Origin: Pseudobdellovibrionaceae bacterium
GTDB taxonomy: Bacteria > Bdellovibrionota > Bdellovibrionia > Bdellovibrionales > Bdellovibrionaceae
Direction of reading: 5' to 3'
NCBI GenBank assembly: GCA_019637955.1
Contig: JAHBUS010000011.1
Location: forward strand, 1 to 64,000
DNA length: 64,000 bases
Of the stretch, positions 1 through 64,000 are shown in pieces. The translations under genes were made by a program, and so were the position numbers. The notes beneath the pieces were generated by a model. That model was not told the DNA's origin, made no database searches, and worked only from the letters and a program-made list of their open reading frames with translations. Each line of letters begins with the position of its first letter. Position 1 is the stretch's first letter.

Positions 1-1
1 G

Positions 2-3000
2 ACGACGCCTTCGATCACCATCTCTCAAGCCGACACGACGACAAGTGGTTATCTCACCTCGACCGACTGGAACACGTTTAATAATAAAGCAAGCACCGCC
101 TCGTTGAACAACTATGTCCTCAAAGCTGGCGACACGATGACTGGAGCACTCGCGCTCCCCAGTAATGGGCTCACTGTCGGGACGACTGAACTCGTGGTGA
201 GCGGTGGCAAGCTCGGCATTGGCCTTGCGTCCCCGAACTATCTTTTGGAATCTCGAAGCTCGGTTCTCACAAACAACACCGAAGTCATCACGGGCGCCTT
301 TACGGGTCCCGGTCTCAAGGGAGTGCTCAGTGGCTATGCAACAGATGGCGCCGGCGCCATTCGCGAAGCACGAGTTCGAGCCGCAGGATCTATTCCGCTC
401 GCCTTAGGAACGACCAACTCCAATAACGCCATCTACATCCTGGACAATGGCAATGTGGGCCTCGGCCTGACAAACCCTGGTCAGAAACTTGAAGTCGTGG
501 GCAATGTTAAAGCCACTCAGCTTTGCATCGGCTCTGACTGCCGCGCGGCTTGGCCGACAGGCGCGGGCGGCACGGTCACGAGCGTGACGAGTGCGAATAC
601 CGACATTTCGGTTGCGACAACAACGACCACGCCGGTGCTCACGCTCAATTCGGGTACGGGCGCGAATCAGATTCTGAAACTGAATGGCTCGAGTGAAATC
701 CCGGCCGTGAGCGGTGTGAATTTAACGAACCTCGACGCTTCGAATCTTGCCAGTGGAACACTGCCAACGGCGCGCCTTCCGGCTTTCACGGGCGACGTGA
801 CCTCAAGCGCGGGTTCAAACACGCTCACTCTCGGCACGGTTCCGGTGAGCAAGGGCGGAACAGGCGTGACTTCTTTCGGAGCCAACAAATTGGTGTCGAC
901 GAACGGCACGGGCACCGCGCTTGCCAGCTGGTCGTGCCCCGTCGGACAGCTGATCAAGTTTGATGGCTCTGGAGTCATTGGCTGCGACACCATCGCCGGA
1001 ATTCTGGGCTACACGCCCGCGAACGGAACGAATTACGTCGCCAAAACGGGCGACACGATGAGCGGAACGCTCAATCTGGCAAGCAACGGTCTTGTCGTCG
1101 GCACCAATCAATTGGTCGTCAGTGGTGGCAACACGGGCGTCGGGACGGCCAGCCCGATCGGCGCATTGCAAATTCATCAGACGAGCTCTGGAGCCCCCGC
1201 AATTATCGAAGGGACGAATCCTCGTCTCGCCTTGGTCGACACGGCGGTTTCGCCGAACACGGTTTCGGGATCTCCGGCCTGGATTCTGGACAGTGCCTCG
1301 GACGTGTTTCGAGTTTACCGGCAACCCAATGTCACTTCGAGCGGCGTCGTCTATCTCCAGGTCGATAACACCGGCGTGACTAATTTTCCGGGCGGAAATG
1401 TCGGTGTCGGCGTCAGTAGCCCCACGGAAAGATTCGAAGTCGCAGGTAAAGTGAAGGCGACGGAGCTTTGTATCGGTGCGGATTGCCGCGCGGCTTGGCC
1501 CGCGGGCGCCGGCGGCAGCGTGACGAGCGTCACGAGCGCCAACGGTGACATCACGGTGGCAACAACGACAACCACCCCGGTCCTGACTCTGAACACCGGA
1601 ACCGGCGCAAATCAAATCGTGAAACTCAATGCTTCCAGCCAACTGCCTGCGGTGAGCGGTGCGAACCTCACCAATTTGAACGCGGGGAACATCAGTTCGG
1701 GAACGCTTCCGGTGGCCCGCGGCGGGACGGGCGCGACCTCGTTCTCGGCGAACCGCTTGGTTGCGAGCGATGGCTCAGGCAATTTGGCGAGCTGGTCGTG
1801 CACCACGGGACAAGTGCCGAAATTCGATGGCGCCGGCGTTGTCGGCTGCGACACCATCGCGAACATTTTGGGTTACACGCCTGCCAATGGAACCAACTAC
1901 GTCGCGAAAGCTGGCGACACGATGAGCGGCACGCTCAATCTGCCGAGCAACGGCTTGGTGGTCGGAGCGACTCAGCTCGTGGCCACCGGATCGAGAGTGG
2001 GGATCGGCACGGCCAGTCCGAGCGAGCTTTTGCACGTGAATGGCGCCTCGACTTTTAACGGCGCGATGGATTTCCGCATGGGCGGCGTCTCCAACAACGC
2101 GTGGATCGGCGCTTCGACGAACGTGTGGACCGATCCGCATCTTCATATTGGCGGCTACGGCGCTTCGCCGAATCGCAAGATCGGTCTCTGGGCCGACACG
2201 CTTTTTGCCTCGGGAAATGTCGGCATCGGCAACACGGCTCCCGTTGTGAGTTTGGACATGAGCACCCGGACTGACGCCATCGCGCTTCCGAAGGGAACCA
2301 ATGCCCAGCAGCCGGGATCGCCCGCCGCGGGATGGATGCGTTACAACACGGATAAGAGCTCGATGGAAGTGTATGACGGTGCGGGTTGGAAATCGATTTC
2401 GATGTCGACGGCCTCCTCACCCGCGTTCTACGTTCATAAGAACGGCGTCGATCAGACGGTCGCGAGTTCCACCTACGTGAAGCTCACGTTCGGAACCAAA
2501 TTATTTGATCAAACAAATGCCTGGAGTTCGGATCGCTTCACGCCCACGGTGGCCGGCCGCTACACGTTCTCGCTCAATGTCTACTGCCCGAACGCATCGA
2601 CTCATTGCCATCCTTTAATTTACAAGAACGGCTCGCCTTATGCGGGTAACGTCGGTGCCGGCAGCGGAAACGTTGGAAACTCCGTGAGTGCGATCGTCGA
2701 CATGAATGGGACCACCGATTACGTCGAGGCCTACGTTTACGACTACGGCACGACGATCCACGGCGCGCAACAGTGGACGAACTTCAGCGGTGCGCTTCTC
2801 GCGGGCAATACCACGGCGAGTAGCGGTAGCGGCAGTGCCAATACGCTCGCCAAATGGAGCAATGCCACAACGCTCACTTCGAGCATTATCAGTGAAAGTT
2901 CTGGGAACGTCGGAATCGGAACTGGGTCTCCTGCGACAAGTTTACACGTGGAGAGCGCGAACCCGATCGTGAACTTAAAATCGACCTCGGGTTCAGGCAC

Positions 3001-3661
3001 CTCCGCTGGATTTTATGCCGAAGCGAATGGACGGAAGTGGTCGGTGCAAAACCGTAGCGACTTGTCGGGCGGATTCTCTATCGCCGACGAGACCGCGAGT
3101 TCGAACCGTTTGGTCATCAACTCAGCTGGAAACGTCGGAATTGGAACAACAGGTCCGACTACGAAACTCGAAGTCGCGGGAACTGTCAAAGCGACGCAAG
3201 TGGAGTCTTCGAAGGCGGCTTTCGTAAGGGTTCTCCTTGCTCACTGCAGTGGGGGTTGTGCCAGCTACCACGGATTGAATGTTTGGACGAACACCGCCGG
3301 ATACACGCATTCGGTCCTCAATAATGACACGGCCACATTCACAACGTCGAACGGAAACGTAACCATCAATAAGGCGGGGACGTATCGGATCAAAATTTTC
3401 TCCATGATCATTCCAACCTCAGGGGCCGCCAATCAGTACGGCTGTCCTTTCATCAATGGATCGCCCAGCTGTTCCGCCAGTGCTTCCGAGTATGTTCCGC
3501 ACAAACAGGCGCCCGCCGGAAGTTGGAGTTCGGGAGTCCACGAGTTCATCATGGACATCGCGGCGGGAACCGTTGTTGGTTATGGCTATTACACCAACGC
3601 GGCTCTCGATTACTGGGCGCACGACGGTTACACCGGTATGCTCATCCATAAGTTGAACTGA
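2..3661 (+). CDS. Modular fibre protein, mosaic adhesive trimer-like (5' end missing)
   Basis: The reading frame is already open at base 2, so the N-terminus lies outside the window; a TTG at 104 is internal. Three modules start with a GDTM(S/T)G(T/A)L motif near bases 125, 1046 and 1910, giving periods of about 307 and 288 residues. Modules carry NVGIGT/SP-like shaft repeats, TTTTTPVLTLN stretches and a conserved CIG(S/A)DCRAAWP segment. A C1q/TNF-like jelly-roll candidate (AGRYTFSLNVYC) lies at about 2408-2810, and a second tip-like domain (AGTYRIKIFSMI) fills the C-terminus from about 3200. Bdellovibrio mosaic adhesive trimer fibres share this layout of repetitive trimeric shaft and variable adhesive tip; they sit on the cell surface and recognise prey. 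No C-terminal S74 chaperone peptidase is seen. A phage-tail-like fibre is the alternative. Confidence 0.72.
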   Translation, partial: TTPSITISQADTTTSGYLTSTDWNTFNNKASTASLNNYVLKAGDTMTGALALPSNGLTVGTTELVVSGGKLGIGLASPNYLLESRSSVLTNNTEVITGAFTGPGLKGVLSGYATDGAGAIREARVRAAGSIPLALGTTNSNNAIYILDNGNVGLGLTNPGQKLEVVGNVKATQLCIGSDCRAAWPTGAGGTVTSVTSANTDISVATTTTTPVLTLNSGTGANQILKLNGSSEIPAVSGVNLTNLDASNLASGTLPTARLPAFTGDVTSSAGSNTLTLGTVPVSKGGTGVTSFGANKLVSTNGTGTALASWSCPVGQLIKFDGSGVIGCDTIAGILGYTPANGTNYVAKTGDTMSGTLNLASNGLVVGTNQLVVSGGNTGVGTASPIGALQIHQTSSGAPAIIEGTNPRLALVDTAVSPNTVSGSPAWILDSASDVFRVYRQPNVTSSGVVYLQVDNTGVTNFPGGNVGVGVSSPTERFEVAGKVKATELCIGADCRAAWPAGAGGSVTSVTSANGDITVATTTTTPVLTLNTGTGANQIVKLNASSQLPAVSGANLTNLNAGNISSGTLPVARGGTGATSFSANRLVASDGSGNLASWSCTTGQVPKFDGAGVVGCDTIANILGYTPANGTNYVAKAGDTMSGTLNLPSNGLVVGATQLVATGSRVGIGTASPSELLHVNGASTFNGAMDFRMGGVSNNAWIGASTNVWTDPHLHIGGYGASPNRKIGLWADTLFASGNVGIGNTAPVVSLDMSTRTDAIALPKGTNAQQPGSPAAGWMRYNTDKSSMEVYDGAGWKSISMSTASSPAFYVHKNGVDQTVASSTYVKLTFGTKLFDQTNAWSSDRFTPTVAGRYTFSLNVYCPNASTHCHPLIYKNGSPYAGNVGAGSGNVGNSVSAIVDMNGTTDYVEAYVYDYGTTIHGAQQWTNFSGALLAGNTTASSGSGSANTLAKWSNATTLTSSIISESSGNVGIGTGSPATSLHVESANPIVNLKSTSGSGTSAGFYAEANGRKWSVQNRSDLSGGFSIADETASSNRLVINSAGNVGIGTTGPTTKLEVAGTVKATQVESSKAAFVRVLLAHCSGGCASYHGLNVWTNTAGYTHSVLNNDTATFTTSNGNVTINKAGTYRIKIFSMIIPTSGAANQYGCPFINGSPSCSASASEYVPHKQAPAGSWSSGVHEFIMDIAAGTVVGYGYYTNAALDYWAHDGYTGMLIHKLN

Positions 3662-3663
3662 TC

Positions 3664-4041
3664 ATGAAGTCGGCACTCTCATTAAAAATAAAAATCGGTC
3701 TCGCTCTTGTGGTGGCGATGATCGCGTTCGCCGTTTGGTTGGTTTTGCATGCACCGAAGAGCCACGTGATGACCGAGATTCCGCCGGTGCTGCCCCAGGA
3801 TCCCACGAAGGTGCGCCCGCCGCCGCCCTTGCCTGAGCGGCCTGACGAGAAGGCGCCCGTGAACACCGAGATGAAGCTGGTTCCTCCACGCAAAGACCTT
3901 CCGCCGCCGCCCCCGGTCCCGGATTTGAAGAAGGTGCTGAAAGCGCCTATCAACAAAGACATGAAGCTGCTCCCGGCGCGCAAAGATTTGCCGCCAGCGC
4001 CGCCGCTTCCGCCTGTTCAATTTCCAGAAACGAATCAGTAA
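3664..4041 (+). CDS. Proline-rich single-pass membrane protein
   Basis: 125 residues. It starts two bases after the fibre gene stop with no clear Shine-Dalgarno site, which suggests translational coupling. An N-terminal hydrophobic segment (about residues 9-28) anchors a proline-rich periplasmic tail. The tail holds two copies of a unit around NxxMKLxPxRKDLPPxPP. Such extended tails resemble the proline-rich spacer of TonB-type proteins, but no C-terminal TonB domain is present. The gene runs head-on into a TonB-like gene and overlaps its 3' end by seven bases. A role linked to fibre display or to the TonB-like neighbour is only inferred from position. Confidence 0.6.
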   Translation: MKSALSLKIKIGLALVVAMIAFAVWLVLHAPKSHVMTEIPPVLPQDPTKVRPPPPLPERPDEKAPVNTEMKLVPPRKDLPPPPPVPDLKKVLKAPINKDMKLLPARKDLPPAPPLPPVQFPETNQ

Positions 4042-4904
4042 GGACGCGCGAGCGTGCGCGGATCGAAGTGCACGGTGAACGAGTACTTCAAGTGGATGAA
4101 CCCGTCCTCTTCGACCATTTCTCGAGGAGGATTCGGGAAGTACCGGGCCTGCGCGAACGCGCTGATCGCCGCGCGGTCAAAGGCGGAAAGGCCGGACTCT
4201 TTCATCACGACCACTTTCACCAAATCGCCGTGAGGATTGAGAATCACTTCGAGGTGCGTGTTCCAACGGTTGCGAACATTGGCTTGCAGCTGCTCGCGCG
4301 CGGTCGTGTCAATGGCGCGCTGAACGCCGCTCTCCCAGCGGTAGCGGATCAACTGCTCCACACGTGAGTAAAACGAATAGAACAAATAGCGGTCGGTGTT
4401 GAGCGCGGTGAACGAGCCGACGTCCATCTCTTGCGGCAGCGATTCGCCGATCGTGGAGGTCCCGCGCGACGTGGGCATGGGAATCTGACGGCGGACATCC
4501 GGCTGCGCCTGCACCAGCAAGTCGCCATTGGCGAGCTCGTTCTCGAGGGCGCGGTTGGTGGCCTGCTCGCTTTGAGTTTGGTTCTGCTGGGCGGGGCTGT
4601 TGTCGCGGTTCTGGGTTTGGCCGATGTTCGCGGCGCGCGTTTGTTTGCGCACGCGCTGGGTTTGGTTGGACCAAAAACGAAGCGGGTCTTCGGAGTCCTC
4701 GGCCTTTTCTTTCTCGGGAACGACGGCCTCACGGACGATCTGTTTGGCCGTCTTATTTTGAGACAGTTGTTGGTCGGGATCGAGAATTTCGATCTGAACG
4801 GTCTCACGCGAGGGAGGCGGGACGATCGGCGCAAAAGCGATCAACCACATCAGCAGGAAGTGGACGAAAACACTCAAGAATACCGAAAACATCGCCCGGT
4901 TCAT
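4035..4904 (-). CDS. TonB/TolA-like energy-transducing protein
   Basis: 289 residues. One N-terminal transmembrane helix (about residues 6-28) is followed by a proline-containing start (IVPPPSRE), a long Q/N/R/E-rich periplasmic linker and a C-terminal TonB-type domain (about 205-280). That domain has the family pattern LEVILNPHGDLVKVVVMKES followed by AFDRAAISAFAQARYFPNPP. Members of the family link inner-membrane proton-motive motors to the outer membrane. No ExbB/ExbD genes sit next to it; the only TolQ/TolR-like set in the window is near 53 kb. The upstream strand holds the FliA-like promoter of the divergent PilZ gene. Confidence 0.75.
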   Translation of the reverse strand: MNRAMFSVFLSVFVHFLLMWLIAFAPIVPPPSRETVQIEILDPDQQLSQNKTAKQIVREAVVPEKEKAEDSEDPLRFWSNQTQRVRKQTRAANIGQTQNRDNSPAQQNQTQSEQATNRALENELANGDLLVQAQPDVRRQIPMPTSRGTSTIGESLPQEMDVGSFTALNTDRYLFYSFYSRVEQLIRYRWESGVQRAIDTTAREQLQANVRNRWNTHLEVILNPHGDLVKVVVMKESGLSAFDRAAISAFAQARYFPNPPREMVEEDGFIHLKYSFTVHFDPRTLARPY

Positions 4905-4952
4905 AAAACCGAGATTAGGCCTAGATCCAGGGGCTTGGCAAAGAAAAGGGGC

Positions 4953-4979
4953 TCAAGTTGAAACAATTTCTGCCGATAA
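4953..4979 (+). promoter_or_regulatory. Sigma-28 (FliA)-like promoter before the PilZ gene
   Basis: A TCAAGTTG box at 4953-4960, an 11-base spacer and a GCCGATAA box at 4972-4979. The FliA consensus is TAAAGTTT-N11-GCCGATAA, so the -10 element matches 8 of 8 and the -35 element 6 of 8. The expected transcript would start near 4985, about 20 bases before the chosen ATG at 5006. Confidence 0.65.
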
Positions 4980-5005
4980 AGAGACTGTTCAATCCGGGGG
5001 GATTC

Positions 5006-5515
5006 ATGAGCAATGTACTGCCTTTTCGCGCGCGTCCGAGAACCGAAACGATCGATATCAAGCTGCACCATGAAGACGCACAGGTTCTTGACGTGACCGA
5101 AAGAATCCAGGCTGGGCAGGCCGATGACCGGCGCCAGGTGAAGCGGGTCGTGCTGAATGAGTTCATTTCGGCCCACGTTTTCGTTCCCGGCCGCGGTTTG
5201 CTCCGCATCGTCCTCAAGGATATCCACGAGAAGGGTTTGGCCTTCGAAATCGACGCTCGTGAAGGTCAATTTGGCCGCAACGAGACTCTCGAGGTTCGCT
5301 TCTACATGAACCACGAAACCTACTTCAAATTTAACATCCAAGTGATGCACGTTCAGTCGAACGAAGACGATGCGACCGAGCGCCATGGTTGCCAGTTTGT
5401 GAAAGACACCATCAACGACGTGGCCCTTCACCACTTCATCGGTTTCCTGCAAAATATCGCGGCGTCTTTGCGCACCGATAAAGGCGATCGCACCGTCTCG
5501 AACATCTACTCTTAA
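5006..5515 (+). CDS. PilZ-domain protein, probable c-di-GMP receptor
   Basis: 169 residues from ATG 5006, which is preceded by a run of G residues at 4995-5001. A longer frame from TTG 4958 would place its start inside the -35 box, so it was rejected. The protein has an RxxxR-type stretch (RQVKR) followed after about 26 residues by DIHEKG, which stands where PilZ proteins have [D/N]xSxxG, with His replacing Ser. Beta-rich segments follow and the C-terminus is helical. PilZ domains bind cyclic di-GMP and act on flagella, pili or secretion. The FliA-like promoter fits a motility-phase role. The Ser to His change may alter ligand binding. Confidence 0.72.
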   Translation: MSNVLPFRARPRTETIDIKLHHEDAQVLDVTERIQAGQADDRRQVKRVVLNEFISAHVFVPGRGLLRIVLKDIHEKGLAFEIDAREGQFGRNETLEVRFYMNHETYFKFNIQVMHVQSNEDDATERHGCQFVKDTINDVALHHFIGFLQNIAASLRTDKGDRTVSNIYS

Positions 5516-5657
5516 AGTCTCGTCACCGCCGCCCTAACGCGAGCGGTCTCCGAATCGGAAGTGAGTTTTGCAGCGGCCTTGCGCCGCTGCTTTAATTTTG
5601 CCTCAACACCCTGAAAACGTTGGACAAAGGTCCGGCGCATCAGGTGTGATCATAGGA

Positions 5658-5684
5658 GGATCTGTCATGACGACAGATCCTTTT
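5658..5684 (+). terminator. Hairpin with T-run, terminator or leader structure
   Basis: A perfect 9-bp stem (GGATCTGTC at 5658-5666 with GACAGATCC at 5672-5680, loop ATGAC) is followed by TTTT. It could terminate the PilZ transcript. It also covers an AGGAGG site and an ATG at 5667, so it may instead control translation upstream of phoH. Confidence 0.5.
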
Positions 5685-5780
5685 GGCTTTTCTGTAGGAG
5701 AAGCCGCAAGGAGGCAATTTGGCACGAGTCGAGCCCACTGGTGGCAAAACCAAGCGTCGCAAAATCGTCGTCGATACTAA
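5667..5780 (+). CDS. Possible 37-residue leader ORF overlapping phoH
   Basis: ATG 5667 lies seven bases behind a strong AGGAGG and opens a frame of 37 codons (MTTDPFGFSVGEAARRQ...) that ends with TAA at 5778-5780, in a different frame from phoH, whose start at 5719 it overlaps. The start codon sits in the loop of the hairpin at 5658-5680. No family is recognised. It may be a regulatory leader or a chance frame. Confidence 0.25.
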   Translation: MTTDPFGFSVGEAARRQFGTSRAHWWQNQASQNRRRY

Positions 5781-7056
5781 CGTCATTTTGTTCGATGCGC
5801 TGGCGATCACCAAGTTTCAGGATGCCGATGTCCACATCCCGATTTCCGTCATTGAGGAAGTCGACCGCTTCAAACGCGATCCGGGTGAGAATGGACGCAA
5901 TGCCCGTCAATTCAGCCGCTTCGTCGACATGCTCCGTGAAAAAGGTTCGCTCGCGAGCGGTGTTCAGCTCGAAAACAGCGAAACGCAAATCTGGGTCAAC
6001 ACCGATTTTTCGACGCCGGGAATGCCCGCCGAACTCGATGAGAAAAAAGCCGACAACCGCATCTTGGCCACGGCGATGGCGCTGCAAAAGCAGTATGCTC
6101 GTTACAAAGTGGAGCTCATCACCAAAGACATCAACTTGCGTATCAAGGCCGATGTTGTGGGCGTCACCGCCAAGGACTACGAGCCCGAAGGCGTGACCAA
6201 CGAAGATCTCTACGAGGGCTACCAAGAGCTGGAACTCTCGCCCGAGCAGATCGACAGTTTCTACAAAGACAAGCGCATCACGGCTGATGTCAGGCTCATC
6301 GCCAACCAGTACGTGATCATGAAGGACAAATCCAACCCGAACCATTCAGCGGTGGGCCGTTACAGCCTGGCTGACAAGGCCATCGTGCCTTTGGTGGCGG
6401 GAACGAATGGCGTCTGGGGCATTCACGCCCGCAACGTCGAGCAGTCCTTCGCGCTCGACAGCTTGCTCAACGACGAGATCTTGCTCGTGTCGCTGGTCGG
6501 TAAAGCCGGAACCGGAAAGACCTTGCTCGCGATCGCCGCGGGTCTGCACAAGACTCTCGACGAAGGAAAATTCCAGCGCTTGCTCGTCTCGCGCCCGATC
6601 TTTCCGATGGGCCGCGACATCGGTTACCTGCCCGGTGACATCGAGCAGAAGCTGAATCCTTGGATGCAGCCGATCTTCGATAACGTTGAATTTTTGATGG
6701 GAGCCGATAAAAAGGCCGTTGGCCGCGCTCAGGAGCTGATCAACCAAGGCATGCTCAACATCGAACCGCTCACGTACATTCGGGGACGCAGCATCCCGAA
6801 GCAGTACTTGATCGTGGATGAGGCTCAGAACTTGACCCCGCACGAGATCAAAACCATTATCACTCGCGCAGGTTCCGGCACGAAAGTGGTTCTGACGGGA
6901 GACATCTACCAGATCGACAATCCTTACGTCGATTCGGCGAACTCCGGTCTGACCTATGCCGTGGAGAAGTTCAAGGGTCACGCGATCGCCGGTCACGTCA
7001 CCTTGACCAAAGGGGAACGTTCCGAACTGGCCGAGTTGGCCGCGAACGTATTATAA
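5719..7056 (+). CDS. phoH2: PIN-PhoH family ATPase/ribonuclease
   Basis: 445 residues from TTG 5719, which has an AAGGAGG site at 5708-5714. The N-terminal third is a PIN nuclease domain with KIVVDTNVILFD and acidic residues near IEEVDRF and KADNRILATA. The C-terminal half is a PhoH NTPase with Walker A GKAGTGKT (about residue 261) and Walker B-type YLIVDEAQN (about 366). This PIN-PhoH fusion is known as PhoH2 or YlaK-like; studied members unwind and cleave RNA. It stands alone, with a 51-base gap to the MaoC gene. All key motifs are intact. Confidence 0.88.
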   Translation: MARVEPTGGKTKRRKIVVDTNVILFDALAITKFQDADVHIPISVIEEVDRFKRDPGENGRNARQFSRFVDMLREKGSLASGVQLENSETQIWVNTDFSTPGMPAELDEKKADNRILATAMALQKQYARYKVELITKDINLRIKADVVGVTAKDYEPEGVTNEDLYEGYQELELSPEQIDSFYKDKRITADVRLIANQYVIMKDKSNPNHSAVGRYSLADKAIVPLVAGTNGVWGIHARNVEQSFALDSLLNDEILLVSLVGKAGTGKTLLAIAAGLHKTLDEGKFQRLLVSRPIFPMGRDIGYLPGDIEQKLNPWMQPIFDNVEFLMGADKKAVGRAQELINQGMLNIEPLTYIRGRSIPKQYLIVDEAQNLTPHEIKTIITRAGSGTKVVLTGDIYQIDNPYVDSANSGLTYAVEKFKGHAIAGHVTLTKGERSELAELAANVL

Positions 7057-7107
7057 CAGGCGCGGGTCGGCCCGCGCCGGATTCGGCGAAGAGAGAAAGG
7101 GTTCGAG

Positions 7108-7512
7108 ATGTCATTCCAAGTGGGCGATACCAGATCCGTCACGGTGGAAATCACCGAAAAGATGGTGCAGCAGTTTGCCGAGATGTCGGGCGATTTCAAT
7201 CCCGTCCATATGGACGAGGCTTACGCCAAGACCACTCGCTTCGGCCGCCGGATCGCCCATGGCATGATCTCTGGAGCCCTGATCTCCCGCACCCTGGCGA
7301 TGGAGCTGGGGCCCGGCGGGATCTACATGTCGCAGAACCTCAAATTCATGCAGCCGATTTTCATCGGCGACACCGTCACCGTGGAACTCAAAGTGCTTAG
7401 TATTCGAGCAGAGCGCGGCTTTTGTTCGATCGAGACGCTGGTCAAAAAGCAGCCCTCCGCCGAGGTTTGCGTGAAGGGCGAAGCGATGATCATGATGCCC
7501 GAATTCGTCTAA
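7108..7512 (+). CDS. MaoC-type enoyl-CoA hydratase
   Basis: 134 residues, one hot-dog fold. The hydratase-2 motif is complete: SGDFNPVHMD at about residues 31-40 supplies the catalytic Asp and His, followed by FGRRIAHGMISG. The length fits PhaJ-like (R)-specific enoyl-CoA hydratases, which hydrate trans-2-enoyl-CoA for polyester supply or fatty-acid metabolism. No polyhydroxyalkanoate synthase is next to it, so the pathway is open. An AGAGAAAGGG site precedes ATG 7108. Confidence 0.85.
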   Translation: MSFQVGDTRSVTVEITEKMVQQFAEMSGDFNPVHMDEAYAKTTRFGRRIAHGMISGALISRTLAMELGPGGIYMSQNLKFMQPIFIGDTVTVELKVLSIRAERGFCSIETLVKKQPSAEVCVKGEAMIMMPEFV

Positions 7513-7589
7513 GATTTCGCGGCGATCGGCCATTTTTTGCTTTATCTCACGGCCAGGCTATGCCACTTTCCTGACGCGAGGTGATTTGG

Positions 7590-9314
7590 GTGAAAACCGA
7601 GACTCTTCTTTCCGTTAAAAACCTGTCGGTCGAATTCCAAACCGAGGACGAACTCGTCCGCGCGGTGAGGAACATTTCGTTCGACATTCCCAAGGGCAAA
7701 ACCGTGGGTCTGGTCGGCGAATCCGGTTCGGGCAAGAGCATCACGTCGCTCGCAATTATGCGTTTGGTCGGAAAGCCCGGCCGCATTCCCAATGGCACCA
7801 TCGAATTTGAAGGCCAAGACCTGCTCAAGATTTCGGACAAGGCCATGCGTGAAATCCGCGGCGCCCGGATCTCGATGATTTTCCAAGAGCCCATGACCAG
7901 CTTGAACCCGGTTCTGACGGTTGCCGATCAGATCACCGAGACCCTTCGCTTGCACCAGGGTTTGAATCAAACCCAAGCCTTGGCCCGCGCTCTGGAGCTG
8001 CTCAAAGAGGTGGGCATCCCGAACGCCGAAGAGCGTTTGTTTTATTATCCGCACAAATTTTCGGGCGGTCAGCGCCAGCGCATCATGATCGCCATGGCGA
8101 TTGCCTGCAATCCCGATCTCTTGATCGCGGATGAGCCCACCACGGCGCTCGACGTGACCATCCAAAAGCAAATCCTCGATCTGCTCGCGGAATTGCAAAA
8201 GAAAAAGAACATGAGCCTTCTGTTCATCACGCACGACCTGGGCGTCATTGCCGACATCGCCGATGAAGTGATCGTCATGAACAAAGGCGAGATCGTCGAA
8301 AAAAACACCACTGAACAGATCTTCCAAGCGCCTCAGCACCCGTACACCAAGGGATTGCTGGCGTGCCGTCCCTCGGTCGCGGGCAATCCCGTGCGCCTGC
8401 CGATGCTCAGTGACTTCATGAATTCGGATGGCACCGAGAAAACGGATTCCAATCCGCGCGTGACGGGGATCGTTCAGTCGGACGAACTCAAGGCCAAAGA
8501 GGGCACGCCGCTTCTCCAGGTTCGCGATCTGCAGGTTCACTTTGGACACACGGGCGGTATTTTCGGCCAGGTTCAAAGTTGGACCAAGGCGGTCGACGGC
8601 GTGAACTTCGACGTGCCTCGCGGACGCACCTTGGGCCTGGTCGGAGAATCCGGCTGCGGTAAAACCACGCTGGGCCGCACTCTCTTGCGCCTGATCGAGC
8701 CGACCGCAGGCAACATCAGCTATGATGGCACCGACATCACCAAGCTCGATCACACCGAGATGATGAAGTTCCGACGCAAAATGCAGATCGTTTTCCAGGA
8801 TCCCTATGCCTCGCTCAATCCACGCATGACCGTCGGCTCGATGCTGATGGAGCCGATGATCATTCACGGCGTCGGCAGCACCGAGGCTGAACGCACCGAA
8901 GCCGCCAAGGCGATGCTCGAGCGCGTGGGCCTCAAGGCCGCGATGTTCAACCGCTATCCGCACGAGTTCTCGGGCGGTCAGCGCCAGCGCATCTCGATCG
9001 GCCGTGCGTTGATGGTGCGTCCTGAGTTTGTCGTCTGCGACGAATCGGTGTCGGCGCTCGACGTGTCGGTTCAAGCGCAAATCTTGAACCTCCTGCTCGA
9101 TCTGCAAGATGAGTTCGGTTTGACCTACATCTTTATCTCGCACGACTTGTCGGTGGTTCGCTTCATCTCGGATGAAGTGGCCGTGATGTTGGCGGGCCAA
9201 ATTGTCGAGCGCAACACGGCTGAAGGCATTTACGAGAATCCGCAGCACGATTACACACGCAAGCTCTTGAGCGCGATCCCGAAAGGGATTCCCAAAACCA
9301 TGATGCCGAACTAA
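7590..9314 (+). CDS. Fused double ABC ATPase, Dpp/Opp (peptide) type
   Basis: 574 residues from GTG 7590, chosen because GAGGTGA at 7578-7584 is well placed; a GTG at 7581 would overlap that site. Two complete nucleotide-binding domains are fused. The first has [21 protein letters not shown] and [13 protein letters not shown]; the second has [23 protein letters not shown] and [13 protein letters not shown], with Ser where Pro is usual after the catalytic Glu. The halves correspond to DppD/OppD and DppF/OppF of peptide or nickel importers, or YejF-like fusions. No permease or binding-protein gene is adjacent, so the partner is elsewhere. Confidence 0.88.
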
Positions 9315-9386
9315 GCGGGATTTTGATCACGCGTTCACTTTGACACGCATCGCTTCCGCCGCGGAAGTGCGGTCCTCAAAAGAAAA

Positions 9387-9413
9387 ACCCGCACGTTCAT
9401 GAGAAGTGCGGGT
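9387..9413 (-). terminator. Rho-independent terminator for the secreted-protein gene at 9466
   Basis: An 8-bp stem (ACCCGCAC at 9387-9394 with GTGCGGGT at 9406-9413). Read on the minus strand it is followed by TTTTTCTTTT, directly downstream of the gene ending at 9466. It may also stop plus-strand transcripts from the ABC ATPase gene. Confidence 0.7.
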
Positions 9414-9465
9414 CTAAAAAATCACTTTTAAATTCAGTCGTGCCGGAGATGATCTTCAGGAGCGA

Positions 9466-10152
9466 TTAGTAGCCGATGCAGATCGAACCGTCGCCGTTCG
9501 AACCTTGAGCTTGTGCCGTGCCCTCTTGGTAGAACACGCCGTGGGGGTTGTCTCCGCCGTAAGCTCCCATGTAAGTCAGTTGGCGGCCATCGGGGAGGGT
9601 GAGGGTGCCGGTGTTGATTTCTTTGTCATCAGTGGCATTGATCACGTCGTTCAAGTCCGCGCTCATGTCGCCTTCGGCGAAGTAGCTCAGGATTTGCTCC
9701 TTTTCAAGAGCGCTGATGCGATCGCCGGCCTTGATGTCTTTGCCGTTCTTCCAAGTGATGCCCGCGATTTCGGTCATCGACTCAGGTCCTTCGTGGCGCG
9801 AGTAGCGGCACGCGCCTGCGTCGTTACGTTTGAGCGTGGGGATGCGGCAAGCTTCGATATCGTCTTTGCTCACTTTCGCCGAGTAGCTCACGGTGCGGCC
9901 TTCGATACCTTCTTCGACGCGCACGCTGAGGCTCACGCCTTCTTTTGCGGGCCAGTAGCTGATGCCGGCCGAAGCCTCGAGCGGACCCGCCAAGACTTCG
10001 CCATCGGCTTTCATGCGTTTGGCTTCGGCGTTGATCGCCAGGGTTTCGAGCTGGGCCGCGCAGGCTTTCGGGAGTTTCACGTTGCGAAGAGTTTCGCCGA
10101 ACGAAGCGGAGGCGGCCAAAGTCAGCGTGAGAACCAAGAGAGTCTTTTTCAT
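9466..10152 (-). CDS. Secreted protein of unknown function
   Basis: 228 residues. It begins with a clear Sec signal peptide (MKKTLLVLTLTLAASASFGE), so the mature form should be periplasmic or exported. Four Cys residues in the mature part (in KACAAQ, EACRIP, GACRYS and SICIGY) could pair as disulfides. The C-terminal part contains LPDGRQLTYMGAYGGDNPHGVF. No family was recognised. AAGGAAG precedes ATG 10152. It stands alone as a monocistron with its own terminator. Confidence 0.65.
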   Translation of the reverse strand: MKKTLLVLTLTLAASASFGETLRNVKLPKACAAQLETLAINAEAKRMKADGEVLAGPLEASAGISYWPAKEGVSLSVRVEEGIEGRTVSYSAKVSKDDIEACRIPTLKRNDAGACRYSRHEGPESMTEIAGITWKNGKDIKAGDRISALEKEQILSYFAEGDMSADLNDVINATDDKEINTGTLTLPDGRQLTYMGAYGGDNPHGVFYQEGTAQAQGSNGDGSICIGY

Positions 10153-10271
10153 ATATCTTCCTTTTTGAGCGCCGAACTTTCGGCACTTTCAGTTTTGTTC
10201 AGCCCAAGTGTGGGCGGGATGGACGTGTTCTACCCGAAATTACCGTCAGGTATAAATCGAATGTTATGAAG

Positions 10272-10296
10272 TTATTATTCTTTAGGGGAATAATAA
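10272..10296. repeat. AT-rich inverted repeat in intergenic region
   Basis: TTATTATTC (10272-10280) pairs with GAATAATAA (10288-10296) around a 7-base loop. It lies between the 3' end of lipB and the 5' end of the secreted-protein gene, both on the minus strand. No T-run follows on either strand, so it is more likely an operator or promoter-linked structure than a terminator. Confidence 0.4.
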
Positions 10297-10360
10297 TCGA
10301 AATTTGTAAGGCATTGATTTTATTTGTTTTTGCCGGGTTTGCCGCCGGAGCGGAGGTTGT

Positions 10361-11017
10361 CTACAGAGCTTTGAGCAGCTGTTCTCGAAGGGCACTGGCG
10401 AACCCGGCGCGGTCCACAGGCCGTCCGATCAGCTCTTCAAGGCTGACCATGGTTTCTTTGTTAAATCCACAGGGCTTCATACCGGTGAAGGCGTTGGGGT
10501 CGCGGTCCAAGTTGATCGCGGCGCCGTGGTAGCTGACCCACTTGCGAACACCGATCCCGAGAGAGGCGATTTTTTGCGAGCCCACCCAAACGCCGGTCTC
10601 ATCCTCGCCATTATCAGAGCCGGATTTTTTTTGCAGACTGCGGCCGACGGCTTCGATGCCGTATTCTTTCAAAACTCCCACGATCGCATTTTCAAGCGTG
10701 CGTAGGTACCAAGCGATATCGCGGCTTGGTTTGCCCGGACGATCAAAACTCATGTTGTAGATGGGATAAACGACGAGCTGGGACGGGCCGTGGTAAGTCG
10801 CGCGGCCCCCGCGGGCGATCTCGATGACCGGGCCTTGCCAGCCAAACACATCACCGGCCTGGGTCTTCCGACCCAACGTGATCACTGGGGGGTGCGTGCA
10901 AAAAATCAGAAAGCCCGCTGATTTCTGAGCGGCGACGGTCTCGACCAACTCCTCTTGGCGCTTCAGCGCCTCCTGGTAGTCGATCAAGCCCCAATCTTGG
11001 AATTCCAAGCCGCTCAT
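10361..11017 (-). CDS. lipB: Octanoyl-[acyl-carrier-protein] transferase LipB
   Basis: 218 residues from ATG 11017 (AGGAAGT just upstream); a longer frame to 11056 was rejected because it would run through a palindrome. LipB moves octanoate from ACP to lipoyl domains, the first step of lipoate assembly. Family motifs are present: FLIFCTHPPVITLGRK, the RGGRATYHGPSQLVVYP substrate-binding block, KIASLGIGVRKWVSYHGAAINL with the catalytic Lys region, and PCGF with the conserved Cys. It is the last gene of the lipA-E2-E3-lipB run, which gives all parts needed to lipoylate the E2 encoded next door. Confidence 0.93.
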   Translation of the reverse strand: MSGLEFQDWGLIDYQEALKRQEELVETVAAQKSAGFLIFCTHPPVITLGRKTQAGDVFGWQGPVIEIARGGRATYHGPSQLVVYPIYNMSFDRPGKPSRDIAWYLRTLENAIVGVLKEYGIEAVGRSLQKKSGSDNGEDETGVWVGSQKIASLGIGVRKWVSYHGAAINLDRDPNAFTGMKPCGFNKETMVSLEELIGRPVDRAGFASALREQLLKAL

Positions 11018-11042
11018 ACTTCCTGCCAACGCGCATGCTCGC

Positions 11043-11059
11043 AAGGTGCCAGGCACCTT
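11043..11059. repeat. Palindromic repeat, copy 1
   Basis: AAGGTGCC-A-GGCACCTT, a perfect 8-bp palindrome with a one-base centre, placed directly after the lpdA stop codon. The same palindrome occurs at 57844-57860 after the rpoN stop, and both share the flank GCGAGC on the same side. Confidence 0.75.
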
Positions 11060-12499
11060 TTAAGCGTGCGCTTCTTTTTTTGCACCGCTTAGGGGCTTCT
11101 GGATGATGTGGATCGCGTGGCCGAGCGTGGCTTCGGCGGCTTCCATCATCGTTTCGCCGAGCGTGGGGTGCGGGTGGATCGTCAAAGCAAGATCTTCCAT
11201 GCGCGCGCCCATCTCGATCGCCAAAACGGCTTCGCTGATGAGGTTCGAGGCTTCGGGGCCGACGATGTGCACGCCCAAGAGGATGTGCGTTTTTGCGTCG
11301 GCGATCATTTTGACGAAGCCATCAGTTTCCATCATCGAGACCGCGCGGCCATTGGCGCCGAACGGGAATTTGCCCACGATGATCTCGTGACCTTTGGCTT
11401 TCGCCTCCGACTCCATCATGCCGGCCGCCGCGATTTCGGGATCGGTGAAGACAACCGCCGGAACGGTTTTGGCGTCGTAAACGCGGTTCTTGCCCGCGAT
11501 CACTTCGGCCACCAAGACGCCTTCATGCGAGGCTTTGTGGGCCAGCATGGGTTGTCCCGCGATGTCGCCAATGGCGAAGATGTTCGAGACCGACGTGCGG
11601 CGCTGAGCATCCGTTTTCACGAATCCCTTTTCGTCGATGGCAATCCCTGCGGCTTTGAGGTTGGTCTGATCCGAGTTCGGACGACGGCCCACGGTCACCA
11701 GGATTTTGTCGCACTTGAGGACTTCGTCTTTGCCGCCATTTTCGATGGTGACTTCATAGCCGGAGCCCGATTTTTTCTGACCCTTTGCTTTGGCGTTCAA
11801 CAAAACCTTCACGCCGCTTTTGGTGAGCTTGCGCGAAACGATCTGCGCGCAGTCGGGATCGACCACGCCGTTCAAGAGAGCCGGGCCCGCTTCGACCACG
11901 GTCACTTCGGTGCCGAGTTTCGCGAGGTAGCTGCTGATCTCAAGACCGATGTAACCGCCGCCGATCACGACGAGTTTTTTCGGGATGTGATCCAGCGCCA
12001 GAGCGCCGGTCGACGACATGATGTCTTTTTCGTCGAACTTAAAGCCGGGGATTTCGATCGGGCGCGAACCGGTCGACACGATGAAGTGCTTCGCGGTGAC
12101 CGACTCGGTGCCGGCTTTGGCTTTGACCGAAATTTCGGTTTTCGATTTGAATTCGGCTTCGCCCATCAAGATGGTGACGCCGTAGCCTTTCAAGAGTTGG
12201 CCCACGCCGCTCGCCATTTTGTCGCTGACCGACTGTTTCCAGCCGACAAGCTTCTTCATGTCGACGTCGAGACCTTTGATCGTGAAGCCCATGGTGGGGG
12301 CGTCATGCTGCGCGCGGTGATAAAAGTGCGAAGCGGTGATCATCGCCTTCGAGGGGATGCAGCCAACGTTCAAGCACACGCCGCCGAGGTACTCGCGCTC
12401 GACAACCGCGGTTTTGAAACCGAGCTGAGCCGAGCGGATCGCCGCCACGTAACCGCCGGGACCGGCGCCAATCACAACAACATCAAAATTTTGAGCCAT
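11060..12499 (-). CDS. lpdA: Dihydrolipoyl dehydrogenase (E3)
   Basis: 479 residues, typical for E3. The FAD-binding GxGxxG (VVIGAGPGGYVAAIRSAQLG) is at the N-terminus. The redox-active disulfide block GGVCLNVGCIPSKAM lies at about residues 40-54, the NAD-binding VVIGGGYIGLEISSYLAKLG in the middle, and the C-terminal HPHPTLGE supplies the His-Glu pair. It reoxidises dihydrolipoamide on E2 of 2-oxoacid dehydrogenase complexes, passing electrons to NAD+. GAGAGG stands before the ATG. It lies 15 bases downstream of the E2 gene in the same direction. Confidence 0.95.
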   Translation of the reverse strand: MAQNFDVVVIGAGPGGYVAAIRSAQLGFKTAVVEREYLGGVCLNVGCIPSKAMITASHFYHRAQHDAPTMGFTIKGLDVDMKKLVGWKQSVSDKMASGVGQLLKGYGVTILMGEAEFKSKTEISVKAKAGTESVTAKHFIVSTGSRPIEIPGFKFDEKDIMSSTGALALDHIPKKLVVIGGGYIGLEISSYLAKLGTEVTVVEAGPALLNGVVDPDCAQIVSRKLTKSGVKVLLNAKAKGQKKSGSGYEVTIENGGKDEVLKCDKILVTVGRRPNSDQTNLKAAGIAIDEKGFVKTDAQRRTSVSNIFAIGDIAGQPMLAHKASHEGVLVAEVIAGKNRVYDAKTVPAVVFTDPEIAAAGMMESEAKAKGHEIIVGKFPFGANGRAVSMMETDGFVKMIADAKTHILLGVHIVGPEASNLISEAVLAIEMGARMEDLALTIHPHPTLGETMMEAAEATLGHAIHIIQKPLSGAKKEAHA

Positions 12500-12514
12500 A
12501 GGAACCTCTCGAAG

Positions 12515-13825
12515 TTAAATCATATCCAAGATGAGACGGCCGGGCGATTGAATGCGTCCGATGAACGCTTTCAAGAAGTTCGCGGCCACCGCGCCATCGA
12601 TCAAACGGTGATCGGCGGTGATGGTGAAGTTCATCGCCTTTTCAACGCTGAACTCGTCATCGCCCACGAGTGTGATCTTGTCGGTGATTTTGTACATGCC
12701 CAAGATCGCCACTTCAGGGTGGTTGATGATGGGAGTCGCGTACGTGCCACCCACCGAACCGATGTTGGTGATGGTGATGGTCGCGCCCTTCATTTCGTCG
12801 GGTTTCAATTTGCCGTCACGTGCGCGTTTCGACAGGTCGATGATCTCTTTGCTGATTTCGAGAATGGTTTTTTGATCCGCGTTTTTGATCACGGGAACAA
12901 CCAGACCGTTCGGCGTGTCCGCCGCGAAGCCCAAGTTGAAGACGTGCTTGTAAACGATTTCGCCCGCGGCATCGTCGATGCTCGCGTTGAACATCGGGTA
13001 CTCACGGCAGGTCGCGACCAACGCTTTCATGACGAAAGGCAGGTACGTGATTTTGGTTCCGTGTTTCTCGGCGACTTCTTTGAGCGCCTCGCGAGTTTGC
13101 ACGAGCTCGGTGACGATCGCTTCATCCATCAAAGTGAAGTGAGGAATGATTTGTTTCGCCATCTGGAGGTTCTCGGCGATTTTTTTGCGGATGCCGCGAA
13201 GAGGAACGCGCTCTTCCAGGGCGCCAGGAGCCGATTTGTAGGCAGGACGGGGAATCGAAGTGCCAGGAGCGTGCGTGCCGTTTGAAGGCGTGTGCGTCTC
13301 AAGACCACCGCCGGCTGCTTGAACGTCATCACGAGTCACGCGGCCCGCGAGGCCCGAACCTTGAAGCTGATTGATATCGACATTCATCTCACGCGCCATG
13401 CGGCGGGTGGAGGGCGTTGCCAAAACTTTGGAGTCCGCAACGGGCGGGTAGTACCCAGCCTGAGCGGTCATGGCTTGCGAAGACACGGAAGCGCCGGCAG
13501 GAGCCGCCGTTTTTGCCGCCGTTGTCGGAGCCGGAGCGGCGGCTTTTGGGGCCTCAGCCTTGGGAGCCGCAGGGGCTGCGCCCGCACCAGCTGCATCCAT
13601 CGTCAGGATGACTTTTTCGACGGCGATCACTTCGCCGACTTTGAAGCGCAATTCTTTGACCACGCCCGCGACGGGAGTGGGAACTTCAACGGTGGCTTTA
13701 TCGGTCATGACCTCAGCAACGGGCTGATCGGGTTTGACGGTGTCGCCCGGTTTGACGAGCCACTTGACCAATTCACCTTCGGTTACGCCTTCGCCCAACT
13801 CGGGAAGTTTCACTTCAATTGCCAT
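12515..13825 (-). CDS. 2-oxoacid dehydrogenase acyltransferase (E2)
   Basis: 436 residues. A single N-terminal lipoyl domain carries the lipoylated Lys in VMTDKATVEVPTP (about residue 43). An Ala/Pro-rich linker follows, then a peripheral subunit-binding domain (STRRMAREMNVDINQLQGSG) and a catalytic domain ending with the active-site HRLIDGAVAANF. The core resembles both pyruvate and branched-chain E2 proteins, so the substrate cannot be fixed by eye. No E1 alpha or beta gene is present. The start lies two bases after the lipA stop. Confidence 0.92.
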   Translation of the reverse strand: MAIEVKLPELGEGVTEGELVKWLVKPGDTVKPDQPVAEVMTDKATVEVPTPVAGVVKELRFKVGEVIAVEKVILTMDAAGAGAAPAAPKAEAPKAAAPAPTTAAKTAAPAGASVSSQAMTAQAGYYPPVADSKVLATPSTRRMAREMNVDINQLQGSGLAGRVTRDDVQAAGGGLETHTPSNGTHAPGTSIPRPAYKSAPGALEERVPLRGIRKKIAENLQMAKQIIPHFTLMDEAIVTELVQTREALKEVAEKHGTKITYLPFVMKALVATCREYPMFNASIDDAAGEIVYKHVFNLGFAADTPNGLVVPVIKNADQKTILEISKEIIDLSKRARDGKLKPDEMKGATITITNIGSVGGTYATPIINHPEVAILGMYKITDKITLVGDDEFSVEKAMNFTITADHRLIDGAVAANFLKAFIGRIQSPGRLILDMI

Positions 13826-13827
13826 CT

Positions 13828-14751
13828 TTAGGCTCCTTCACTCACGCTGCTTTCAAGCGCAGCTTGTTTTCGGTTTTTTTCAATCACGCCCTTCATGAAA
13901 AACTCACCGGCGCGGTACGAGCTGCGAACCAAAGGTCCCGAAGCCACGTACAGGAAGCCCATGTCTTCGGCCACCTTTTGCCAGTACTGAAATTTCTCAG
14001 GCGTCACGTACTCTTCGACTTTCAGATGTCTGGGCGAGGGTTGCAAGTATTGACCGAAGGTCACCACGTCGCATCCGATCGCGCGCAGATCTTTGAGCGT
14101 CTGCATCACTTCGTCGTCTTGCTCGCCCAGGCCCATCATGATCGAGGTTTTCGTGTACGTCTTGGGGCTGTAGTCTTTGACCATCTTCAAAACGTCCATG
14201 GTCTGCTGGTAATTTGCACGCGGATCGCGCACTTTTTTCTGTAGACGCTCGACGGTTTCGACGTTGTGCGCGAAAACATCGGGACCCGAATCGACCACAC
14301 GCTCGATGCACTCGCGGTCGCCGCGGAAGTCAGGCGTCAGAATCTCGACGATGAGTTCGGGCGCCAATTTTTTTATCGTGCGGATGGTGCGCGCGAAGTG
14401 GTTCGAGCCCTGGTCGGCCAAGTCATCGCGGTCCACGCTGGTGATGACCACGTAGTGCAGATCCATTTGCGCGATCGAGTAGGCGATCTTTTCGGGCTCG
14501 AGCGGATCGAGCTTGCCGCGGGGGTTGCCGGTTTTGATGTTGCAGAATTTGCAGCCGCGCGTGCAGACCTCGCCCATGAGCATGAACGTGGCCGTTCCAC
14601 CACTCCAGCACTCGCCCATGTTGGGGCATTTCGCTTCTTGGCAGACGGTGGCGAGTTTGAGGTCGCCGAGCATGCCTTTGATGCGCGAGTAGTTTTCACC
14701 TTGAGGGGCTCTCACCTTGAGCCACGAGGGCTTGGGCGTGTGCGTAGACAT
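13828..14751 (-). CDS. lipA: Lipoyl synthase LipA
   Basis: 307 residues from ATG 14751, with GGAG seven bases upstream; a TTG at 14754 is less likely. A radical SAM enzyme inserting two sulfurs into protein-bound octanoyl groups. It shows the auxiliary cluster motif CQEAKCPNMGECW, the radical SAM motif CTRGCKFCNI, and the C-terminal VRSSYRAGEFF with the conserved RSSY Ser. It heads the lipA-E2-lpdA-lipB operon. A GC-rich hairpin (GCCCC-AAAC-GGGGC) sits upstream near 14788-14801. Confidence 0.95.
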   Translation of the reverse strand: MSTHTPKPSWLKVRAPQGENYSRIKGMLGDLKLATVCQEAKCPNMGECWSGGTATFMLMGEVCTRGCKFCNIKTGNPRGKLDPLEPEKIAYSIAQMDLHYVVITSVDRDDLADQGSNHFARTIRTIKKLAPELIVEILTPDFRGDRECIERVVDSGPDVFAHNVETVERLQKKVRDPRANYQQTMDVLKMVKDYSPKTYTKTSIMMGLGEQDDEVMQTLKDLRAIGCDVVTFGQYLQPSPRHLKVEEYVTPEKFQYWQKVAEDMGFLYVASGPLVRSSYRAGEFFMKGVIEKNRKQAALESSVSEGA

Positions 14752-14916
14752 CAAAATTCTCCTCGGTTGGAAGGCCTAGGTGTAGGCCCCAAACGGGGCT
14801 TTGTCCAGGAGCGGAAAGTCCGGTTTTTATGCATTGGGTTATAGGCGAAATTCTCGACTCTCGGGAGCGTCTTCGGTAGCTCTTTTTGCCAGGGCTCAAC
14901 GCCCGAAGGGGGATTG

Positions 14917-15390
14917 ATGAAGTTTCTCGGCGCTCTGCTCGTTTCGCTCGCTTTACCGCTCGCGGCCCTGGCTTCACCGGAGTGGGACCAATTGGTCGCC
15001 AAAATGATCAATGAAGGCACCCCGCTTGAATTTCAGCACGGGGAGCTGCGCTCACTCCGTCACATTGAACCCAGTGACATCAGCCTGCCGCATGTTGCCG
15101 AATACATCAGCACCATCGGTGCCGTGGATCTTGAGGGCCGCTACGTCGCCTTTTCGGTCTCGGCCGTCAATGAAGATTGGCGCCTCACCGACACCGGCTA
15201 TTGGAATATCGAGCAGTGGATTTTTGAGTCCGATCTTGACGGCAACATGACCCGCTTTTTCCACCGCACGATCGTTGAAGATGGCGAAGGCCGCGTGCTC
15301 GAGATCATCGACCATCCCAAAGACCCAATCGACAGCCCCGAGATGACGGGCCGCTGGGAGTCGCTCAAAAAAGTTTGGTACGGCCGATGA
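14917..15390 (+). CDS. Small secreted protein of unknown function
   Basis: 157 residues from ATG 14917, which follows GAAGGGGG. It opens with a signal peptide (MKFLGALLVSLALPLAALAS). The mature part is acidic and Trp-rich, with EWDQLVAKMINEGTP near its start and SLKKVWYGR at the end. No family is recognised. Its stop overlaps the start of sfsA (ATGA), so the two are translated together; that is the only functional hint. Confidence 0.65.
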   Translation: MKFLGALLVSLALPLAALASPEWDQLVAKMINEGTPLEFQHGELRSLRHIEPSDISLPHVAEYISTIGAVDLEGRYVAFSVSAVNEDWRLTDTGYWNIEQWIFESDLDGNMTRFFHRTIVEDGEGRVLEIIDHPKDPIDSPEMTGRWESLKKVWYGR

Positions 15391-16106
15391 TGAAGTGGGC
15401 GACGGGGCCCGTCGAGGTCACCTTTTTGAAGCGCTACAAGCGGTTCTTTGCCGACGTCAAAATCAGAGACGGCATCGAAGTCGCCCACGTCGCCAACACC
15501 GGAAGCCTCAAGCCCAATCTGCAAGAGGGCATCAAAGCGCTCGTGCTGCCGTCGGACAATCCCGAGCGTAAACTCAAGTGGACGCTGGTGGCGCTGCAGT
15601 CGCCTTCGGGATCTTGGGTCGGGATCGACACCGCGATCCCGAACAAACTCTTGCGCCACGTTTGCGAGAGCAAGCAGTGCGCCGATTGGGCGGAGTTTGC
15701 TGAGTTCAAGCACGAGGTCAAAATTTCGAAAGAGACCCGGCTCGACGGCTTGCTGTCGTCACCTTCGAAAAAACGTTACCTTGAGGTCAAAAACGTCACC
15801 TATGCCGTTGGCGATCTGGCGAACAAAAAGGGACAGGCGCAGTTTCCCGATGCGGTCACCGAACGCGGGCAAAAACACCTGCGCGAGTTGATGGCGTTGA
15901 TGGAGCAAGGCCACGAATGCGAATTGATCTTCACCATCCAGCGCCTGGATTGCACGTCGTTCGCGCCCGCGGATGACATCGATCCCGAGTATGGACGACT
16001 CTTGCGGGAGGCGATCGGCAAAGGTCTGATCGTTTCGCCCTGGCTGATCGAAGTCGGACCTCCCGGCGTGACATGGACGGGGCACAAGCTTCCCGTCGAG
16101 ATTTAG
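15387..16106 (+). CDS. sfsA: SfsA-family protein
   Basis: 239 residues from ATG 15387, overlapping the upstream stop as ATGA (ATG 15390 is also possible). Family features are KRYKRFFADV near the start, VAHVANTGSLKP, SGSWVGIDTAIPNKL, RLDGLLSS, and FPDAVTERGQKHLREL near the C-terminus. E. coli SfsA was named sugar fermentation stimulation protein and binds nucleic acid; the fold suggests a nuclease-like core. In this protein TGSLKP replaces the usual TGxMxG block. The physiological role is not settled. Confidence 0.85.
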   Translation: MMKWATGPVEVTFLKRYKRFFADVKIRDGIEVAHVANTGSLKPNLQEGIKALVLPSDNPERKLKWTLVALQSPSGSWVGIDTAIPNKLLRHVCESKQCADWAEFAEFKHEVKISKETRLDGLLSSPSKKRYLEVKNVTYAVGDLANKKGQAQFPDAVTERGQKHLRELMALMEQGHECELIFTIQRLDCTSFAPADDIDPEYGRLLREAIGKGLIVSPWLIEVGPPGVTWTGHKLPVEI

Positions 16107-16135
16107 CAGCTGAGATTCAGAAATGAGATTTCAAA

Positions 16136-16903
16136 ATGGCCGACTCGATTTTTGACCGTCCCCTCGAAAACAAATACCACGAAGAAGCGCCGGTCACGGA
16201 TTTTGAGGCCTTCCGCAAAATCGTCGAGAGCCGCCGCTCGATCCGCGTCTATGAAGACCGCGCCGTGCCCGACGATGTCGTGCGTGAGTGCCTGCGCTTG
16301 GCGCTGCTCGCGCCCACGTCGTCGAATCTTCAGTGCTGGGAGTTTCACTGGGTGAAGAACCCCGAAATCAAAGCCCAACTGGCGAAGGCCTGCTTTGGTC
16401 AACCCGCAGCCACAACCGCGCCGGTGTTGATGGTGGCGGTGGCCAGACCCAACCTTTGGCGCCGGCACGCCAAAGAAATGGCCGAGCTTCTCGAAAGCCA
16501 GGGCGCGCCGAAGGCCGTGCTGTCGTATTACAAAAAATTGGTGCCCGCCGCTTATGGATTGATGGGGCCGTTCGGTGTGCTCTCGCCGTTGAAGTGGCTC
16601 GTGATCAACTTGATGGGACTTTTTCAAGTCATGCCCCGCGATCCGATGAGTCCTTGGGGTTTGAAGACGTGGGCGCACAAAACCGTGGCGCTCGCCTGCG
16701 AAAATCTGATGCTTGCCTTCCGGGCCGCCGGTTATGACACCTGCCCGATGGAAGGTTTCGATGAGGTTCGCGTGAAACGTCTGTTGAAACTTCCGCGCGG
16801 CTCCAGCGTCACCATGGTCATCAGTGCCGGCCGTCGTGCGGTGGGCGGGGTCTACGGGGCGCGCGTGCGCTTTCCCGAAAGCCGCTTCCTGATCGAGCAC
16901 TAG
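16136..16903 (+). CDS. Nitroreductase-family FMN protein
   Basis: 255 residues. The N-terminal FMN-binding block ESRRSIRVYEDRAVPDDVV and APTSSNLQCWEFHWV fit the nitroreductase family, as does the C-terminal VMVISAGRR in place of the usual GxGR-type phosphate contact. Members reduce nitro groups, quinones or flavins with NAD(P)H. An insertion around residues 110-165 (hydrophobic, KWLVINLMGLFQVMP) is longer than in small nitroreductases and may be membrane-facing or a dimer arm. It stands alone. Confidence 0.82.
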   Translation: MADSIFDRPLENKYHEEAPVTDFEAFRKIVESRRSIRVYEDRAVPDDVVRECLRLALLAPTSSNLQCWEFHWVKNPEIKAQLAKACFGQPAATTAPVLMVAVARPNLWRRHAKEMAELLESQGAPKAVLSYYKKLVPAAYGLMGPFGVLSPLKWLVINLMGLFQVMPRDPMSPWGLKTWAHKTVALACENLMLAFRAAGYDTCPMEGFDEVRVKRLLKLPRGSSVTMVISAGRRAVGGVYGARVRFPESRFLIEH

Positions 16904-17043
16904 GCGGCTCGAAAGCCCCTTATAGGCGCTTTGGTCACAAGTTCGACAAATCTAAGCCCGCGCCATCTTTGCTAAGTTATTGATATATATGGGAATTCCT
17001 GTCGTCACGATGTCGGTATGAAGCGTGAAGGACAGCCCGCCGT

Positions 17044-18405
17044 ATGGAAAAAATTCTGCGCCTCTTCATGTCCTCTTTATGTGTGGTCGCCGTGCTCGCG
17101 GGTGAATCCGCGATCGCTCAGCAATCATTTTCGCAAACGAGCGTTCAGATCGGGTCGGTTACCCGTCGCACCGGCGGCGCGGTCTCCAAGATCAAGCTGA
17201 ACAAGCCTTCGGTGCTTCAAGGTATGATCGTCGAAGTGACCGGCGCTTCGCTCAAGCTCTATGAAGTGCGCTTGAATTTGGACAATGGCCAGTCGATTGC
17301 GATTGAGGAGTTCTCGAAAGGAGAACAGACCAGCGCCGGACAGGTTTTGGAGTCCACCAACTTGGCGGACAAGGGCCTCGTCGCCAGCATCGAAGTCAAA
17401 GGTGAGTCGATGGGCGGCAACGCCAATGTCAACTTGAGCGTGGTGTCGGATCAAGCGGATTTGCGCATGGCCGTTGAGAGCACCAACTTGGTGAACCCTC
17501 CCGTTCAGCAGCCTCCCGTCGTGGAGCCCCCCGAGCAGGTGACGCCCGCTCCTCCGGCCCCGCAGCCCGTTCCGCAGCGCCCGGTCGTGCGTCCCCCCGC
17601 ACCCGTTGAGCAACAAGAAGAAGAGATCGTTCCTCCCCGCATTCCTCCGCGCGGTCAGCAGCGTCCCCGTCCGCAAGGTCCCGTCGTGATCACGCCCCCG
17701 GCCCAGAACAACGGCGGTCAATGTTCGATGAACGTTTGTGTCGGTCAGGTCGTTTACGCTGGAACGACGATGTCGGTTCAGCAGGCGCAAGTGTCGCGCA
17801 TCGAGCGCCAAGGCACCTACACGCTTCGCATGCTCGGCAGCAATCAGATCAGCGCGGGTTGGACCCGTGCCGAAATCGCCGTGACCACCGGCTGTTCGGG
17901 CGCGTTCTGTATCGGCAACACCGCTTACTCGGTGACTCAGTCGGTTTCGGAGCAAGTTCAAATCGTGGCGATCTTCCAGAATGGTTCCTTCGTTCTTCGC
18001 TTCTTAAGTAGCAACCGGCTCTCGGGTGGCTGGACATCGGCCGAAATTGCGGCGACTCGCGGTTGTTCCGCGGGCGTTTGCGTGGGCGACACCGCTTACC
18101 GCGTGACCCAGCAAGATTCGCGTCAGGTTCAAGTCGTCGGCGTGCAGTCGAATGGATCGTTCGTTTTGCGCTTCTTGGATACGAACGGTCTGGGCAGTGG
18201 TTGGTCGCGCGCTGAAGTCGCGGTCACCAAAGGCTGCGGACGCACGCTTTGTGTCGGCAACACTGCTTACCAATCGTCGGGCCGAGGCTACCGTCCGGTG
18301 CAAGTCGTGGCGATTCAGCAAAACGGCGCCTACGTTCTTCGCTTCCTGGATTCGAACGGCATCGGCGGCAACTGGCTCGACAGCGACTTGGTTCGCGGCC
18401 GCTAA
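17044..18405 (+). CDS. Secreted beta-sandwich protein with four CxxxxC repeats
   Basis: 453 residues with an N-terminal signal peptide ending near AIAQQ. Residues about 25-150 form a beta-rich N-domain (FSQTSVQIGSV, KLNKPSVLQGMIVEV). A proline-rich linker follows (about 155-222), and then four repeats of about 57 residues begin with CSMNVCVG (227), CSGAFCIG (284), CSAGVCVG (341) and CGRTLCVG (399). Each repeat carries a pattern like GSFVLRFLxSNxLxxGW. The paired Cys suggest one disulfide per repeat. No function is known; the next gene is a paralog with three repeats. Confidence 0.7.
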   Translation: MEKILRLFMSSLCVVAVLAGESAIAQQSFSQTSVQIGSVTRRTGGAVSKIKLNKPSVLQGMIVEVTGASLKLYEVRLNLDNGQSIAIEEFSKGEQTSAGQVLESTNLADKGLVASIEVKGESMGGNANVNLSVVSDQADLRMAVESTNLVNPPVQQPPVVEPPEQVTPAPPAPQPVPQRPVVRPPAPVEQQEEEIVPPRIPPRGQQRPRPQGPVVITPPAQNNGGQCSMNVCVGQVVYAGTTMSVQQAQVSRIERQGTYTLRMLGSNQISAGWTRAEIAVTTGCSGAFCIGNTAYSVTQSVSEQVQIVAIFQNGSFVLRFLSSNRLSGGWTSAEIAATRGCSAGVCVGDTAYRVTQQDSRQVQVVGVQSNGSFVLRFLDTNGLGSGWSRAEVAVTKGCGRTLCVGNTAYQSSGRGYRPVQVVAIQQNGAYVLRFLDSNGIGGNWLDSDLVRGR

Positions 18406-18417
18406 GGGGAGATGACG

Positions 18418-19455
18418 ATGAAAGCATTGGTCACCCTTCTTTTACTCGCCGGACTTCTTGCCTGCGACTTGGCGACGGCTCAGCAGTTTTCTCAGGCCAG
18501 CGTCGGTCTCGGGTCGGTTGCAAGCACCGAAGGCGGCACGAGCGTGCGCGTGCGCCTGAATCAAACCAGCATTCTTCAGGGCATCATGCTCCAAGCCGCT
18601 GGCGGAGCCGTGAAGGTTCTCGAGGTGCGGCTCAATAAGCTGAACGGCGAGTCGGTCGTGGTGGCAGACCTTTCGAAAGGCGACACCGTCGAGGCGGGTC
18701 AAACCGCCGAGTCGGCGAATTTGGCCGATCAAGGTTTTATCCTGAGCGTGGACGTGCAGGTGCAGTCGATCAACGACATGGCGACGTTGGATTTTAGTCT
18801 CGTGACGAACGGCACGGGCGTAGCGCTGACGAGCGAAGTTCGCGAAAGCACGACGACGGCAACAAACGGTTGCCTTCAAGATCTCTGCATCGGAACAGAC
18901 GTGTACGTGGTGCAGAACCGCGCCGCTTACCAAGCCCGCGTTTCGGGCGTGCAGCGTGATGGACGCTTTGAATTGACCTTCTTCGGGTCTTACTCGGGCA
19001 CCAGTGGAAATTGGTCCCGCAGCGAAATCGCCGTGACCACCGGCTGTCAAAATCAAGTTTGCGTCGGCGACGATGTCTACCGCGCTCTTCCGGGTGACAC
19101 CCGCGACGCCCGCGTGGTGGCGATCCAACCGAACGGTGCGTTCGTCCTTCATTTCTTTGATGGCAGCGGCCTGCTCAGTGACATCGCCCGCGCGAACATC
19201 GCGATCAAATCGGGTTGTGGGCGCTCGTACTGCGTGGGACAAGAATTTATCTACACCGGACAGGGCGAGCAGCGCCACTTGCGTCTCGTCGCCGTTCAGG
19301 GTGATGGCAAATACGTGATGTACTTCTTCGACGCGCAAGGCGTGGGTGGAAACTGGAGCGAAGCTGAAGTGCGCGCTCTGCGCCCGGTGCGTTTGCGTGC
19401 TGGGGCTCTGCCCGCACCACCGTCCCGCGGATTTAATAACGGCGGACTTTACTAA
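18418..19455 (+). CDS. Paralogous secreted protein with three CxxxxC repeats
   Basis: 345 residues from ATG 18418; AGGGGAG at 18405-18411 favours it over ATG 18412. A signal peptide (KALVTLLLLAGLLACDLATA) is followed by the same N-domain as the preceding gene (FSQASVGLGSV, RLNQTSILQGIML), here without a proline-rich linker. The three repeats start with CLQDLCIG, CQNQVCVG and CGRSYCVG and share the GRFELTFF/GAFVLHFF pattern. It follows its paralog by a few bases and ends before a strong terminator, so the pair form one operon. Confidence 0.7.
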   Translation: MKALVTLLLLAGLLACDLATAQQFSQASVGLGSVASTEGGTSVRVRLNQTSILQGIMLQAAGGAVKVLEVRLNKLNGESVVVADLSKGDTVEAGQTAESANLADQGFILSVDVQVQSINDMATLDFSLVTNGTGVALTSEVRESTTTATNGCLQDLCIGTDVYVVQNRAAYQARVSGVQRDGRFELTFFGSYSGTSGNWSRSEIAVTTGCQNQVCVGDDVYRALPGDTRDARVVAIQPNGAFVLHFFDGSGLLSDIARANIAIKSGCGRSYCVGQEFIYTGQGEQRHLRLVAVQGDGKYVMYFFDAQGVGGNWSEAEVRALRPVRLRAGALPAPPSRGFNNGGLY

Positions 19456-19470
19456 AATCCCCAATAAAAA

Positions 19471-19495
19471 AAGGGAGCCAGAAGGCTCCCTTTTT
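19471..19495. terminator. Bidirectional rho-independent terminator
   Basis: GGGAGCC (19473-19479) pairs with GGCTCCC (19484-19490) around an AGAA loop, flanked by A-runs on the left and TTTTT on the right. It ends the repeat-protein operon on the plus strand and can also serve the DsbA-like gene on the minus strand. Confidence 0.85.
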
Positions 19496-19509
19496 CGTCG
19501 CGCCGCTAG

Positions 19510-19536
19510 ACCAAAATGTAGCAGCTACATTTTGGT
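19510..19536. repeat. 13-bp perfect inverted repeat
   Basis: ACCAAAATGTAGC (19510-19522) and its exact reverse complement (19524-19536) flank a single base. It abuts the stop codon of the DsbA-like gene and lies next to a normal terminator, so termination alone does not explain it. It may be a repeat-family palindrome or protein-binding site. Confidence 0.6.
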
Positions 19537-20313
19537 TTACTTGCCAGCCAAGTGCCGGTCGATGATCGTTTTGAACTCCGAGAAGGGGTAAGCACCGCGG
19601 AGGGAAACGCCGTTGATCAAGAAACCGGGAGTGCCGCTAAAGTTGAATTCTTTGGCCTCTTCCATGTCCGCCGTGATGCGGTCCATGAGTTTGGGATCCG
19701 CGAGGTCTTTCTCGAGTTTCTTCATGTCGGCGCCCGCTTTTTTCGCCGCTTCTTTCATGAACGCTTCGCCTTTGGTGCGCAGATCGCTCTGATTTTCGAA
19801 GATCGCGTCGTGGTATTTGTAAGCTTTGTCGGCGCCTTGACGGGCCACAGCTTCAAAGTACTTCGCCGCCGGCAAAGCTTTGGGGTGGAAATCCAAAGGC
19901 AAGTGCTTGAACACCACGCGAACGTCTTTGGGGTAGGCCTTCATGACTTCTTTGATGGTTTGGTAACCGCGTGAGCAGTAGGGGCACTCGAAATCCGAGT
20001 ACTCAACGATGGTGATTTTCGCGTCCGCAGGGCCATGGATCGCGCGGCCTTCTTCGATTTTGGGTTTCAAAGGATTCGCGAACTCTTCGTCCCGTTTTTT
20101 CGACTCGTCGGCTTGAGCTTTCTCGGCGCCTTTCGATTGAGCTTCACGGGCGGCTTTGTTCACCACTTCGATAAACTGCTCGGGATCTTTTTCGATGGCG
20201 GCGAAAACGATGCTGGGATCTTTTTCGATCGCTTCTTTGAGTTGTTTCGCGCTGGGAGCGCAAGCAGACAGAACAAATGCCAGACCTGCCAGCACCATCA
20301 TCATGTGTTTCAA
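19537..20313 (-). CDS. DsbA/thioredoxin-fold lipoprotein
   Basis: 258 residues from TTG 20313, which has GGAGGA at a four-base distance; longer frames lack this. A lipoprotein signal (MMMVLAGLAFVLSAC) anchors it in a membrane. A charged helical region of about 85 residues precedes a DsbA-like domain with the active site SDFECPYCSRG (CPYC), the FKHLPLDFHPKA strand and the cis-Pro loop GTPGFLINGV. Such proteins act as periplasmic thiol oxidoreductases. The many disulfide-type secreted proteins in this window are plausible clients, but that is inferred. Confidence 0.85.
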   Translation of the reverse strand: MKHMMMVLAGLAFVLSACAPSAKQLKEAIEKDPSIVFAAIEKDPEQFIEVVNKAAREAQSKGAEKAQADESKKRDEEFANPLKPKIEEGRAIHGPADAKITIVEYSDFECPYCSRGYQTIKEVMKAYPKDVRVVFKHLPLDFHPKALPAAKYFEAVARQGADKAYKYHDAIFENQSDLRTKGEAFMKEAAKKAGADMKKLEKDLADPKLMDRITADMEEAKEFNFSGTPGFLINGVSLRGAYPFSEFKTIIDRHLAGK

Positions 20314-20475
20314 GGATTCCTCCGGGTGTCGTGTTAACGTTTGTGAAACCATCAAATTATTCAACTGTTTCAGGGAGTTCACAAGCGAGAATTCGGCGGT
20401 CTTGAACGCTTTTTGTGCCGGGCGTTGGTCGAGATCCAGGCCCGAGTCGCGCCAAGCTATGATAGCCTTTTGTTC

Positions 20476-21114
20476 ATGACATCAATCAAGACAGCCATCA
20501 AATATTCGCTCGGCACCTTCGTTTTGACTCTGCTCCTGGGCGCTTCGATCGCGCAGGCGGGTCTGCTCTATCCCTACAACCGCTTGGCGCTGAAAGACCT
20601 CGATCAGATGAACGCGCTCATCCGCGACAAGATCAACGAGTCGCGCAAAACCAAAGGCGATCAGGTGATTCCCTTGAAGGAAGCGCTTCAAGCCATCTAC
20701 GCGCGTCCGAATGAAGACTTCATGATCGAAAAGGTCATCAGCAATTTGCGCAATGAGTTGGATGAACACGACGCGTATGAGGAGTCGATGCGCGCACTGG
20801 TGAAAGAGGCGATCGGGGCTCTGAACAACCCCAAGGCCTTTGGTGCCGTCCCGCAGGCCACCTACGCGATCTTTCTTGAGAATATCGTGGCGGAGTTCAA
20901 GCCCAAAGCGAATGAGAACTTCGAGCGCAGCGTGCTTGAAGACATCCGCAAAGCCAAGATTTCCGTGACCAAGGCCGCCGAGAATGAACGCCGCCTGCGC
21001 ATGATGAAGGGAACACCGTCGCCTTCAGAGCTCGCGGACCAAGCTTTGAAGCCTGTTGAAGAGCTCGAGAAGAAGAAAAAAGAAGAGGCCGAAAAGGCCG
21101 CGAAAGAAAAATAG
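20476..21114 (+). CDS. Secreted helical protein of unknown function
   Basis: 212 residues from ATG 20476; a TATGAT -10-like box lies about 15 bases upstream. A signal peptide (TFVLTLLLGASIAQA) leads into an almost wholly helical, charged protein without Cys. The C-terminus is a Lys/Glu-rich stretch (EELEKKKKEEAEKAAKEK). No family is recognised. The gene is divergent from the DsbA-like lipoprotein and ends before a strong terminator. Confidence 0.65.
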   Translation: MTSIKTAIKYSLGTFVLTLLLGASIAQAGLLYPYNRLALKDLDQMNALIRDKINESRKTKGDQVIPLKEALQAIYARPNEDFMIEKVISNLRNELDEHDAYEESMRALVKEAIGALNNPKAFGAVPQATYAIFLENIVAEFKPKANENFERSVLEDIRKAKISVTKAAENERRLRMMKGTPSPSELADQALKPVEELEKKKKEEAEKAAKEK

Positions 21115-21138
21115 GACTTCACTTCTCCTGAAATAAAA

Positions 21139-21165
21139 AAGGCGGCCCGAGAGCCGCCTTTTTTG
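21139..21165. terminator. Bidirectional rho-independent terminator
   Basis: AAGGCGGC (21139-21146) pairs with GCCGCCTT (21153-21160) around a CCGAGA loop. An A-run precedes it and TTTTTT follows. It separates two convergent genes ending at 21114 and 21182. Confidence 0.88.
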
Positions 21166-21181
21166 TTTTTTGAGAGCCGGA

Positions 21182-21913
21182 TTAGTGGTGGGTGGCCAGC
21201 GTCGGAGCCGAAGCCTTGGCGATGAGCACGCCGGTCTTTGAGATGTTCGCGTAGAGATCCTGGTACTTCTTCATCACTTTGCCCGAGTACTCCTTGGGAG
21301 TTTTCGAGCTGGCGATCATGCGGCGCACATTGCGGGCGCCCATGTTGTAGGCCGACACATACTGGTTGGCTTTGCCTTTAAAGTTGGCGCGCAGCTGCGA
21401 GATGTAGGCGATGCCCAGCTTCAGATTCAAGTAAGGTTGATTCAGCGTATGGGCACCGTGAAACGCGAGGCCGATGCGTTTGGCTACGCAGGCCGCGGTT
21501 TCGGGACGCAGCTGCATCAGGCCGATTTCACCGACGGGGCCTTTGGCGCGGGGGCGGAAGCTCGACTCCTGCGCGATGACGGCCATGATGAACACGGGAT
21601 CAAGTTCGTATTTCGCCGACTCCTGAATCACCAGATTCGCCAGGGGAGCGGCTTGCCATTTGTCCGTTTTGGGCAGACGGCGTTTGAACTCCTCGTAAAT
21701 CGCGTAGTGCATGTGCTCTTTGTCGATGTTCGCGGCTTTCGAATTTTTGAACGTCGAGCCCAGCAGCTCTTCGGCGTGCTCGGTGCGCGACTCTTGATCC
21801 ACGCTTTGTAAGAACAGCTCGAAGCGAGAGTGCGTGAGATCGAAATTTTGGAACAGCAGCATGCCGAGACCGGTCCACACGATCACCGACATTTTCACAG
21901 ACTTCGTTTTCAT
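21182..21913 (-). CDS. Lytic transglycosylase (SLT type)
   Basis: 243 residues from ATG 21913, preceded by GGGAGGG. An N-terminal hydrophobic segment (VIVWTGLGMLLF) is a signal or anchor. The catalytic domain (about 95-215) has the family series MAVIAQESSFRPRAKGPVGE with the catalytic Glu, IGLMQLRPETAA, and YVSAYNMGARNV. It cleaves peptidoglycan glycan strands with 1,6-anhydro ring formation. The C-terminal tail is short. In a predator such enzymes may act on own or prey wall; the sequence does not decide. Confidence 0.88.
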   Translation of the reverse strand: MKTKSVKMSVIVWTGLGMLLFQNFDLTHSRFELFLQSVDQESRTEHAEELLGSTFKNSKAANIDKEHMHYAIYEEFKRRLPKTDKWQAAPLANLVIQESAKYELDPVFIMAVIAQESSFRPRAKGPVGEIGLMQLRPETAACVAKRIGLAFHGAHTLNQPYLNLKLGIAYISQLRANFKGKANQYVSAYNMGARNVRRMIASSKTPKEYSGKVMKKYQDLYANISKTGVLIAKASAPTLATHH

Positions 21914-22117
21914 AAACCCTCCCCAACTTGTGTTTCAAAGTGGTTACAGGTCTATAGTCCAAAGACCGGGCCAACGTCCTAAGTCCTTAATATAACTGAA
22001 GATCTCGTTATGGGGCGGTTTAAACAGAGGTCAAAGCCGTCCTCTTGAGGGGGTGTCAAAGGTTCCTAGCCACATGCCCAGAAGTTAGCGACTCGCGCCC
22101 GGACGTCTCATTTCGAC

Positions 22118-22144
22118 TCAAGTTTTTATCTCCCTCACCGAAGA
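22118..22144 (+). promoter_or_regulatory. Sigma-28 (FliA)-like promoter before the CpaF operon
   Basis: TCAAGTTT at 22118-22125 (7 of 8 with TAAAGTTT), an 11-base spacer, then ACCGAAGA at 22137-22144, which keeps the CCGA core but matches GCCGATAA at only 5 of 8. It ends 21 bases before ATG 22166, with GGGGAGG between. Confidence 0.5.
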
Positions 22145-22165
22145 GATCAGCAGGGGAGGAACAGG

Positions 22166-22444
22166 ATGTTCATTCAAGGCGATTTGCAAGCGGTGTTTGA
22201 TGCTTTGTACGCGATGGGAATCATCGATCCGGTTTTGAAAATGGATTGGCAAACGATCCACGACGATATGAACCGTGAACCCCAGAAACTGAAACAGGCT
22301 TTGAAAGCCATCAACCTGTGCGGCGGAAACCGCGATGCCTTGATCAAGACGATCCAGGGTTTCGAAGCGGCGACCGTTAACTTTGTTGCCCTGGAGGTCG
22401 CTCGTGAACTCGCAGAATCAAACAACATCCAAGTTCTTCACTAA
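22166..22444 (+). CDS. Small helical protein of unknown function
   Basis: 92 residues, no signal peptide, predominantly helical, with one Cys (INLCGGN). GGGGAGG precedes the ATG, so translation should be efficient. No family is recognised. It is the first gene behind a FliA-like promoter and lies one base from the next gene, with which it forms an operon ending in the CpaF-type ATPase. Confidence 0.65.
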   Translation: MFIQGDLQAVFDALYAMGIIDPVLKMDWQTIHDDMNREPQKLKQALKAINLCGGNRDALIKTIQGFEAATVNFVALEVARELAESNNIQVLH

Positions 22445-22445
22445 C

Positions 22446-22928
22446 ATGAAAACGAAGCAGCTCGCCCTTTTTGTGATCGCTTCTTTCTTGCACGTGTCGG
22501 TCAAGGCGTGGGACGTCGATATGTCCCGTCGCAAATCCGACCTGCAAAAATTCCGCGGCCCCGCGAGCGTCGAAGCCGAGAAAAAAGACAAAGCCTGGCT
22601 CGACGGCTTGTTCCAGCCCCTCGAGGCCGCGCAAGAGATCGTGATTTTGAACACGGACAAAGGTTTCGTTCCCGAAACTCTCAAACTCAAGCGTGGCAAG
22701 ACCTACAAAATCCACGTCGTGAACGTGAACGAAAAAGAAAAGAACACGAGCTTCGTCCTGGACGCTTTTTCTGAGCACCACGGCACGTTCTTTGGCCAGA
22801 AAAAGACCTTCGAAATCAATCCCAAGACCGACGGCGTGTTTTCATTTATTTGCCCCGAAACCGCCAAGCAGGGACGCCTGATCGTGTATCCTGAAGACGG
22901 TCAAGGACGCAAACCCGCATCGGAGTGA
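22446..22928 (+). CDS. Periplasmic cupredoxin-like protein
   Basis: 160 residues from ATG 22446. A signal peptide (QLALFVIASFLHVSVKA) is followed by a charged stretch and a beta-rich domain of about 95 residues. GFVPETLKLKRGKTYKIHV and FSFICPETAKQGRLIVYPE fit the cupredoxin_1/EfeO-N fold. Possible copper ligands are the EHH pair and the Cys in FICPE, but the usual downstream His and Met are not evident, so metal binding is uncertain. It sits between a small helical protein and a CpaF-type ATPase. Confidence 0.6.
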   Translation: MKTKQLALFVIASFLHVSVKAWDVDMSRRKSDLQKFRGPASVEAEKKDKAWLDGLFQPLEAAQEIVILNTDKGFVPETLKLKRGKTYKIHVVNVNEKEKNTSFVLDAFSEHHGTFFGQKKTFEINPKTDGVFSFICPETAKQGRLIVYPEDGQGRKPASE

Positions 22929-22931
22929 GTC

Positions 22932-24041
22932 GTGGCAGAAGAGAGCGTCTCCAGTCAGGCAGTCAGAAACTTTTTGGGGCCCATCAAGGACCTCTGGGAC
23001 GACCCGTCTGTCAGTGAGATTCTCATCAACGGACCGAACGATATTTTCATCGAGCGCGGCGGTAAGCTGCACAAAACCGACAAAAAATTTCCGGACGAAG
23101 ATGCTCTAAGGGCCGCGGTGAACAACATCGCGCAAAGCGTGGGCCGCCGGATCACGTTCGAAGAGCCCCGTTTGGACGCACGTCTGCCAGACGGGTCGCG
23201 GGTTGCGGTCGTTATTCCGCCTTGCGCGCGCAACGGCACCACGGTGTCGATCCGTAAGTTTACGCAAACCAAAATTTCGTTCAAAGACTACATCGCCATG
23301 GGCTCGATCTCGGCCGATGGCGCGCAGTTCTTGGACATCTGCATGTTCCTCGGAAAAAATCTTCTCGTCAGTGGCGGAACCGGTTCGGGTAAAACCACGC
23401 TCCTCTCGCTGCTGTGCTCGCGGATTCCTCGCGGTCAACGCGTGATCGTGATCGAGGATTCGAGCGAGCTCAAAATCAATTACGAGCACGTCGTTTTCTT
23501 CGAGACCAAACAATCGGACTCGCTCGGCAAGGGCGAAGTCAGCATCCGCGACTTGCTGAAAAGCTCGCTGCGTTTGCGTCCCGACCGCATCATCGTCGGT
23601 GAGGTCCGTTCGGCCGAAGCTCTTGAACTGATCAATGCGATGAACACCGGTCACAAAGGTTGCATGGGAACCGTGCACGCCAACTCGCCCGAGGATGCGA
23701 TCGTGCGTCTCGAGGCCCTGGCGGCCGGCGGTGACGGCAAGCTCTCCGAGCGCGCTTTGCAATACCAGGTTTCAGCCGCGATCGACTTGATCGTGCAGAT
23801 CTCACGTTATTCAGACGGATCGCGTCGAGTCGGCGCCATCTCGGAAGTCCTCGGCCAGAATAAAGACGGCACCTACAACATCCGTCCCATTTTCCAGATG
23901 TCGCGTCTTGTTAAGCGCCCGGATGGCAAGTTGGATGGGCAGATGGAGCCCTCGGGCGAGCTTCCCAGCTTTATGCAGGAAATTCTGGATAACAATCTGC
24001 CGTTCCCGGCCAGCAAGTTTACCAAGCCCGGTGCCGCCTAG
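22932..24041 (+). CDS. cpaF: CpaF/TadA-type secretion ATPase
   Basis: 369 residues from GTG 22932, three bases after the upstream stop. The N-domain (VSEILINGPNDIFIERGGKL) and the ATPase core are complete: Walker A SGGTGSGKTT (about residue 147), Asp box VIEDSSELKI, Walker B-type LRLRPDRIIVGEVR, and the His box MGTVHANSPEDAI. These hexameric ATPases drive Tad/Flp pilus assembly or type II-like secretion. No tadB, tadC, flp or cpa genes are nearby, so this is an orphan ATPase copy. Its operon seems to start at a FliA-like promoter. Confidence 0.9.
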   Translation: MAEESVSSQAVRNFLGPIKDLWDDPSVSEILINGPNDIFIERGGKLHKTDKKFPDEDALRAAVNNIAQSVGRRITFEEPRLDARLPDGSRVAVVIPPCARNGTTVSIRKFTQTKISFKDYIAMGSISADGAQFLDICMFLGKNLLVSGGTGSGKTTLLSLLCSRIPRGQRVIVIEDSSELKINYEHVVFFETKQSDSLGKGEVSIRDLLKSSLRLRPDRIIVGEVRSAEALELINAMNTGHKGCMGTVHANSPEDAIVRLEALAAGGDGKLSERALQYQVSAAIDLIVQISRYSDGSRRVGAISEVLGQNKDGTYNIRPIFQMSRLVKRPDGKLDGQMEPSGELPSFMQEILDNNLPFPASKFTKPGAA

Positions 24042-24175
24042 TGACCGACGATCAAAAGCGCCGGATCGAAGAGATCCAGCGTTTCGCCGCCAGCTCAGAG
24101 CGTGGAATCAAAGTCCTCGAGGACCTTGCTCATCTGCGTGCGGCGCAAACTTCGAAAAAACGCCCACCGCGTTAA
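24041..24175 (+). CDS. 44-residue basic ORF coupled to cpaF
   Basis: GTG 24041 shares one base with the cpaF stop (TAGTG). The frame of 44 codons (MTDDQKRRIEEIQRFAAS...) ends with TAA 24173-24175. The product is short, helical and highly charged, with a basic end (SKKRPPR). Codon use resembles the neighbours. No family is known; the tight overlap is the best reason to think it is real. Confidence 0.45.
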   Translation: MTDDQKRRIEEIQRFAASSERGIKVLEDLAHLRAAQTSKKRPPR

Positions 24176-24245
24176 TGCAACGAGCCAGTCCTGGCGATGA
24201 TCCGAGCCTTCCCGCAACCTCCGGATTTCTCTCGCAAAAACCAGA

Positions 24246-25307
24246 GTGATCAGCTATCCCTTTGGGGTGCTTTTAAGCTGCAAAATCTCCAACACGGTCT
24301 TGCTCTATCTTGAGCAACGGGGTGAGGATGTCTCGCCCGTGCTCGACTTGGCGCCGCTTCCGGAAGAATTCCTGAAGGACCCGTCGTATTGGATGAAGGC
24401 TTCGCAGATGGAAGCTTTTCTCGAGCAGATCACCCGTCACCACTGGCAGACTCAAGAAGAAAACTTGCTTCAGCGAATCGCGCACGCCTCAAGCGAAATT
24501 CGCAGCTGGGGCGTGCTCGACAGCGTTCTGCGCATGATGCCGCGGCCGCAAGAAATTCTCGCGAACCCGTCGCGTTTCTTGTCCAACTTCATTTCGCCCG
24601 AGCCGCCCGTCGAAAAGCTCACGCGCGAAGAGACGGGACTGTCGTTCGAGATTCCGATTTCTTCCGAGCGATTTCCGCTCACCACGCAATTTTTGAAGTG
24701 GTCGTTTGAAACTCTGCCGGTGTACGTGGGCCGCGAGCCCGCGGTCTGCACTTGGGAGGGCTTGCGTCTTTCGATCCGCTGGGAGTCGAATCAAAAATCG
24801 ATGTTCGATCAGGGCGAGCCCGGTCCGCACTCGATCAGTCCCGAGCTGCTCCGGCAGATCGTGGCCTCTCTCGAAGAGCACCAGCACGAACTCCTGCAAA
24901 AAAACTCCGAGCTGCAGGCGCGCAACGACCAACTCATGAAAGCGCAGCAAGAACTCGAACAGCAGGTGCGGCAAAGTCTCGAGCTCGACTATACGGCCAT
25001 GACTCACCCCGCGCGTCCGCTCGAAATGGAAACAAGTTCGATCGAGATCTTGCGCCAAAACTTTTCGCGCCTCACGGACTACTGGGTGCGTTCGCAGCAG
25101 CTCATCACGCTGCTCGTGGCGCAAGACCGCATGAACCCGACGGTCAAAGAGGCGATGAGACGGGTGGACTGGGAGCGCGTGAAATCGCAGTTCAACAAGG
25201 CCACCGAGGAATCGTTCGCCATCCTTGAAAAATCCAAAGAACTCTCTCGTCCCAAAAATTTGAGCCCGGCCGCCGCGGCCCCTTCGAAGGAGCAACCTTA
25301 TGTCTGA
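24246..25307 (+). CDS. Cytoplasmic coiled-coil protein of unknown function
   Basis: 353 residues from GTG 24246. There is no signal peptide. The N-terminal part ([31 protein letters not shown]) recalls the small module that precedes sensor domains in some deltaproteobacterial kinases, but no kinase or output domain follows. A heptad-rich stretch at about residues 200-245 ([20 protein letters not shown]) predicts a coiled coil, followed by more helices. The last bases overlap the start of eno by eight, so translation is coupled to enolase. Function is unknown. Confidence 0.6.
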
Positions 25308-26553
25308 AATCATCCACCTGCACGCCCGTGAAATCCTCGACAGCCGCGGAAATCCCACGATCGAAGTCGAAGTGACCACCTCGGCCGGTGGCCGTGGACG
25401 CGCGGCCGTTCCGTCGGGCGCTTCGACCGGCGCGCACGAGGCGAGCGAGCTTCGCGACAACGACAAGAATCGTTACTTGGGTAAAGGCGTTCACAAAGCC
25501 ATCGAGAATGTCAAAGAAGCCATTGCGCCCGAAGTTTTGGGTATGGACGTCTTCGATCAAATTGCGATCGACCGCACGATGCTGGAGCTCGACGGCACGA
25601 AAAACAAATCCAAGCTTGGCGCCAATGCGATCTTGGGCGTGTCGCTGGCGTGTGCCCGCGCGGCCGCGCAAGAGCTCGGCCAACCCCTTTACCGCTACGT
25701 GGGCGGCTCGCAGGCCTGCCGCTTGCCCGTGCCCTTGATGAACGTTTTGAATGGCGGCGCGCACGCCAACAACGGTCTCGACGTGCAAGAGTTCATGCTC
25801 GTTCCCAAAGGCCACGCCACCTTCGCCGAAGCGCTTCGTGCCGGTGCGGAAGTGTTTCACCACCTCAAAAAAATTCTGGCCGGCAACAAAATGTCGACCG
25901 CGGTCGGCGATGAGGGCGGTTTCGCTCCCGTTTTGAAATCGAACCGTGAAGCTCTCGAGCTGTTGATGAAAGCCATCGATGCCGCTGGCTACAAGGCCGG
26001 CGAGAACATGGGCGTCGCGCTCGATGTGGCGGCGACCGAGCTTTTCGAGGGCGGCAAGTACCGCTGGGAAGGCAAACAGATTTCGCCCGAAGAACTTTTG
26101 AATGTGTACGCTCAGTGGTCCAAAGATTTCCCGATGGTGTCGATCGAAGACGGCTTCTCTGAGGACGATTGGGACTCGTGGGTTCAGGCGACCAAGGTTT
26201 TAGGTCCCAAACTTCAGCTCGTGGGCGATGATCTCTTCGTGACCAACCCCGTGCGTTTGCAAGAGGGCATCACCAAGGGCGCGGCGAACGCGCTGCTCGT
26301 GAAGGTCAATCAAATCGGCACGCTGACCGAGACCGCCGATGCGGTCCGTTTGGCCCAGGCCAACCGTTATCAGACGGTCATGTCTCACCGAAGCGGGGAG
26401 ACCGAAGACACGACCATCGCCGATCTCGCGGTGGCCTTAAATTGCCATCAAATCAAAACCGGAAGCCTCTGCCGCAGCGAACGCACGGCGAAGTACAATC
26501 AGCTCCTGCGCATTGAAGAGGAGCTGGCCGGTTCGGCTCGTTTCGCATTGTGA
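25300..26553 (+). CDS. eno: Enolase
   Basis: 417 residues, slightly shorter than many enolases but complete. It converts 2-phosphoglycerate to phosphoenolpyruvate. Motifs are [26 protein letters not shown], the acid/base Glu in VGDEGGFAP, metal ligands in [12 protein letters not shown], the catalytic Lys in [13 protein letters not shown] (about residue 336) and the signature [23 protein letters not shown] precedes the ATG. ftsB follows after about 100 bases, a common neighbour in proteobacteria. Confidence 0.97.
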
Positions 26554-26657
26554 TCCGGCAGGTCAGCAGGGCTTCCATGAACTGGACTGCCCATCCTGGC
26601 CGGGATTCTGGCATCCTGTAGGCGACTGCGGCTCACACCGCACCGGGGGAACCGTCG

Positions 26658-26939
26658 ATGGGATTGCACCAATTATTACGACAACCGCTCAAGGTGTTTG
26701 GAATCTGCTTCGTCTTTGCGATGGTTTCGGTGTTGCTCAATGGAGCGCTCACGAATCTGTACGGGATGCGCCGTGACCGCGAGGCTCTCTCCTCTCAATT
26801 GACCAAACTCGAAAGCGATCTCAAGATGCTGGATGGCAAATTGGGCCGCGCCAAGGATCCCACCTTTATCGAACGCCAGGCCCTCGATAGCCTCGATATG
26901 GCCTCCGACCATGATCTCGTTTTTGTGTTCTCCGAGTAA
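26658..26939 (+). CDS. ftsB: FtsB/DivIC-like septum protein
   Basis: 93 residues with GGGGGAA six bases before ATG 26658. One N-terminal transmembrane helix (about 13-31) is followed by a short coiled coil (LSSQLTKLESDLKMLDGKLG) and a conserved-type tail (DPTFIERQALDSLDM). Size and layout fit FtsB, which joins FtsQ and FtsL in the divisome. The position after eno is typical of the family. Sequence conservation in this family is low, so the call rests on layout and place. Confidence 0.78.
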   Translation: MGLHQLLRQPLKVFGICFVFAMVSVLLNGALTNLYGMRRDREALSSQLTKLESDLKMLDGKLGRAKDPTFIERQALDSLDMASDHDLVFVFSE

Positions 26940-26943
26940 AGCA

Positions 26944-27048
26944 ATCCACCCCGGCGCGCCTGAGGCGCGCTCGTCTATCCACCCCGGCGCGCGTGAGGCG
27001 CGCTCGTCTATCCACCCCGGCGCGCCAGAGCCGCGCTCGTCTATCCAC
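26944..27048. repeat. Three tandem copies of a 33-bp GC-rich repeat
   Basis: Units at 26944-26976, 26977-27009 and 27010-27042, plus a six-base partial unit. Each starts ATCCACCCCGGCGCG. The first contains GCGCGCC-TGA-GGCGCGC, a tight hairpin; the second keeps six pairs of this stem and the third five. The period is 11 codons, so both strands stay open, but no gene in the area needs it. It follows ftsB by four bases. Confidence 0.85.
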
Positions 27049-27204
27049 AACGTGGCTTTTTTGCCACCGGACCCTTCACCAGATCCTGACCTTTTTTCAA
27101 GTCCTCGAGAGGACTGATGATTTCACCATTATTGACGCATCTGGGACTGGAGCCCAAGCTCTAGCCTTGCTTTATTTCACCAGTTATTTCAAACTCCTAC
27201 CTGT

Positions 27205-27516
27205 ATGGAATTGAGTTCAAGTTCGATCCGTCAATTGCGCTGTCAGATGGGCTGGAGCCGGTCAGATTTGGCGCACCGTTTGGGTGTCCAAAGCCAAGAG
27301 ATTGGCCGTTGGGAAGAAGGCCAAGCCGCCCCCGATGAGTCGTGCAAGCGCCTGCTGGAATCTCTCTTCAATCAAGCCGAATTCGCCGCGCTCGAAATGG
27401 CCGAGTCGCCGCAAATCGATGCGATCCTCGAAAATCAAAAGCAAAGTTCTGTGGACCGCGATCAGTTGCAAAACGGCGCGCTCAACATCGGCCGCGTTAA
27501 AAGCCGCATCCTGTAG
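27205..27516 (+). CDS. Small XRE-type helix-turn-helix protein
   Basis: 103 residues. An N-terminal helix-turn-helix (IRQLRCQMGWSRSDLAHRLG followed by QSQEIGRWEEGQAAPDESCK) covers about residues 8-50. The C-terminal half is helical and has no known domain. It likely binds DNA, target unknown. It lies alone between the tandem repeats and polA; a toxin partner was not found, so an antitoxin role is not supported. Confidence 0.75.
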   Translation: MELSSSSIRQLRCQMGWSRSDLAHRLGVQSQEIGRWEEGQAAPDESCKRLLESLFNQAEFAALEMAESPQIDAILENQKQSSVDRDQLQNGALNIGRVKSRIL

Positions 27517-27549
27517 ATCACCTCTCTAAAATCTGCTAATTCAAAACTC

Positions 27550-30159
27550 ATGAAACGCATCTATTTGATCGACGTGAGCTCTTTGATTTTTCGTGCCTTC
27601 TACGCCGTCCGTCCGCTCAACGCGCCGAGCGGTCTGCCGGTCAACGCGATCTACGGCTTCATGTCGATGATCTTGAAGCTCATGAAAGAAGAAAAGCCCG
27701 CGGCGATGGTGTTTTGCTACGACCGCAAAGAGCCTTCGTTTCGTAAAGACCTGTACACTGAGTACAAAGCCAACCGCTCCGAAATGCCCGAAGACCTCGT
27801 GCCGCAAATGCCGTACTTTCGCAAATTGGCCGAGATCATGGGCATCCCCGGCATCGAGGCCGCACCGTACGAGGCCGATGACGTGATCGGCACCATCACC
27901 AAGTGGGGCCGCCGCAATGACTACGAGGTTTTGATCGTGTCGGGCGATAAAGATTTCGCGCAGCTCGTGGAGCCGCACGTTTGGCTTTACGACACCATGA
28001 AGAACACGCGCATGGGCACCGACGAGGTCAAAGAGAAATGGGGCATCCGTCCGGACCAGATGATCGACTACTTGGCGCTGGTCGGAGACACTTCGGACAA
28101 CATTCCGGGCGTGAAGGGCATCGGCCCCAAAGGCGCGCAAAAACTGCTGGAGCAGTTTCACACGCTGGATGGCATCTACGAGAATCTCGATCAGATCAAA
28201 GGTTCGACGCACGAGAAGTTGGTCGCCAGCCGCGAGAACGCGTTCTTATCGCGCAAGCTCGTGACGATCGTCACCGATGTGCCGCTCGAAGAGAATCCGC
28301 ACAACTACGATCTTCAGGCCATCGATCAAGAGCAGATGAAAGTGCTGATGACCGAACTCAACTTTAAAGGCTTCGACCGCTCCTTGGCCGATCTGCCGAA
28401 CTGGGGTCAAGCGGTGAGCGCCGTTGCGGGCGAGCGGCCCACGCTCGAAAGCCAGCGCAAACCGAAGCCGTCTCCAGAGCCCGCGCCGGTCCCCGTCGCG
28501 CCTCCGGCGGCCATCGACGAGGAGCCCGCGGGCGATCACGTGTCGATCGAAGTCAGCGCGCTGGCGCGCCAGTTTGAGCGCGGGGATGCCGTTTACGCCT
28601 TTAAGCACGAGATGGGATTTGTCTTTTCAAAAGGGGCCGGGGAGCCGGTATTTTTGGTTCCGGCCGACACCGAGGCCCTCTCAAAAATTTTGAACGAGCG
28701 CGACTTTGCTTGGAAGGGTTTCGATCTCAAAACCTTCTGGCACTTCTTCGATCTGCAAAATCCCAAAGCGGCTTGGGACGGCATGCTCGCGGCCTACGTC
28801 GCGCAGGCCGGCGATGTCTCGAGCTGGGAGCTCGTGTACGCACGTCTTTGCGGAGCCGTGCCCAAGACGCTGCCAACGCCCAGCGAAAAAATGCGCGAGC
28901 TGCTCACGCTCGAAGCCAAGTCCGAAAGCGACGAGGCCGGGCTCGCGGCACCGGGCAACCGCCAAGTTTATCTTGAACAAGACCTGCCGCTCACGTCGGT
29001 TCTCTACAAGATGGAAAAGCGCGGCATCTCTCTCGACCGCGACACGTTAGCGGTGCAAAGCGCCGAACTCACCAAGGACATCTCGCGCCTGGAAAAAGAA
29101 ATCCACGCGGCCGCCGGTGAAGACTTCAATATCGGCAGTCCCAAGCAGCTCGCGGTGATTCTGTTCGAGAAACTCAAATTGACTCCTGGGCGCAAGACCA
29201 AGACCGGCTATTCGACCGATGCCGAAGTTCTGGAGGGTCTCAAGACGGAACACGTCATCGTCGATCTGATTCTTTCGTACCGGGAGATGACCAAGCTCAA
29301 GTCCACTTACGTGGACGCGCTTCCCCTGATGGTCAAAGACGACGGCCGTATTCACACGACCTTCAATCAGGCGATGACCACCACGGGGCGCCTCTCGAGC
29401 ATCGACCCCAACTTGCAAAACATCCCGATCCGCACCGAGAGGGGCGCGCGCGTGCGCAAAGCCTTTGTCGCGGCGAAGGGCCTTTGCCTGATGTCGGCCG
29501 ATTACTCGCAAGTCGAACTGCGCATCCTCGCGCACTACTCGGACGACAAAAACTTGATCAAGGCGTTCCAAGACGACCTCGACATCCACGCGGCTACCGC
29601 GAGCGAAGTCTTTGGCGTCGCGCTGAAAGATGTGACCTCCGAGCAGCGCCGGGCCGCCAAGGCCGTCAACTTCGGGATTGCGTACGGACAAGGGGCATTT
29701 GGCCTGGCGGCCAACCTGGGGATCTCGCAGAGCGAAGCGAAGGGCATCATCGACCGCTACTTCGCCAAGTTCCCGGGCGTGGGCACGTACATCACGCAGA
29801 CGATCGAATCGGCCAAAGAAAAGGGCTTTGTCGAAACCCTCACGGGACGCAAGCGCTACATGACCGAGCTCAAGTCGAACAACGCGGCCATGCGTAAGTT
29901 TGGTGAGCGGGCGGCGATCAATGCGCCTATTCAAGGCACGGCGGCCGACCTGGTGAAGCTCGCGATGGTCGAACTCGATCGCAAGTACAAAGCGGACATG
30001 CTTCTGCAAGTGCACGACGAGTTGATTTTCGAGGCGACAAAAGAAGTGCTCGAGGCCGAAGGCCCCGGCATCGTGAAGACCATGGAAACGATCATGACCT
30101 TCAAAGTTCCGCTCAAAGCCAACTGGGCCATCGGCGCCAATTGGGACGAAGCGCACTAG
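27550..30159 (+). CDS. polA: DNA polymerase I
   Basis: 869 residues. The N-terminal 5'-3' exonuclease (about 1-290) has IDVSSLIFRAFYA, YEADDVIGT and the helix-hairpin-helix DNIPGVKGIGPKGAQKLL. A Pro/Ala linker follows. The middle domain (about 335-500) lacks the DxE metal site of the 3'-5' exonuclease, so proofreading is probably lost. The polymerase domain has motif A DYSQVELR (about 651), motif B RRAAKAVNFGIAYG (about 700) and motif C QVHDELIFE (about 820). It fills gaps, removes primers and aids repair. Confidence 0.96.
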   Translation: MKRIYLIDVSSLIFRAFYAVRPLNAPSGLPVNAIYGFMSMILKLMKEEKPAAMVFCYDRKEPSFRKDLYTEYKANRSEMPEDLVPQMPYFRKLAEIMGIPGIEAAPYEADDVIGTITKWGRRNDYEVLIVSGDKDFAQLVEPHVWLYDTMKNTRMGTDEVKEKWGIRPDQMIDYLALVGDTSDNIPGVKGIGPKGAQKLLEQFHTLDGIYENLDQIKGSTHEKLVASRENAFLSRKLVTIVTDVPLEENPHNYDLQAIDQEQMKVLMTELNFKGFDRSLADLPNWGQAVSAVAGERPTLESQRKPKPSPEPAPVPVAPPAAIDEEPAGDHVSIEVSALARQFERGDAVYAFKHEMGFVFSKGAGEPVFLVPADTEALSKILNERDFAWKGFDLKTFWHFFDLQNPKAAWDGMLAAYVAQAGDVSSWELVYARLCGAVPKTLPTPSEKMRELLTLEAKSESDEAGLAAPGNRQVYLEQDLPLTSVLYKMEKRGISLDRDTLAVQSAELTKDISRLEKEIHAAAGEDFNIGSPKQLAVILFEKLKLTPGRKTKTGYSTDAEVLEGLKTEHVIVDLILSYREMTKLKSTYVDALPLMVKDDGRIHTTFNQAMTTTGRLSSIDPNLQNIPIRTERGARVRKAFVAAKGLCLMSADYSQVELRILAHYSDDKNLIKAFQDDLDIHAATASEVFGVALKDVTSEQRRAAKAVNFGIAYGQGAFGLAANLGISQSEAKGIIDRYFAKFPGVGTYITQTIESAKEKGFVETLTGRKRYMTELKSNNAAMRKFGERAAINAPIQGTAADLVKLAMVELDRKYKADMLLQVHDELIFEATKEVLEAEGPGIVKTMETIMTFKVPLKANWAIGANWDEAH

Positions 30160-30197
30160 GGCGCTCTTTGATTGAAGCGCACTAGGGCGCTCCCTGA

Positions 30198-30692
30198 TCA
30201 GTTGTTTTTGGCTTTTGATTTCTTTTTCTTGGTCGAATGCTCGAAAGCTTCGACTTCGCGGTCTTCTTTGGTTTGACGGCGGTGCTCGTGGCCGACGTTC
30301 AATCGCAGGTCCGCCAGATCTTCGCAGGCCTTGCCGTTCAAGTCTTTATCCAAGCAGGCCGTGTACACCTTGGTCATCAAGGCTTCCCAGTCCCGCTGCG
30401 TTTGCGCCGCTTCGGTGAAGTTGAAGTCGGCGAAGGGATCGTTTTTGCTCTCGATCTTGGACATCTTCACTTTCTTCAAAGCGACGGGAAGTTTCTTGAG
30501 ATACTCCTCACGGGTGTCGGCGTAATTGTTCTTGATTTCGAAATACGTCATCATCCAAAAAGGAGGCCGGCGTATGTCGACCGTGTTCTCTTTGGTTTCT
30601 TGCGCCGCCTGCTGAAGCAGGCCGCTTCCTTGAGCGTTGGCGAAAAGGGGCGAGAACAGAAATGCCGTCAGCAAAATCCATCGCGTTTTCAT
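30198..30692 (-). CDS. Small secreted protein, cassette copy A
   Basis: 164 residues from ATG 30692 (GAGGAG upstream). It has a signal peptide (TRWILLTAFLFSPLFANAQ). The mature part shares a pattern with the product of 32478-32999: PPFWMM versus PPFYVM, then a Lys-rich helix, then W..LM.KVYTACLDKD..GKACEDL versus W..FM.RIYRSCQDGR..KSCESL. Two Cys are kept in both. It ends in a basic tail (KKKKSKAKNN). It starts two bases after the stop of the 3D-domain gene, so the two form one unit. Function is unknown. Confidence 0.65.
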   Translation of the reverse strand: MKTRWILLTAFLFSPLFANAQGSGLLQQAAQETKENTVDIRRPPFWMMTYFEIKNNYADTREEYLKKLPVALKKVKMSKIESKNDPFADFNFTEAAQTQRDWEALMTKVYTACLDKDLNGKACEDLADLRLNVGHEHRRQTKEDREVEAFEHSTKKKKSKAKNN

Positions 30693-30694
30693 GC

Positions 30695-31516
30695 TTATCG
30701 TCTCCTCGCGACTCGGCGGCTCGAGCCCGCGTTTTGGTAACGTTTGGCCAGCGATCCCTCTTCCATGTCCCAAAGTTTGTCGATGGCGTTCATGCGCTTG
30801 GTCGCTTCTTCGCTGCCAGCGCGGTAGACCTGAAATTTTTGATTGCAGCTTTTCTTGTCGGCGAAGTCGGTCAGCGGATTGCCTTTTTCGGGAGCGGTTC
30901 CGGTAAAGAAGTCGAACCGGTTCTCGCCTTTGATGGCCGATCCTTTATCCGCGACGATAAAGCATCCAGAGTGCGTTTTCTTCTCGCCTCTGGTCAAAGG
31001 GACCTCGAGCTTTTTTGATCCGTTTTCGATTTCGGGAATGCAGATCACGTCCCCGATCGAATAGTAGCGAGGATCCGCGGCCACGGTAAAGAAGGGCGTC
31101 AGGCAAATGCCCGCCGAGCCGGCGACGGCGCCGACTTTGCCGGCGCAAGGTTCACCGTTGCGGTCGACATTTTTTTGCGGTCGAGAGTTGTTATAGGTGA
31201 CCTTCATATCGCCCTGAGGGCCGATGAGGCCCGTCCCGTTGAGGGTCACGGCGGCGCGGAAGTTGGGCGTCACGCCCTGGCGGGGAACATTATAAATCGT
31301 TGAGGCGAACGGTTGTTCGTCACTGTCGCTTTTGCGTTTTTCGGCGCCCTTGGGTTTCGCGTCTTTGCACCAAAGACCATCGTTAGGAATCCCCCACCTG
31401 TTTCCACCCGAACTGGATCTCTTTGCCGATCCCGTCTCGCAGATTGAGACGATTAAAATGATCGACAGGGCTGGCAGCATCCAAATTTGCCTACTCTGTT
31501 TTCGATTTGCTAACAC
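30695..31516 (-). CDS. Secreted 3D-domain protein, cassette copy A
   Basis: 273 residues from GTG 31516, with a G-rich site upstream; ATG 31480 is an alternative. An N-terminal signal segment (LPALSIILIVSICETGSA) is followed by a Lys/Ser-rich linker. The C-terminal part has the 3D-domain pattern: FFTVAADPRYYSIGDVICIP, then GCFIVADKGSAIKGENRFDFFTG. 3D domains occur in MltA lytic transglycosylases and resuscitation-factor-like wall enzymes and carry catalytic Asp residues. A peptidoglycan role is likely. It is divergent from a paralog at 31690. Confidence 0.75.
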   Translation of the reverse strand: MLANRKQSRQIWMLPALSIILIVSICETGSAKRSSSGGNRWGIPNDGLWCKDAKPKGAEKRKSDSDEQPFASTIYNVPRQGVTPNFRAAVTLNGTGLIGPQGDMKVTYNNSRPQKNVDRNGEPCAGKVGAVAGSAGICLTPFFTVAADPRYYSIGDVICIPEIENGSKKLEVPLTRGEKKTHSGCFIVADKGSAIKGENRFDFFTGTAPEKGNPLTDFADKKSCNQKFQVYRAGSEEATKRMNAIDKLWDMEEGSLAKRYQNAGSSRRVARRR

Positions 31517-31566
31517 GTGAACACCCCCCGGTGCGTTTCCTTCGTCTTGAAGGATCGTGATTAAAG

Positions 31567-31639
31567 AAGTGCAACCGAGGTGCCGCGAATGGTCCCTTTC
31601 TCATTCTGAGATTGGACACCCGGCGCGGCGGTTGCACTT
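31567..31639. repeat. Inverted repeat between divergent paralogous cassettes
   Basis: AAGTGCAACCG (31567-31577) and its exact complement CGGTTGCACTT (31629-31639), 51 bases apart, lie centrally between the two divergent 3D-domain genes. Smaller hairpins (GTCTC-GTT-GAGAC near 31644) lie beside it. It may be an operator serving both genes or a scar of the inverted duplication. Confidence 0.65.
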
Positions 31640-31689
31640 TGATGTCTCGTTGAGACTCAATTCGAAATGAACGGGAAAGAGGTGCAGAC

Positions 31690-32481
31690 ATGTTGCGTGT
31701 TTATCAACGAACCCGGCAACTGCTTAAAAAATCGTCGCGGTCGTTGTTGGTCCTCGCCGTGACTTTCGGGTTCGCGCAAGAAGCCACCACCGGCTACGCC
31801 GCCCGCGCCTGCGCCAACGGCAGGATCAGCTCCACCGTCTATTTTGTTCCGAGCCACAACGAAGGCCGCTACGCGAGCTGCTCGTCGCCCTCGTTTGTTC
31901 GAGCCGGCAGCCAGTCAATTAAAGTCTGTCCGCGCTTTCGCAGCGAAGTGAGAATGCAGGGCTCGGGTCTTTTGCAAACGCCCCAAGGCACCTACGTTTT
32001 GCGTTACACGGGCCGGGTCGAAAGGCAGAACTGCAACGGAACCGTGAAGGGAGCGGCGGGCCGCTGCCTGATGCCGTTCTTCTCGATCGCGGCCGACCCG
32101 CGCTATCACCGTCTAGGCGACATCGTCTACATTCCCGAGATGGCGGGCCGTCTGGTGCGTTTGCCGCCGGACAACCGCGAAATCTCGCACCCCGGTTATT
32201 TCCGGGTCGACGATGTCGGCGGCGCCATTAAAGGACGCAACCGCTTCGACTTCTACACCGGAACCATGGGCCCGCGCGCGAACAACAATTTCTTCGGAAG
32301 CCGGGGTCCGCGGGGCACGCAAATGGCCACGGCCAATCAGTGCAATAAGACCGCGCGCACGCTCGCTTACAACAGCGGCGCCTGGCAGTCGGCCGTCGAA
32401 AAGATGGCGGTTGCCATGGGCCGAAGTTCCGGGACGCTGCTCGCCGAATCTCAATCGGGCTCGCGCGGAGGCCGTCGATGA
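31690..32481 (+). CDS. Secreted 3D-domain protein, cassette copy B
   Basis: 263 residues from ATG 31690 (GAGGTG upstream). The signal segment (SRSLLVLAVTFGFAQEA) leads to a basic, Cys-containing protein. It keeps the block FFSIAADPRYHRLGDIVYIPE and the 3D pattern GYFRVDDVGGAIKGRNRFDFYTG of the divergent copy A, while the N-terminal halves differ. Like copy A it should act on peptidoglycan, possibly as a lytic transglycosylase-like enzyme. Its end overlaps the small secreted protein gene of copy B (ATGA). Confidence 0.75.
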   Translation: MLRVYQRTRQLLKKSSRSLLVLAVTFGFAQEATTGYAARACANGRISSTVYFVPSHNEGRYASCSSPSFVRAGSQSIKVCPRFRSEVRMQGSGLLQTPQGTYVLRYTGRVERQNCNGTVKGAAGRCLMPFFSIAADPRYHRLGDIVYIPEMAGRLVRLPPDNREISHPGYFRVDDVGGAIKGRNRFDFYTGTMGPRANNNFFGSRGPRGTQMATANQCNKTARTLAYNSGAWQSAVEKMAVAMGRSSGTLLAESQSGSRGGRR

Positions 32482-32999
32482 CATCGCCCTTGAAGGTTTT
32501 AGTTTCGACGTTCATCGTCTTGTTGTCTTCAGTCGCAATGGCGCAAGGTTTTGAAAGTGACCTGAAGGTCGTTCTCAAGCTGGCTTCGGGGGCGTCCCCC
32601 GCGCGCGGACTCGCGGCGGAGATCGATTTGAACGAGCCGCCCTTTTACGTGATGAACCACTCGGAAGTGAGCGACATCCAAGAGGATCAACGCGCGCAGT
32701 ATTTCAAAGACGTGACGAAGCTCTCGAAGCAGATCAAAAAATTGGACTCGAAAGCGGGCACCGAGGCGCTTTCGATGGAGGATCTCAAGACCGCTATGGG
32801 ATCAGAAACGTCTTGGAATCAGTTCATGACTCGAATTTATCGGTCTTGCCAGGACGGACGGAACGAAAAGTCTTGCGAGAGTTTAATGGACGCCCGGGTG
32901 AAGGCCTTCGAGATGAGAGGCCGGGCGACGATCGAAGACCGTCAGCCCCATAAGGCTCACTCGACTTCCCAACCGACGACGCGTCCGCCTTCGAAGTAG
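32478..32999 (+). CDS. Small secreted protein, cassette copy B
   Basis: 173 residues, overlapping the upstream stop as ATGA. It has a signal peptide (KVLVSTFIVLLSSVAMAQ). It shares PPFYVM, the Lys-rich helix and the WNQFMTRIYRSCQD..KSCESL block with copy A at 30198-30692. The tail is Pro/Thr/Ser-rich (STSQPTTRPPSK) rather than basic. Its last 43 bases overlap the convergent lipoprotein gene. Function is unknown; fixed pairing with a 3D-domain gene suggests a partner or inhibitor role, which is inferred. Confidence 0.65.
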   Translation: MTSPLKVLVSTFIVLLSSVAMAQGFESDLKVVLKLASGASPARGLAAEIDLNEPPFYVMNHSEVSDIQEDQRAQYFKDVTKLSKQIKKLDSKAGTEALSMEDLKTAMGSETSWNQFMTRIYRSCQDGRNEKSCESLMDARVKAFEMRGRATIEDRQPHKAHSTSQPTTRPPSK

Positions 33000-33559
33000 A
33001 CGAGCTTTCTTTCGGCTTTGTACCCGTCGGGCGTTGAGACGTACTTGTTGTACTTCCAGCGCTCGTTTCGAAATTGCGGATTGCCGGAGACTTCAATTTG
33101 ATCGGGCTCGCCCCAAGATTTGCGCACAAAATTTTGCGTCATTCCCAGGCCGATATCCTGCGCTTCGACGAGGTCTTTGTAGTCCTCTTGCGCGCGCAGC
33201 GTTCGGGAGTTGATGTTCTCGTCTTTGAGCCATTGCTGGCGGGCTTCGTACCCGGGCATCGACAAGAAGTAGATGCGCTCATCTTCGTTTTTCAAGTACG
33301 GAAGAATGCGCGAGTACTGCTCGAGTTCTTTTTTGGTGCCGATCGAATTTTCGAGCTGCTTCAGGCGCGCTTTGGTTTCGATCGCGCGCCCTTCCGGACG
33401 CTGCGAGGTCGTTTGGCTGCGTTTGATTTGGCGGGGGCTCAAGCGGTCGGAGTATCCGCTCTCGGGAGAGCGCTGAACCAAATTGCAGGCGCACAAAACC
33501 GAGCAGACCAAGAACACCAAAATTTCGACGGGAATGAATGAAAGCTTCATTCTTTTCAT
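32957..33559 (-). CDS. Lipoprotein with BamE/SmpA-like C-terminal part
   Basis: 200 residues from ATG 33559 (ATG 33550 is also possible; no strong ribosome site). The signal ends in a lipobox (VLCAC). A helical middle (about 60-125) is followed by GMTQNFVRKSWGEPDQIEVS and NERWKYNKYVS, which resembles the G.T...V...G.P pattern of BamE/SmpA-type domains. Outer-membrane assembly is possible but not shown. The 3' end overlaps the copy B small secreted protein gene by 43 bases on the other strand. Confidence 0.65.
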   Translation of the reverse strand: MKRMKLSFIPVEILVFLVCSVLCACNLVQRSPESGYSDRLSPRQIKRSQTTSQRPEGRAIETKARLKQLENSIGTKKELEQYSRILPYLKNEDERIYFLSMPGYEARQQWLKDENINSRTLRAQEDYKDLVEAQDIGLGMTQNFVRKSWGEPDQIEVSGNPQFRNERWKYNKYVSTPDGYKAERKLVYFEGGRVVGWEVE

Positions 33560-33636
33560 TCTAAGGCGACCCGCCGGCAATCCAAAACAAACTAAATCTC
33601 TTGCGAACCAAAGTCGGGCCCCTTAACATTTGGGCG

Positions 33637-34677
33637 GTGGCAACAGAGAACGAGAAAAACGATTCATCACCCGCAGGACCTGAGTCCAGCACGCCCGAAA
33701 CGGATGCGGCCAAGGCCAAAGCGGAAGACTTCCTGGATCAGCTGGCCGAGACCGGCGGTGAGTTCACGAACGAGAACATCGATGAATTTCTCGAGATGCA
33801 AGATCCCGAATTTGCTCAGCAACTTGGCGACATCAAAAAAGACTCCGAGCTGACCGTCTTCGATCCCGAAATCGACGACGACACGGCCGCCCTGCATGAC
33901 GAGATCGCCCGTTGGCGCGACGCCAAGGGATTGAAACGAACCGCCTACCTGATTCTGCCGTTTTTGCCCCGGGTGTCGCTCGCGGTGAAAAAATTGAAGT
34001 TCCGCCTCTTTGCCTTTATCCAGGCCACCAAAATTCGCTTGAAGCACTTTCTGTACTACCTCGCGACCGCGGGCCGCCGGAAGGCGCAGGCCAAGATCAT
34101 GGGCGCGATCAAGTCCGCGGTCTCCTCGGTCGCCTCGGTTTTGGCCGACGTCAAACACCTCAGTTTGAAACTCAAGCTCGCGTTCGCCGGATTGATTTTG
34201 CTCCTGGGAGCGTCGGGCGCGGTTTTGTACCTGACCTGGAAGGGAAAGCTGATTCCGCAGGAGAGTCGATTGTTTTTGGTGAACCTGGCCGAAAACGCGG
34301 ACGAGGTTCACGAGGTCGACGCCCACGGCACCTTCGAGAATTTTTACGACAACGTCCGCTCGACGCCGAACTTGCTGTTGATCCAAAAAATCGTGGTCAA
34401 TATTCGCGCTTCAAAAAATTCGGGTCCCAACCCGATGATGGCGGGCGAGCTTTTTGTCGAAGGCTTGAATCCCGACGTGGTGATCGAAGTGAAGGACCGC
34501 GAGGCGTTTTTCCGCGACACGATCCAGAGAACCACCGAGGACTTCACTTTTGATCAACTGTCCTCGGCGGATGGAAAGCAGCTCCTGATTCAGTCGCTGC
34601 TCAAAGAAATCAATCGCAATCTCACCACCGGTGAGCTCCGCAACGTGCGGATCAAAACGTTCATCTTAAAACCCTAA
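33637..34677 (+). CDS. FliL-like membrane protein with long cytoplasmic N-terminus
   Basis: 346 residues from GTG 33637; a TTG at 33601 is possible but less likely. An acidic N-terminal region (about 1-90) is followed by amphipathic basic helices and one transmembrane helix (LKLAFAGLILLLGASGAVLYL, about 185-205). The periplasmic part has the FliL pattern VIEVKDREAFFRDTIQRT, FDQLSSADGKQLL and RNVRIKTFIL. FliL proteins sit at flagellar stators and raise torque or stator retention. Flagellar genes are absent here, and the N-terminal extension is not typical. Confidence 0.72.
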   Translation: MATENEKNDSSPAGPESSTPETDAAKAKAEDFLDQLAETGGEFTNENIDEFLEMQDPEFAQQLGDIKKDSELTVFDPEIDDDTAALHDEIARWRDAKGLKRTAYLILPFLPRVSLAVKKLKFRLFAFIQATKIRLKHFLYYLATAGRRKAQAKIMGAIKSAVSSVASVLADVKHLSLKLKLAFAGLILLLGASGAVLYLTWKGKLIPQESRLFLVNLAENADEVHEVDAHGTFENFYDNVRSTPNLLLIQKIVVNIRASKNSGPNPMMAGELFVEGLNPDVVIEVKDREAFFRDTIQRTTEDFTFDQLSSADGKQLLIQSLLKEINRNLTTGELRNVRIKTFILKP

Positions 34678-35948
34678 GCCGTTTGCTCGGCGGGCTCCTG
34701 CTTCACGAAGTGACGGGGGTCGATGTTGTACAATCGCAGGCGGTCGTGCAGCGTGCTCTTGGGCATCCCCAAATCCGAAGCCGTGCGGCGCTGATTCCCC
34801 TTATTGGCGGCCAAACGTTTGATGATCATCTGCTTTTCGATTTCCTTGATGACCGGAAGTTGTCCCTCGACCGTGACGGGCGCGGGCTGTCCGTGCGTGG
34901 CGGATTGCTTGATCGAATAGGCGTCGATGATGCGCTCGACGTGCCCCTCTTCGATTTGCATTTTCGGGAAGAAGGCCGAGGCGCGTGCGACGGTGTTTTT
35001 CAGTTCACGGATGTTGCCGGGCCAAGTGTGCTTTTTGAGTTTGTTGATCGCGGCGAGCGAGAAGCGCACTTTGTACTGTTTGGCGAAAGCGTAGAGAAGT
35101 TGTTCGAAATCCTCCATGCGTTCGTTGAGCGGCGGCGGGGTCACCGTGATCACGCTCAAGCGGAAGTACAAGTCTTGACGGAATTCGCCGCCGAGAATTT
35201 TTTCAGAGAGGTTCTGGTGCGTCGCCGCGAGGATGCGCACGTCGGTCGTGACCGTGCGGTCGCTTCCCACGGGACGGATCTCGTTGTTTTCGAGCGCGCG
35301 CAGGATTTTGGCCTGCAGACCGTAGGGAAGATCGCCGATCTCGTCCAAGAAGAGCGTTCCGCCGCGAGCCGCCTCGAAGGCGCCTTTGCGGTCGTTGATG
35401 GCGCCGGTGAAGCTGCCTTTGAGATGACCGAAGAGTTCGCTTTCGACCAAAGTTTCGGTCAGCGCGCTGCAATTCACACGGATAAAAGGACCGCGGCTGC
35501 GGCTCGAGTTTTTGTGCAAGGCTTCGGCGAGAACTTCTTTGCCGGTCCCGGAAGGGCCCAGGAGCAAAACGGGGAACTCGCTGGCGGCCACGTGGCTGAG
35601 CAGCGAGAGCTGTGAACTCCAGTTCTCGTTCTTTGAAGACAGACCGATGTCCTTGGTTTCGGGCATCTTGGTGGCGAACGTGAACTCGTCGCCGCCCACC
35701 TGCACGAGGTCGCCGTCCTGAAGCACGGCCTCAAGGACGCGCGCGCCGTTGACGAAGGTGCCGGTCGTCGAGCGCATGTCGCGGATCACGTAATCGGTGC
35801 CGCGCGATTCGATGCGGGCGTGGCGCTCCGAAATGCCCGTGGATTCGAGGCGCACCGTGCAGGTGACGTCCGAGCCGAGCAGGGTCAGTTCGGGGAGGGT
35901 GAGGATGGATTGTTCTTTGCCCAAAAGGTAAGCGGTTTGTTTCGACAT
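34674..35948 (-). CDS. FHA-domain sigma-54 activator
   Basis: 424 residues. An N-terminal FHA domain (about 20-90; GSDVTCTVRLESTGISERHA) reads phosphothreonine, which points to control by a Ser/Thr kinase. The AAA+ domain has Walker A GPSGTGKE (131-138), the sigma-54 loop GSFTGA (178-183; GAFTGA in most members) and Walker B GGTLFLDE (196-203). A Fis-type helix-turn-helix is at the C-terminus (NQRRTASDLGMPKSTLHDRL). Myxobacteria have many such regulators. rpoN itself lies at 56400. Its 3' end overlaps the convergent FliL-like gene by four bases. Confidence 0.92.
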   Translation of the reverse strand: MSKQTAYLLGKEQSILTLPELTLLGSDVTCTVRLESTGISERHARIESRGTDYVIRDMRSTTGTFVNGARVLEAVLQDGDLVQVGGDEFTFATKMPETKDIGLSSKNENWSSQLSLLSHVAASEFPVLLLGPSGTGKEVLAEALHKNSSRSRGPFIRVNCSALTETLVESELFGHLKGSFTGAINDRKGAFEAARGGTLFLDEIGDLPYGLQAKILRALENNEIRPVGSDRTVTTDVRILAATHQNLSEKILGGEFRQDLYFRLSVITVTPPPLNERMEDFEQLLYAFAKQYKVRFSLAAINKLKKHTWPGNIRELKNTVARASAFFPKMQIEEGHVERIIDAYSIKQSATHGQPAPVTVEGQLPVIKEIEKQMIIKRLAANKGNQRRTASDLGMPKSTLHDRLRLYNIDPRHFVKQEPAEQTA

Positions 35949-36060
35949 TCAAGTCTCCTTCGTTGGATAGACCCCATTTCAACCTTTGTTCCGTGAGTCC
36001 GACGGTGCCGGACGCGTTCAGATCGAATTTACGGGCAGATGAGAGCGAAAACCGGAGGTG

Positions 36061-36110
36061 TCCGTCCCGAGTTTTGGACGGGCCGTCCTAAGAGCCGGAC
36101 GGCTTGTCCG
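36061..36110. repeat. Cluster of GGACGG/CCGTCC inverted repeats
   Basis: GCCGTCC (36082-36088) pairs with GGACGGC (36097-36103); CCGTCC (36062-36067) pairs with GGACGG (36076-36081); another GTCCG follows at 36106-36110. It lies in the divergent gap between the FHA/sigma-54 activator gene and engB and may be an activator-binding array. Confidence 0.45.
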
Positions 36111-36139
36111 GGGGTGGGGGGCTGGAGTAATCTTTCGCC

Positions 36140-36765
36140 ATGGCTTTGGAGATTGAATATTTAAAAAGTGCCGTCTTTGCTCAGGATTTTCCGAAGGCAA
36201 ACCGGCCCGAGATCGCTTTGACTGGCCGTTCGAACGCCGGAAAGAGCTCATTTCTCAACGCCATCTCCAAGCGTCCGGTGGCCAAAGTCAGTCAAGAGCC
36301 TGGAAAGACGCGTCTGCTGAACTTTTTTGATGTCGGCAAATCGTACCGCATCGTCGATATGCCCGGTTATGGCTTTGCCAAGCGCGCGACCGAAGAAAAA
36401 GAGTCCTGGGGCAAGATGATCGAAGCCTACCTGGTGGGCCGCGAGAATCTCGCCGGCTTGATTTTGGTGATGGATATCAAGCGCGAGTGGAGCGAGGACG
36501 AAGAGCTTCTCGCCGACTTGATGTGGAGCCGGGGTCTGCCGATGTGCGTGGTTTTGACCAAGGCCGATCAGCTCAAAAAAAACGAAATCGAGAACCGCCT
36601 TCATAAAATTCAAGCGCAGTCCACGCAGGATGCGATCTTTGCCGTGTCGAACGTCAAAAAGAATGGCACCGACACCGTTGAAGACTTCATCTTCAAAGAA
36701 TGGGTGAAGCCCTACAAAAACAAACCGAAAGCGATCCCGGCGCCGGCGCCCGAAGGATCCGAAGA

Positions 36766-36769
<4 letters not shown>
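36140..36769 (+). CDS. engB: Ribosome biogenesis GTPase EngB (YsxC/YihA)
   Basis: 209 residues. GTPase motifs are G1 GRSNAGKSSF, G3 DMPGYGFAKR and G4 LTKADQLKK, in the order and spacing of EngB, which helps large ribosomal subunit assembly. The C-terminus has a Pro/Ala-rich tail (PKAIPAPAPEGSEE). It is the first gene of the long plus-strand run; its stop overlaps the start of kdsB (ATGA). The only ribosome site is a GGAG about 13 bases upstream, rather distant. Confidence 0.93.
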
Positions 36770-40248
<3,479 letters not shown>

Positions 40249-40249
<1 letters not shown>

Positions 40250-40767
40250 TGGCCCGCAACTACGACGTTGAAAATCGCAGTGAGTCCTCGTGGATCTTCC
40301 TCCGCGGGACGATCGATGAGGACGCCGATTTTCCGGAGTGGAGCCTGATTCAACAACAGACGAAAATCGCCTTGGATCTGGGGCAGCTCCAGTCGATGAA
40401 TTCGAGCGGGATCCGTGAGTGGATGCTCTGGACGCAGAAGCAGCCGGCGGAGGTGAAGGTCGTCGATCTTTACAATGTGCCCGCATTTTTTCTGGATCAA
40501 GTGACGATGGTTAAGGGTTTTCTGCCCGTGGATTTTCGCATCCACAGCTTCCGCCTCCGCTATTATTGCGAGGCGACTCAAGAGACCAAAGAGAAACTGT
40601 TCGAAGAGGACAGCGAGCTCAAGTTCACGATCCCCGAGAATGTCAAAGTGGCGACCCCGGCGGGAGACAAGACTTTCGAGGTCGATCACATGCTCTCAAA
40701 GACCCTGCGCACGCTGGAAACCCGGTGCCGGATCGAGAACTTTCATCAAGGCCCGTTCTTCGACTGA
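40249..40767 (+). CDS. STAS-domain protein
   Basis: 172 residues; its ATG shares one base with the upstream stop. The central part IALDLGQLQSMNSSGIREWM has the STAS pattern with a Ser at the place phosphorylated in SpoIIAA-type anti-anti-sigma factors. The first 30 residues form the expected strands (SWIFLRGTIDED). The C-terminal third is an extension with an RxxxxC-ending region, function unclear. It likely takes part in a phosphorylation-based partner switch or membrane-linked regulation. The co-transcribed Kdo genes do not explain it. Confidence 0.7.
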
Positions 40768-40869
40768 AGAGGGGCGTCAACCACTCTAGGGCCTTTGGCC
40801 AAAAGTTTGACAGCCAAGCCCTGCTTAAATCGCCGAGAACTGGCCAGGCGATTGCTCTTTTGAGCACCG

Positions 40870-41772
40870 ATGCGTTTCGCTTCTTGGACCTTTCTTTTTT
40901 TGCTGGCCGCCCTCCCGGTTCTGGCCGAACCCATGGAGCTGCCTCGACTCGCCAAGGTCGAGACGAAGGCCTCCGCCAATGCCGAGATGCTCTTTGTTTC
41001 GCGCCAAATCTACGAAATTCTCCGGAGCATGCCCCGCGAAAACGACCAGACCCCGATGTATGACATTCGCTACGGGATGATGGAGATCCTCCAGCAGCCG
41101 GCAGGACCGCGCGACACGCGCGAGTTCCGCGCCCAATTCGGTCAAACCGCCACCAACCGCGCGATGGGACAAATCGGCAACTCGGCCCTTCCCACCGGCA
41201 AACTGATGTGGGGAGTGTTGAGCGGACAGGCCACCGAGCGCGACTTTCAAGATGTGGCCAAGGCGCTTGAAGAAGATCCCACCAAGGGCAGTCAGTACGC
41301 GATCGAAGTTCTTCCGCAGCTTCGCAAGTTTTTAGCGAAGAAACACGAAGAGGGGAGATTCGGCGCCAACGGCGGTCTCATGGAATGGATGACGAACACC
41401 AAGGTCACCTATAAGTTGAACGCCACGCCGATGATGACCGACGGTTCGATGGGCTTTGCGGTCTCGCCGAAACACACCGTGGGTCTGCAATACGAAGTCG
41501 GCCAGCGCCGCGATTCGCGCGCGCAGCAACGCTGGGGCCTGCAGTACGATCTGTGCCGCGACGACATGGGCCGCGTCTGGGGCTCCACCACCACGCAAAC
41601 CTGCGAACACCGCTACAGCACCGGCGTCAACTTCGGCCGCGATATCCCAGGCACCCGCAACCAATTCGGTCAATACTGGAACTGGGGCGTCTCGGTGACC
41701 AATCATCGCAACAGCCCCGGCCAACGCGACTCCCAAGAAGGCCGCATCCGCCTCACCATCCCGCTTCCCTAA
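40870..41772 (+). CDS. Secreted protein, possible outer-membrane strands
   Basis: 300 residues. A signal peptide (SWTFLFLLAALPVLA) is followed by helices (about 35-170) and a C-terminal half with alternating hydrophobic strands (HTVGLQYEVGQRRD, QRWGLQYDLCRD, YWNWGVSVTNH, GRIRLTIPLP). The final strand resembles an outer-membrane barrel end, but the number of strands looks small. Two Cys (DLCRD, QTCEH) may pair. No family is recognised. It is followed by the gene-free stretch with two large hairpin elements. Confidence 0.6.
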   Translation: MRFASWTFLFLLAALPVLAEPMELPRLAKVETKASANAEMLFVSRQIYEILRSMPRENDQTPMYDIRYGMMEILQQPAGPRDTREFRAQFGQTATNRAMGQIGNSALPTGKLMWGVLSGQATERDFQDVAKALEEDPTKGSQYAIEVLPQLRKFLAKKHEEGRFGANGGLMEWMTNTKVTYKLNATPMMTDGSMGFAVSPKHTVGLQYEVGQRRDSRAQQRWGLQYDLCRDDMGRVWGSTTTQTCEHRYSTGVNFGRDIPGTRNQFGQYWNWGVSVTNHRNSPGQRDSQEGRIRLTIPLP

Positions 41773-41800
41773 ACCTCGCTCCCGAGAGAAGACCTCGGTC

Positions 41801-41938
41801 CCTTTGGATTTAGGGGATGGGGATTTTCCCTCGCCGGGGACGCGGCCATCCTGGCCTCTGGCCGCCCTGGAATACCGCCATCCGGGCGGGGGCGGAGGTC
41901 CCCATCGAGGGAAAATCCCCATCCCCTAAATCCAAAGG
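41801..41938 (-). repeat. Long-stem hairpin element, copy 1
   Basis: Perfect 33-bp arms (41801-41833 and 41906-41938), then a 2-by-2 mismatch, then 6 more pairs (41836-41841 with 41898-41903). The loop 41842-41897 is a 56-base core that, read on the minus strand, matches the core of copy 2 at 53 of 57 aligned positions. The core begins CTCCGCCCCCGCCC and contains the small hairpins CCGCC-CGGAT-GGCGG and GGCCA-GGA-TGGCC. The arms have no similarity to those of copy 2. Confidence 0.9.
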
Positions 41939-41986
41939 CCTCAAGATCCTCTCTCGATTTAGTTCTTAGGAAAACGCTCGTTCGAC

Positions 41987-42003
41987 GGAAGGCTTTGCCT
42001 TCC
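41987..42003. repeat. Short perfect hairpin
   Basis: GGAAGGC-TTT-GCCTTCC, a 7-bp stem with a 3-base loop, between the two hairpin elements. No T-run follows. Confidence 0.55.
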
Positions 42004-42058
42004 TGTCTCGTTCAACAATTCGGAAGATCTGTTTTCAGCCTTGTGATTTCTTGCCAGC

Positions 42059-42080
42059 AAATTCGCTTCGCGAATTTTTT
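42059..42080 (+). terminator. Rho-independent terminator
   Basis: AAATTCGC (42059-42066) pairs with GCGAATTT (42070-42077) around TTC, and the T-run extends to 42080. It probably ends transcripts of the engB-kdsB-pyrG-kdsD run before the kdsC-gliding series. Confidence 0.75.
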
Positions 42081-42119
42081 GTTCCTCTTGATCCCATCCT
42101 TCTCGGAGTGTCGTGTTCT

Positions 42120-42252
42120 TTGGGATTTGGAATTCTAGAATTTAAGTTGGCGAGGGCCTCCGCCCCCGCCCGGATGGCGGTATTCCAGGGCGGATAGAGG
42201 CCATGGATGGCCGTGCCCTCGCCAACTTAAATTCTAGAATTCCAAATCCCAA
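42120..42252 (+). repeat. Long-stem hairpin element, copy 2
   Basis: Perfect 38-bp arms (42120-42157 and 42215-42252) enclose a 57-base core (42158-42214). The core is in the opposite orientation to that of copy 1 and identical to it at 53 of 57 positions; the first 36 core bases are the same. The internal hairpins are CCGCC-CGGAT-GGCGG and GGCCA-TGGA-TGGCC, so both stems are kept and only a loop differs. The arms are AT-rich (containing AATTCTAGAATT) and unrelated to the copy 1 arms. Confidence 0.9.
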
Positions 42253-42397
42253 GGTCCCGGAGCCCTCCGAGAAGCATGGGCAAGAAACATAATCGTTCAA
42301 ACGAGGTCGAGTGGTGAGAAACAAGACTGGGACCTGAGTCTGGGTTCAAGTGTTTACGTGTAGCCAGTCGGGGCGGGGTCGAAGAAAAATAGAGAAC

Positions 42398-42922
42398 ATG
42401 GCTCTTACTTTACCACCCGAGCTCCGTGCTCGCTTGCAAAAGATCCGATGTCTGCTTTTGGACGTCGACGGTGTCCTTACGGATTGCCGGGTTTTTCTCG
42501 ACTCGAATGGCGAGTGGAAACGAATGTTTAGCATTCGCGATGGCTACGGCATCGTGCAGCTCAAAGAATCTGGTTACAAGCTGGGCGTGATCACGGGCTC
42601 GAAAGCCAAAGACATTCAAGAGCGCGTTCGCGTCTTGGGAATGGATTATTTCAGCGAAGGTTCGACGAACAAGACGCCGGGGTTCGAGAGAATTCTGAAC
42701 GAGTCGGGACTTCGGCCGGAAGAGATCGCCTACATGGGCGACGATGATTTTGATATTCCGATCCTGCGTGAAGTGGGTTTTGCCGCGACCGTTCCCGATG
42801 CGATGGACAATGTTCTTGAGAATGTTCACTACGTTTCGGTCCGCCCTGGCGGCAACGGCGCGGTCCGTGAAGTTTGCGAATTGATTTTGAAATACGGTGC
42901 CTTTTCGAAAGGTCAAGCATGA
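42398..42922 (+). CDS. kdsC: Kdo-8-phosphate phosphatase KdsC
   Basis: 174 residues from ATG 42398. HAD-family motifs are LLLDVDGVLTD (nucleophile Asp), GVITGSKAKDIQ and YMGDDDFDIPILREVG, in the short, cap-less C0 form typical of KdsC. It releases Kdo from Kdo-8-phosphate. Together with kdsB and kdsD, three of four Kdo enzymes lie within 6 kb. The stop overlaps the start of the next outer-membrane gene (ATGA). Confidence 0.93.
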   Translation: MALTLPPELRARLQKIRCLLLDVDGVLTDCRVFLDSNGEWKRMFSIRDGYGIVQLKESGYKLGVITGSKAKDIQERVRVLGMDYFSEGSTNKTPGFERILNESGLRPEEIAYMGDDDFDIPILREVGFAATVPDAMDNVLENVHYVSVRPGGNGAVREVCELILKYGAFSKGQA

Positions 42923-43632
42923 CAAAGCTGTTCAATGTTCTCTTGGTTTTACTCTTGGCCACGCCCGCGTTTGCGGCCGAGTCGGTCGACATTCCCGAAG
43001 AGGAATTGGCGCGCGAAACGGTTCTGCCCAGGTTCGACCGTCCCGATAACGTTCGCAACCGCAATGTCGTCACCGAGAAAAAAATCGAGGTCGGTTTGTA
43101 TGCGGGCGCCAATTTCACCGAGCCGATTTACAGCCAAGCCAAGGTCGGCTTGAACGTCGGTTATCATTGGAGCGAAGACGCGGCCTTGATGTTCAACTTC
43201 GCCAAATGGATGAGCGGCCGCAACTCGCAGTACGTTCCCGGGATCGAGCAAAAAGGAAACTTGGATTTTAACCGCGTTCCCAATCTCGAGTATTCGCTCT
43301 GGGGCAACTACGAGCTCAAAACCTATTACGGAAAAATCTCGCTCACCAAGCAAGGGGTGATGAACCTCTCGCTGTACCCGATCATGGGTCTGGGCGTGAC
43401 CAAGTACACCCACAAAATGTACCCCGGCCTCAACGCGGGGATTGGTCAGAAATTTTACTTCGGAAAATCTTTGGCTTTGCGGATCGATTTCAAGTTTCAG
43501 TACCAGCAGGGGCCCAATCCCTTCTTGAAGGGCGGTTTGGCCAACAGCCAACCGGCTCCCGATGCGGGCGAATTTGAAGACAAGTTCCGTTTGGACAACG
43601 TCATGGATATCGGTCTGAGTTACTTGTTCTAA
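42919..43632 (+). CDS. Outer-membrane beta-barrel protein 1
   Basis: 237 residues from ATG 42919. It has a signal peptide (LFNVLLVLLLATPAFA) and then about eight predicted strands (KIEVGLYAGANFTEP, AKVGLNVGYHWSEDAALMFNF, YGKISLTKQG, LALRIDFKFQYQQ), ending in a terminal LSYLF, a C-terminal barrel signature. It fits the outer_membrane beta-barrel family found in myxobacterial and Bdellovibrio gliding clusters (compare GltA/GltB/GltH). It is followed by a second barrel and TPR genes, which supports that role. Confidence 0.75.
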   Translation: MTKLFNVLLVLLLATPAFAAESVDIPEEELARETVLPRFDRPDNVRNRNVVTEKKIEVGLYAGANFTEPIYSQAKVGLNVGYHWSEDAALMFNFAKWMSGRNSQYVPGIEQKGNLDFNRVPNLEYSLWGNYELKTYYGKISLTKQGVMNLSLYPIMGLGVTKYTHKMYPGLNAGIGQKFYFGKSLALRIDFKFQYQQGPNPFLKGGLANSQPAPDAGEFEDKFRLDNVMDIGLSYLF

Positions 43633-43645
43633 GAAGGGGCGAGTT

Positions 43646-44476
43646 ATGCATCTTGTAACGACACATTGGATTCCGAAACTCGTTCTCGCGGCCTTGCTCG
43701 TCGGGATGACTCACGTCGCCCACGCTCAAGACGAGGCGCCGGTGGAAGAGAGCGCTCAGGATCTGGATCAAATCGAGGCCGAGATCGAAAAAGGCGCGCC
43801 GCCTGAAAAGCCGGCGAAGCCCGCGGCCGCCGAGACTCAAGCGACCCCCGATCCGCAAACGCTTTCGGATTTGGGGCGACTGGCGCCGTTTTCCGAGGTC
43901 ACCGTTCTGCAAAGACGTTTTCAGCCGAAAACCGAGCGTTTTCAAGCCTCCTTCGGCTTGGGCGGGATCACGAACGACCCTTGGTTCTACGGCGTCGGTG
44001 GCTCTTTGCGGTTTGCCTACCACTTCTCGGAAGCCTTCGCTCTCGAGGGCGTGGCGACCTTCCTGTCGAACTCGGAGCGCGATTCGGCCAAAGATCTTCT
44101 CGCGAACAATGCGGTGAGTACCAGCTCCATCGTTTCGACCAAAGGTTTCTACGGCGTCGATTTGATGTGGTCACCCATTTACGGAAAGATGAGTCTTTTT
44201 AACAAACGCATCATTCCTTTCGATATGTATTTCTCGGGCGGTTTGGGCCAATCCGAGGTGGATGGCGCCACCTCCAAGAATCTGATGACCTTCCACGTTG
44301 GCACGGGGCAGGTTTTTGCCCTGTCGAAATCATGGGGCTTTCGCTGGGACTTTTCGTGGAACACTTACGCCGCGAAACAAGTTGATACCGCCGGTAAAGA
44401 GTCGACCACCCAGTTCAACAATCTGATCCTGACCCTTGGCGCCAGTTACTTCTTTCCGGAGGTCAAATACCGATGA
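43646..44476 (+). CDS. Outer-membrane beta-barrel protein 2
   Basis: 276 residues with GGGGCGAG before the ATG. A signal peptide (IPKLVLAALLVGMTHVAHA) is followed by an acidic, Pro/Ala-rich stretch (about 30-70) and a barrel-like region with alternating strands (ERFQASFGLGGI, SLRFAYHFSEAFALEGVATF, GFRWDFSWNTY), ending LILTLGASYFF. The layout matches the neighbouring barrel. It overlaps the first TPR gene by four bases. In gliding systems such barrels serve as outer-membrane anchors of the moving complex. Confidence 0.75.
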   Translation: MHLVTTHWIPKLVLAALLVGMTHVAHAQDEAPVEESAQDLDQIEAEIEKGAPPEKPAKPAAAETQATPDPQTLSDLGRLAPFSEVTVLQRRFQPKTERFQASFGLGGITNDPWFYGVGGSLRFAYHFSEAFALEGVATFLSNSERDSAKDLLANNAVSTSSIVSTKGFYGVDLMWSPIYGKMSLFNKRIIPFDMYFSGGLGQSEVDGATSKNLMTFHVGTGQVFALSKSWGFRWDFSWNTYAAKQVDTAGKESTTQFNNLILTLGASYFFPEVKYR

Positions 44477-46131
44477 AGAATTTCAGCCGTTTCTCTCTCC
44501 TGATTCTCATCGCTCTTTCGGTGACGTCCGCGGATGCGCAGAACAACCGCAAAAAAGCAAAGCCCGCGGCCAAGCCCAAAGCGGCCGCGCCCGCCGCCAA
44601 TCCGATGATGAGAGCGGTCGAGCGCGCGCAGCAAAAGCAAACCAACCGTGCGGCCGCCCCCCGTCAGCAGTCGCCGACGTCGTACTTGCAACAGCAGCTG
44701 AATCAAGCGCTGGCGCAAGTCCGTGCGGGGCAGTACCAGCAAGCCGCACCCACGCTTTACGGCCTCTCCAGGCGCAAAGAGCTTGAGAGCGAACGTCAGC
44801 AGATCAAGTACATCCTTGGCGTCGCGTTGAGCGAGATGAAGATGTACCAAACGGCCGCGTTCCAGTTCGTCGACGTGATCCGCACCGGCGGTGGCAAGTA
44901 CGTGCGCCAGTCGATCGAGCGGCTTTCGCTCGCGGCTGATGCCTTGGGGGACGACACGCTTTTGAACTACGCGATCTCGAAGGTCCGCATCGACGAGTTC
45001 CCGCAAAATCAGAAAGACGTGGTTTACTACCGCCTGGGCGAGATCAAGCTCCGCAACGGTCAGTTCGGCGAAGCGGCCGAACTGTTCTCGCGCGTGAATG
45101 CGAACAGCCGCTACTCGGCGAACGCCCGCTTCAACCGAGGATTGGCGCTGCTCGAGAGCAACCGCCCGCAAGAAGCGCTCCAGCTCTTCAATTCTCTGCA
45201 TCAGTCGCGCTCGCGGGCTTCGGTGACGGATACGAACCGTGTCGCTTCGCAGATGGCGATCGCGCGAACATACTATCAGATGCAGGATTGGGACAAAGCG
45301 ATGGAGGCCTACCGCGAGATTCCTCGCGATTCGGAGTACTGGCACGATGCCCTGTTCGAGTCGAGCTGGGCGCAGCTGCGTTCGGCCAAATTCCGCTCAA
45401 CTTTGAGCAACCTGCAATCGCTGCACTCGGCCTACTACGAAGACTCGTTCATTCCCGAGAGCTTGCTGGTGCGATCGATCGTCTATCTCTACATCTGTAA
45501 GTTCGACGAGACCGAAAAGACCCTCAATCTCTTTGAAGCGCAGTACGGCCCGGTCCGCACTCAGCTCAGCCGGTTCTTGGAGACAACGCGCGATCCGCTC
45601 GCGTACTTCCAGGAGGTCGAGAGAGCCTACTATATCCGCAAAGACCGCAAGCCCAACCAGGGGCTGCGTCTCCCGTACATGGTTTCGCGCGCGGTTTTGG
45701 ATGAAGGAAACGTCAAGCGGGCTTTCGGTTACCTGAAGGCCCTGAACGACGAAAAAGCCCGCATCGAAGCCCTGCCCACTATTGCGCGTTCGCCCTTGGG
45801 CGTTTACGCGATGAAAGTTTTGGCGAGCCGGTTCAAGAACTCGAAAGTGTCAACCGGCGACTTGGTCCGCGCGCACTTGCTGAACATGCGCAAGAACCTG
45901 AACGACTTCTTCGAACAAGCCAGTTTCGTCCGTTACGAGATGATCAACGGAAAGAAAGAGCTCTTGAAGAAGAAAATCGCGGGCAAAGAATCGCCCAACG
46001 CGCAGATCGACGAGAACGTCGACCGCAAGTTCTACACCCAGAACGGCTTCGAGTACTGGCCCTTCGATGGTGAGTACTGGCTCGATGAAATCGGAAACTA
46101 CCACTATTTAGGCCAACAGAGTTGTGAGTAA
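44473..46131 (+). CDS. Periplasmic TPR protein 1 of the gliding cluster
   Basis: 552 residues. A signal peptide (FSLLILIALSVTSADA) is followed by a Lys/Ala/Pro-rich linker, then tandem TPR helices from about residue 75 (AGQYQQAAPTLYGLS, QMAIARTYYQMQDWDKAMEA). The end is FDGEYWLDEIGNYHY. The gene series of barrels, TPR proteins, FHA/PglI-like protein and TolQ/R-like proteins matches Glt/Agl gliding loci of myxobacteria and Bdellovibrio. Assignment to a single Glt subunit is not possible by eye. Confidence 0.75.
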   Translation: MKNFSRFSLLILIALSVTSADAQNNRKKAKPAAKPKAAAPAANPMMRAVERAQQKQTNRAAAPRQQSPTSYLQQQLNQALAQVRAGQYQQAAPTLYGLSRRKELESERQQIKYILGVALSEMKMYQTAAFQFVDVIRTGGGKYVRQSIERLSLAADALGDDTLLNYAISKVRIDEFPQNQKDVVYYRLGEIKLRNGQFGEAAELFSRVNANSRYSANARFNRGLALLESNRPQEALQLFNSLHQSRSRASVTDTNRVASQMAIARTYYQMQDWDKAMEAYREIPRDSEYWHDALFESSWAQLRSAKFRSTLSNLQSLHSAYYEDSFIPESLLVRSIVYLYICKFDETEKTLNLFEAQYGPVRTQLSRFLETTRDPLAYFQEVERAYYIRKDRKPNQGLRLPYMVSRAVLDEGNVKRAFGYLKALNDEKARIEALPTIARSPLGVYAMKVLASRFKNSKVSTGDLVRAHLLNMRKNLNDFFEQASFVRYEMINGKKELLKKKIAGKESPNAQIDENVDRKFYTQNGFEYWPFDGEYWLDEIGNYHYLGQQSCE

Positions 46132-46134
46132 ACT

Positions 46135-49100
46135 ATGAAGAGATTGGGACTGGTTAGTTTGAGCTTGAGTTTCTTGGCCGCCGCCGCCGTGGCCGCGCCG
46201 GCCAAGAAGAACACGAAGTCTTCGGCGGCGAGCGCGCGCTCTCAGGGTGAGTCGCGCCGTAAAACGGTCGGGGAGATGCTCAAAAGCGCCGATCGCGGTG
46301 CCGGCGTGAATCTGCAAAAAAAGGACACCGAGCTGCCGACGTTCTCGAACAGCCTGTTCGATCAGTCGCAGAAGTCGGCGAACCAGGTGAATCTCTCGCA
46401 GGTCAAGCCTCCGCGCTCGTCGGCCTTCTTTCAAGATCCCAACGACGATAAATCCAAACTCGAGATGATCACGGATCAGCAGATCCAAGAGCTCTACAAA
46501 TTGACGCAGAAATTCAAGACCAGCCCCAACCGCGGCGAACTCTGGCTGCGTTTGGCCGAGCTTTACGTCGAAAAGGCGAGCTTCATCGACTTCCGAAAGC
46601 AGTCGGCTTATGACGTCAAATTGAAGGACTTCCAAGACGGAAAAACCAAGGTGAAGCCCGTCTTGGATCTGCGCGACGCGCACGAATACAATAAAAAAGC
46701 CATTCAGCTCTACGAATGGTTCGCACGCGACTTTCCGAAAGATCCCAAGATGGATCAGGCGCTCTTCTTCCTCGGCTACAACTACTACGAGCTGGGAGAA
46801 ACCAAAAAAGGGACCGCCTTTTACACGCGTTTGACCAAAGAGTATCCCCGCAGCACCTACATCGTCGAATCGAACTTCGCCTTGGCGGAGTACTATTTCG
46901 AAAACGAAAAATGGTCCACGGCGATGGGCTACTACCAAGCGGTGACCCGTCATAAACGCCACCGCCTGTACGCGTTTTCTCTCTACAAAGTGGCTTGGTG
47001 TTATTTCCGTTCGGGTGATTCGCGCAAGGCGCTCGTCACCATGGAGAATCTGATCCGCGAGAGCCGCGAGAATCAGGTCAACAGCGATCGCGACAAGAAG
47101 CAGGTCAGCAAGGTCAAGCTCGAGAACGAGGGCCTTCGCGACATCATCTTGTTCTACTCGGAGATCGGCGATCCCAAAAAAGCTCCCGGTTACTTCCAAG
47201 CGCTCACGGGGTCGGAAGCCAACAATTATCTCGAAAAACTCGCTTACTTCTATGTCGACCGCGGAAACCGCGAAGGCGCGCGCTACCTCTTCAACTACCT
47301 GATCGCGCAGAACACGATTTCGCCCAAGGCTTTCGATTACAAGTACCAGATCGTGAAGGCCTATTCGAACGCCAACAAGACGCGTGAGTTCCGCGAAGAG
47401 CTCTACTCGTGGGTTCGCGATTTCGGGACCGGCAGCAACTGGTACCAAGCCAACAAGGGCAAGGCCGACCTGATGGAAAGCTCGGACAAGCTTCGCGAGC
47501 AGACGCTGCGCACGTGGGTCTTGCAACAGCACCAGACCGCGCAGAACTCGCGCGCTCCCTTCTCGCAGTCCCTCGCCTTTGAAGGTTATAAGCTCTACAT
47601 CGCCGAATTTCCCAAGAATGCGGTGACGCCCGACATGCATTTCTACTTCGGTGAACTCTTGTACGACATGGGCCGCTTCGACGACGCCGGGACTCAGTAC
47701 CGATGGGTCGTGGACAATGGCGCCGGCAGCAAGTTCTACGGCAAGGCGTCCGAGAACACCGTGCTCGCGCTTGAGCGCAACATTCCCAAAGACGAGGAGA
47801 TCTCGGCCCGCGTGGGGAAATCGATCGACCCCGTGTCGCTTGACCCCAAGGTGGACCGCTTCGTTCAGGCCGGGATTTGGTACACGCAGAAGTTTCCGCA
47901 AGGGGAGAAAACTCCCGAAATTCGGTTCCGGATCGGCCGATTGTACTACCAGCACAATCAGTTTGATCAGGCCGTTCCGTACTTCAAAGAAATCATCCAG
48001 AAGTACCCCAAAACCAAGTACGCCGAGTATTCGGCCAACTTGCTGTTGGATATCTTCAACTTGAAGAAAGATTACGCGGGTCTCGAGAAAACCGGAAACG
48101 AACTTCTCTCGGTGCCCTCCATCGCGAACTCTTCGGCCGGTGCGGATATCCGTAACGTTCTGGAGCGCGCGAATTTCAAGAAAGCCCAGGATCTTGAAGG
48201 CACCAAGGACTACGGCAAAAGTGCCGAGATGTTCGAAAACTTCGCCCGTCAGAATCCCAAGTCGGACCTGGCGGTCACCGCGATGTTCAACTCCGCGATC
48301 AATTACGAGCGCGCGGGTCAAACCAACAAGGCGTTGGCTTCGCATGCGGTCGTCTTGAAGTCCGACGATAAAAAGGCCGAGCCTCTCAAAACGAAATCGC
48401 GCCGGATCATCGCTAAGCTGTATCAAGATTCGGGTCAGCTCGAAGAGGCCGCGAAAGCGTTTGAAGACTCGGCGAAAGAAGCGGGCAACGATCCGCTGGC
48501 GCCGAACTTGTACTTCAATGCCGCGGTTTTGGATGAGGCCCTGGGTAAAAACAACAGCGCGATCCAAAACTACGACACTTACTACCAGAAATCGAAACGC
48601 TCCGAGCGTAGCGAAGCCATCTACTCCATCGCGACCTTGCACCGCAAAGCGAACCGATTGTCCGCGGCCATCGATAAGTACAAGGACTACGTGAACATGG
48701 GCGGCGGAACACAAGAAAAGAACGTCGAGAGCGCGCACTGGGTTTACGATCTTTCAAAAAAGGTTCGACGCTCGAGTGAAGCCGAAGAGTGGAAGCGCAA
48801 GACGCTCGGCCTGCAAGCTCGCTACGCACCTAACAAAAAAGGTGTGGGAGCGAAATACGCGGCCCAGATAAAAATGGAAGACGCGGCCGAAACCTTCAAG
48901 GAGTTCAAACGTATCAACCTGAACAACGTGCAGAAGCTGAAGCTTCTCTCGGACTTGAAGATTTCGCAGCTGACCAAGCTCAACACGCAGCTCGCCGAGG
49001 TGATCAAGTACGATTCTCCCGAAGAGATCGTGGGCGCACTGAAAATGTTGGGAGAGGCGAATCTTTTGATGGGCGAGTCGTTCGTCAATGCGCCGCTGCC

Positions 49101-49347
49101 TCCGGAACTCAAGCTGCCGGAAGAGGTCGCTCAGTATAAAGCGGGCGTCGCGAAAATCGCGGAGCCGTTCTTCGCGAAAGCAAAGGAGATCCTCAAGTCG
49201 GCGGTCGATCGCGGCAATGAGTTCGAGGTCTACGGGCCTGAGTATCACCAAGCGCGCGCCATGGTCGTTCGCTTGGATCCGAAGATTTTCTATGACGGGG
49301 GCGAAGAGGCGATTCAGGTTCGCCAGCCCAATTGGATGGGATTATGA
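46135..49347 (+). CDS. Large periplasmic TPR protein 2 of the gliding cluster
   Basis: 1070 residues. It has a signal peptide (LVSLSLSFLAAAAVAA), a basic linker and then at least ten TPR-like units, such as ALFFLGYNYYELGETKKGTAF, SNFALAEYYFENEKWSTAMGY and ALYQ-type helices to the C-terminus. The size and place recall the large TPR proteins of the myxobacterial gliding loci (AgmK/GltI type). TPR arrays act as scaffolds across the periplasm. It starts four bases after the preceding stop. Confidence 0.75.
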   Translation: MKRLGLVSLSLSFLAAAAVAAPAKKNTKSSAASARSQGESRRKTVGEMLKSADRGAGVNLQKKDTELPTFSNSLFDQSQKSANQVNLSQVKPPRSSAFFQDPNDDKSKLEMITDQQIQELYKLTQKFKTSPNRGELWLRLAELYVEKASFIDFRKQSAYDVKLKDFQDGKTKVKPVLDLRDAHEYNKKAIQLYEWFARDFPKDPKMDQALFFLGYNYYELGETKKGTAFYTRLTKEYPRSTYIVESNFALAEYYFENEKWSTAMGYYQAVTRHKRHRLYAFSLYKVAWCYFRSGDSRKALVTMENLIRESRENQVNSDRDKKQVSKVKLENEGLRDIILFYSEIGDPKKAPGYFQALTGSEANNYLEKLAYFYVDRGNREGARYLFNYLIAQNTISPKAFDYKYQIVKAYSNANKTREFREELYSWVRDFGTGSNWYQANKGKADLMESSDKLREQTLRTWVLQQHQTAQNSRAPFSQSLAFEGYKLYIAEFPKNAVTPDMHFYFGELLYDMGRFDDAGTQYRWVVDNGAGSKFYGKASENTVLALERNIPKDEEISARVGKSIDPVSLDPKVDRFVQAGIWYTQKFPQGEKTPEIRFRIGRLYYQHNQFDQAVPYFKEIIQKYPKTKYAEYSANLLLDIFNLKKDYAGLEKTGNELLSVPSIANSSAGADIRNVLERANFKKAQDLEGTKDYGKSAEMFENFARQNPKSDLAVTAMFNSAINYERAGQTNKALASHAVVLKSDDKKAEPLKTKSRRIIAKLYQDSGQLEEAAKAFEDSAKEAGNDPLAPNLYFNAAVLDEALGKNNSAIQNYDTYYQKSKRSERSEAIYSIATLHRKANRLSAAIDKYKDYVNMGGGTQEKNVESAHWVYDLSKKVRRSSEAEEWKRKTLGLQARYAPNKKGVGAKYAAQIKMEDAAETFKEFKRINLNNVQKLKLLSDLKISQLTKLNTQLAEVIKYDSPEEIVGALKMLGEANLLMGESFVNAPLPPELKLPEEVAQYKAGVAKIAEPFFAKAKEILKSAVDRGNEFEVYGPEYHQARAMVVRLDPKIFYDGGEEAIQVRQPNWMGL

Positions 49348-50225
49348 TGAACATCGATTTCAAACACTCGCTGAAAGGGGCCGCGGCCCTGCTGGCTCTG
49401 TCGGCATTCCTGGTTTCTTGCGGCTCGAGCACGAAGAAAGAAGAGTCTTCGGACGGCTTGGACTACGATTCATCAGCGATGCAGGAGCCGGCGGCCACGA
49501 CCAAGCCCATCGACTCGGGCGTCGAGAAGGTGCCCGAGGTCAAACGTGAGACGCCTAAAGATGCGTACGGTCCCTTGATCGACGCTTACAAGAATCAGAA
49601 TGACGAGGGGATTTACCGCGCCTCGGTTTCGATTTTGTCGAACAACCCGAACGACGCCAAAGCGCTCAACGCCTTGGGGCTCTATCACTACCGCAAGGGC
49701 CGCTTCTTGGCCTCACGCTACTTCTTTAGCCGTGCACAGGCGCAAAACCCGCGCGCCAGCGAGCTGCACAACAACCAAGGGCTCGTGTCTTTGGCACTGG
49801 GTGAACAGCGCGAAGCCATCCGGTCTTTCAAAAAGGCGCTGGAGCTGAACCCGAATGACGGCTTGGCAGCCGCAAACCTAGGCTCGATCTACGTCCAGGA
49901 GAAGGATTACTACAAAGCGATCTTCCCGCTCGAAGTTGCCGTCAAAAAAGGCATGCGCGAGAGCCGAACGCTCACGAATTACGCGATCGCGTGCGTGGGG
50001 ACCGGCAAGTACGATGTCGCGAAATCCTCTCTGGAAGAGGCGCTCAAGCAAAACTCGAACAACAAAGAAGCGCTGTTTGCGCTGTCGAATCTGTTGATCG
50101 CGCATATGAAACAATATCCTGAAGGGCTCGAGCATCTGAACCGGCTCAAGTTCTTAGGTCCAGCTCAAGAGATGAGAAATCGTATGAATACCTTGGAAAA
50201 CGAAGCAAAAGCTGGAATACAATAA
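49347..50225 (+). CDS. TPR lipoprotein, GltE/AglT-like
   Basis: 292 residues from ATG 49347 (ATG 49344 is also possible; GGATGGGA upstream). The lipobox is LSAFLVSCG. An acidic linker precedes four or five TPR units (ALNALGLYHYRKGRFLASRY, LHNNQGLVSLALGEQREAIR, LAAANLGSIYVQEKDYYKAI). AglT/GltE of Myxococcus is a TPR lipoprotein of the gliding complex, and this gene occupies the same kind of position. It overlaps the preceding stop. Confidence 0.78.
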   Translation: MNIDFKHSLKGAAALLALSAFLVSCGSSTKKEESSDGLDYDSSAMQEPAATTKPIDSGVEKVPEVKRETPKDAYGPLIDAYKNQNDEGIYRASVSILSNNPNDAKALNALGLYHYRKGRFLASRYFFSRAQAQNPRASELHNNQGLVSLALGEQREAIRSFKKALELNPNDGLAAANLGSIYVQEKDYYKAIFPLEVAVKKGMRESRTLTNYAIACVGTGKYDVAKSSLEEALKQNSNNKEALFALSNLLIAHMKQYPEGLEHLNRLKFLGPAQEMRNRMNTLENEAKAGIQ

Positions 50226-50247
50226 GGAAAGGCCAAGGAACGGCAAC

Positions 50248-50631
50248 ATGAATTTTCAACTTTGTTTGGACATCATCGCCCCGAAGGGGCGACTTGCAAT
50301 CGATGTACAGAAAGTACGTCAAGTTTTGCACACAGTGATGCTCGCCATCGCGGCGTTCACTGTTTTTGCATTGGTCAGCACCGCGCGCGCGCAAACTCCC
50401 ACGACGACCACGGCCACTTCGAACGCCACCGTCGTTAGCAAAAAAGAACGCAAGACGTCCCTGAACTTCGAAGACGAATTGGTCGAAGGTGCCACGACCA
50501 AGCCTGAACTGTTCTATCTCTTCCAGAAGAAAAACTTCAACTACAAGCGGCTCATCCGCTTGCGCGAGAACTTTCTTCCCGAGATGAGAAAGACATCTGA
50601 GGACATTAGCCGCGCTCGGAGTTCAAATTGA
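50248..50631 (+). CDS. Small secreted protein, CglF/GltF-like
   Basis: 127 residues from ATG 50248 (AAGGAA upstream). A long N-terminal region ends in a signal-like segment (LAIAAFTVFALVSTARAQ). The mature part is short: a Thr-rich spacer, then SLNFEDELVEGATTKPELFY and YKRLIRLRENFLPEM. This NFEDE...RLIRLR pattern recalls small gliding proteins of the CglF group encoded next to PglI/AgmX genes; the match is from memory and needs a profile search. It overlaps the next gene. Confidence 0.6.
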   Translation: MNFQLCLDIIAPKGRLAIDVQKVRQVLHTVMLAIAAFTVFALVSTARAQTPTTTTATSNATVVSKKERKTSLNFEDELVEGATTKPELFYLFQKKNFNYKRLIRLRENFLPEMRKTSEDISRARSSN

Positions 50632-52766
50632 AAACCCCTGTGATCCTTCGCATCTTTAAAAACGGGCAGCTGGCCGAGGTCAAACAATTTGACTCGGATC
50701 AAATCATCATCGGTCAAAACGCCGATGTTCAAGTCGACCTGAAAGACGATGCGGTCGCGCCGATCCACTGTTTGATCGAACTGCGCGATTCGGGATACTA
50801 CGTTTGCGACCTCGGTTCTCAGTCCGGCACTTATAAAAACGGCAAGCAAGTTCTTGATGAGCCGCTCTCTTCGGGCGATGCCATCGTGATCGGTCCGTTC
50901 TCGATTCAATTCTTTATCGGCGTTCCCAAACCCAAGGCGCCCCCGGCCATGACCGTGGCTCCGGCCGCCGCGCCGCCGGTGGCTGCTGAGCCCGAGGCTC
51001 CCGCTCCCAAAGTGCAGCCGCCCGCGCCTCCGCCGCAAATGCCCAAGTCGGCTCCCGCGGCGTCGGTCCCGGCCGCCGCGCCTCAGGCCCCCAAGTCAAA
51101 GGCCGTGGTGCCTCCGTCGCCCGCCGCTCCGCAAGCGCCCAAGCTTCCGGATCAGCCCGAGCGCCGGCAATCGGTTCGTTCAACGGGCGAACCGATGCCT
51201 CGTAAAAAGAAAAAAGGGAAGAAGACCTTCGCTCCCGCGAGCGAGATCTCGGATTTGCGCGACTACCTGAAACCCACCAAAGGGAACCACATCGAAGTGA
51301 TCGTGGCTTGGCAGGAGCGTGTTCTCGAGACGTATCACTTCGGTCCTTCGCAAAAAGTCGTCAAGGCCGGTCCTTCCCGCAAGCTGGACGTCTTTGTTCC
51401 CGTGGTCTTCATGGGGTCCGCAGGTCCCCTGATTCATTTGAATCAAGGACAAGCGCAGGTCATGGCCGGCGCCAATGTGGATGTCGAGACCATCACCACC
51501 GCTCAGCAATTTTCTCTCGACGATTTGATCCGCTCGGGAAAGGCCAACAAGTCCGGCAACGGCCACTCGGTGCGCCTGGACCAAGGCGACCTCGTTTGCC
51601 TCTCGTACGGCGAAGAGGGTCAGCTCCAGATTTTTATCCGCTTCGTGCCCGCAGCTCCCGTTCCCGCGTTGACCGGTCTGCTGGATCTGACGGGCTCAGA
51701 ACTGACGGGAATGATCGTGTCGGTGGTTTTGGTTTCGCTGCTCGCTCTTTACATGAGCGTGTACGCGCCCCAAGACAAAGCCGCCGATAAACCTGAAGAT
51801 CAGGTTCGCCTGGCGCAATTCGTTTACAATAAACCGGCCTCGACGCCGACCCCGGTGCCCACGCCCGAGCCGGTTCAAACACCGCCTCCCGTCGTGAAAG
51901 CACCGACTCCCGCGCCCACGCCCGAACCTAAAAAAGTTCAGGTCACCGACAAGCAGCAGGAGCAGAAAAAAGTCGGCAAAAAAGAGTCGACCGCGGCGAC
52001 GACCGAGCGTCCTGCCGCCAAGGCCGCCGAAGTTCGCCCGAAGCCGACCAAGCTGGATCGTCCCAAGAAATTCACATCCACCAAGCAGGGTGGCGCGGTG
52101 AAAATGGGCGAGACCGCGGGCGCCAATGCTCAGTCCGCCAACGACGTTTCCAAAACGGGTCTCTTGAGCGCCTTCGGCAGCGGCGGAAACCGCACCAAGC
52201 TCGATCAAGCTTATTCCGGTTCGGGCGAGCTGCTCGGGATGGCCGACAAGGCGACCGGAACTTCGGGCCAGAATGAAAACCGCGCGGGCGACGACATCGG
52301 ATCGAAATTCAAAGATTCGGGCGCCGGCGGCAAAGGCACCGCGACCCAAGGGATCGCGGGCGTCGGCACCAAGGGGAAAGGTTCGGGTCAATACGGCTAC
52401 GGCGGCGTTGGATTCGGCGGCAAAGGCAACGTCGCGATCGATGCGGGCGGAACCGATGCCGAGTTCGTCGGCACGATCGACAAAGAAGCGGTTCGCCGCG
52501 TGATCCGTTCGATCCTGTCGCAAATCAAGTCGTGTTACGAGCGCCAGTTGCGCAGCAACTCGGGCCTCGAAGGTAAAGTCGTGATTCAGTTCGAGATCGA
52601 AGAGCAGGGCCGTGTCCGCGTCGCCAAGACGAAGACCACGTCTCTGAGCGATGCGACCGTTGAATCATGCGTCGCCTCGCGCATCAAGGAGCAGCGGTTC
52701 CCCGAACCGCCTCCGGGAACCATCGCGGTGGTCGACTATCCGTTCGTATTTGGAGCACAAAGATAA
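50628..52766 (+). CDS. FHA protein with AgmX/PglI C-terminal domain (GltG-like)
   Basis: 712 residues from TTG 50628, CGGAG upstream. It has an N-terminal FHA domain (about 10-95; ADVQVDLKDDAVAPIHCLIE), a Pro/Ala-rich linker, a second beta-rich domain (about 220-345), one transmembrane helix (about 358-381), a Pro/Lys-rich periplasmic spacer with Gly-rich repeats, and the AgmX/PglI C-terminal domain (about 615-712), whose two Cys (636 and 681) are typical of the family. It likely links the cytoplasmic side to the outer envelope, like TonB, and is powered by the TolQ/R-like proteins that follow. Confidence 0.85.
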   Translation: MKTPVILRIFKNGQLAEVKQFDSDQIIIGQNADVQVDLKDDAVAPIHCLIELRDSGYYVCDLGSQSGTYKNGKQVLDEPLSSGDAIVIGPFSIQFFIGVPKPKAPPAMTVAPAAAPPVAAEPEAPAPKVQPPAPPPQMPKSAPAASVPAAAPQAPKSKAVVPPSPAAPQAPKLPDQPERRQSVRSTGEPMPRKKKKGKKTFAPASEISDLRDYLKPTKGNHIEVIVAWQERVLETYHFGPSQKVVKAGPSRKLDVFVPVVFMGSAGPLIHLNQGQAQVMAGANVDVETITTAQQFSLDDLIRSGKANKSGNGHSVRLDQGDLVCLSYGEEGQLQIFIRFVPAAPVPALTGLLDLTGSELTGMIVSVVLVSLLALYMSVYAPQDKAADKPEDQVRLAQFVYNKPASTPTPVPTPEPVQTPPPVVKAPTPAPTPEPKKVQVTDKQQEQKKVGKKESTAATTERPAAKAAEVRPKPTKLDRPKKFTSTKQGGAVKMGETAGANAQSANDVSKTGLLSAFGSGGNRTKLDQAYSGSGELLGMADKATGTSGQNENRAGDDIGSKFKDSGAGGKGTATQGIAGVGTKGKGSGQYGYGGVGFGGKGNVAIDAGGTDAEFVGTIDKEAVRRVIRSILSQIKSCYERQLRSNSGLEGKVVIQFEIEEQGRVRVAKTKTTSLSDATVESCVASRIKEQRFPEPPPGTIAVVDYPFVFGAQR

Positions 52767-52807
52767 GAACTTACGCTCATCGTTAGAGCGCACTAGGAGG
52801 AGAGTAC

Positions 52808-53464
52808 GTGGACAATACAGTAGAAATGCCTTTCTTGCAGAGGGCCTTTATCGAGGGCGGCCCGGTGATGTACATCATCTTGTTCATCGCCATCGTGACG
52901 GTTCTTTTGATCGTCGAGCGTTTGCTCGCACTCAAAAATCTCACGGTCGATAAAAAAGAATTCACCGACAATTTGTTCGGCATGGTTCTGCGCGGTGACG
53001 TGCGCCAGGCGATCGCGTTTTGCGATGCCCGTCCGACGCCTTTGTCGAACACCGTCAAAGCGGGTCTCGTTCAAGCCATGAACAAGCGCCCCGATGAAGA
53101 AATCCAAGTCGCGATGGACGCGGCGGTCTTGCGTGAAAATCCCCGGCTCGAAGGTTGGACCTCGTTCCTCGCGGTCACCGGTAACGTCGCGGTTCTCGCG
53201 GGTCTGCTCGGTACGATCGTGGGTATGATCCAGTCGTTCCGCGCGGTTTCGGCGGCGGATCCGGCGCAAAAAGCGGAAGAGCTCTCAAAGGGTATCTCGC
53301 ACGCCTTGAATTGTACGGCGTTTGGTCTGTTGGTCGCGATCGTGTCGATCGTCGCTTACGGGTACTTCCAGCTCCGTATTCAGCGCGCTGAAAATGAAGT
53401 CATTGAATCTTCCATGAACCTCTTGAACCTCGTCGCTTCGAATCGCGACAAGATGAAAGAGTAG
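52808..53464 (+). CDS. TolQ/ExbB/MotA-type proton channel, AglR-like
   Basis: 218 residues from GTG 52808 with AGGAGG at 52796-52801. Three transmembrane helices are seen: MYIILFIAIVTVLLIVERLL near the start, and GLLGTIVGMIQSFRAV and CTAFGLLVAIVSIVAYGY in the second half. This is the ExbB/TolQ pattern. With the next two genes it forms a motor of one TolQ-type and two TolR-type subunits, the same count as AglR-AglQ-AglS in Myxococcus, where the complex uses the proton gradient to drive gliding. Confidence 0.85.
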   Translation: MDNTVEMPFLQRAFIEGGPVMYIILFIAIVTVLLIVERLLALKNLTVDKKEFTDNLFGMVLRGDVRQAIAFCDARPTPLSNTVKAGLVQAMNKRPDEEIQVAMDAAVLRENPRLEGWTSFLAVTGNVAVLAGLLGTIVGMIQSFRAVSAADPAQKAEELSKGISHALNCTAFGLLVAIVSIVAYGYFQLRIQRAENEVIESSMNLLNLVASNRDKMKE

Positions 53465-53476
53465 TCGGAGTCACAG

Positions 53477-53950
53477 ATGTCAGAAGTTCAAGAGTCCGGT
53501 GGCGGTCGTAAGAAGAATTTTGAACCGAACTTGGTTCCGTTCATCGACTTGATGAGCGTGCTCATCACGTTTCTTCTGATCACCGCGGTTTGGACTCAGG
53601 TTTCGATGATTCAAATTGGAACCTCGATCTACGGCAAAAAAGCTGAGAACTCTCCTCCTCCTCCGGTTCCTCAGCAAGCCGACGTCGTGCTGAAACTCGA
53701 CATCCGTGCCACTTCGTACGTGCTCACGGTGGCCAAGCAGGTCATCAACTTGCCGATGCAAAACGGCGAGTATGATGATGCCGGCCTGGTCGCCCAGTTG
53801 CAGAAAGCCAAGCAGCTCTACCCCGCTAAAAACGACGGCGCGATCGCCATGTCGGACGAGCTCCCTTATGAGCGTCTGATCAAGGGCATGGACGCATTTC
53901 TCGAGAGCGGATTTCCGCAAATTTCCGTTCTCACAGGAGGGCCGAACTAA
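53477..53950 (+). CDS. TolR/ExbD-type protein 1, AglQ/AglS-like
   Basis: 157 residues. A cytoplasmic start is followed by one transmembrane helix with the proton-carrying Asp (PNLVPFIDLMSVLITFLLIT) and a periplasmic domain with the ExbD pattern (DVVLKLDIRATSYVLTV, AIAMSDELPYERLIKGMDAF). It starts 12 bases after the channel gene and shares one base with the next gene. It should bind the channel and gate proton flow. Confidence 0.83.
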   Translation: MSEVQESGGGRKKNFEPNLVPFIDLMSVLITFLLITAVWTQVSMIQIGTSIYGKKAENSPPPPVPQQADVVLKLDIRATSYVLTVAKQVINLPMQNGEYDDAGLVAQLQKAKQLYPAKNDGAIAMSDELPYERLIKGMDAFLESGFPQISVLTGGPN

Positions 53951-54531
53951 TGGCCATTCATCCTCCCGGGCAACGCCACCGTTACAGCAAACTCCTTTCG
54001 GGAAAAAAGACCAAACGTGACGTGACGGCCGTGCTGTCTCTGACCGCGATGGTCGACATGTTCACGGTTCTTGTCGTGTTTCTGTTGCAGAACTACAATA
54101 CGACGGGCGAGGTTCTCTATATTCCCAAAGAGGTCACGCTTCCCAAAGCTCAGCAGATCAAAGAGCTGAAGCCCTCGGTGGTCGTGACGATTTCGAATAA
54201 AGAAATTTTGATCGATAAGACGCCGGTCATCACTTACGACGCGCTCAAGGCGCAGCAAGAGTGGATGATTCAGCCCCTGCATGCTCAGGTGCAAGAGGCC
54301 TTGAAAAAGGCCAAAGAAAAGCAAGAAGCCAAGCTGCAAACCCGCCTGCGAGAGGTGGTGGACGCCGCCCAGACCGTGCCTCCCGAGGAGCTCAACGCGT
54401 GGAGCAAGGTTACGGTGCAGGCCGACAAAGGAATGGATTTCCTGACGGTGAAGAAAGTCATGTATACAGTGACTGAAGCCGGTGCGGGAGAGATCAACTT
54501 TGCAGTTACCAAGCAGAAAACCGAACAGTAA
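53950..54531 (+). CDS. TolR/ExbD-type protein 2, AglQ/AglS-like
   Basis: 193 residues. The transmembrane helix carries an Asp (DVTAVLSLTAMVDMFTVLVV). The periplasmic region contains a Lys/Glu/Gln-rich helix (about 105-135; EALKKAKEKQEAKLQTRL) before the final ExbD-like fold (VTVQADKGMDFLTVKKVMYT). The extra helix is absent in the first TolR-type protein, so the two subunits are not interchangeable. Confidence 0.82.
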   Translation: MAIHPPGQRHRYSKLLSGKKTKRDVTAVLSLTAMVDMFTVLVVFLLQNYNTTGEVLYIPKEVTLPKAQQIKELKPSVVVTISNKEILIDKTPVITYDALKAQQEWMIQPLHAQVQEALKKAKEKQEAKLQTRLREVVDAAQTVPPEELNAWSKVTVQADKGMDFLTVKKVMYTVTEAGAGEINFAVTKQKTEQ

Positions 54532-54555
54532 AAGATCTTTCCGAGCGGAGCGCGG

Positions 54556-55563
54556 ATGAGCACGTTTTTCCGCCGTTTCCGTGGTTGGATTTTTTTGGGC
54601 CTGATGGCCCTGCTGTTTCTCGAGATCTGGCTCGGATTCCCGATCAAGCTCGAAAACCCCGACTCGCAAATCACGGTCGAAAATAAAACCCCCGGCACCG
54701 AAGAGGTGCAGCAAAAGATGAAGGGCGTGCACCTTGTTGAGAGCAGCAAGGGGACGCGCGATTGGGAGCTCTACGCTGATGCGGCCGAAGGCTTTGAAGG
54801 CAAAGGCAAGTGGCAGATCCAAAAAGTGAAGATCATGTTCTACTCGGAGAACAAGGTCCAATTCACCGTCACCGGAAAATCCGGTGAACTCGACACCAAA
54901 ACCAAAGACATGAAGATCGAAGGCGATGTGCGCACCGTTTCGGAAAACGGTTACCGCTTCGAGTCGCCGTCGATTCAGTACCAGGCCGGCCCACGCGTCT
55001 TAGAAAGTCCCGGCCCCGTGCGCATGACCGGCCCCAGCGACTCGCAAGGCGAGGGGATGGTGGTCACCTCCAACTTCATGCGCGGCGAGATCGACAAATC
55101 TCTGGTCCATCTCGAGGGCAACGTCGTGGCCCGGCGCCGCTTTAAAAACGGCAACGTTTTTGGTGTGCGCGCGGGACGGGCCGAGTTCAGCGGCCTTCAC
55201 TATCAAGCCCATTTCCGCAATCAGGTGACCATCGAATATGGTGCGCTGGCGCCCGGGCGCGGCGTGGGGCCGATGCGTCTTGAGAGTCCTGAAGCGTCGT
55301 TTCAATACAAATCCACCTCAAATCTGCTCGAATTCGTGCAGCTCAAAGGGGGGGTGAAGATCAATGATGCCGAAAAATACGCCACCGCCGATCAAGTCCG
55401 GATCGAACCCGAAACCAACCGCATCGTTTTGAATGGGAAGCCCCGAGTCGTGCAGGGGCAGGATGAATTGATGGGTGAACAGATTGTCTTTATCGATGGC
55501 GGAAAGAAAGTTAAGATCGAGAAGATGCGGGCCCGTGTGGAAAAAGACCCCAGTGAAAGATAG
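54556..55563 (+). CDS. LPS export protein, probable LptC-LptA fusion
   Basis: 335 residues, GGAG upstream. An N-terminal transmembrane anchor ([19 protein letters not shown]) is followed by an LptC-like beta-jelly roll (about 30-150; [35 protein letters not shown]). The chain then goes on with OstA/LptA-like repeats to the end ([51 protein letters not shown]). LptC is normally about 190 residues and LptA a separate protein; no separate lptA is seen before lptB. The product could form both the inner-membrane anchor and the first part of the periplasmic bridge. Confidence 0.78.
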
Positions 55564-55640
55564 CCGCCCCAAAGGGGCGCAATTATGAGCCGCCCCAAAG
55601 GGGCGCAATTATGAGCCGCCCCGAAGGGGCGCAAGAGGTT
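55563..55640 (+). repeat. Three copies of a 26-bp hairpin repeat at the lptB start
   Basis: Units start at 55563, 55589 and 55615. Each has CCGCCCC-(A/G)AA-GGGGCG, a 6-bp hairpin, and the first two end in ATTATGA. The ATG at 55585 opens a 9-codon frame whose TGA overlaps the ATG at 55611, which is in frame with lptB. The third unit diverges into AAGAGG, the likely lptB ribosome site. Confidence 0.8.
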
Positions 55641-55646
55641 GTCGCC

Positions 55647-56369
55647 GTGAGTGAGCTGATCGTCAAAGACATCGCCAAGTCCTTCAAGAAGCGCAAGGTT
55701 GTGCAGGGCGTGTCTTTTTCGGTCGAGTCCGGTCAAGTGGTGGGTCTACTGGGGCCGAATGGTGCGGGTAAGACCACCAGCTTTTACATGGTGGTCGGCC
55801 TGGTTCAACCCGATGCGGGCGACGTTTTGATCGACAACCACTCGATTGGGAACGAGCCCATGTACAAGCGCGCGCGCGTTGGGCTCAGTTATTTGCCGCA
55901 AGAACCCAGTATTTTCCGCAAACTCACCGTGGCCGAGAATGTGACCGTGGCACTCGAGGCGCACGGTTACTCGGACTCCGAAAAAAACGAGCGTCTCGAG
56001 ATGCTGCTCTCGGATTTTCGCATCACGCACATTCGCGACAGCTTCGGTTATGCCCTGTCGGGGGGCGAGCGCCGCCGCGTGGAAATCGCCCGGTCTTTGG
56101 CCGGGTCACCGAAGTTCTTGCTGCTCGATGAGCCGTTTGCGGGGATCGACCCGATCGCCGTCGGCGATATCCAAGACATCATCCGTCAGCTGAAGGCCAA
56201 GGGAATGGGCGTTCTGATCACCGATCACAATGTGCGCGAAACGCTCGGCATCTGCGATCACGCCTATATTTTGAAAGAGGGCCAGATCCAGGTCCAGGGG
56301 ACCGCCGACGAAATAGCCAACAACGAGCTGGCTAAAAAGTTCTATTTAGGCGAAAATTTTAGACTGTAG
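55647..56369 (+). CDS. lptB: LPS export ATPase LptB
   Basis: 240 residues from GTG 55647, behind AAGAGG; this matches the usual LptB length. ATG 55611 in the tandem repeat would add 12 residues. ATPase motifs are [15 protein letters not shown], the Q-loop [12 protein letters not shown], signature [27 protein letters not shown] and the switch His in [11 protein letters not shown]. With LptF/LptG, encoded elsewhere, it powers LPS extraction. It lies between the LptC-LptA fusion and rpoN, the conserved order. Confidence 0.94.
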
Positions 56370-56399
56370 CTTCAATTGTCACGAAGGGTTTAAGCGCTC

Positions 56400-57833
56400 A
56401 TGGCTAAGATGAGTCAACAGATGAGAATGTCACAGACGCTGCGGATGACTCCGCAGTTGCAGCAAGCCATTAAGCTGCTGCAGCTCTCTCGTCTTGAACT
56501 CGAAACGGCCGTGCGCACCGAACTCGATGAAAATCCCATCCTCGAAGAGACCATGGATCTCAAAGAGGAGGACTTCGAACGCGTGAAGGAAGTCGAAGCC
56601 GACGTTCTTCCGCAAGAGGCGGCCTCGGAGCAGCAAGGCGCTCAGGATCCTCAGAAGCAAGACGAGTTCGAATGGGAATCCTACCTCGATAATCAGTACA
56701 AACCACCGAATCAGAACCTCGGCGGCAGCGAAGAGATCATGAATTATGAGAATTCGATCTCCACGCAGCAGAACCTGCACGACTATCTCTTGTGGCAGGC
56801 GAAGATGTTCGGATTCAACGAAGAGGAGCTGGCGATCGCCGAGCTGCTCATCAATTACATCGACGACGACGGTTACCTGCACACGCCGCTCGAGGAGATC
56901 GGCGCGAGCGAGGGCGTGACCGCCGAGGAGCTCGAAGAGGTCCTCAAGTTCGTGCAAGAGTTCGACCCTCCGGGCGTCGGCGCGCGCAATTTGAAAGAGT
57001 GCCTCTTGATCCAGGCCCGCATCCTCGAAGAGGATACGAACGACCTCGTGAATATTTTGAACAACCATCTGAAAGATCTCGAGAAGAAAAATTTCGAGGG
57101 CATCGCCAAAGCCATGGGCCGCGAACCCCGCGAGATCTACGAGATCTGCCAAATCGTTTACGCGATGGACCCCAAGCCGGGCCTGGCGTACGCGACCCCC
57201 GACACTCAGTACGTCACGCCCGATGTGTACGTTTACAAAGTCGGCGAGGACTACATGGTGTCGCTCAATGAGGACGGCCTGCCGCGGTTGAAGATCTCGA
57301 ATTTTTACCGCAACATGCTCAAGTCCGGCGACAGCAAGGCGACCCAGGAGTACATCCAGGACAAGCTCAAGTCGGCGGTTTGGTTGATCAAGTCGATCCA
57401 CCAGCGTCAGCGCACCATCTACAAGGTGACCGACAGTATCGTGAAACACCAAAAAGAGTTTCTCGATAAGGGCGCTGGCTTCTTAAAGCCGATGGTTCTT
57501 CGCGACATCGCCAACGACATCGGCATGCACGAGTCCACCGTGAGCCGCGTGACCACGAGCAAATACGTGCACACGCCCCAGGGGATTTTTGAGCTGAAGT
57601 ACTTCTTCAATTCGGGGATCAGCACCACGGACGGCGACTCGATGGCGTCGGAGAGCGTGAAACTCAAGATCAAAGAACTCATCGCCAAAGAAGACGGCCG
57701 CGATCCGCACTCGGATCAAAAACTGGTCGAACTTCTCAAAGACGATGGCATCCAGATCGCGCGTCGAACGGTGGCCAAATACCGCGACATGCTCAAGATT
57801 CTTCCGTCCTCGCGTCGGAAGAAGATCATGTAG
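56400..57833 (+). CDS. rpoN: RNA polymerase sigma-54 factor
   Basis: 477 residues. Region I is Gln/Leu-rich (RMTPQLQQAIKLLQLSRLEL) and binds activators. The middle binds core polymerase. The C-terminus has the helix-turn-helix (RDIANDIGMHESTVSRVTTS) and the RpoN box ARRTVAKYR, which reads the -24 element. It serves activators such as the FHA protein at 34674. It follows lptB, as in many proteobacteria, but the usual hpf/raiA gene after rpoN is missing; a palindrome and a terminator follow instead. Confidence 0.97.
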   Translation: MAKMSQQMRMSQTLRMTPQLQQAIKLLQLSRLELETAVRTELDENPILEETMDLKEEDFERVKEVEADVLPQEAASEQQGAQDPQKQDEFEWESYLDNQYKPPNQNLGGSEEIMNYENSISTQQNLHDYLLWQAKMFGFNEEELAIAELLINYIDDDGYLHTPLEEIGASEGVTAEELEEVLKFVQEFDPPGVGARNLKECLLIQARILEEDTNDLVNILNNHLKDLEKKNFEGIAKAMGREPREIYEICQIVYAMDPKPGLAYATPDTQYVTPDVYVYKVGEDYMVSLNEDGLPRLKISNFYRNMLKSGDSKATQEYIQDKLKSAVWLIKSIHQRQRTIYKVTDSIVKHQKEFLDKGAGFLKPMVLRDIANDIGMHESTVSRVTTSKYVHTPQGIFELKYFFNSGISTTDGDSMASESVKLKIKELIAKEDGRDPHSDQKLVELLKDDGIQIARRTVAKYRDMLKILPSSRRKKIM

Positions 57834-57843
57834 CCTGCGGCTT

Positions 57844-57860
57844 AAGGTGCCTGGCACCTT
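57844..57860. repeat. Palindromic repeat, copy 2
   Basis: AAGGTGCC-T-GGCACCTT, ten bases after the rpoN stop and followed by GCGAGC. Copy 1 is at 11043-11059; the shared block including the flank is 23 bases. Confidence 0.75.
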
Positions 57861-57890
57861 GCGAGCGCCTGCGGCGTAAATTCAGCTTTC

Positions 57891-57915
57891 AAAGCCCGGC
57901 TTGCCGGGCTTTTTC
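57891..57915. terminator. Bidirectional terminator between rpoN and potD
   Basis: AAAGCCCGGC (57891-57900) pairs with GCCGGGCTTT (57903-57912), with T-rich DNA after it on the plus strand and A/T-rich DNA before it. It separates the convergent rpoN and potD genes. Confidence 0.8.
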
Positions 57916-57918
57916 TTT

Positions 57919-58983
57919 TCAGCGGGATTTGATTTCGGTCCAGGCTTCGTCGAAGTGGGCGGTGGCTTCGCCCAAGTCTTTGATGCGTTCCATTTTGGTG
58001 AACGCTTCTTTTTTGGGGTAGAGCGTGGGGTTTTCTTGGAGCTCTTTCGGGAGCAAAGATTTTGTCTTCGTGAGGACGGGGCCGGCGAAGACATTTTGCA
58101 CGAATTCGGCGTTCACTTCGGGGGTGAGCATGAAGTTGATGAGTTCGTGGGCCTCTTTGAGGTTTTTAGCACCTTTGAGGATGACCAAGTTGTCGATCGC
58201 CATCGTCGTGCCTTCGGCCGGCGTGATGAAGTCGACTTTACCGCCGGTTTTTTTGCGGGCGATCAGGGCATCGATCGAGTAGGAGTGCGCGGCCGCGACC
58301 TCTTTGTTCTCGAGGGCTTCGACCAAATCGGATCGGAACATCTTGATGCGTTTACGGATGCCGAGCAGCTCGGTTTTAGCCTTGTCGATCTTGGCTTTGT
58401 CGACGGTGTTGTAGCTTTCGCCGTCTTTCTTCAGGGCCGCGCCGATGGTCTCGCGGGCGTCATCGAGAAACGAGATTTTCCCGTCGAGATCTTTGTTCGT
58501 GTACAAGTCTTTCCAGCCTTTGATGTCGCCTTTAAACAAGTCGCGCTGAACCGCGATGCCGGTGGTGGTCCACGAGTAGGGGACCGAGAACTTGTTTTCG
58601 GTATCGAAACTCTGCGCCAAGAAGTCGGGGCTGATTTCTTTGAAATTGGTCAAAGCGGCTCGGTCCAAAGGCTCCACCAGACCCATTTTGATCATGATTT
58701 CGACCATGTAGTCTGATGGAACCGCGACGTCGAAGCCGCCGGCGCCCGCTTGGATCTTGGCCAGAAGCTCCTCGTTGGACGAGTAGTTGCTGGTGCGCAG
58801 TTCGATGCCGGTTTTCTTTGTAAAAGATTCGATCTGGGAAGGGGTGAGGTAGTTGCCCCAAATGGCGAGGTTGACCACCCGCTTTTGCCCGCTCACCGAG
58901 GGTTTTGCGTCGGAATCACCTGATTTGGGCGTGCACGCCGCGAGCGCAAGGACCGAGAGCAGAAGGAGCGCGAGCTTTTTCAT
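57919..58983 (-). CDS. potD: Polyamine-type ABC transporter binding lipoprotein
   Basis: 354 residues with a lipobox (SVLALAACTP). Mature motifs of the PotD/PotF family: LAIWGNYLTPSQIESFTKKT, SSNEELLAKIQAGAGGFDVA, VPSDYMVEIMIKMGLVEPLD, VPYSWTTTGIAV. The Tyr/Trp/Asp residues typical of the spermidine/putrescine pocket are partly present, but the ligand cannot be fixed; other small cations are possible. The gene diverges from potA with only 38 bases between the starts, so the promoters must overlap. Confidence 0.85.
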   Translation of the reverse strand: MKKLALLLLSVLALAACTPKSGDSDAKPSVSGQKRVVNLAIWGNYLTPSQIESFTKKTGIELRTSNYSSNEELLAKIQAGAGGFDVAVPSDYMVEIMIKMGLVEPLDRAALTNFKEISPDFLAQSFDTENKFSVPYSWTTTGIAVQRDLFKGDIKGWKDLYTNKDLDGKISFLDDARETIGAALKKDGESYNTVDKAKIDKAKTELLGIRKRIKMFRSDLVEALENKEVAAAHSYSIDALIARKKTGGKVDFITPAEGTTMAIDNLVILKGAKNLKEAHELINFMLTPEVNAEFVQNVFAGPVLTKTKSLLPKELQENPTLYPKKEAFTKMERIKDLGEATAHFDEAWTEIKSR

Positions 58984-59021
58984 TTGAACCTCGATTTTTT
59001 CCCTTATATAGATTTCTCTTC

Positions 59022-60152
59022 ATGCTGGAAATCGCGAAGATTTGCAAAAAATTTTTGGGCTCTGGTGACCCCGTCCTTCGCGGTGTGAGCTTTCAGCTCG
59101 CCAAGGGCGAGGCGCTCTCGCTCTTGGGGCCCAGCGGCTGCGGCAAGACGACCCTGCTTAGAATTGTAGCAGGGCTTGAGACCGCCGATTCCGGCCAGGT
59201 TCTCTTGCACGGTCGTGACCTGAGCGGCGTTGCGACTCAAGCCCGTCCCTTCCACTTGGTTTTTCAGAAACACGCGCTCTTTCCTCATCTCAGCGTTTTT
59301 GAGAACATCGCGTTTGGCCTGCGCCTCAAAAAAGTGCCCGAGGCCGAGATCCGCGACCGTGTTCTTGAGGTTTTGGAGATGGTGCGTTTGCCCGACTTTG
59401 CGGGCCGAGCTCCCGCGACGCTGTCGGGCGGACAGGCTCAGCGCGTGGCCTTGGCCCGGGCCTTGGTGAACCGCCCCGACGTGCTGCTTTTGGATGAGCC
59501 GTTCTCGGCCCTGGATCTCAAGCTCCGCCGCGAGCTGCAAACCGAGCTGCGCCTGCTGCAAAAGAAGCTTCAGTTGAGCCTGATTTTCGTGACCCACGAT
59601 CAGGAAGAGGCCTTCGTGCTGTCGGACCGGGTCATTTTGATGAACCAGGGCCTGATCGAGCAGCAGAGTTCACCCCGCGAAATTTACCAGGCGCCGCAAA
59701 CCGCGTTCACCGCCGAGTTTGTGGGCTCCGTGAGCCGCCTCAACGTGGACCGCATCCAGTCCGTGCAGCACGGCCGCCTCGAGTTCGAGAGCGCCGGGTT
59801 CAAACTTCGCGGCAAAAGCTACTCCTCCGATGTCTTGGGGCGCGCGGCCCAGGCCTACATCCGTCCCGAGGCCTTTCATCTGAAAAAGAACGAAAAGGAT
59901 TTGGTCACCGACAACACCATCGACGTCACGATCATCGATTGGTTCTTCCGCGGCTCCGAAGTCCTGCTCGAAACGCAGCTCGGGACCCGCGACCAAGTTT
60001 GGGTTTCGGTTCAACCCCACGAATGGGACGACGAGGTCTTCAAGCGGGGAGCGCAAGTTCAGTTGCACTTCCGATCGAGCGACACCTGGATTTATCCCAC
60101 TCAGTTGGAGCATCAGCCCGAAGAGCACAGCGTGAGCGAGGCCCGCCCGTGA
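59022..60152 (+). CDS. potA: Polyamine-type ABC transporter ATPase
   Basis: 376 residues from ATG 59022; a longer frame to 58905 would overlap potD and was rejected. Walker A LLGPSGCGKTT, Q-loop VFQKHALFPHLSVFENIAFG, signature LSGGQAQRVALARAL, Walker B LLLDEPFSALD, switch VTHDQEEAF. The C-terminal TOBE-type domain (about 280-375; AYIRPEAFHL, VTIIDWFFRGSEVLLE) is typical of PotA-like importers. It overlaps potB (GTGA). Confidence 0.92.
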   Translation: MLEIAKICKKFLGSGDPVLRGVSFQLAKGEALSLLGPSGCGKTTLLRIVAGLETADSGQVLLHGRDLSGVATQARPFHLVFQKHALFPHLSVFENIAFGLRLKKVPEAEIRDRVLEVLEMVRLPDFAGRAPATLSGGQAQRVALARALVNRPDVLLLDEPFSALDLKLRRELQTELRLLQKKLQLSLIFVTHDQEEAFVLSDRVILMNQGLIEQQSSPREIYQAPQTAFTAEFVGSVSRLNVDRIQSVQHGRLEFESAGFKLRGKSYSSDVLGRAAQAYIRPEAFHLKKNEKDLVTDNTIDVTIIDWFFRGSEVLLETQLGTRDQVWVSVQPHEWDDEVFKRGAQVQLHFRSSDTWIYPTQLEHQPEEHSVSEARP

Positions 60153-61000
60153 CGACACCTGCCCGCCGCCGCAGCATGGACCTCTTCGGTCTGCCGGCCT
60201 TGCTGTGGTTCGCGGTGTTCTTGGTGGGGCCCCTCGTTCAAGTTCTCGGACTCGCCTTCCAAAAGCGCGGTCTCTACGGCGGGATCGAATTCGTTTTTGG
60301 ATTTCAGAATTACCTGCGCAGTTTCAATCCCGTCTACTTCGAAATTCTGGTAAAAAGCCTGCTTCTGGCCTCGCTCACCTCGGTGCTGTGCTTGGCGATT
60401 TCGCTTCCGCTCGCTTGGGGCATGACCGGTTTTTCTCCGCGCCGCAAGCAGATGATCCTGATCGTCTTGGCCGTTCCGTTCTTCATGAACATGATCGCCC
60501 GCATCTACGCGCTCAAAACTTTTTTGCACGTCGACGGTCCCGTCGCCCGCGTGCTGGCGTTCATGGGTGTCGAGGGTGACCTGCTGAATCTTTCACAGAA
60601 TTTTCCGCTCGTGATGTACGGGCTCGTGACCGCGTACCTGCCCTACATGCTGTTGCCGATCTGGATTCAGATGGAAAAAACCGACCCTTCGCTGATCGAG
60701 TCGGCAATGGATTTGGGGGCTTCGCCCTGGCAGGCGTTCCGTCAAGTTCTGGTGCCGTCGCTCCGACCGGCGATCGCCTCGGGTCTTTTGCTGGTGCAAG
60801 TGCCGGTGATGGGCGAGTACGTCATCCCGGATCTTTTGGGCGGGGCGAAGACCATGCTCGTCGGGAATCTGATCTCGGAGCAATTTTTGAAAGCACGCGA
60901 TTGGCCTTTCGGGGCGGCGCTCGGCATCGAGATGCTGCTCCTTTTGGCGGCGATGTCGGCGGTGATCATGCGCTGGGGCCGGCGTGAGGTGCTACGGTGA
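60149..61000 (+). CDS. potB: Polyamine-type ABC transporter permease PotB
   Basis: 283 residues from GTG 60149 (GTGA overlap with potA). About six transmembrane helices. The coupling motif is SLIESAMDLGASPWQAFRQV, matching the EAA...G consensus of binding-protein-dependent permeases. PotB/PotC form the channel that accepts substrate from PotD. It overlaps potC by four bases. Confidence 0.9.
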   Translation: MTTPARRRSMDLFGLPALLWFAVFLVGPLVQVLGLAFQKRGLYGGIEFVFGFQNYLRSFNPVYFEILVKSLLLASLTSVLCLAISLPLAWGMTGFSPRRKQMILIVLAVPFFMNMIARIYALKTFLHVDGPVARVLAFMGVEGDLLNLSQNFPLVMYGLVTAYLPYMLLPIWIQMEKTDPSLIESAMDLGASPWQAFRQVLVPSLRPAIASGLLLVQVPVMGEYVIPDLLGGAKTMLVGNLISEQFLKARDWPFGAALGIEMLLLLAAMSAVIMRWGRREVLR

Positions 61001-61764
61001 ACCGCCTTTACGCGCCGGCATCGGCCCGCCACCTGATTTGGATTTTGCTCACGGCCCTTTATTTGCCGTTCGCCTGGATGATTTTAAGCTCGCTGAACTT
61101 CAGTGCCGACGGGGCGGGCCTGTTTCATTGGTACGGGCGCGTGTTTTCGAATGAACGTTGGATGAGCGCCATGGGCCGCAGCTTCGCGATTGCGGTCGGC
61201 ACGAGCGTGCTCGCCACGGCATTAGGGCTCGGAATGGTCATCTCGTCTCGTGGCCGGTTCCAAAAGGTTCTCGAACTCTTCTCGGTTTTGGCGCTGATCC
61301 TTCCGGAACTCGTTTTCGCGTTGTCTTTGCTCACCTGGTTTGTCGTGCTGAAGTTTGAACTCAGTCTTTGGACCGTGCTGATCGCGCACGTGACGTTTTC
61401 GCTGAGCTTTTCTTATTTTTTGATTTTAAGCAGATTTCGACAGATCGACCACCAGATCTTTGAAGCGGCCGAGGACTTGGGGGCAGGGTCCCTCTCGCTT
61501 TTCACCCGAGTCCAGCTCCCTCTTCTTTGGCCCAGTTTGGCGACCTCGGGCCTTCTGTGCTTCTTGCTCTCCTTCGATGACTTCTTGATCTCGTTTTTCG
61601 TCAACGGCGCGGGAAGCGACACGCTGCCGCTCGCGCTCTACTCCTCAATGAAAATCGGTTTATCCCCAGAGCTTCACGCCCTGGCGACCGTGATGTCCAT
61701 CGTGTCGTCGGTTGTTATGTATCTCGTTCTCAAATTGAGCGATCTGGCCAAGATGGGCCGCTGA
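60997..61764 (+). CDS. potC: Polyamine-type ABC transporter permease PotC
   Basis: 255 residues from GTG 60997. About six transmembrane helices with the coupling motif QIFEAAEDLGAGSLSLFTRV. The order binding protein, ATPase, PotB-type and PotC-type permease is complete for one importer, though potD is on the opposite strand. Confidence 0.9.
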   Translation: MNRLYAPASARHLIWILLTALYLPFAWMILSSLNFSADGAGLFHWYGRVFSNERWMSAMGRSFAIAVGTSVLATALGLGMVISSRGRFQKVLELFSVLALILPELVFALSLLTWFVVLKFELSLWTVLIAHVTFSLSFSYFLILSRFRQIDHQIFEAAEDLGAGSLSLFTRVQLPLLWPSLATSGLLCFLLSFDDFLISFFVNGAGSDTLPLALYSSMKIGLSPELHALATVMSIVSSVVMYLVLKLSDLAKMGR

Positions 61765-61916
61765 ACAAGCGCGGTCGAGTCTCAAATCGGGGCATTTGCG
61801 TGCCTTTCCAAACTCCATTAACCTTAAATGGAATCATTTCAAGCGGTTGACGGCCGATGGATCGGGAATCTGCTATCCTGAGACCACGGTTCGTTTTTGG
61901 GGATCATGGAGTCGGT

Positions 61917-63269
61917 ATGAAACTCAGGTCTGAACGTGGGTCGGGTGGTGTCGCGATCGTTCTCGCGATGTTTTCTTTTGTCTCGGTGGTCGGCGCGGTT
62001 TACGTCGCCGGCAAAGTTCTTGAGAGCGCCAAGGTTCTCGAGAATGAAGGCGTCGCTCGGGCATTGACCGAAGTGATGACCGCGCGCGTGGCGCAAGCGG
62101 TGGCCGGCAATGCGATCAACTGCGCGAAGGGAAGCTCGAAGTGCACCTGGAACGCGAGCCTCGACAAAGACGAATTCGGCTTCTCGAACGTGTCGCAAGA
62201 GGGATTGAAGTTGGTCGTCCAGGGCGACGTCTGCATGAACCCCGAGTCCATGACCGATCCAAACTGCCACAAGTATCCCATGACCGCGAAGGTCTCCATC
62301 GCTTATCTCAAAGACTTGATGGAACAAGGTCTTATCACGGGCGTGCAGCAGGACGGTGACTCGGACCTCTATGGGGTGATGGTGGAGTCGAGCGCTCTGT
62401 ATATGATCTCGGCGGCTTCGAGCGAAACCACGGGCTCCGTCCGCGACCCCGCGGCCGGCCAGCGCGTCTACACGCGCACCGTCGTGATCCGTCGACCCCG
62501 CGCATTTCTGCGCATTGAATCGGACCCAGGATTTTGCACGGTGGGATGTCAGCCGCCCACGGGCAACAACCCCGCGCCTCCTTGTTACAGCGCACCGCAG
62601 TTTACAAACGATGACAGTCAGTCCGGAGTGGTGAACGTCCGCGTGAAAAACGATGGGCCTGGTTATGTGTACGCATTTAAGGTCAACCGGTTGTTCGAGC
62701 CAGACCCGTTTTTTATTTCTGATGTCCAGAGCTATTTGAACCAGAGTGACAAGAACAAAACTTATGGGACTCTCTCGGAGGACAAGCGCGGGATTGTGCA
62801 GATTTATGACAGCTCTCAGAAGGGCATGGTTGGTATTGGTCCCGGTGAAGAGTACAGCTTCTCAGACCGACTTCCTTGCTTCAATGAAGTGCGGGCACAA
62901 ACGATTCAGTTGGGCGTCGGCAGTGCACCGGGCCCAGCTTCGAGCCTCACCGCAAGCATGCAAAAAACCGGGCGTGTGGTTTACTCCTTCGAAGCCAACA
63001 CTCTTGATCCTGATAACATGCTGATTGTGAGCCGGACGGGAACAACGATCCCAGCGTCACAAACGACTTATTTCAACTACCTCATTCCTCCCGATCCAAC
63101 GCCGACACCGCTGCCTCCTGTGGTCGTGAACCCGACACCCCCGCCCGATTTCTGTGCGGCCAATCCGACGGACCCGTCTTGTCAGTTGCCTTGGGAGCCG
63201 CCCTTTAGCGGCGGTGGTGATGGCGGCGGCGATGGCTGCGATGGCGGCGGAGGTTGTGATGGATCATGA
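61917..63269 (+). CDS. Pseudopilin-like (PilX-type) protein with Gly-rich tail
   Basis: 450 residues from ATG 61917. The N-terminus (RSERGSGGVAIVLAMFSFVS) resembles PilX-type minor pilins: basic residues, small residues, a hydrophobic helix. The usual Glu at +5 of mature pilins is missing, as in some PulK/PilX proteins. The rest is a large Cys-containing ectodomain (FCTVGCQPPTG), then a Pro-rich segment and a Gly/Asp/Cys-rich end (GGGDGGGDGCDGGGG). It overlaps the next prepilin-like gene. Pilus tip or secretion function is inferred. Confidence 0.65.
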   Translation: MKLRSERGSGGVAIVLAMFSFVSVVGAVYVAGKVLESAKVLENEGVARALTEVMTARVAQAVAGNAINCAKGSSKCTWNASLDKDEFGFSNVSQEGLKLVVQGDVCMNPESMTDPNCHKYPMTAKVSIAYLKDLMEQGLITGVQQDGDSDLYGVMVESSALYMISAASSETTGSVRDPAAGQRVYTRTVVIRRPRAFLRIESDPGFCTVGCQPPTGNNPAPPCYSAPQFTNDDSQSGVVNVRVKNDGPGYVYAFKVNRLFEPDPFFISDVQSYLNQSDKNKTYGTLSEDKRGIVQIYDSSQKGMVGIGPGEEYSFSDRLPCFNEVRAQTIQLGVGSAPGPASSLTASMQKTGRVVYSFEANTLDPDNMLIVSRTGTTIPASQTTYFNYLIPPDPTPTPLPPVVVNPTPPPDFCAANPTDPSCQLPWEPPFSGGGDGGGDGCDGGGGCDGS

Positions 63270-64000
63270 GTTGAAGCCTTCGTTGCGGGGTCAAACCGGC
63301 GTCACGCTCGTTGAGGTGCTGGTCGCCACGGCCGTTCTTTCTCTTTGTTTTTTGGCGGGAGCCACGGCTCTCTACGTTTCGGGCCGGATGGTCGCCACGG
63401 CGTCGACGAGTTTTGAAATGACGGGCGTCAGTTCGCAAGCGCTGGGCGCCGCCAATCAAGTTCTGCGCGACATCGGACCCGAGTCCAACCGTGGAGTTTG
63501 CCGCTTCATGAATACCAAGTCCATCACGGGCGGGATCGGCCGGATCGAAATGAATTTCGGCGATAAGTCCAGCAGCTCACTGGACGAGGATTGGGCGCGT
63601 GCTTTCCCGGAGAATTATTGGGAGCAATTCGAGTGCAAGGACACAGGCAATTTCAAGCGATGCTACCGTCCGAAGGAAGGTCTGCCAGGAGCCAACGATC
63701 AGATTCGTCTTCGCAAGCCCGAGGTGACCGTAGAGTTGATTCCGGTGCGTTCGCGTGCGAACAGCGGTGAGGCCTTCACTCCTCTGGAAATTGGTGGAGG
63801 AAGTAGTCTTTCGAGCCACATCAATGCGCGAGACGTTTCGATGCTGGTCTCGGTGACCACGCAATTTGATGACTCCGAACGCCCCGGCGAGCGCAAGAGT
63901 GAAAAGTCGTTCTCGCTCGCGTGGGTGGGAGAGTTCTCGTGCTACTACACCGTTTCGCCGACGAAAAAGCTTTTTCTCAATCCGTCGGGAATCGGCTCGG
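63259..64000 (+). CDS. Prepilin-like protein (3' end outside window)
   Basis: ATG 63259 follows CGGAGG at 63248-63253, and the frame stays open to the window end (at least 247 residues). The N-terminus carries a type III prepilin signal: basic leader, Gly before the mature start VTLVEVLVATAVLSLCF, Glu at +5. A PilW-type minor pilin is likely, working with the PilX-like protein encoded just before. The full domain layout is cut off by the window edge. Confidence 0.72.
   Translation, partial: MDHELKPSLRGQTGVTLVEVLVATAVLSLCFLAGATALYVSGRMVATASTSFEMTGVSSQALGAANQVLRDIGPESNRGVCRFMNTKSITGGIGRIEMNFGDKSSSSLDEDWARAFPENYWEQFECKDTGNFKRCYRPKEGLPGANDQIRLRKPEVTVELIPVRSRANSGEAFTPLEIGGGSSLSSHINARDVSMLVSVTTQFDDSERPGERKSEKSFSLAWVGEFSCYYTVSPTKKLFLNPSGIGS

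Follow-up and report, generated by a model that had tools for sequence, protein, structure and literature searches.

Two long hairpins in the window, by which we mean the whole 64,000-nucleotide stretch of DNA that was analysed, belong to a widespread and apparently undescribed family of repeats in the Bdellovibrionales. A covariance model of the cap that they share (51 nt) finds about 130 places in genomes of this order, Bdellovibrio included. Our favored reading, to which we assign a probability of about one half, is that of a dispersed repeat that folds on one strand and whose arms, beneath a conserved cap, co-evolve by templated re-matching together with selection for the fold.

The hairpins, copy 1 (41801-41938) and copy 2 (42120-42252), have opposite orientations and sit between a gene for a 300-aa protein and a KdsC-like gene. 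The stop codon of the upstream gene lies 28 nt before the first arm of copy 1, a position typical for the family. The features of the region are as follows.

40870-41772, plus strand: upstream gene, 300 aa, stop codon 28 nt before the copy 1 arm
41801-41842: copy 1, left arm of the main stem, with outer imperfect pairing to 41783
41843-41897, minus strand (putative folding strand; core-forward is plus): copy 1, cap (core), covariance model 71 bits, covariation
41844-41847/41853-41856: copy 1, cap hairpin P3
41862-41866/41891-41895 (outer) and 41875-41879/41885-41889 (inner): copy 1, cap hairpin P2
41898-41938: copy 1, right arm of the main stem, with outer imperfect pairing to 41956
41957-42092: spacer between the elements, divergent in the folding sense
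42120-42157: copy 2, left arm, 38 bp perfect, with outer imperfect pairing from 42093
42158-42213, plus strand (folding strand; core reads on minus): copy 2, cap (core), covariance model 64 bits
42215-42252: copy 2, right arm, with outer imperfect pairing to 42280
42397-42922, plus strand: downstream gene, KdsC-like HAD phosphatase, read from the motif LLLDVDGVLTD, outside the element

A first-pass annotation of this region had described two hairpins with a common core and long paired stems, and our analysis bears this out. The arms of copy 1 (42 and 41 nt) form 39 matches with 2 mismatches, so that 39 of 41 positions pair. Copy 2 has a perfect 38-bp stem whose pairing runs on to 58 matched pairs. 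Outer imperfect stems extend the two elements to 41783-41956 and 42093-42280, respectively. The cores agree at about 53 of 56 positions and contain an identical stretch of 32 bases, which occurs twice in the window where no occurrence is expected. When hairpins with at least 22 of 25 positions paired and a loop of 35-75 were counted, these two were the only ones in the window, while ten shuffles of the window gave none and no shuffle equalled them. As the arms are unrelated between the copies, we rejected a plain duplication. The spacer also holds a terminator-like hairpin followed by a T-run (42058-42081). The source genome (3.77 Mb, 14 contigs) carries just these two copies; a third, weak match to the model (G000:C4:471) has no arms.

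Although the source genome has only two copies, dozens were found in its relatives. When 66 genomes of the same family were searched at the DNA level, relatives turned up in ten others, and the covariance model, built from 16 copies, gave 105 hits in 27 of the 66 genomes and in 8 of 20 genera. Long complementary arms, mostly unrelated in sequence, flanked 86 of the 97 hits tested (95 hits with fetched surroundings and the two window copies), and most of the others were cut by contig ends. With a refined model we found further arm-verified copies, several in each of two Bdellovibrio genomes that we take to be B. bacteriovorus HD100 and Tiberius. We also confirmed paired arms for three copies that lie in a second family of this order. 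Outside the order, a strict search of 369 genomes of the phylum, in which few candidates were scored per genome, yielded none. Several contigs of genome G029 (C13, C53, C96, C61 and C92) end inside or right beside an element, so that the long hairpins probably break short-read assemblies and make copy numbers underestimates. In L257 and other contigs of genome G025 we noted a repeated cap-like sequence (~23 bits) with many near-identical copies and no paired arms, which is probably a different repeat.

That the element is undescribed, as had been suggested, gained support from several searches. No Rfam model matched the window at its gathering threshold, and across 19 copy-bearing loci Rfam recognized just a tRNA and a small SRP RNA, neither of which overlaps an element. 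A literature search on Bdellovibrio hairpin repeats, which covered few subscription journals, returned nothing relevant. Among public genome contigs the exact cap pattern of the window had no match, and the exact Bdellovibrio-type pattern matched three contigs from two Bdellovibrio metagenome bins. We also considered a phage origin and rejected it, as neither the exact cap pattern nor the IS1-type transposase described below had a match or relative among viral contigs.

The conserved part of the element is the tip. The annotation had placed a junction with two small hairpins on top of the long stem, and covariation identifies this cap as a three-way junction. In the folding sense it reads linker CT, P2, a short linker (e.g. 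CGA, TGA or CAA), P3, then G and one further base before the stem. P2, the larger of the two, turned out to be a nested hairpin: its outer helix has 5-6 bp and its inner helix 4-5 bp, with a one-sided bulge of 7-8 nt on the 3' side and a loop that is mostly AGGAT, TGGAT or ACGAT. P3 has 3-5 bp and in most copies an NGGAN loop. Both loops comprise 5 nt of the type N-G/C-G-A-N. In HD100-type copies the bulge is enlarged into an extra hairpin, and in several Bdellovibrio copies the stem opens ~7 bp beneath the cap into a symmetric internal loop, GGA/GGA. Among 94 distinct cap sequences 98.7% of the cells were paired, with 250 two-sided changes against a single wobble in 1155 core cells, and shuffled and slid controls scored far lower.

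Beneath the cap the stem varies from 30 to 90 bp across the family and its sequence is free. Its imperfections are informative about the strand that folds. Read on the reverse strand, i.e. the complement of the core-forward strand, isolated arm mismatches were mostly A/G (107), G/T (104) and G/G (29), while A/C (27), C/T (21), A/A (16), C/C (9) and T/T (9) were less frequent; the types reverse to the dominant ones are several-fold rarer. After grouping the copies into 54 clusters by arm similarity, 31 favored G/T, 3 favored A/C and 20 tied, i.e. 31 of the 34 informative clusters pointed the same way. Compositional bias was rejected as the source because the flanks lack such an asymmetry. If both strands or neither were selected, the mismatches should be symmetric; their asymmetry therefore argues that one strand is selected to fold, a conclusion that we regard as well supported. 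The order of the mismatches is similar to the order of stability known for mismatched nucleic-acid duplexes. Whether this strand would act as DNA or RNA is a finer question. Since the tolerance of G/T barely exceeds that of A/G and wobbles are almost absent from the cap, we lean slightly towards single-stranded DNA.

These same observations bear on the possibility that the elements are genes for non-coding RNAs, in which the folding strand would be transcribed, the cap would bind a protein (for example a CsrA-like protein through its GGA loops) and the long stem would serve stability or processing. A constraint on the fold of one strand, with G/T tolerated on that strand, is what a functional RNA would show. 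The two short hairpins, whose loops are GGA in the folding sense in most copies, recall RNAs bound by CsrA/RsmA; csrA is present in 65 of the 66 genomes, and the internal loops are purine-rich. However, the scarcity of wobbles and the near-equal tolerance of A/G count against RNA, and some copies have CGA in both loops and thus, unlike CsrA/RsmA-binding RNAs, are not GGA throughout. Moreover, scans of the family found no conserved promoter signal and no enrichment of promoters or T-runs on the folding strand, the elements stand in no fixed relation to a transcribing neighbor, and the HD100 elements coincide with none of the attack-phase small RNAs published for that strain (PMC3627812). We consider RNA genes an unlikely explanation, albeit one that deserves serious attention.

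The position of the elements relative to genes is biased. Upstream of a core-forward element, 33 of 51 5'-side genes that read toward it end within 92 nt of the core, and 21 of the genes within 75 nt on this side point toward the element compared to 4 that point away; these counts are approximate, the ORF calls being mechanical. Genes on the 3' side mostly lie a few hundred nt away, and at some copies the nearest gene faces away. Where two elements are close together they are always tail to tail, in the order (+,-). This applied to all twelve close pairs (the window, five species at rplL-rpoB, a flagellin locus and five others), which represent roughly at least seven independent loci. Neither the position bias nor the orientation of the pairs, nor the constraint on one strand, had been part of the first-pass annotation.

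Many copies occupy orthologous places, which indicates vertical inheritance. An element lies between rplL and rpoB in ten Bdellovibrio species, and other loci shared between species are beside ssb, beside rpoD and at dnaX with the SRP RNA gene. In a survey of rplL-rpoB, in which the gene end was not located for nine genomes, the hairpin was absent from the upstream stretch examined in some species, including HD100. The distance from the end of rplL to rpoB is ~0.7-1.4 kb in many Bdellovibrio species and its content is species-specific (L198-L206, L210-L215). At dnaX, the element is followed directly, in the folding sense, by the gene for the small SRP RNA (L063 3309-3406, L065 3308-3406).

Such positions invite the idea that the hairpin acts in cis at the 3' end of the gene upstream, where it would end, process or insulate transcripts as an RNase III site or a barrier to converging transcription. 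Many copies indeed follow a stop codon directly and in fixed orientation, several are found at operon junctions (rplL-rpoB, rpsG-fusA, dnaJ-dnaK), and at rplL-rpoB the 5' arm comes directly after a terminator-like hairpin with a T-run. Yet the strand that would be present in the mRNA of the gene is the one on which mismatches are poorly tolerated, many copies are located elsewhere, and a barrier would have no need of a conserved cap. We therefore judge a cis-acting role of this kind improbable.

Mobility was evident in one genus, where some copies ride inside IS1-type elements. In genome G038 the ends of several copies read GAAACTG...CAGTTTC, with direct repeats of 9 bp, perfect or nearly so, on either side. 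The same ends and a 9-bp duplication bound a 0.97-kb IS1-family element (L156 1458-2430, G038:C8) with a single-ORF transposase of 306 aa, which matches the NCBIfam IS1 family below its cut-off and has no match in Pfam. This IS1-family element was inserted directly after a stop codon, and its 9-bp target duplication, AATTTCTAA, contains that codon. One might accordingly picture the whole family as common miniature transposons that have long terminal repeats and are mobilized by a transposase of the IS1 family, and the termini and target duplications that several G038 copies share with the nearby IS1-family element fit this. However, these termini are limited to a subset of copies in one genome and one Bdellovibrio copy with similar ends, and clear target duplications to that one genus; a transposase that reads ends leaves the conserved cap and the unrelated ends of the other elements unexplained. 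As it already fails for most copies, this explanation is very unlikely.

We also considered a RAYT/Y1 transposase as mobilizer. Such genes are widespread, yet their counts fail to track those of the elements: there is no Y1 gene in genome G029 with its 22 elements, nor in G011, G014 and G017, all of which have hits, and G018 combines 11 Y1 genes with 5 elements. This candidate was rejected, and no enzyme or binding protein for the elements was found. In genome G019 a gene for a RAYT-like Y1 transposase (L080 5450-6088) has flagellin genes around it and a hairpin pair nearby, but gene numbers in other genomes lend no support to a link.

How, then, do the arms remain matched? It had been proposed that pairing is kept while the stem sequence changes, and this holds across copies: for most pairs, the similarity of the arms does not exceed that of shuffled arms. 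Groups with common arms exist and are orthologous or recently multiplied; copies with related arms occur within G038 and within G029. In orthologues the inner and outer segments of the stem are recognizable while the middle is altered in both arms together. Nineteen comparisons of related copies revealed double Watson-Crick changes in 78 cases and single changes in 160, the latter concentrated in the poorly paired outer stem and in internal loops. The double changes tend to come in runs, with p values in single comparisons ranging from 0.007 to 0.5; the clustering is significant in few of these and modest overall. One related pair differs by a complementary 3-nt insertion in both arms. At locus L054 the arms of two related species (G005 and G008) are wholly different and still perfectly paired, although the adjacent flanks are almost identical; this arm swap rests on ~12 bp per arm, the core of G008 being a run of N.

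The paired runs, the paired insertions and the G005/G008 arm difference beside near-identical flanks make templated rewriting of the arms likely, in which copying from arm to arm would keep the stem matched. We are more tentative about a stronger version, in which both arms would be rewritten together in blocks by copying within the fold, preserving the shape and creating a new stem without selection on single base pairs, and think it may well not hold. Of the earlier proposal that arms are remade, rewriting from one arm to the other is thus likely, whereas their making from local DNA at insertion is unsupported as a general origin. The idea that arms arise anew at every insertion, from flanking DNA duplicated in inverted order, would suit the unrelated arms of most copies and the swap at one locus with unchanged flanks, but is very unlikely, since vertical inheritance accounts for many copies at orthologous places, orthologous arms diverge by paired changes with the innermost and outermost stem recognizable over many species, and both G038 and G029 contain copies whose arms are related.

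We thus return to the dispersed repeat that folds on one strand. Folding would take place on the strand complementary to the one that carries the core as CGGCCATCC...GGAG, and the three-way-junction cap formed by P2 and P3 on top of the stem of free sequence may be the recognition site of a protein. Stem pairing would be kept by selection for the fold together with re-matching between arms, through template switching or conversion within the hairpin, and such re-matching would yield paired changes in runs as well as paired insertions. The elements are inherited vertically beside the 3' ends of genes, with occasional multiplication in some lineages and, in one genus, transport inside IS1-type mobile elements. 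Of this picture, the data show the family itself, the covarying cap, the paired arms, the strand asymmetry, the rule for the orientation of pairs, the vertical inheritance, the coupled arm changes and the carriage by IS1-type elements, whereas the protein, the single-stranded state, the way of copying and any gain for the host are inferred.

Other dispersed hairpins offer instructive comparisons. REP/BIME repeats and REPINs with their RAYT (TnpA_REP) proteins are dispersed intergenic hairpins, often located 3' of genes and often arranged as inverted doublets, in which the fold of one strand is important. The elements described here resemble them in being dispersed, frequently 3' of genes, paired and folded on one strand. 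Unlike REP sequences, which are short palindromes of conserved sequence with a GTAG/GGAG head, they have a stem of 30-90 bp without conserved sequence and are conserved at the three-way-junction tip, and their numbers do not track those of Y1/RAYT genes. Integron attC sites are similar in that structure and not sequence is what is recognized, on one strand only and just 3' of coding sequences; their stems, however, have short conserved boxes at the base and a tip that varies. In the present elements it is the tip that is conserved while the base varies, and the neighbors are housekeeping genes. With IS1-family elements and their miniature derivatives a subset of the G038 copies shares termini and 9-bp target duplications, but most copies lack these ends and the conserved cap is left unexplained.

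The family has apparently escaped notice in predatory bacteria that are well studied, probably since sequence searches fail on stems that are different in each copy. The elements provide a natural data set for the long-standing question of how the arms of long inverted repeats stay matched, as sister species with coupled changes, paired insertions and one apparent replacement of whole arms allow selection for the fold and copying between arms to be separated by direct sequencing. The strand-specific constraint and the biased location beside housekeeping genes point to a real role of these elements.
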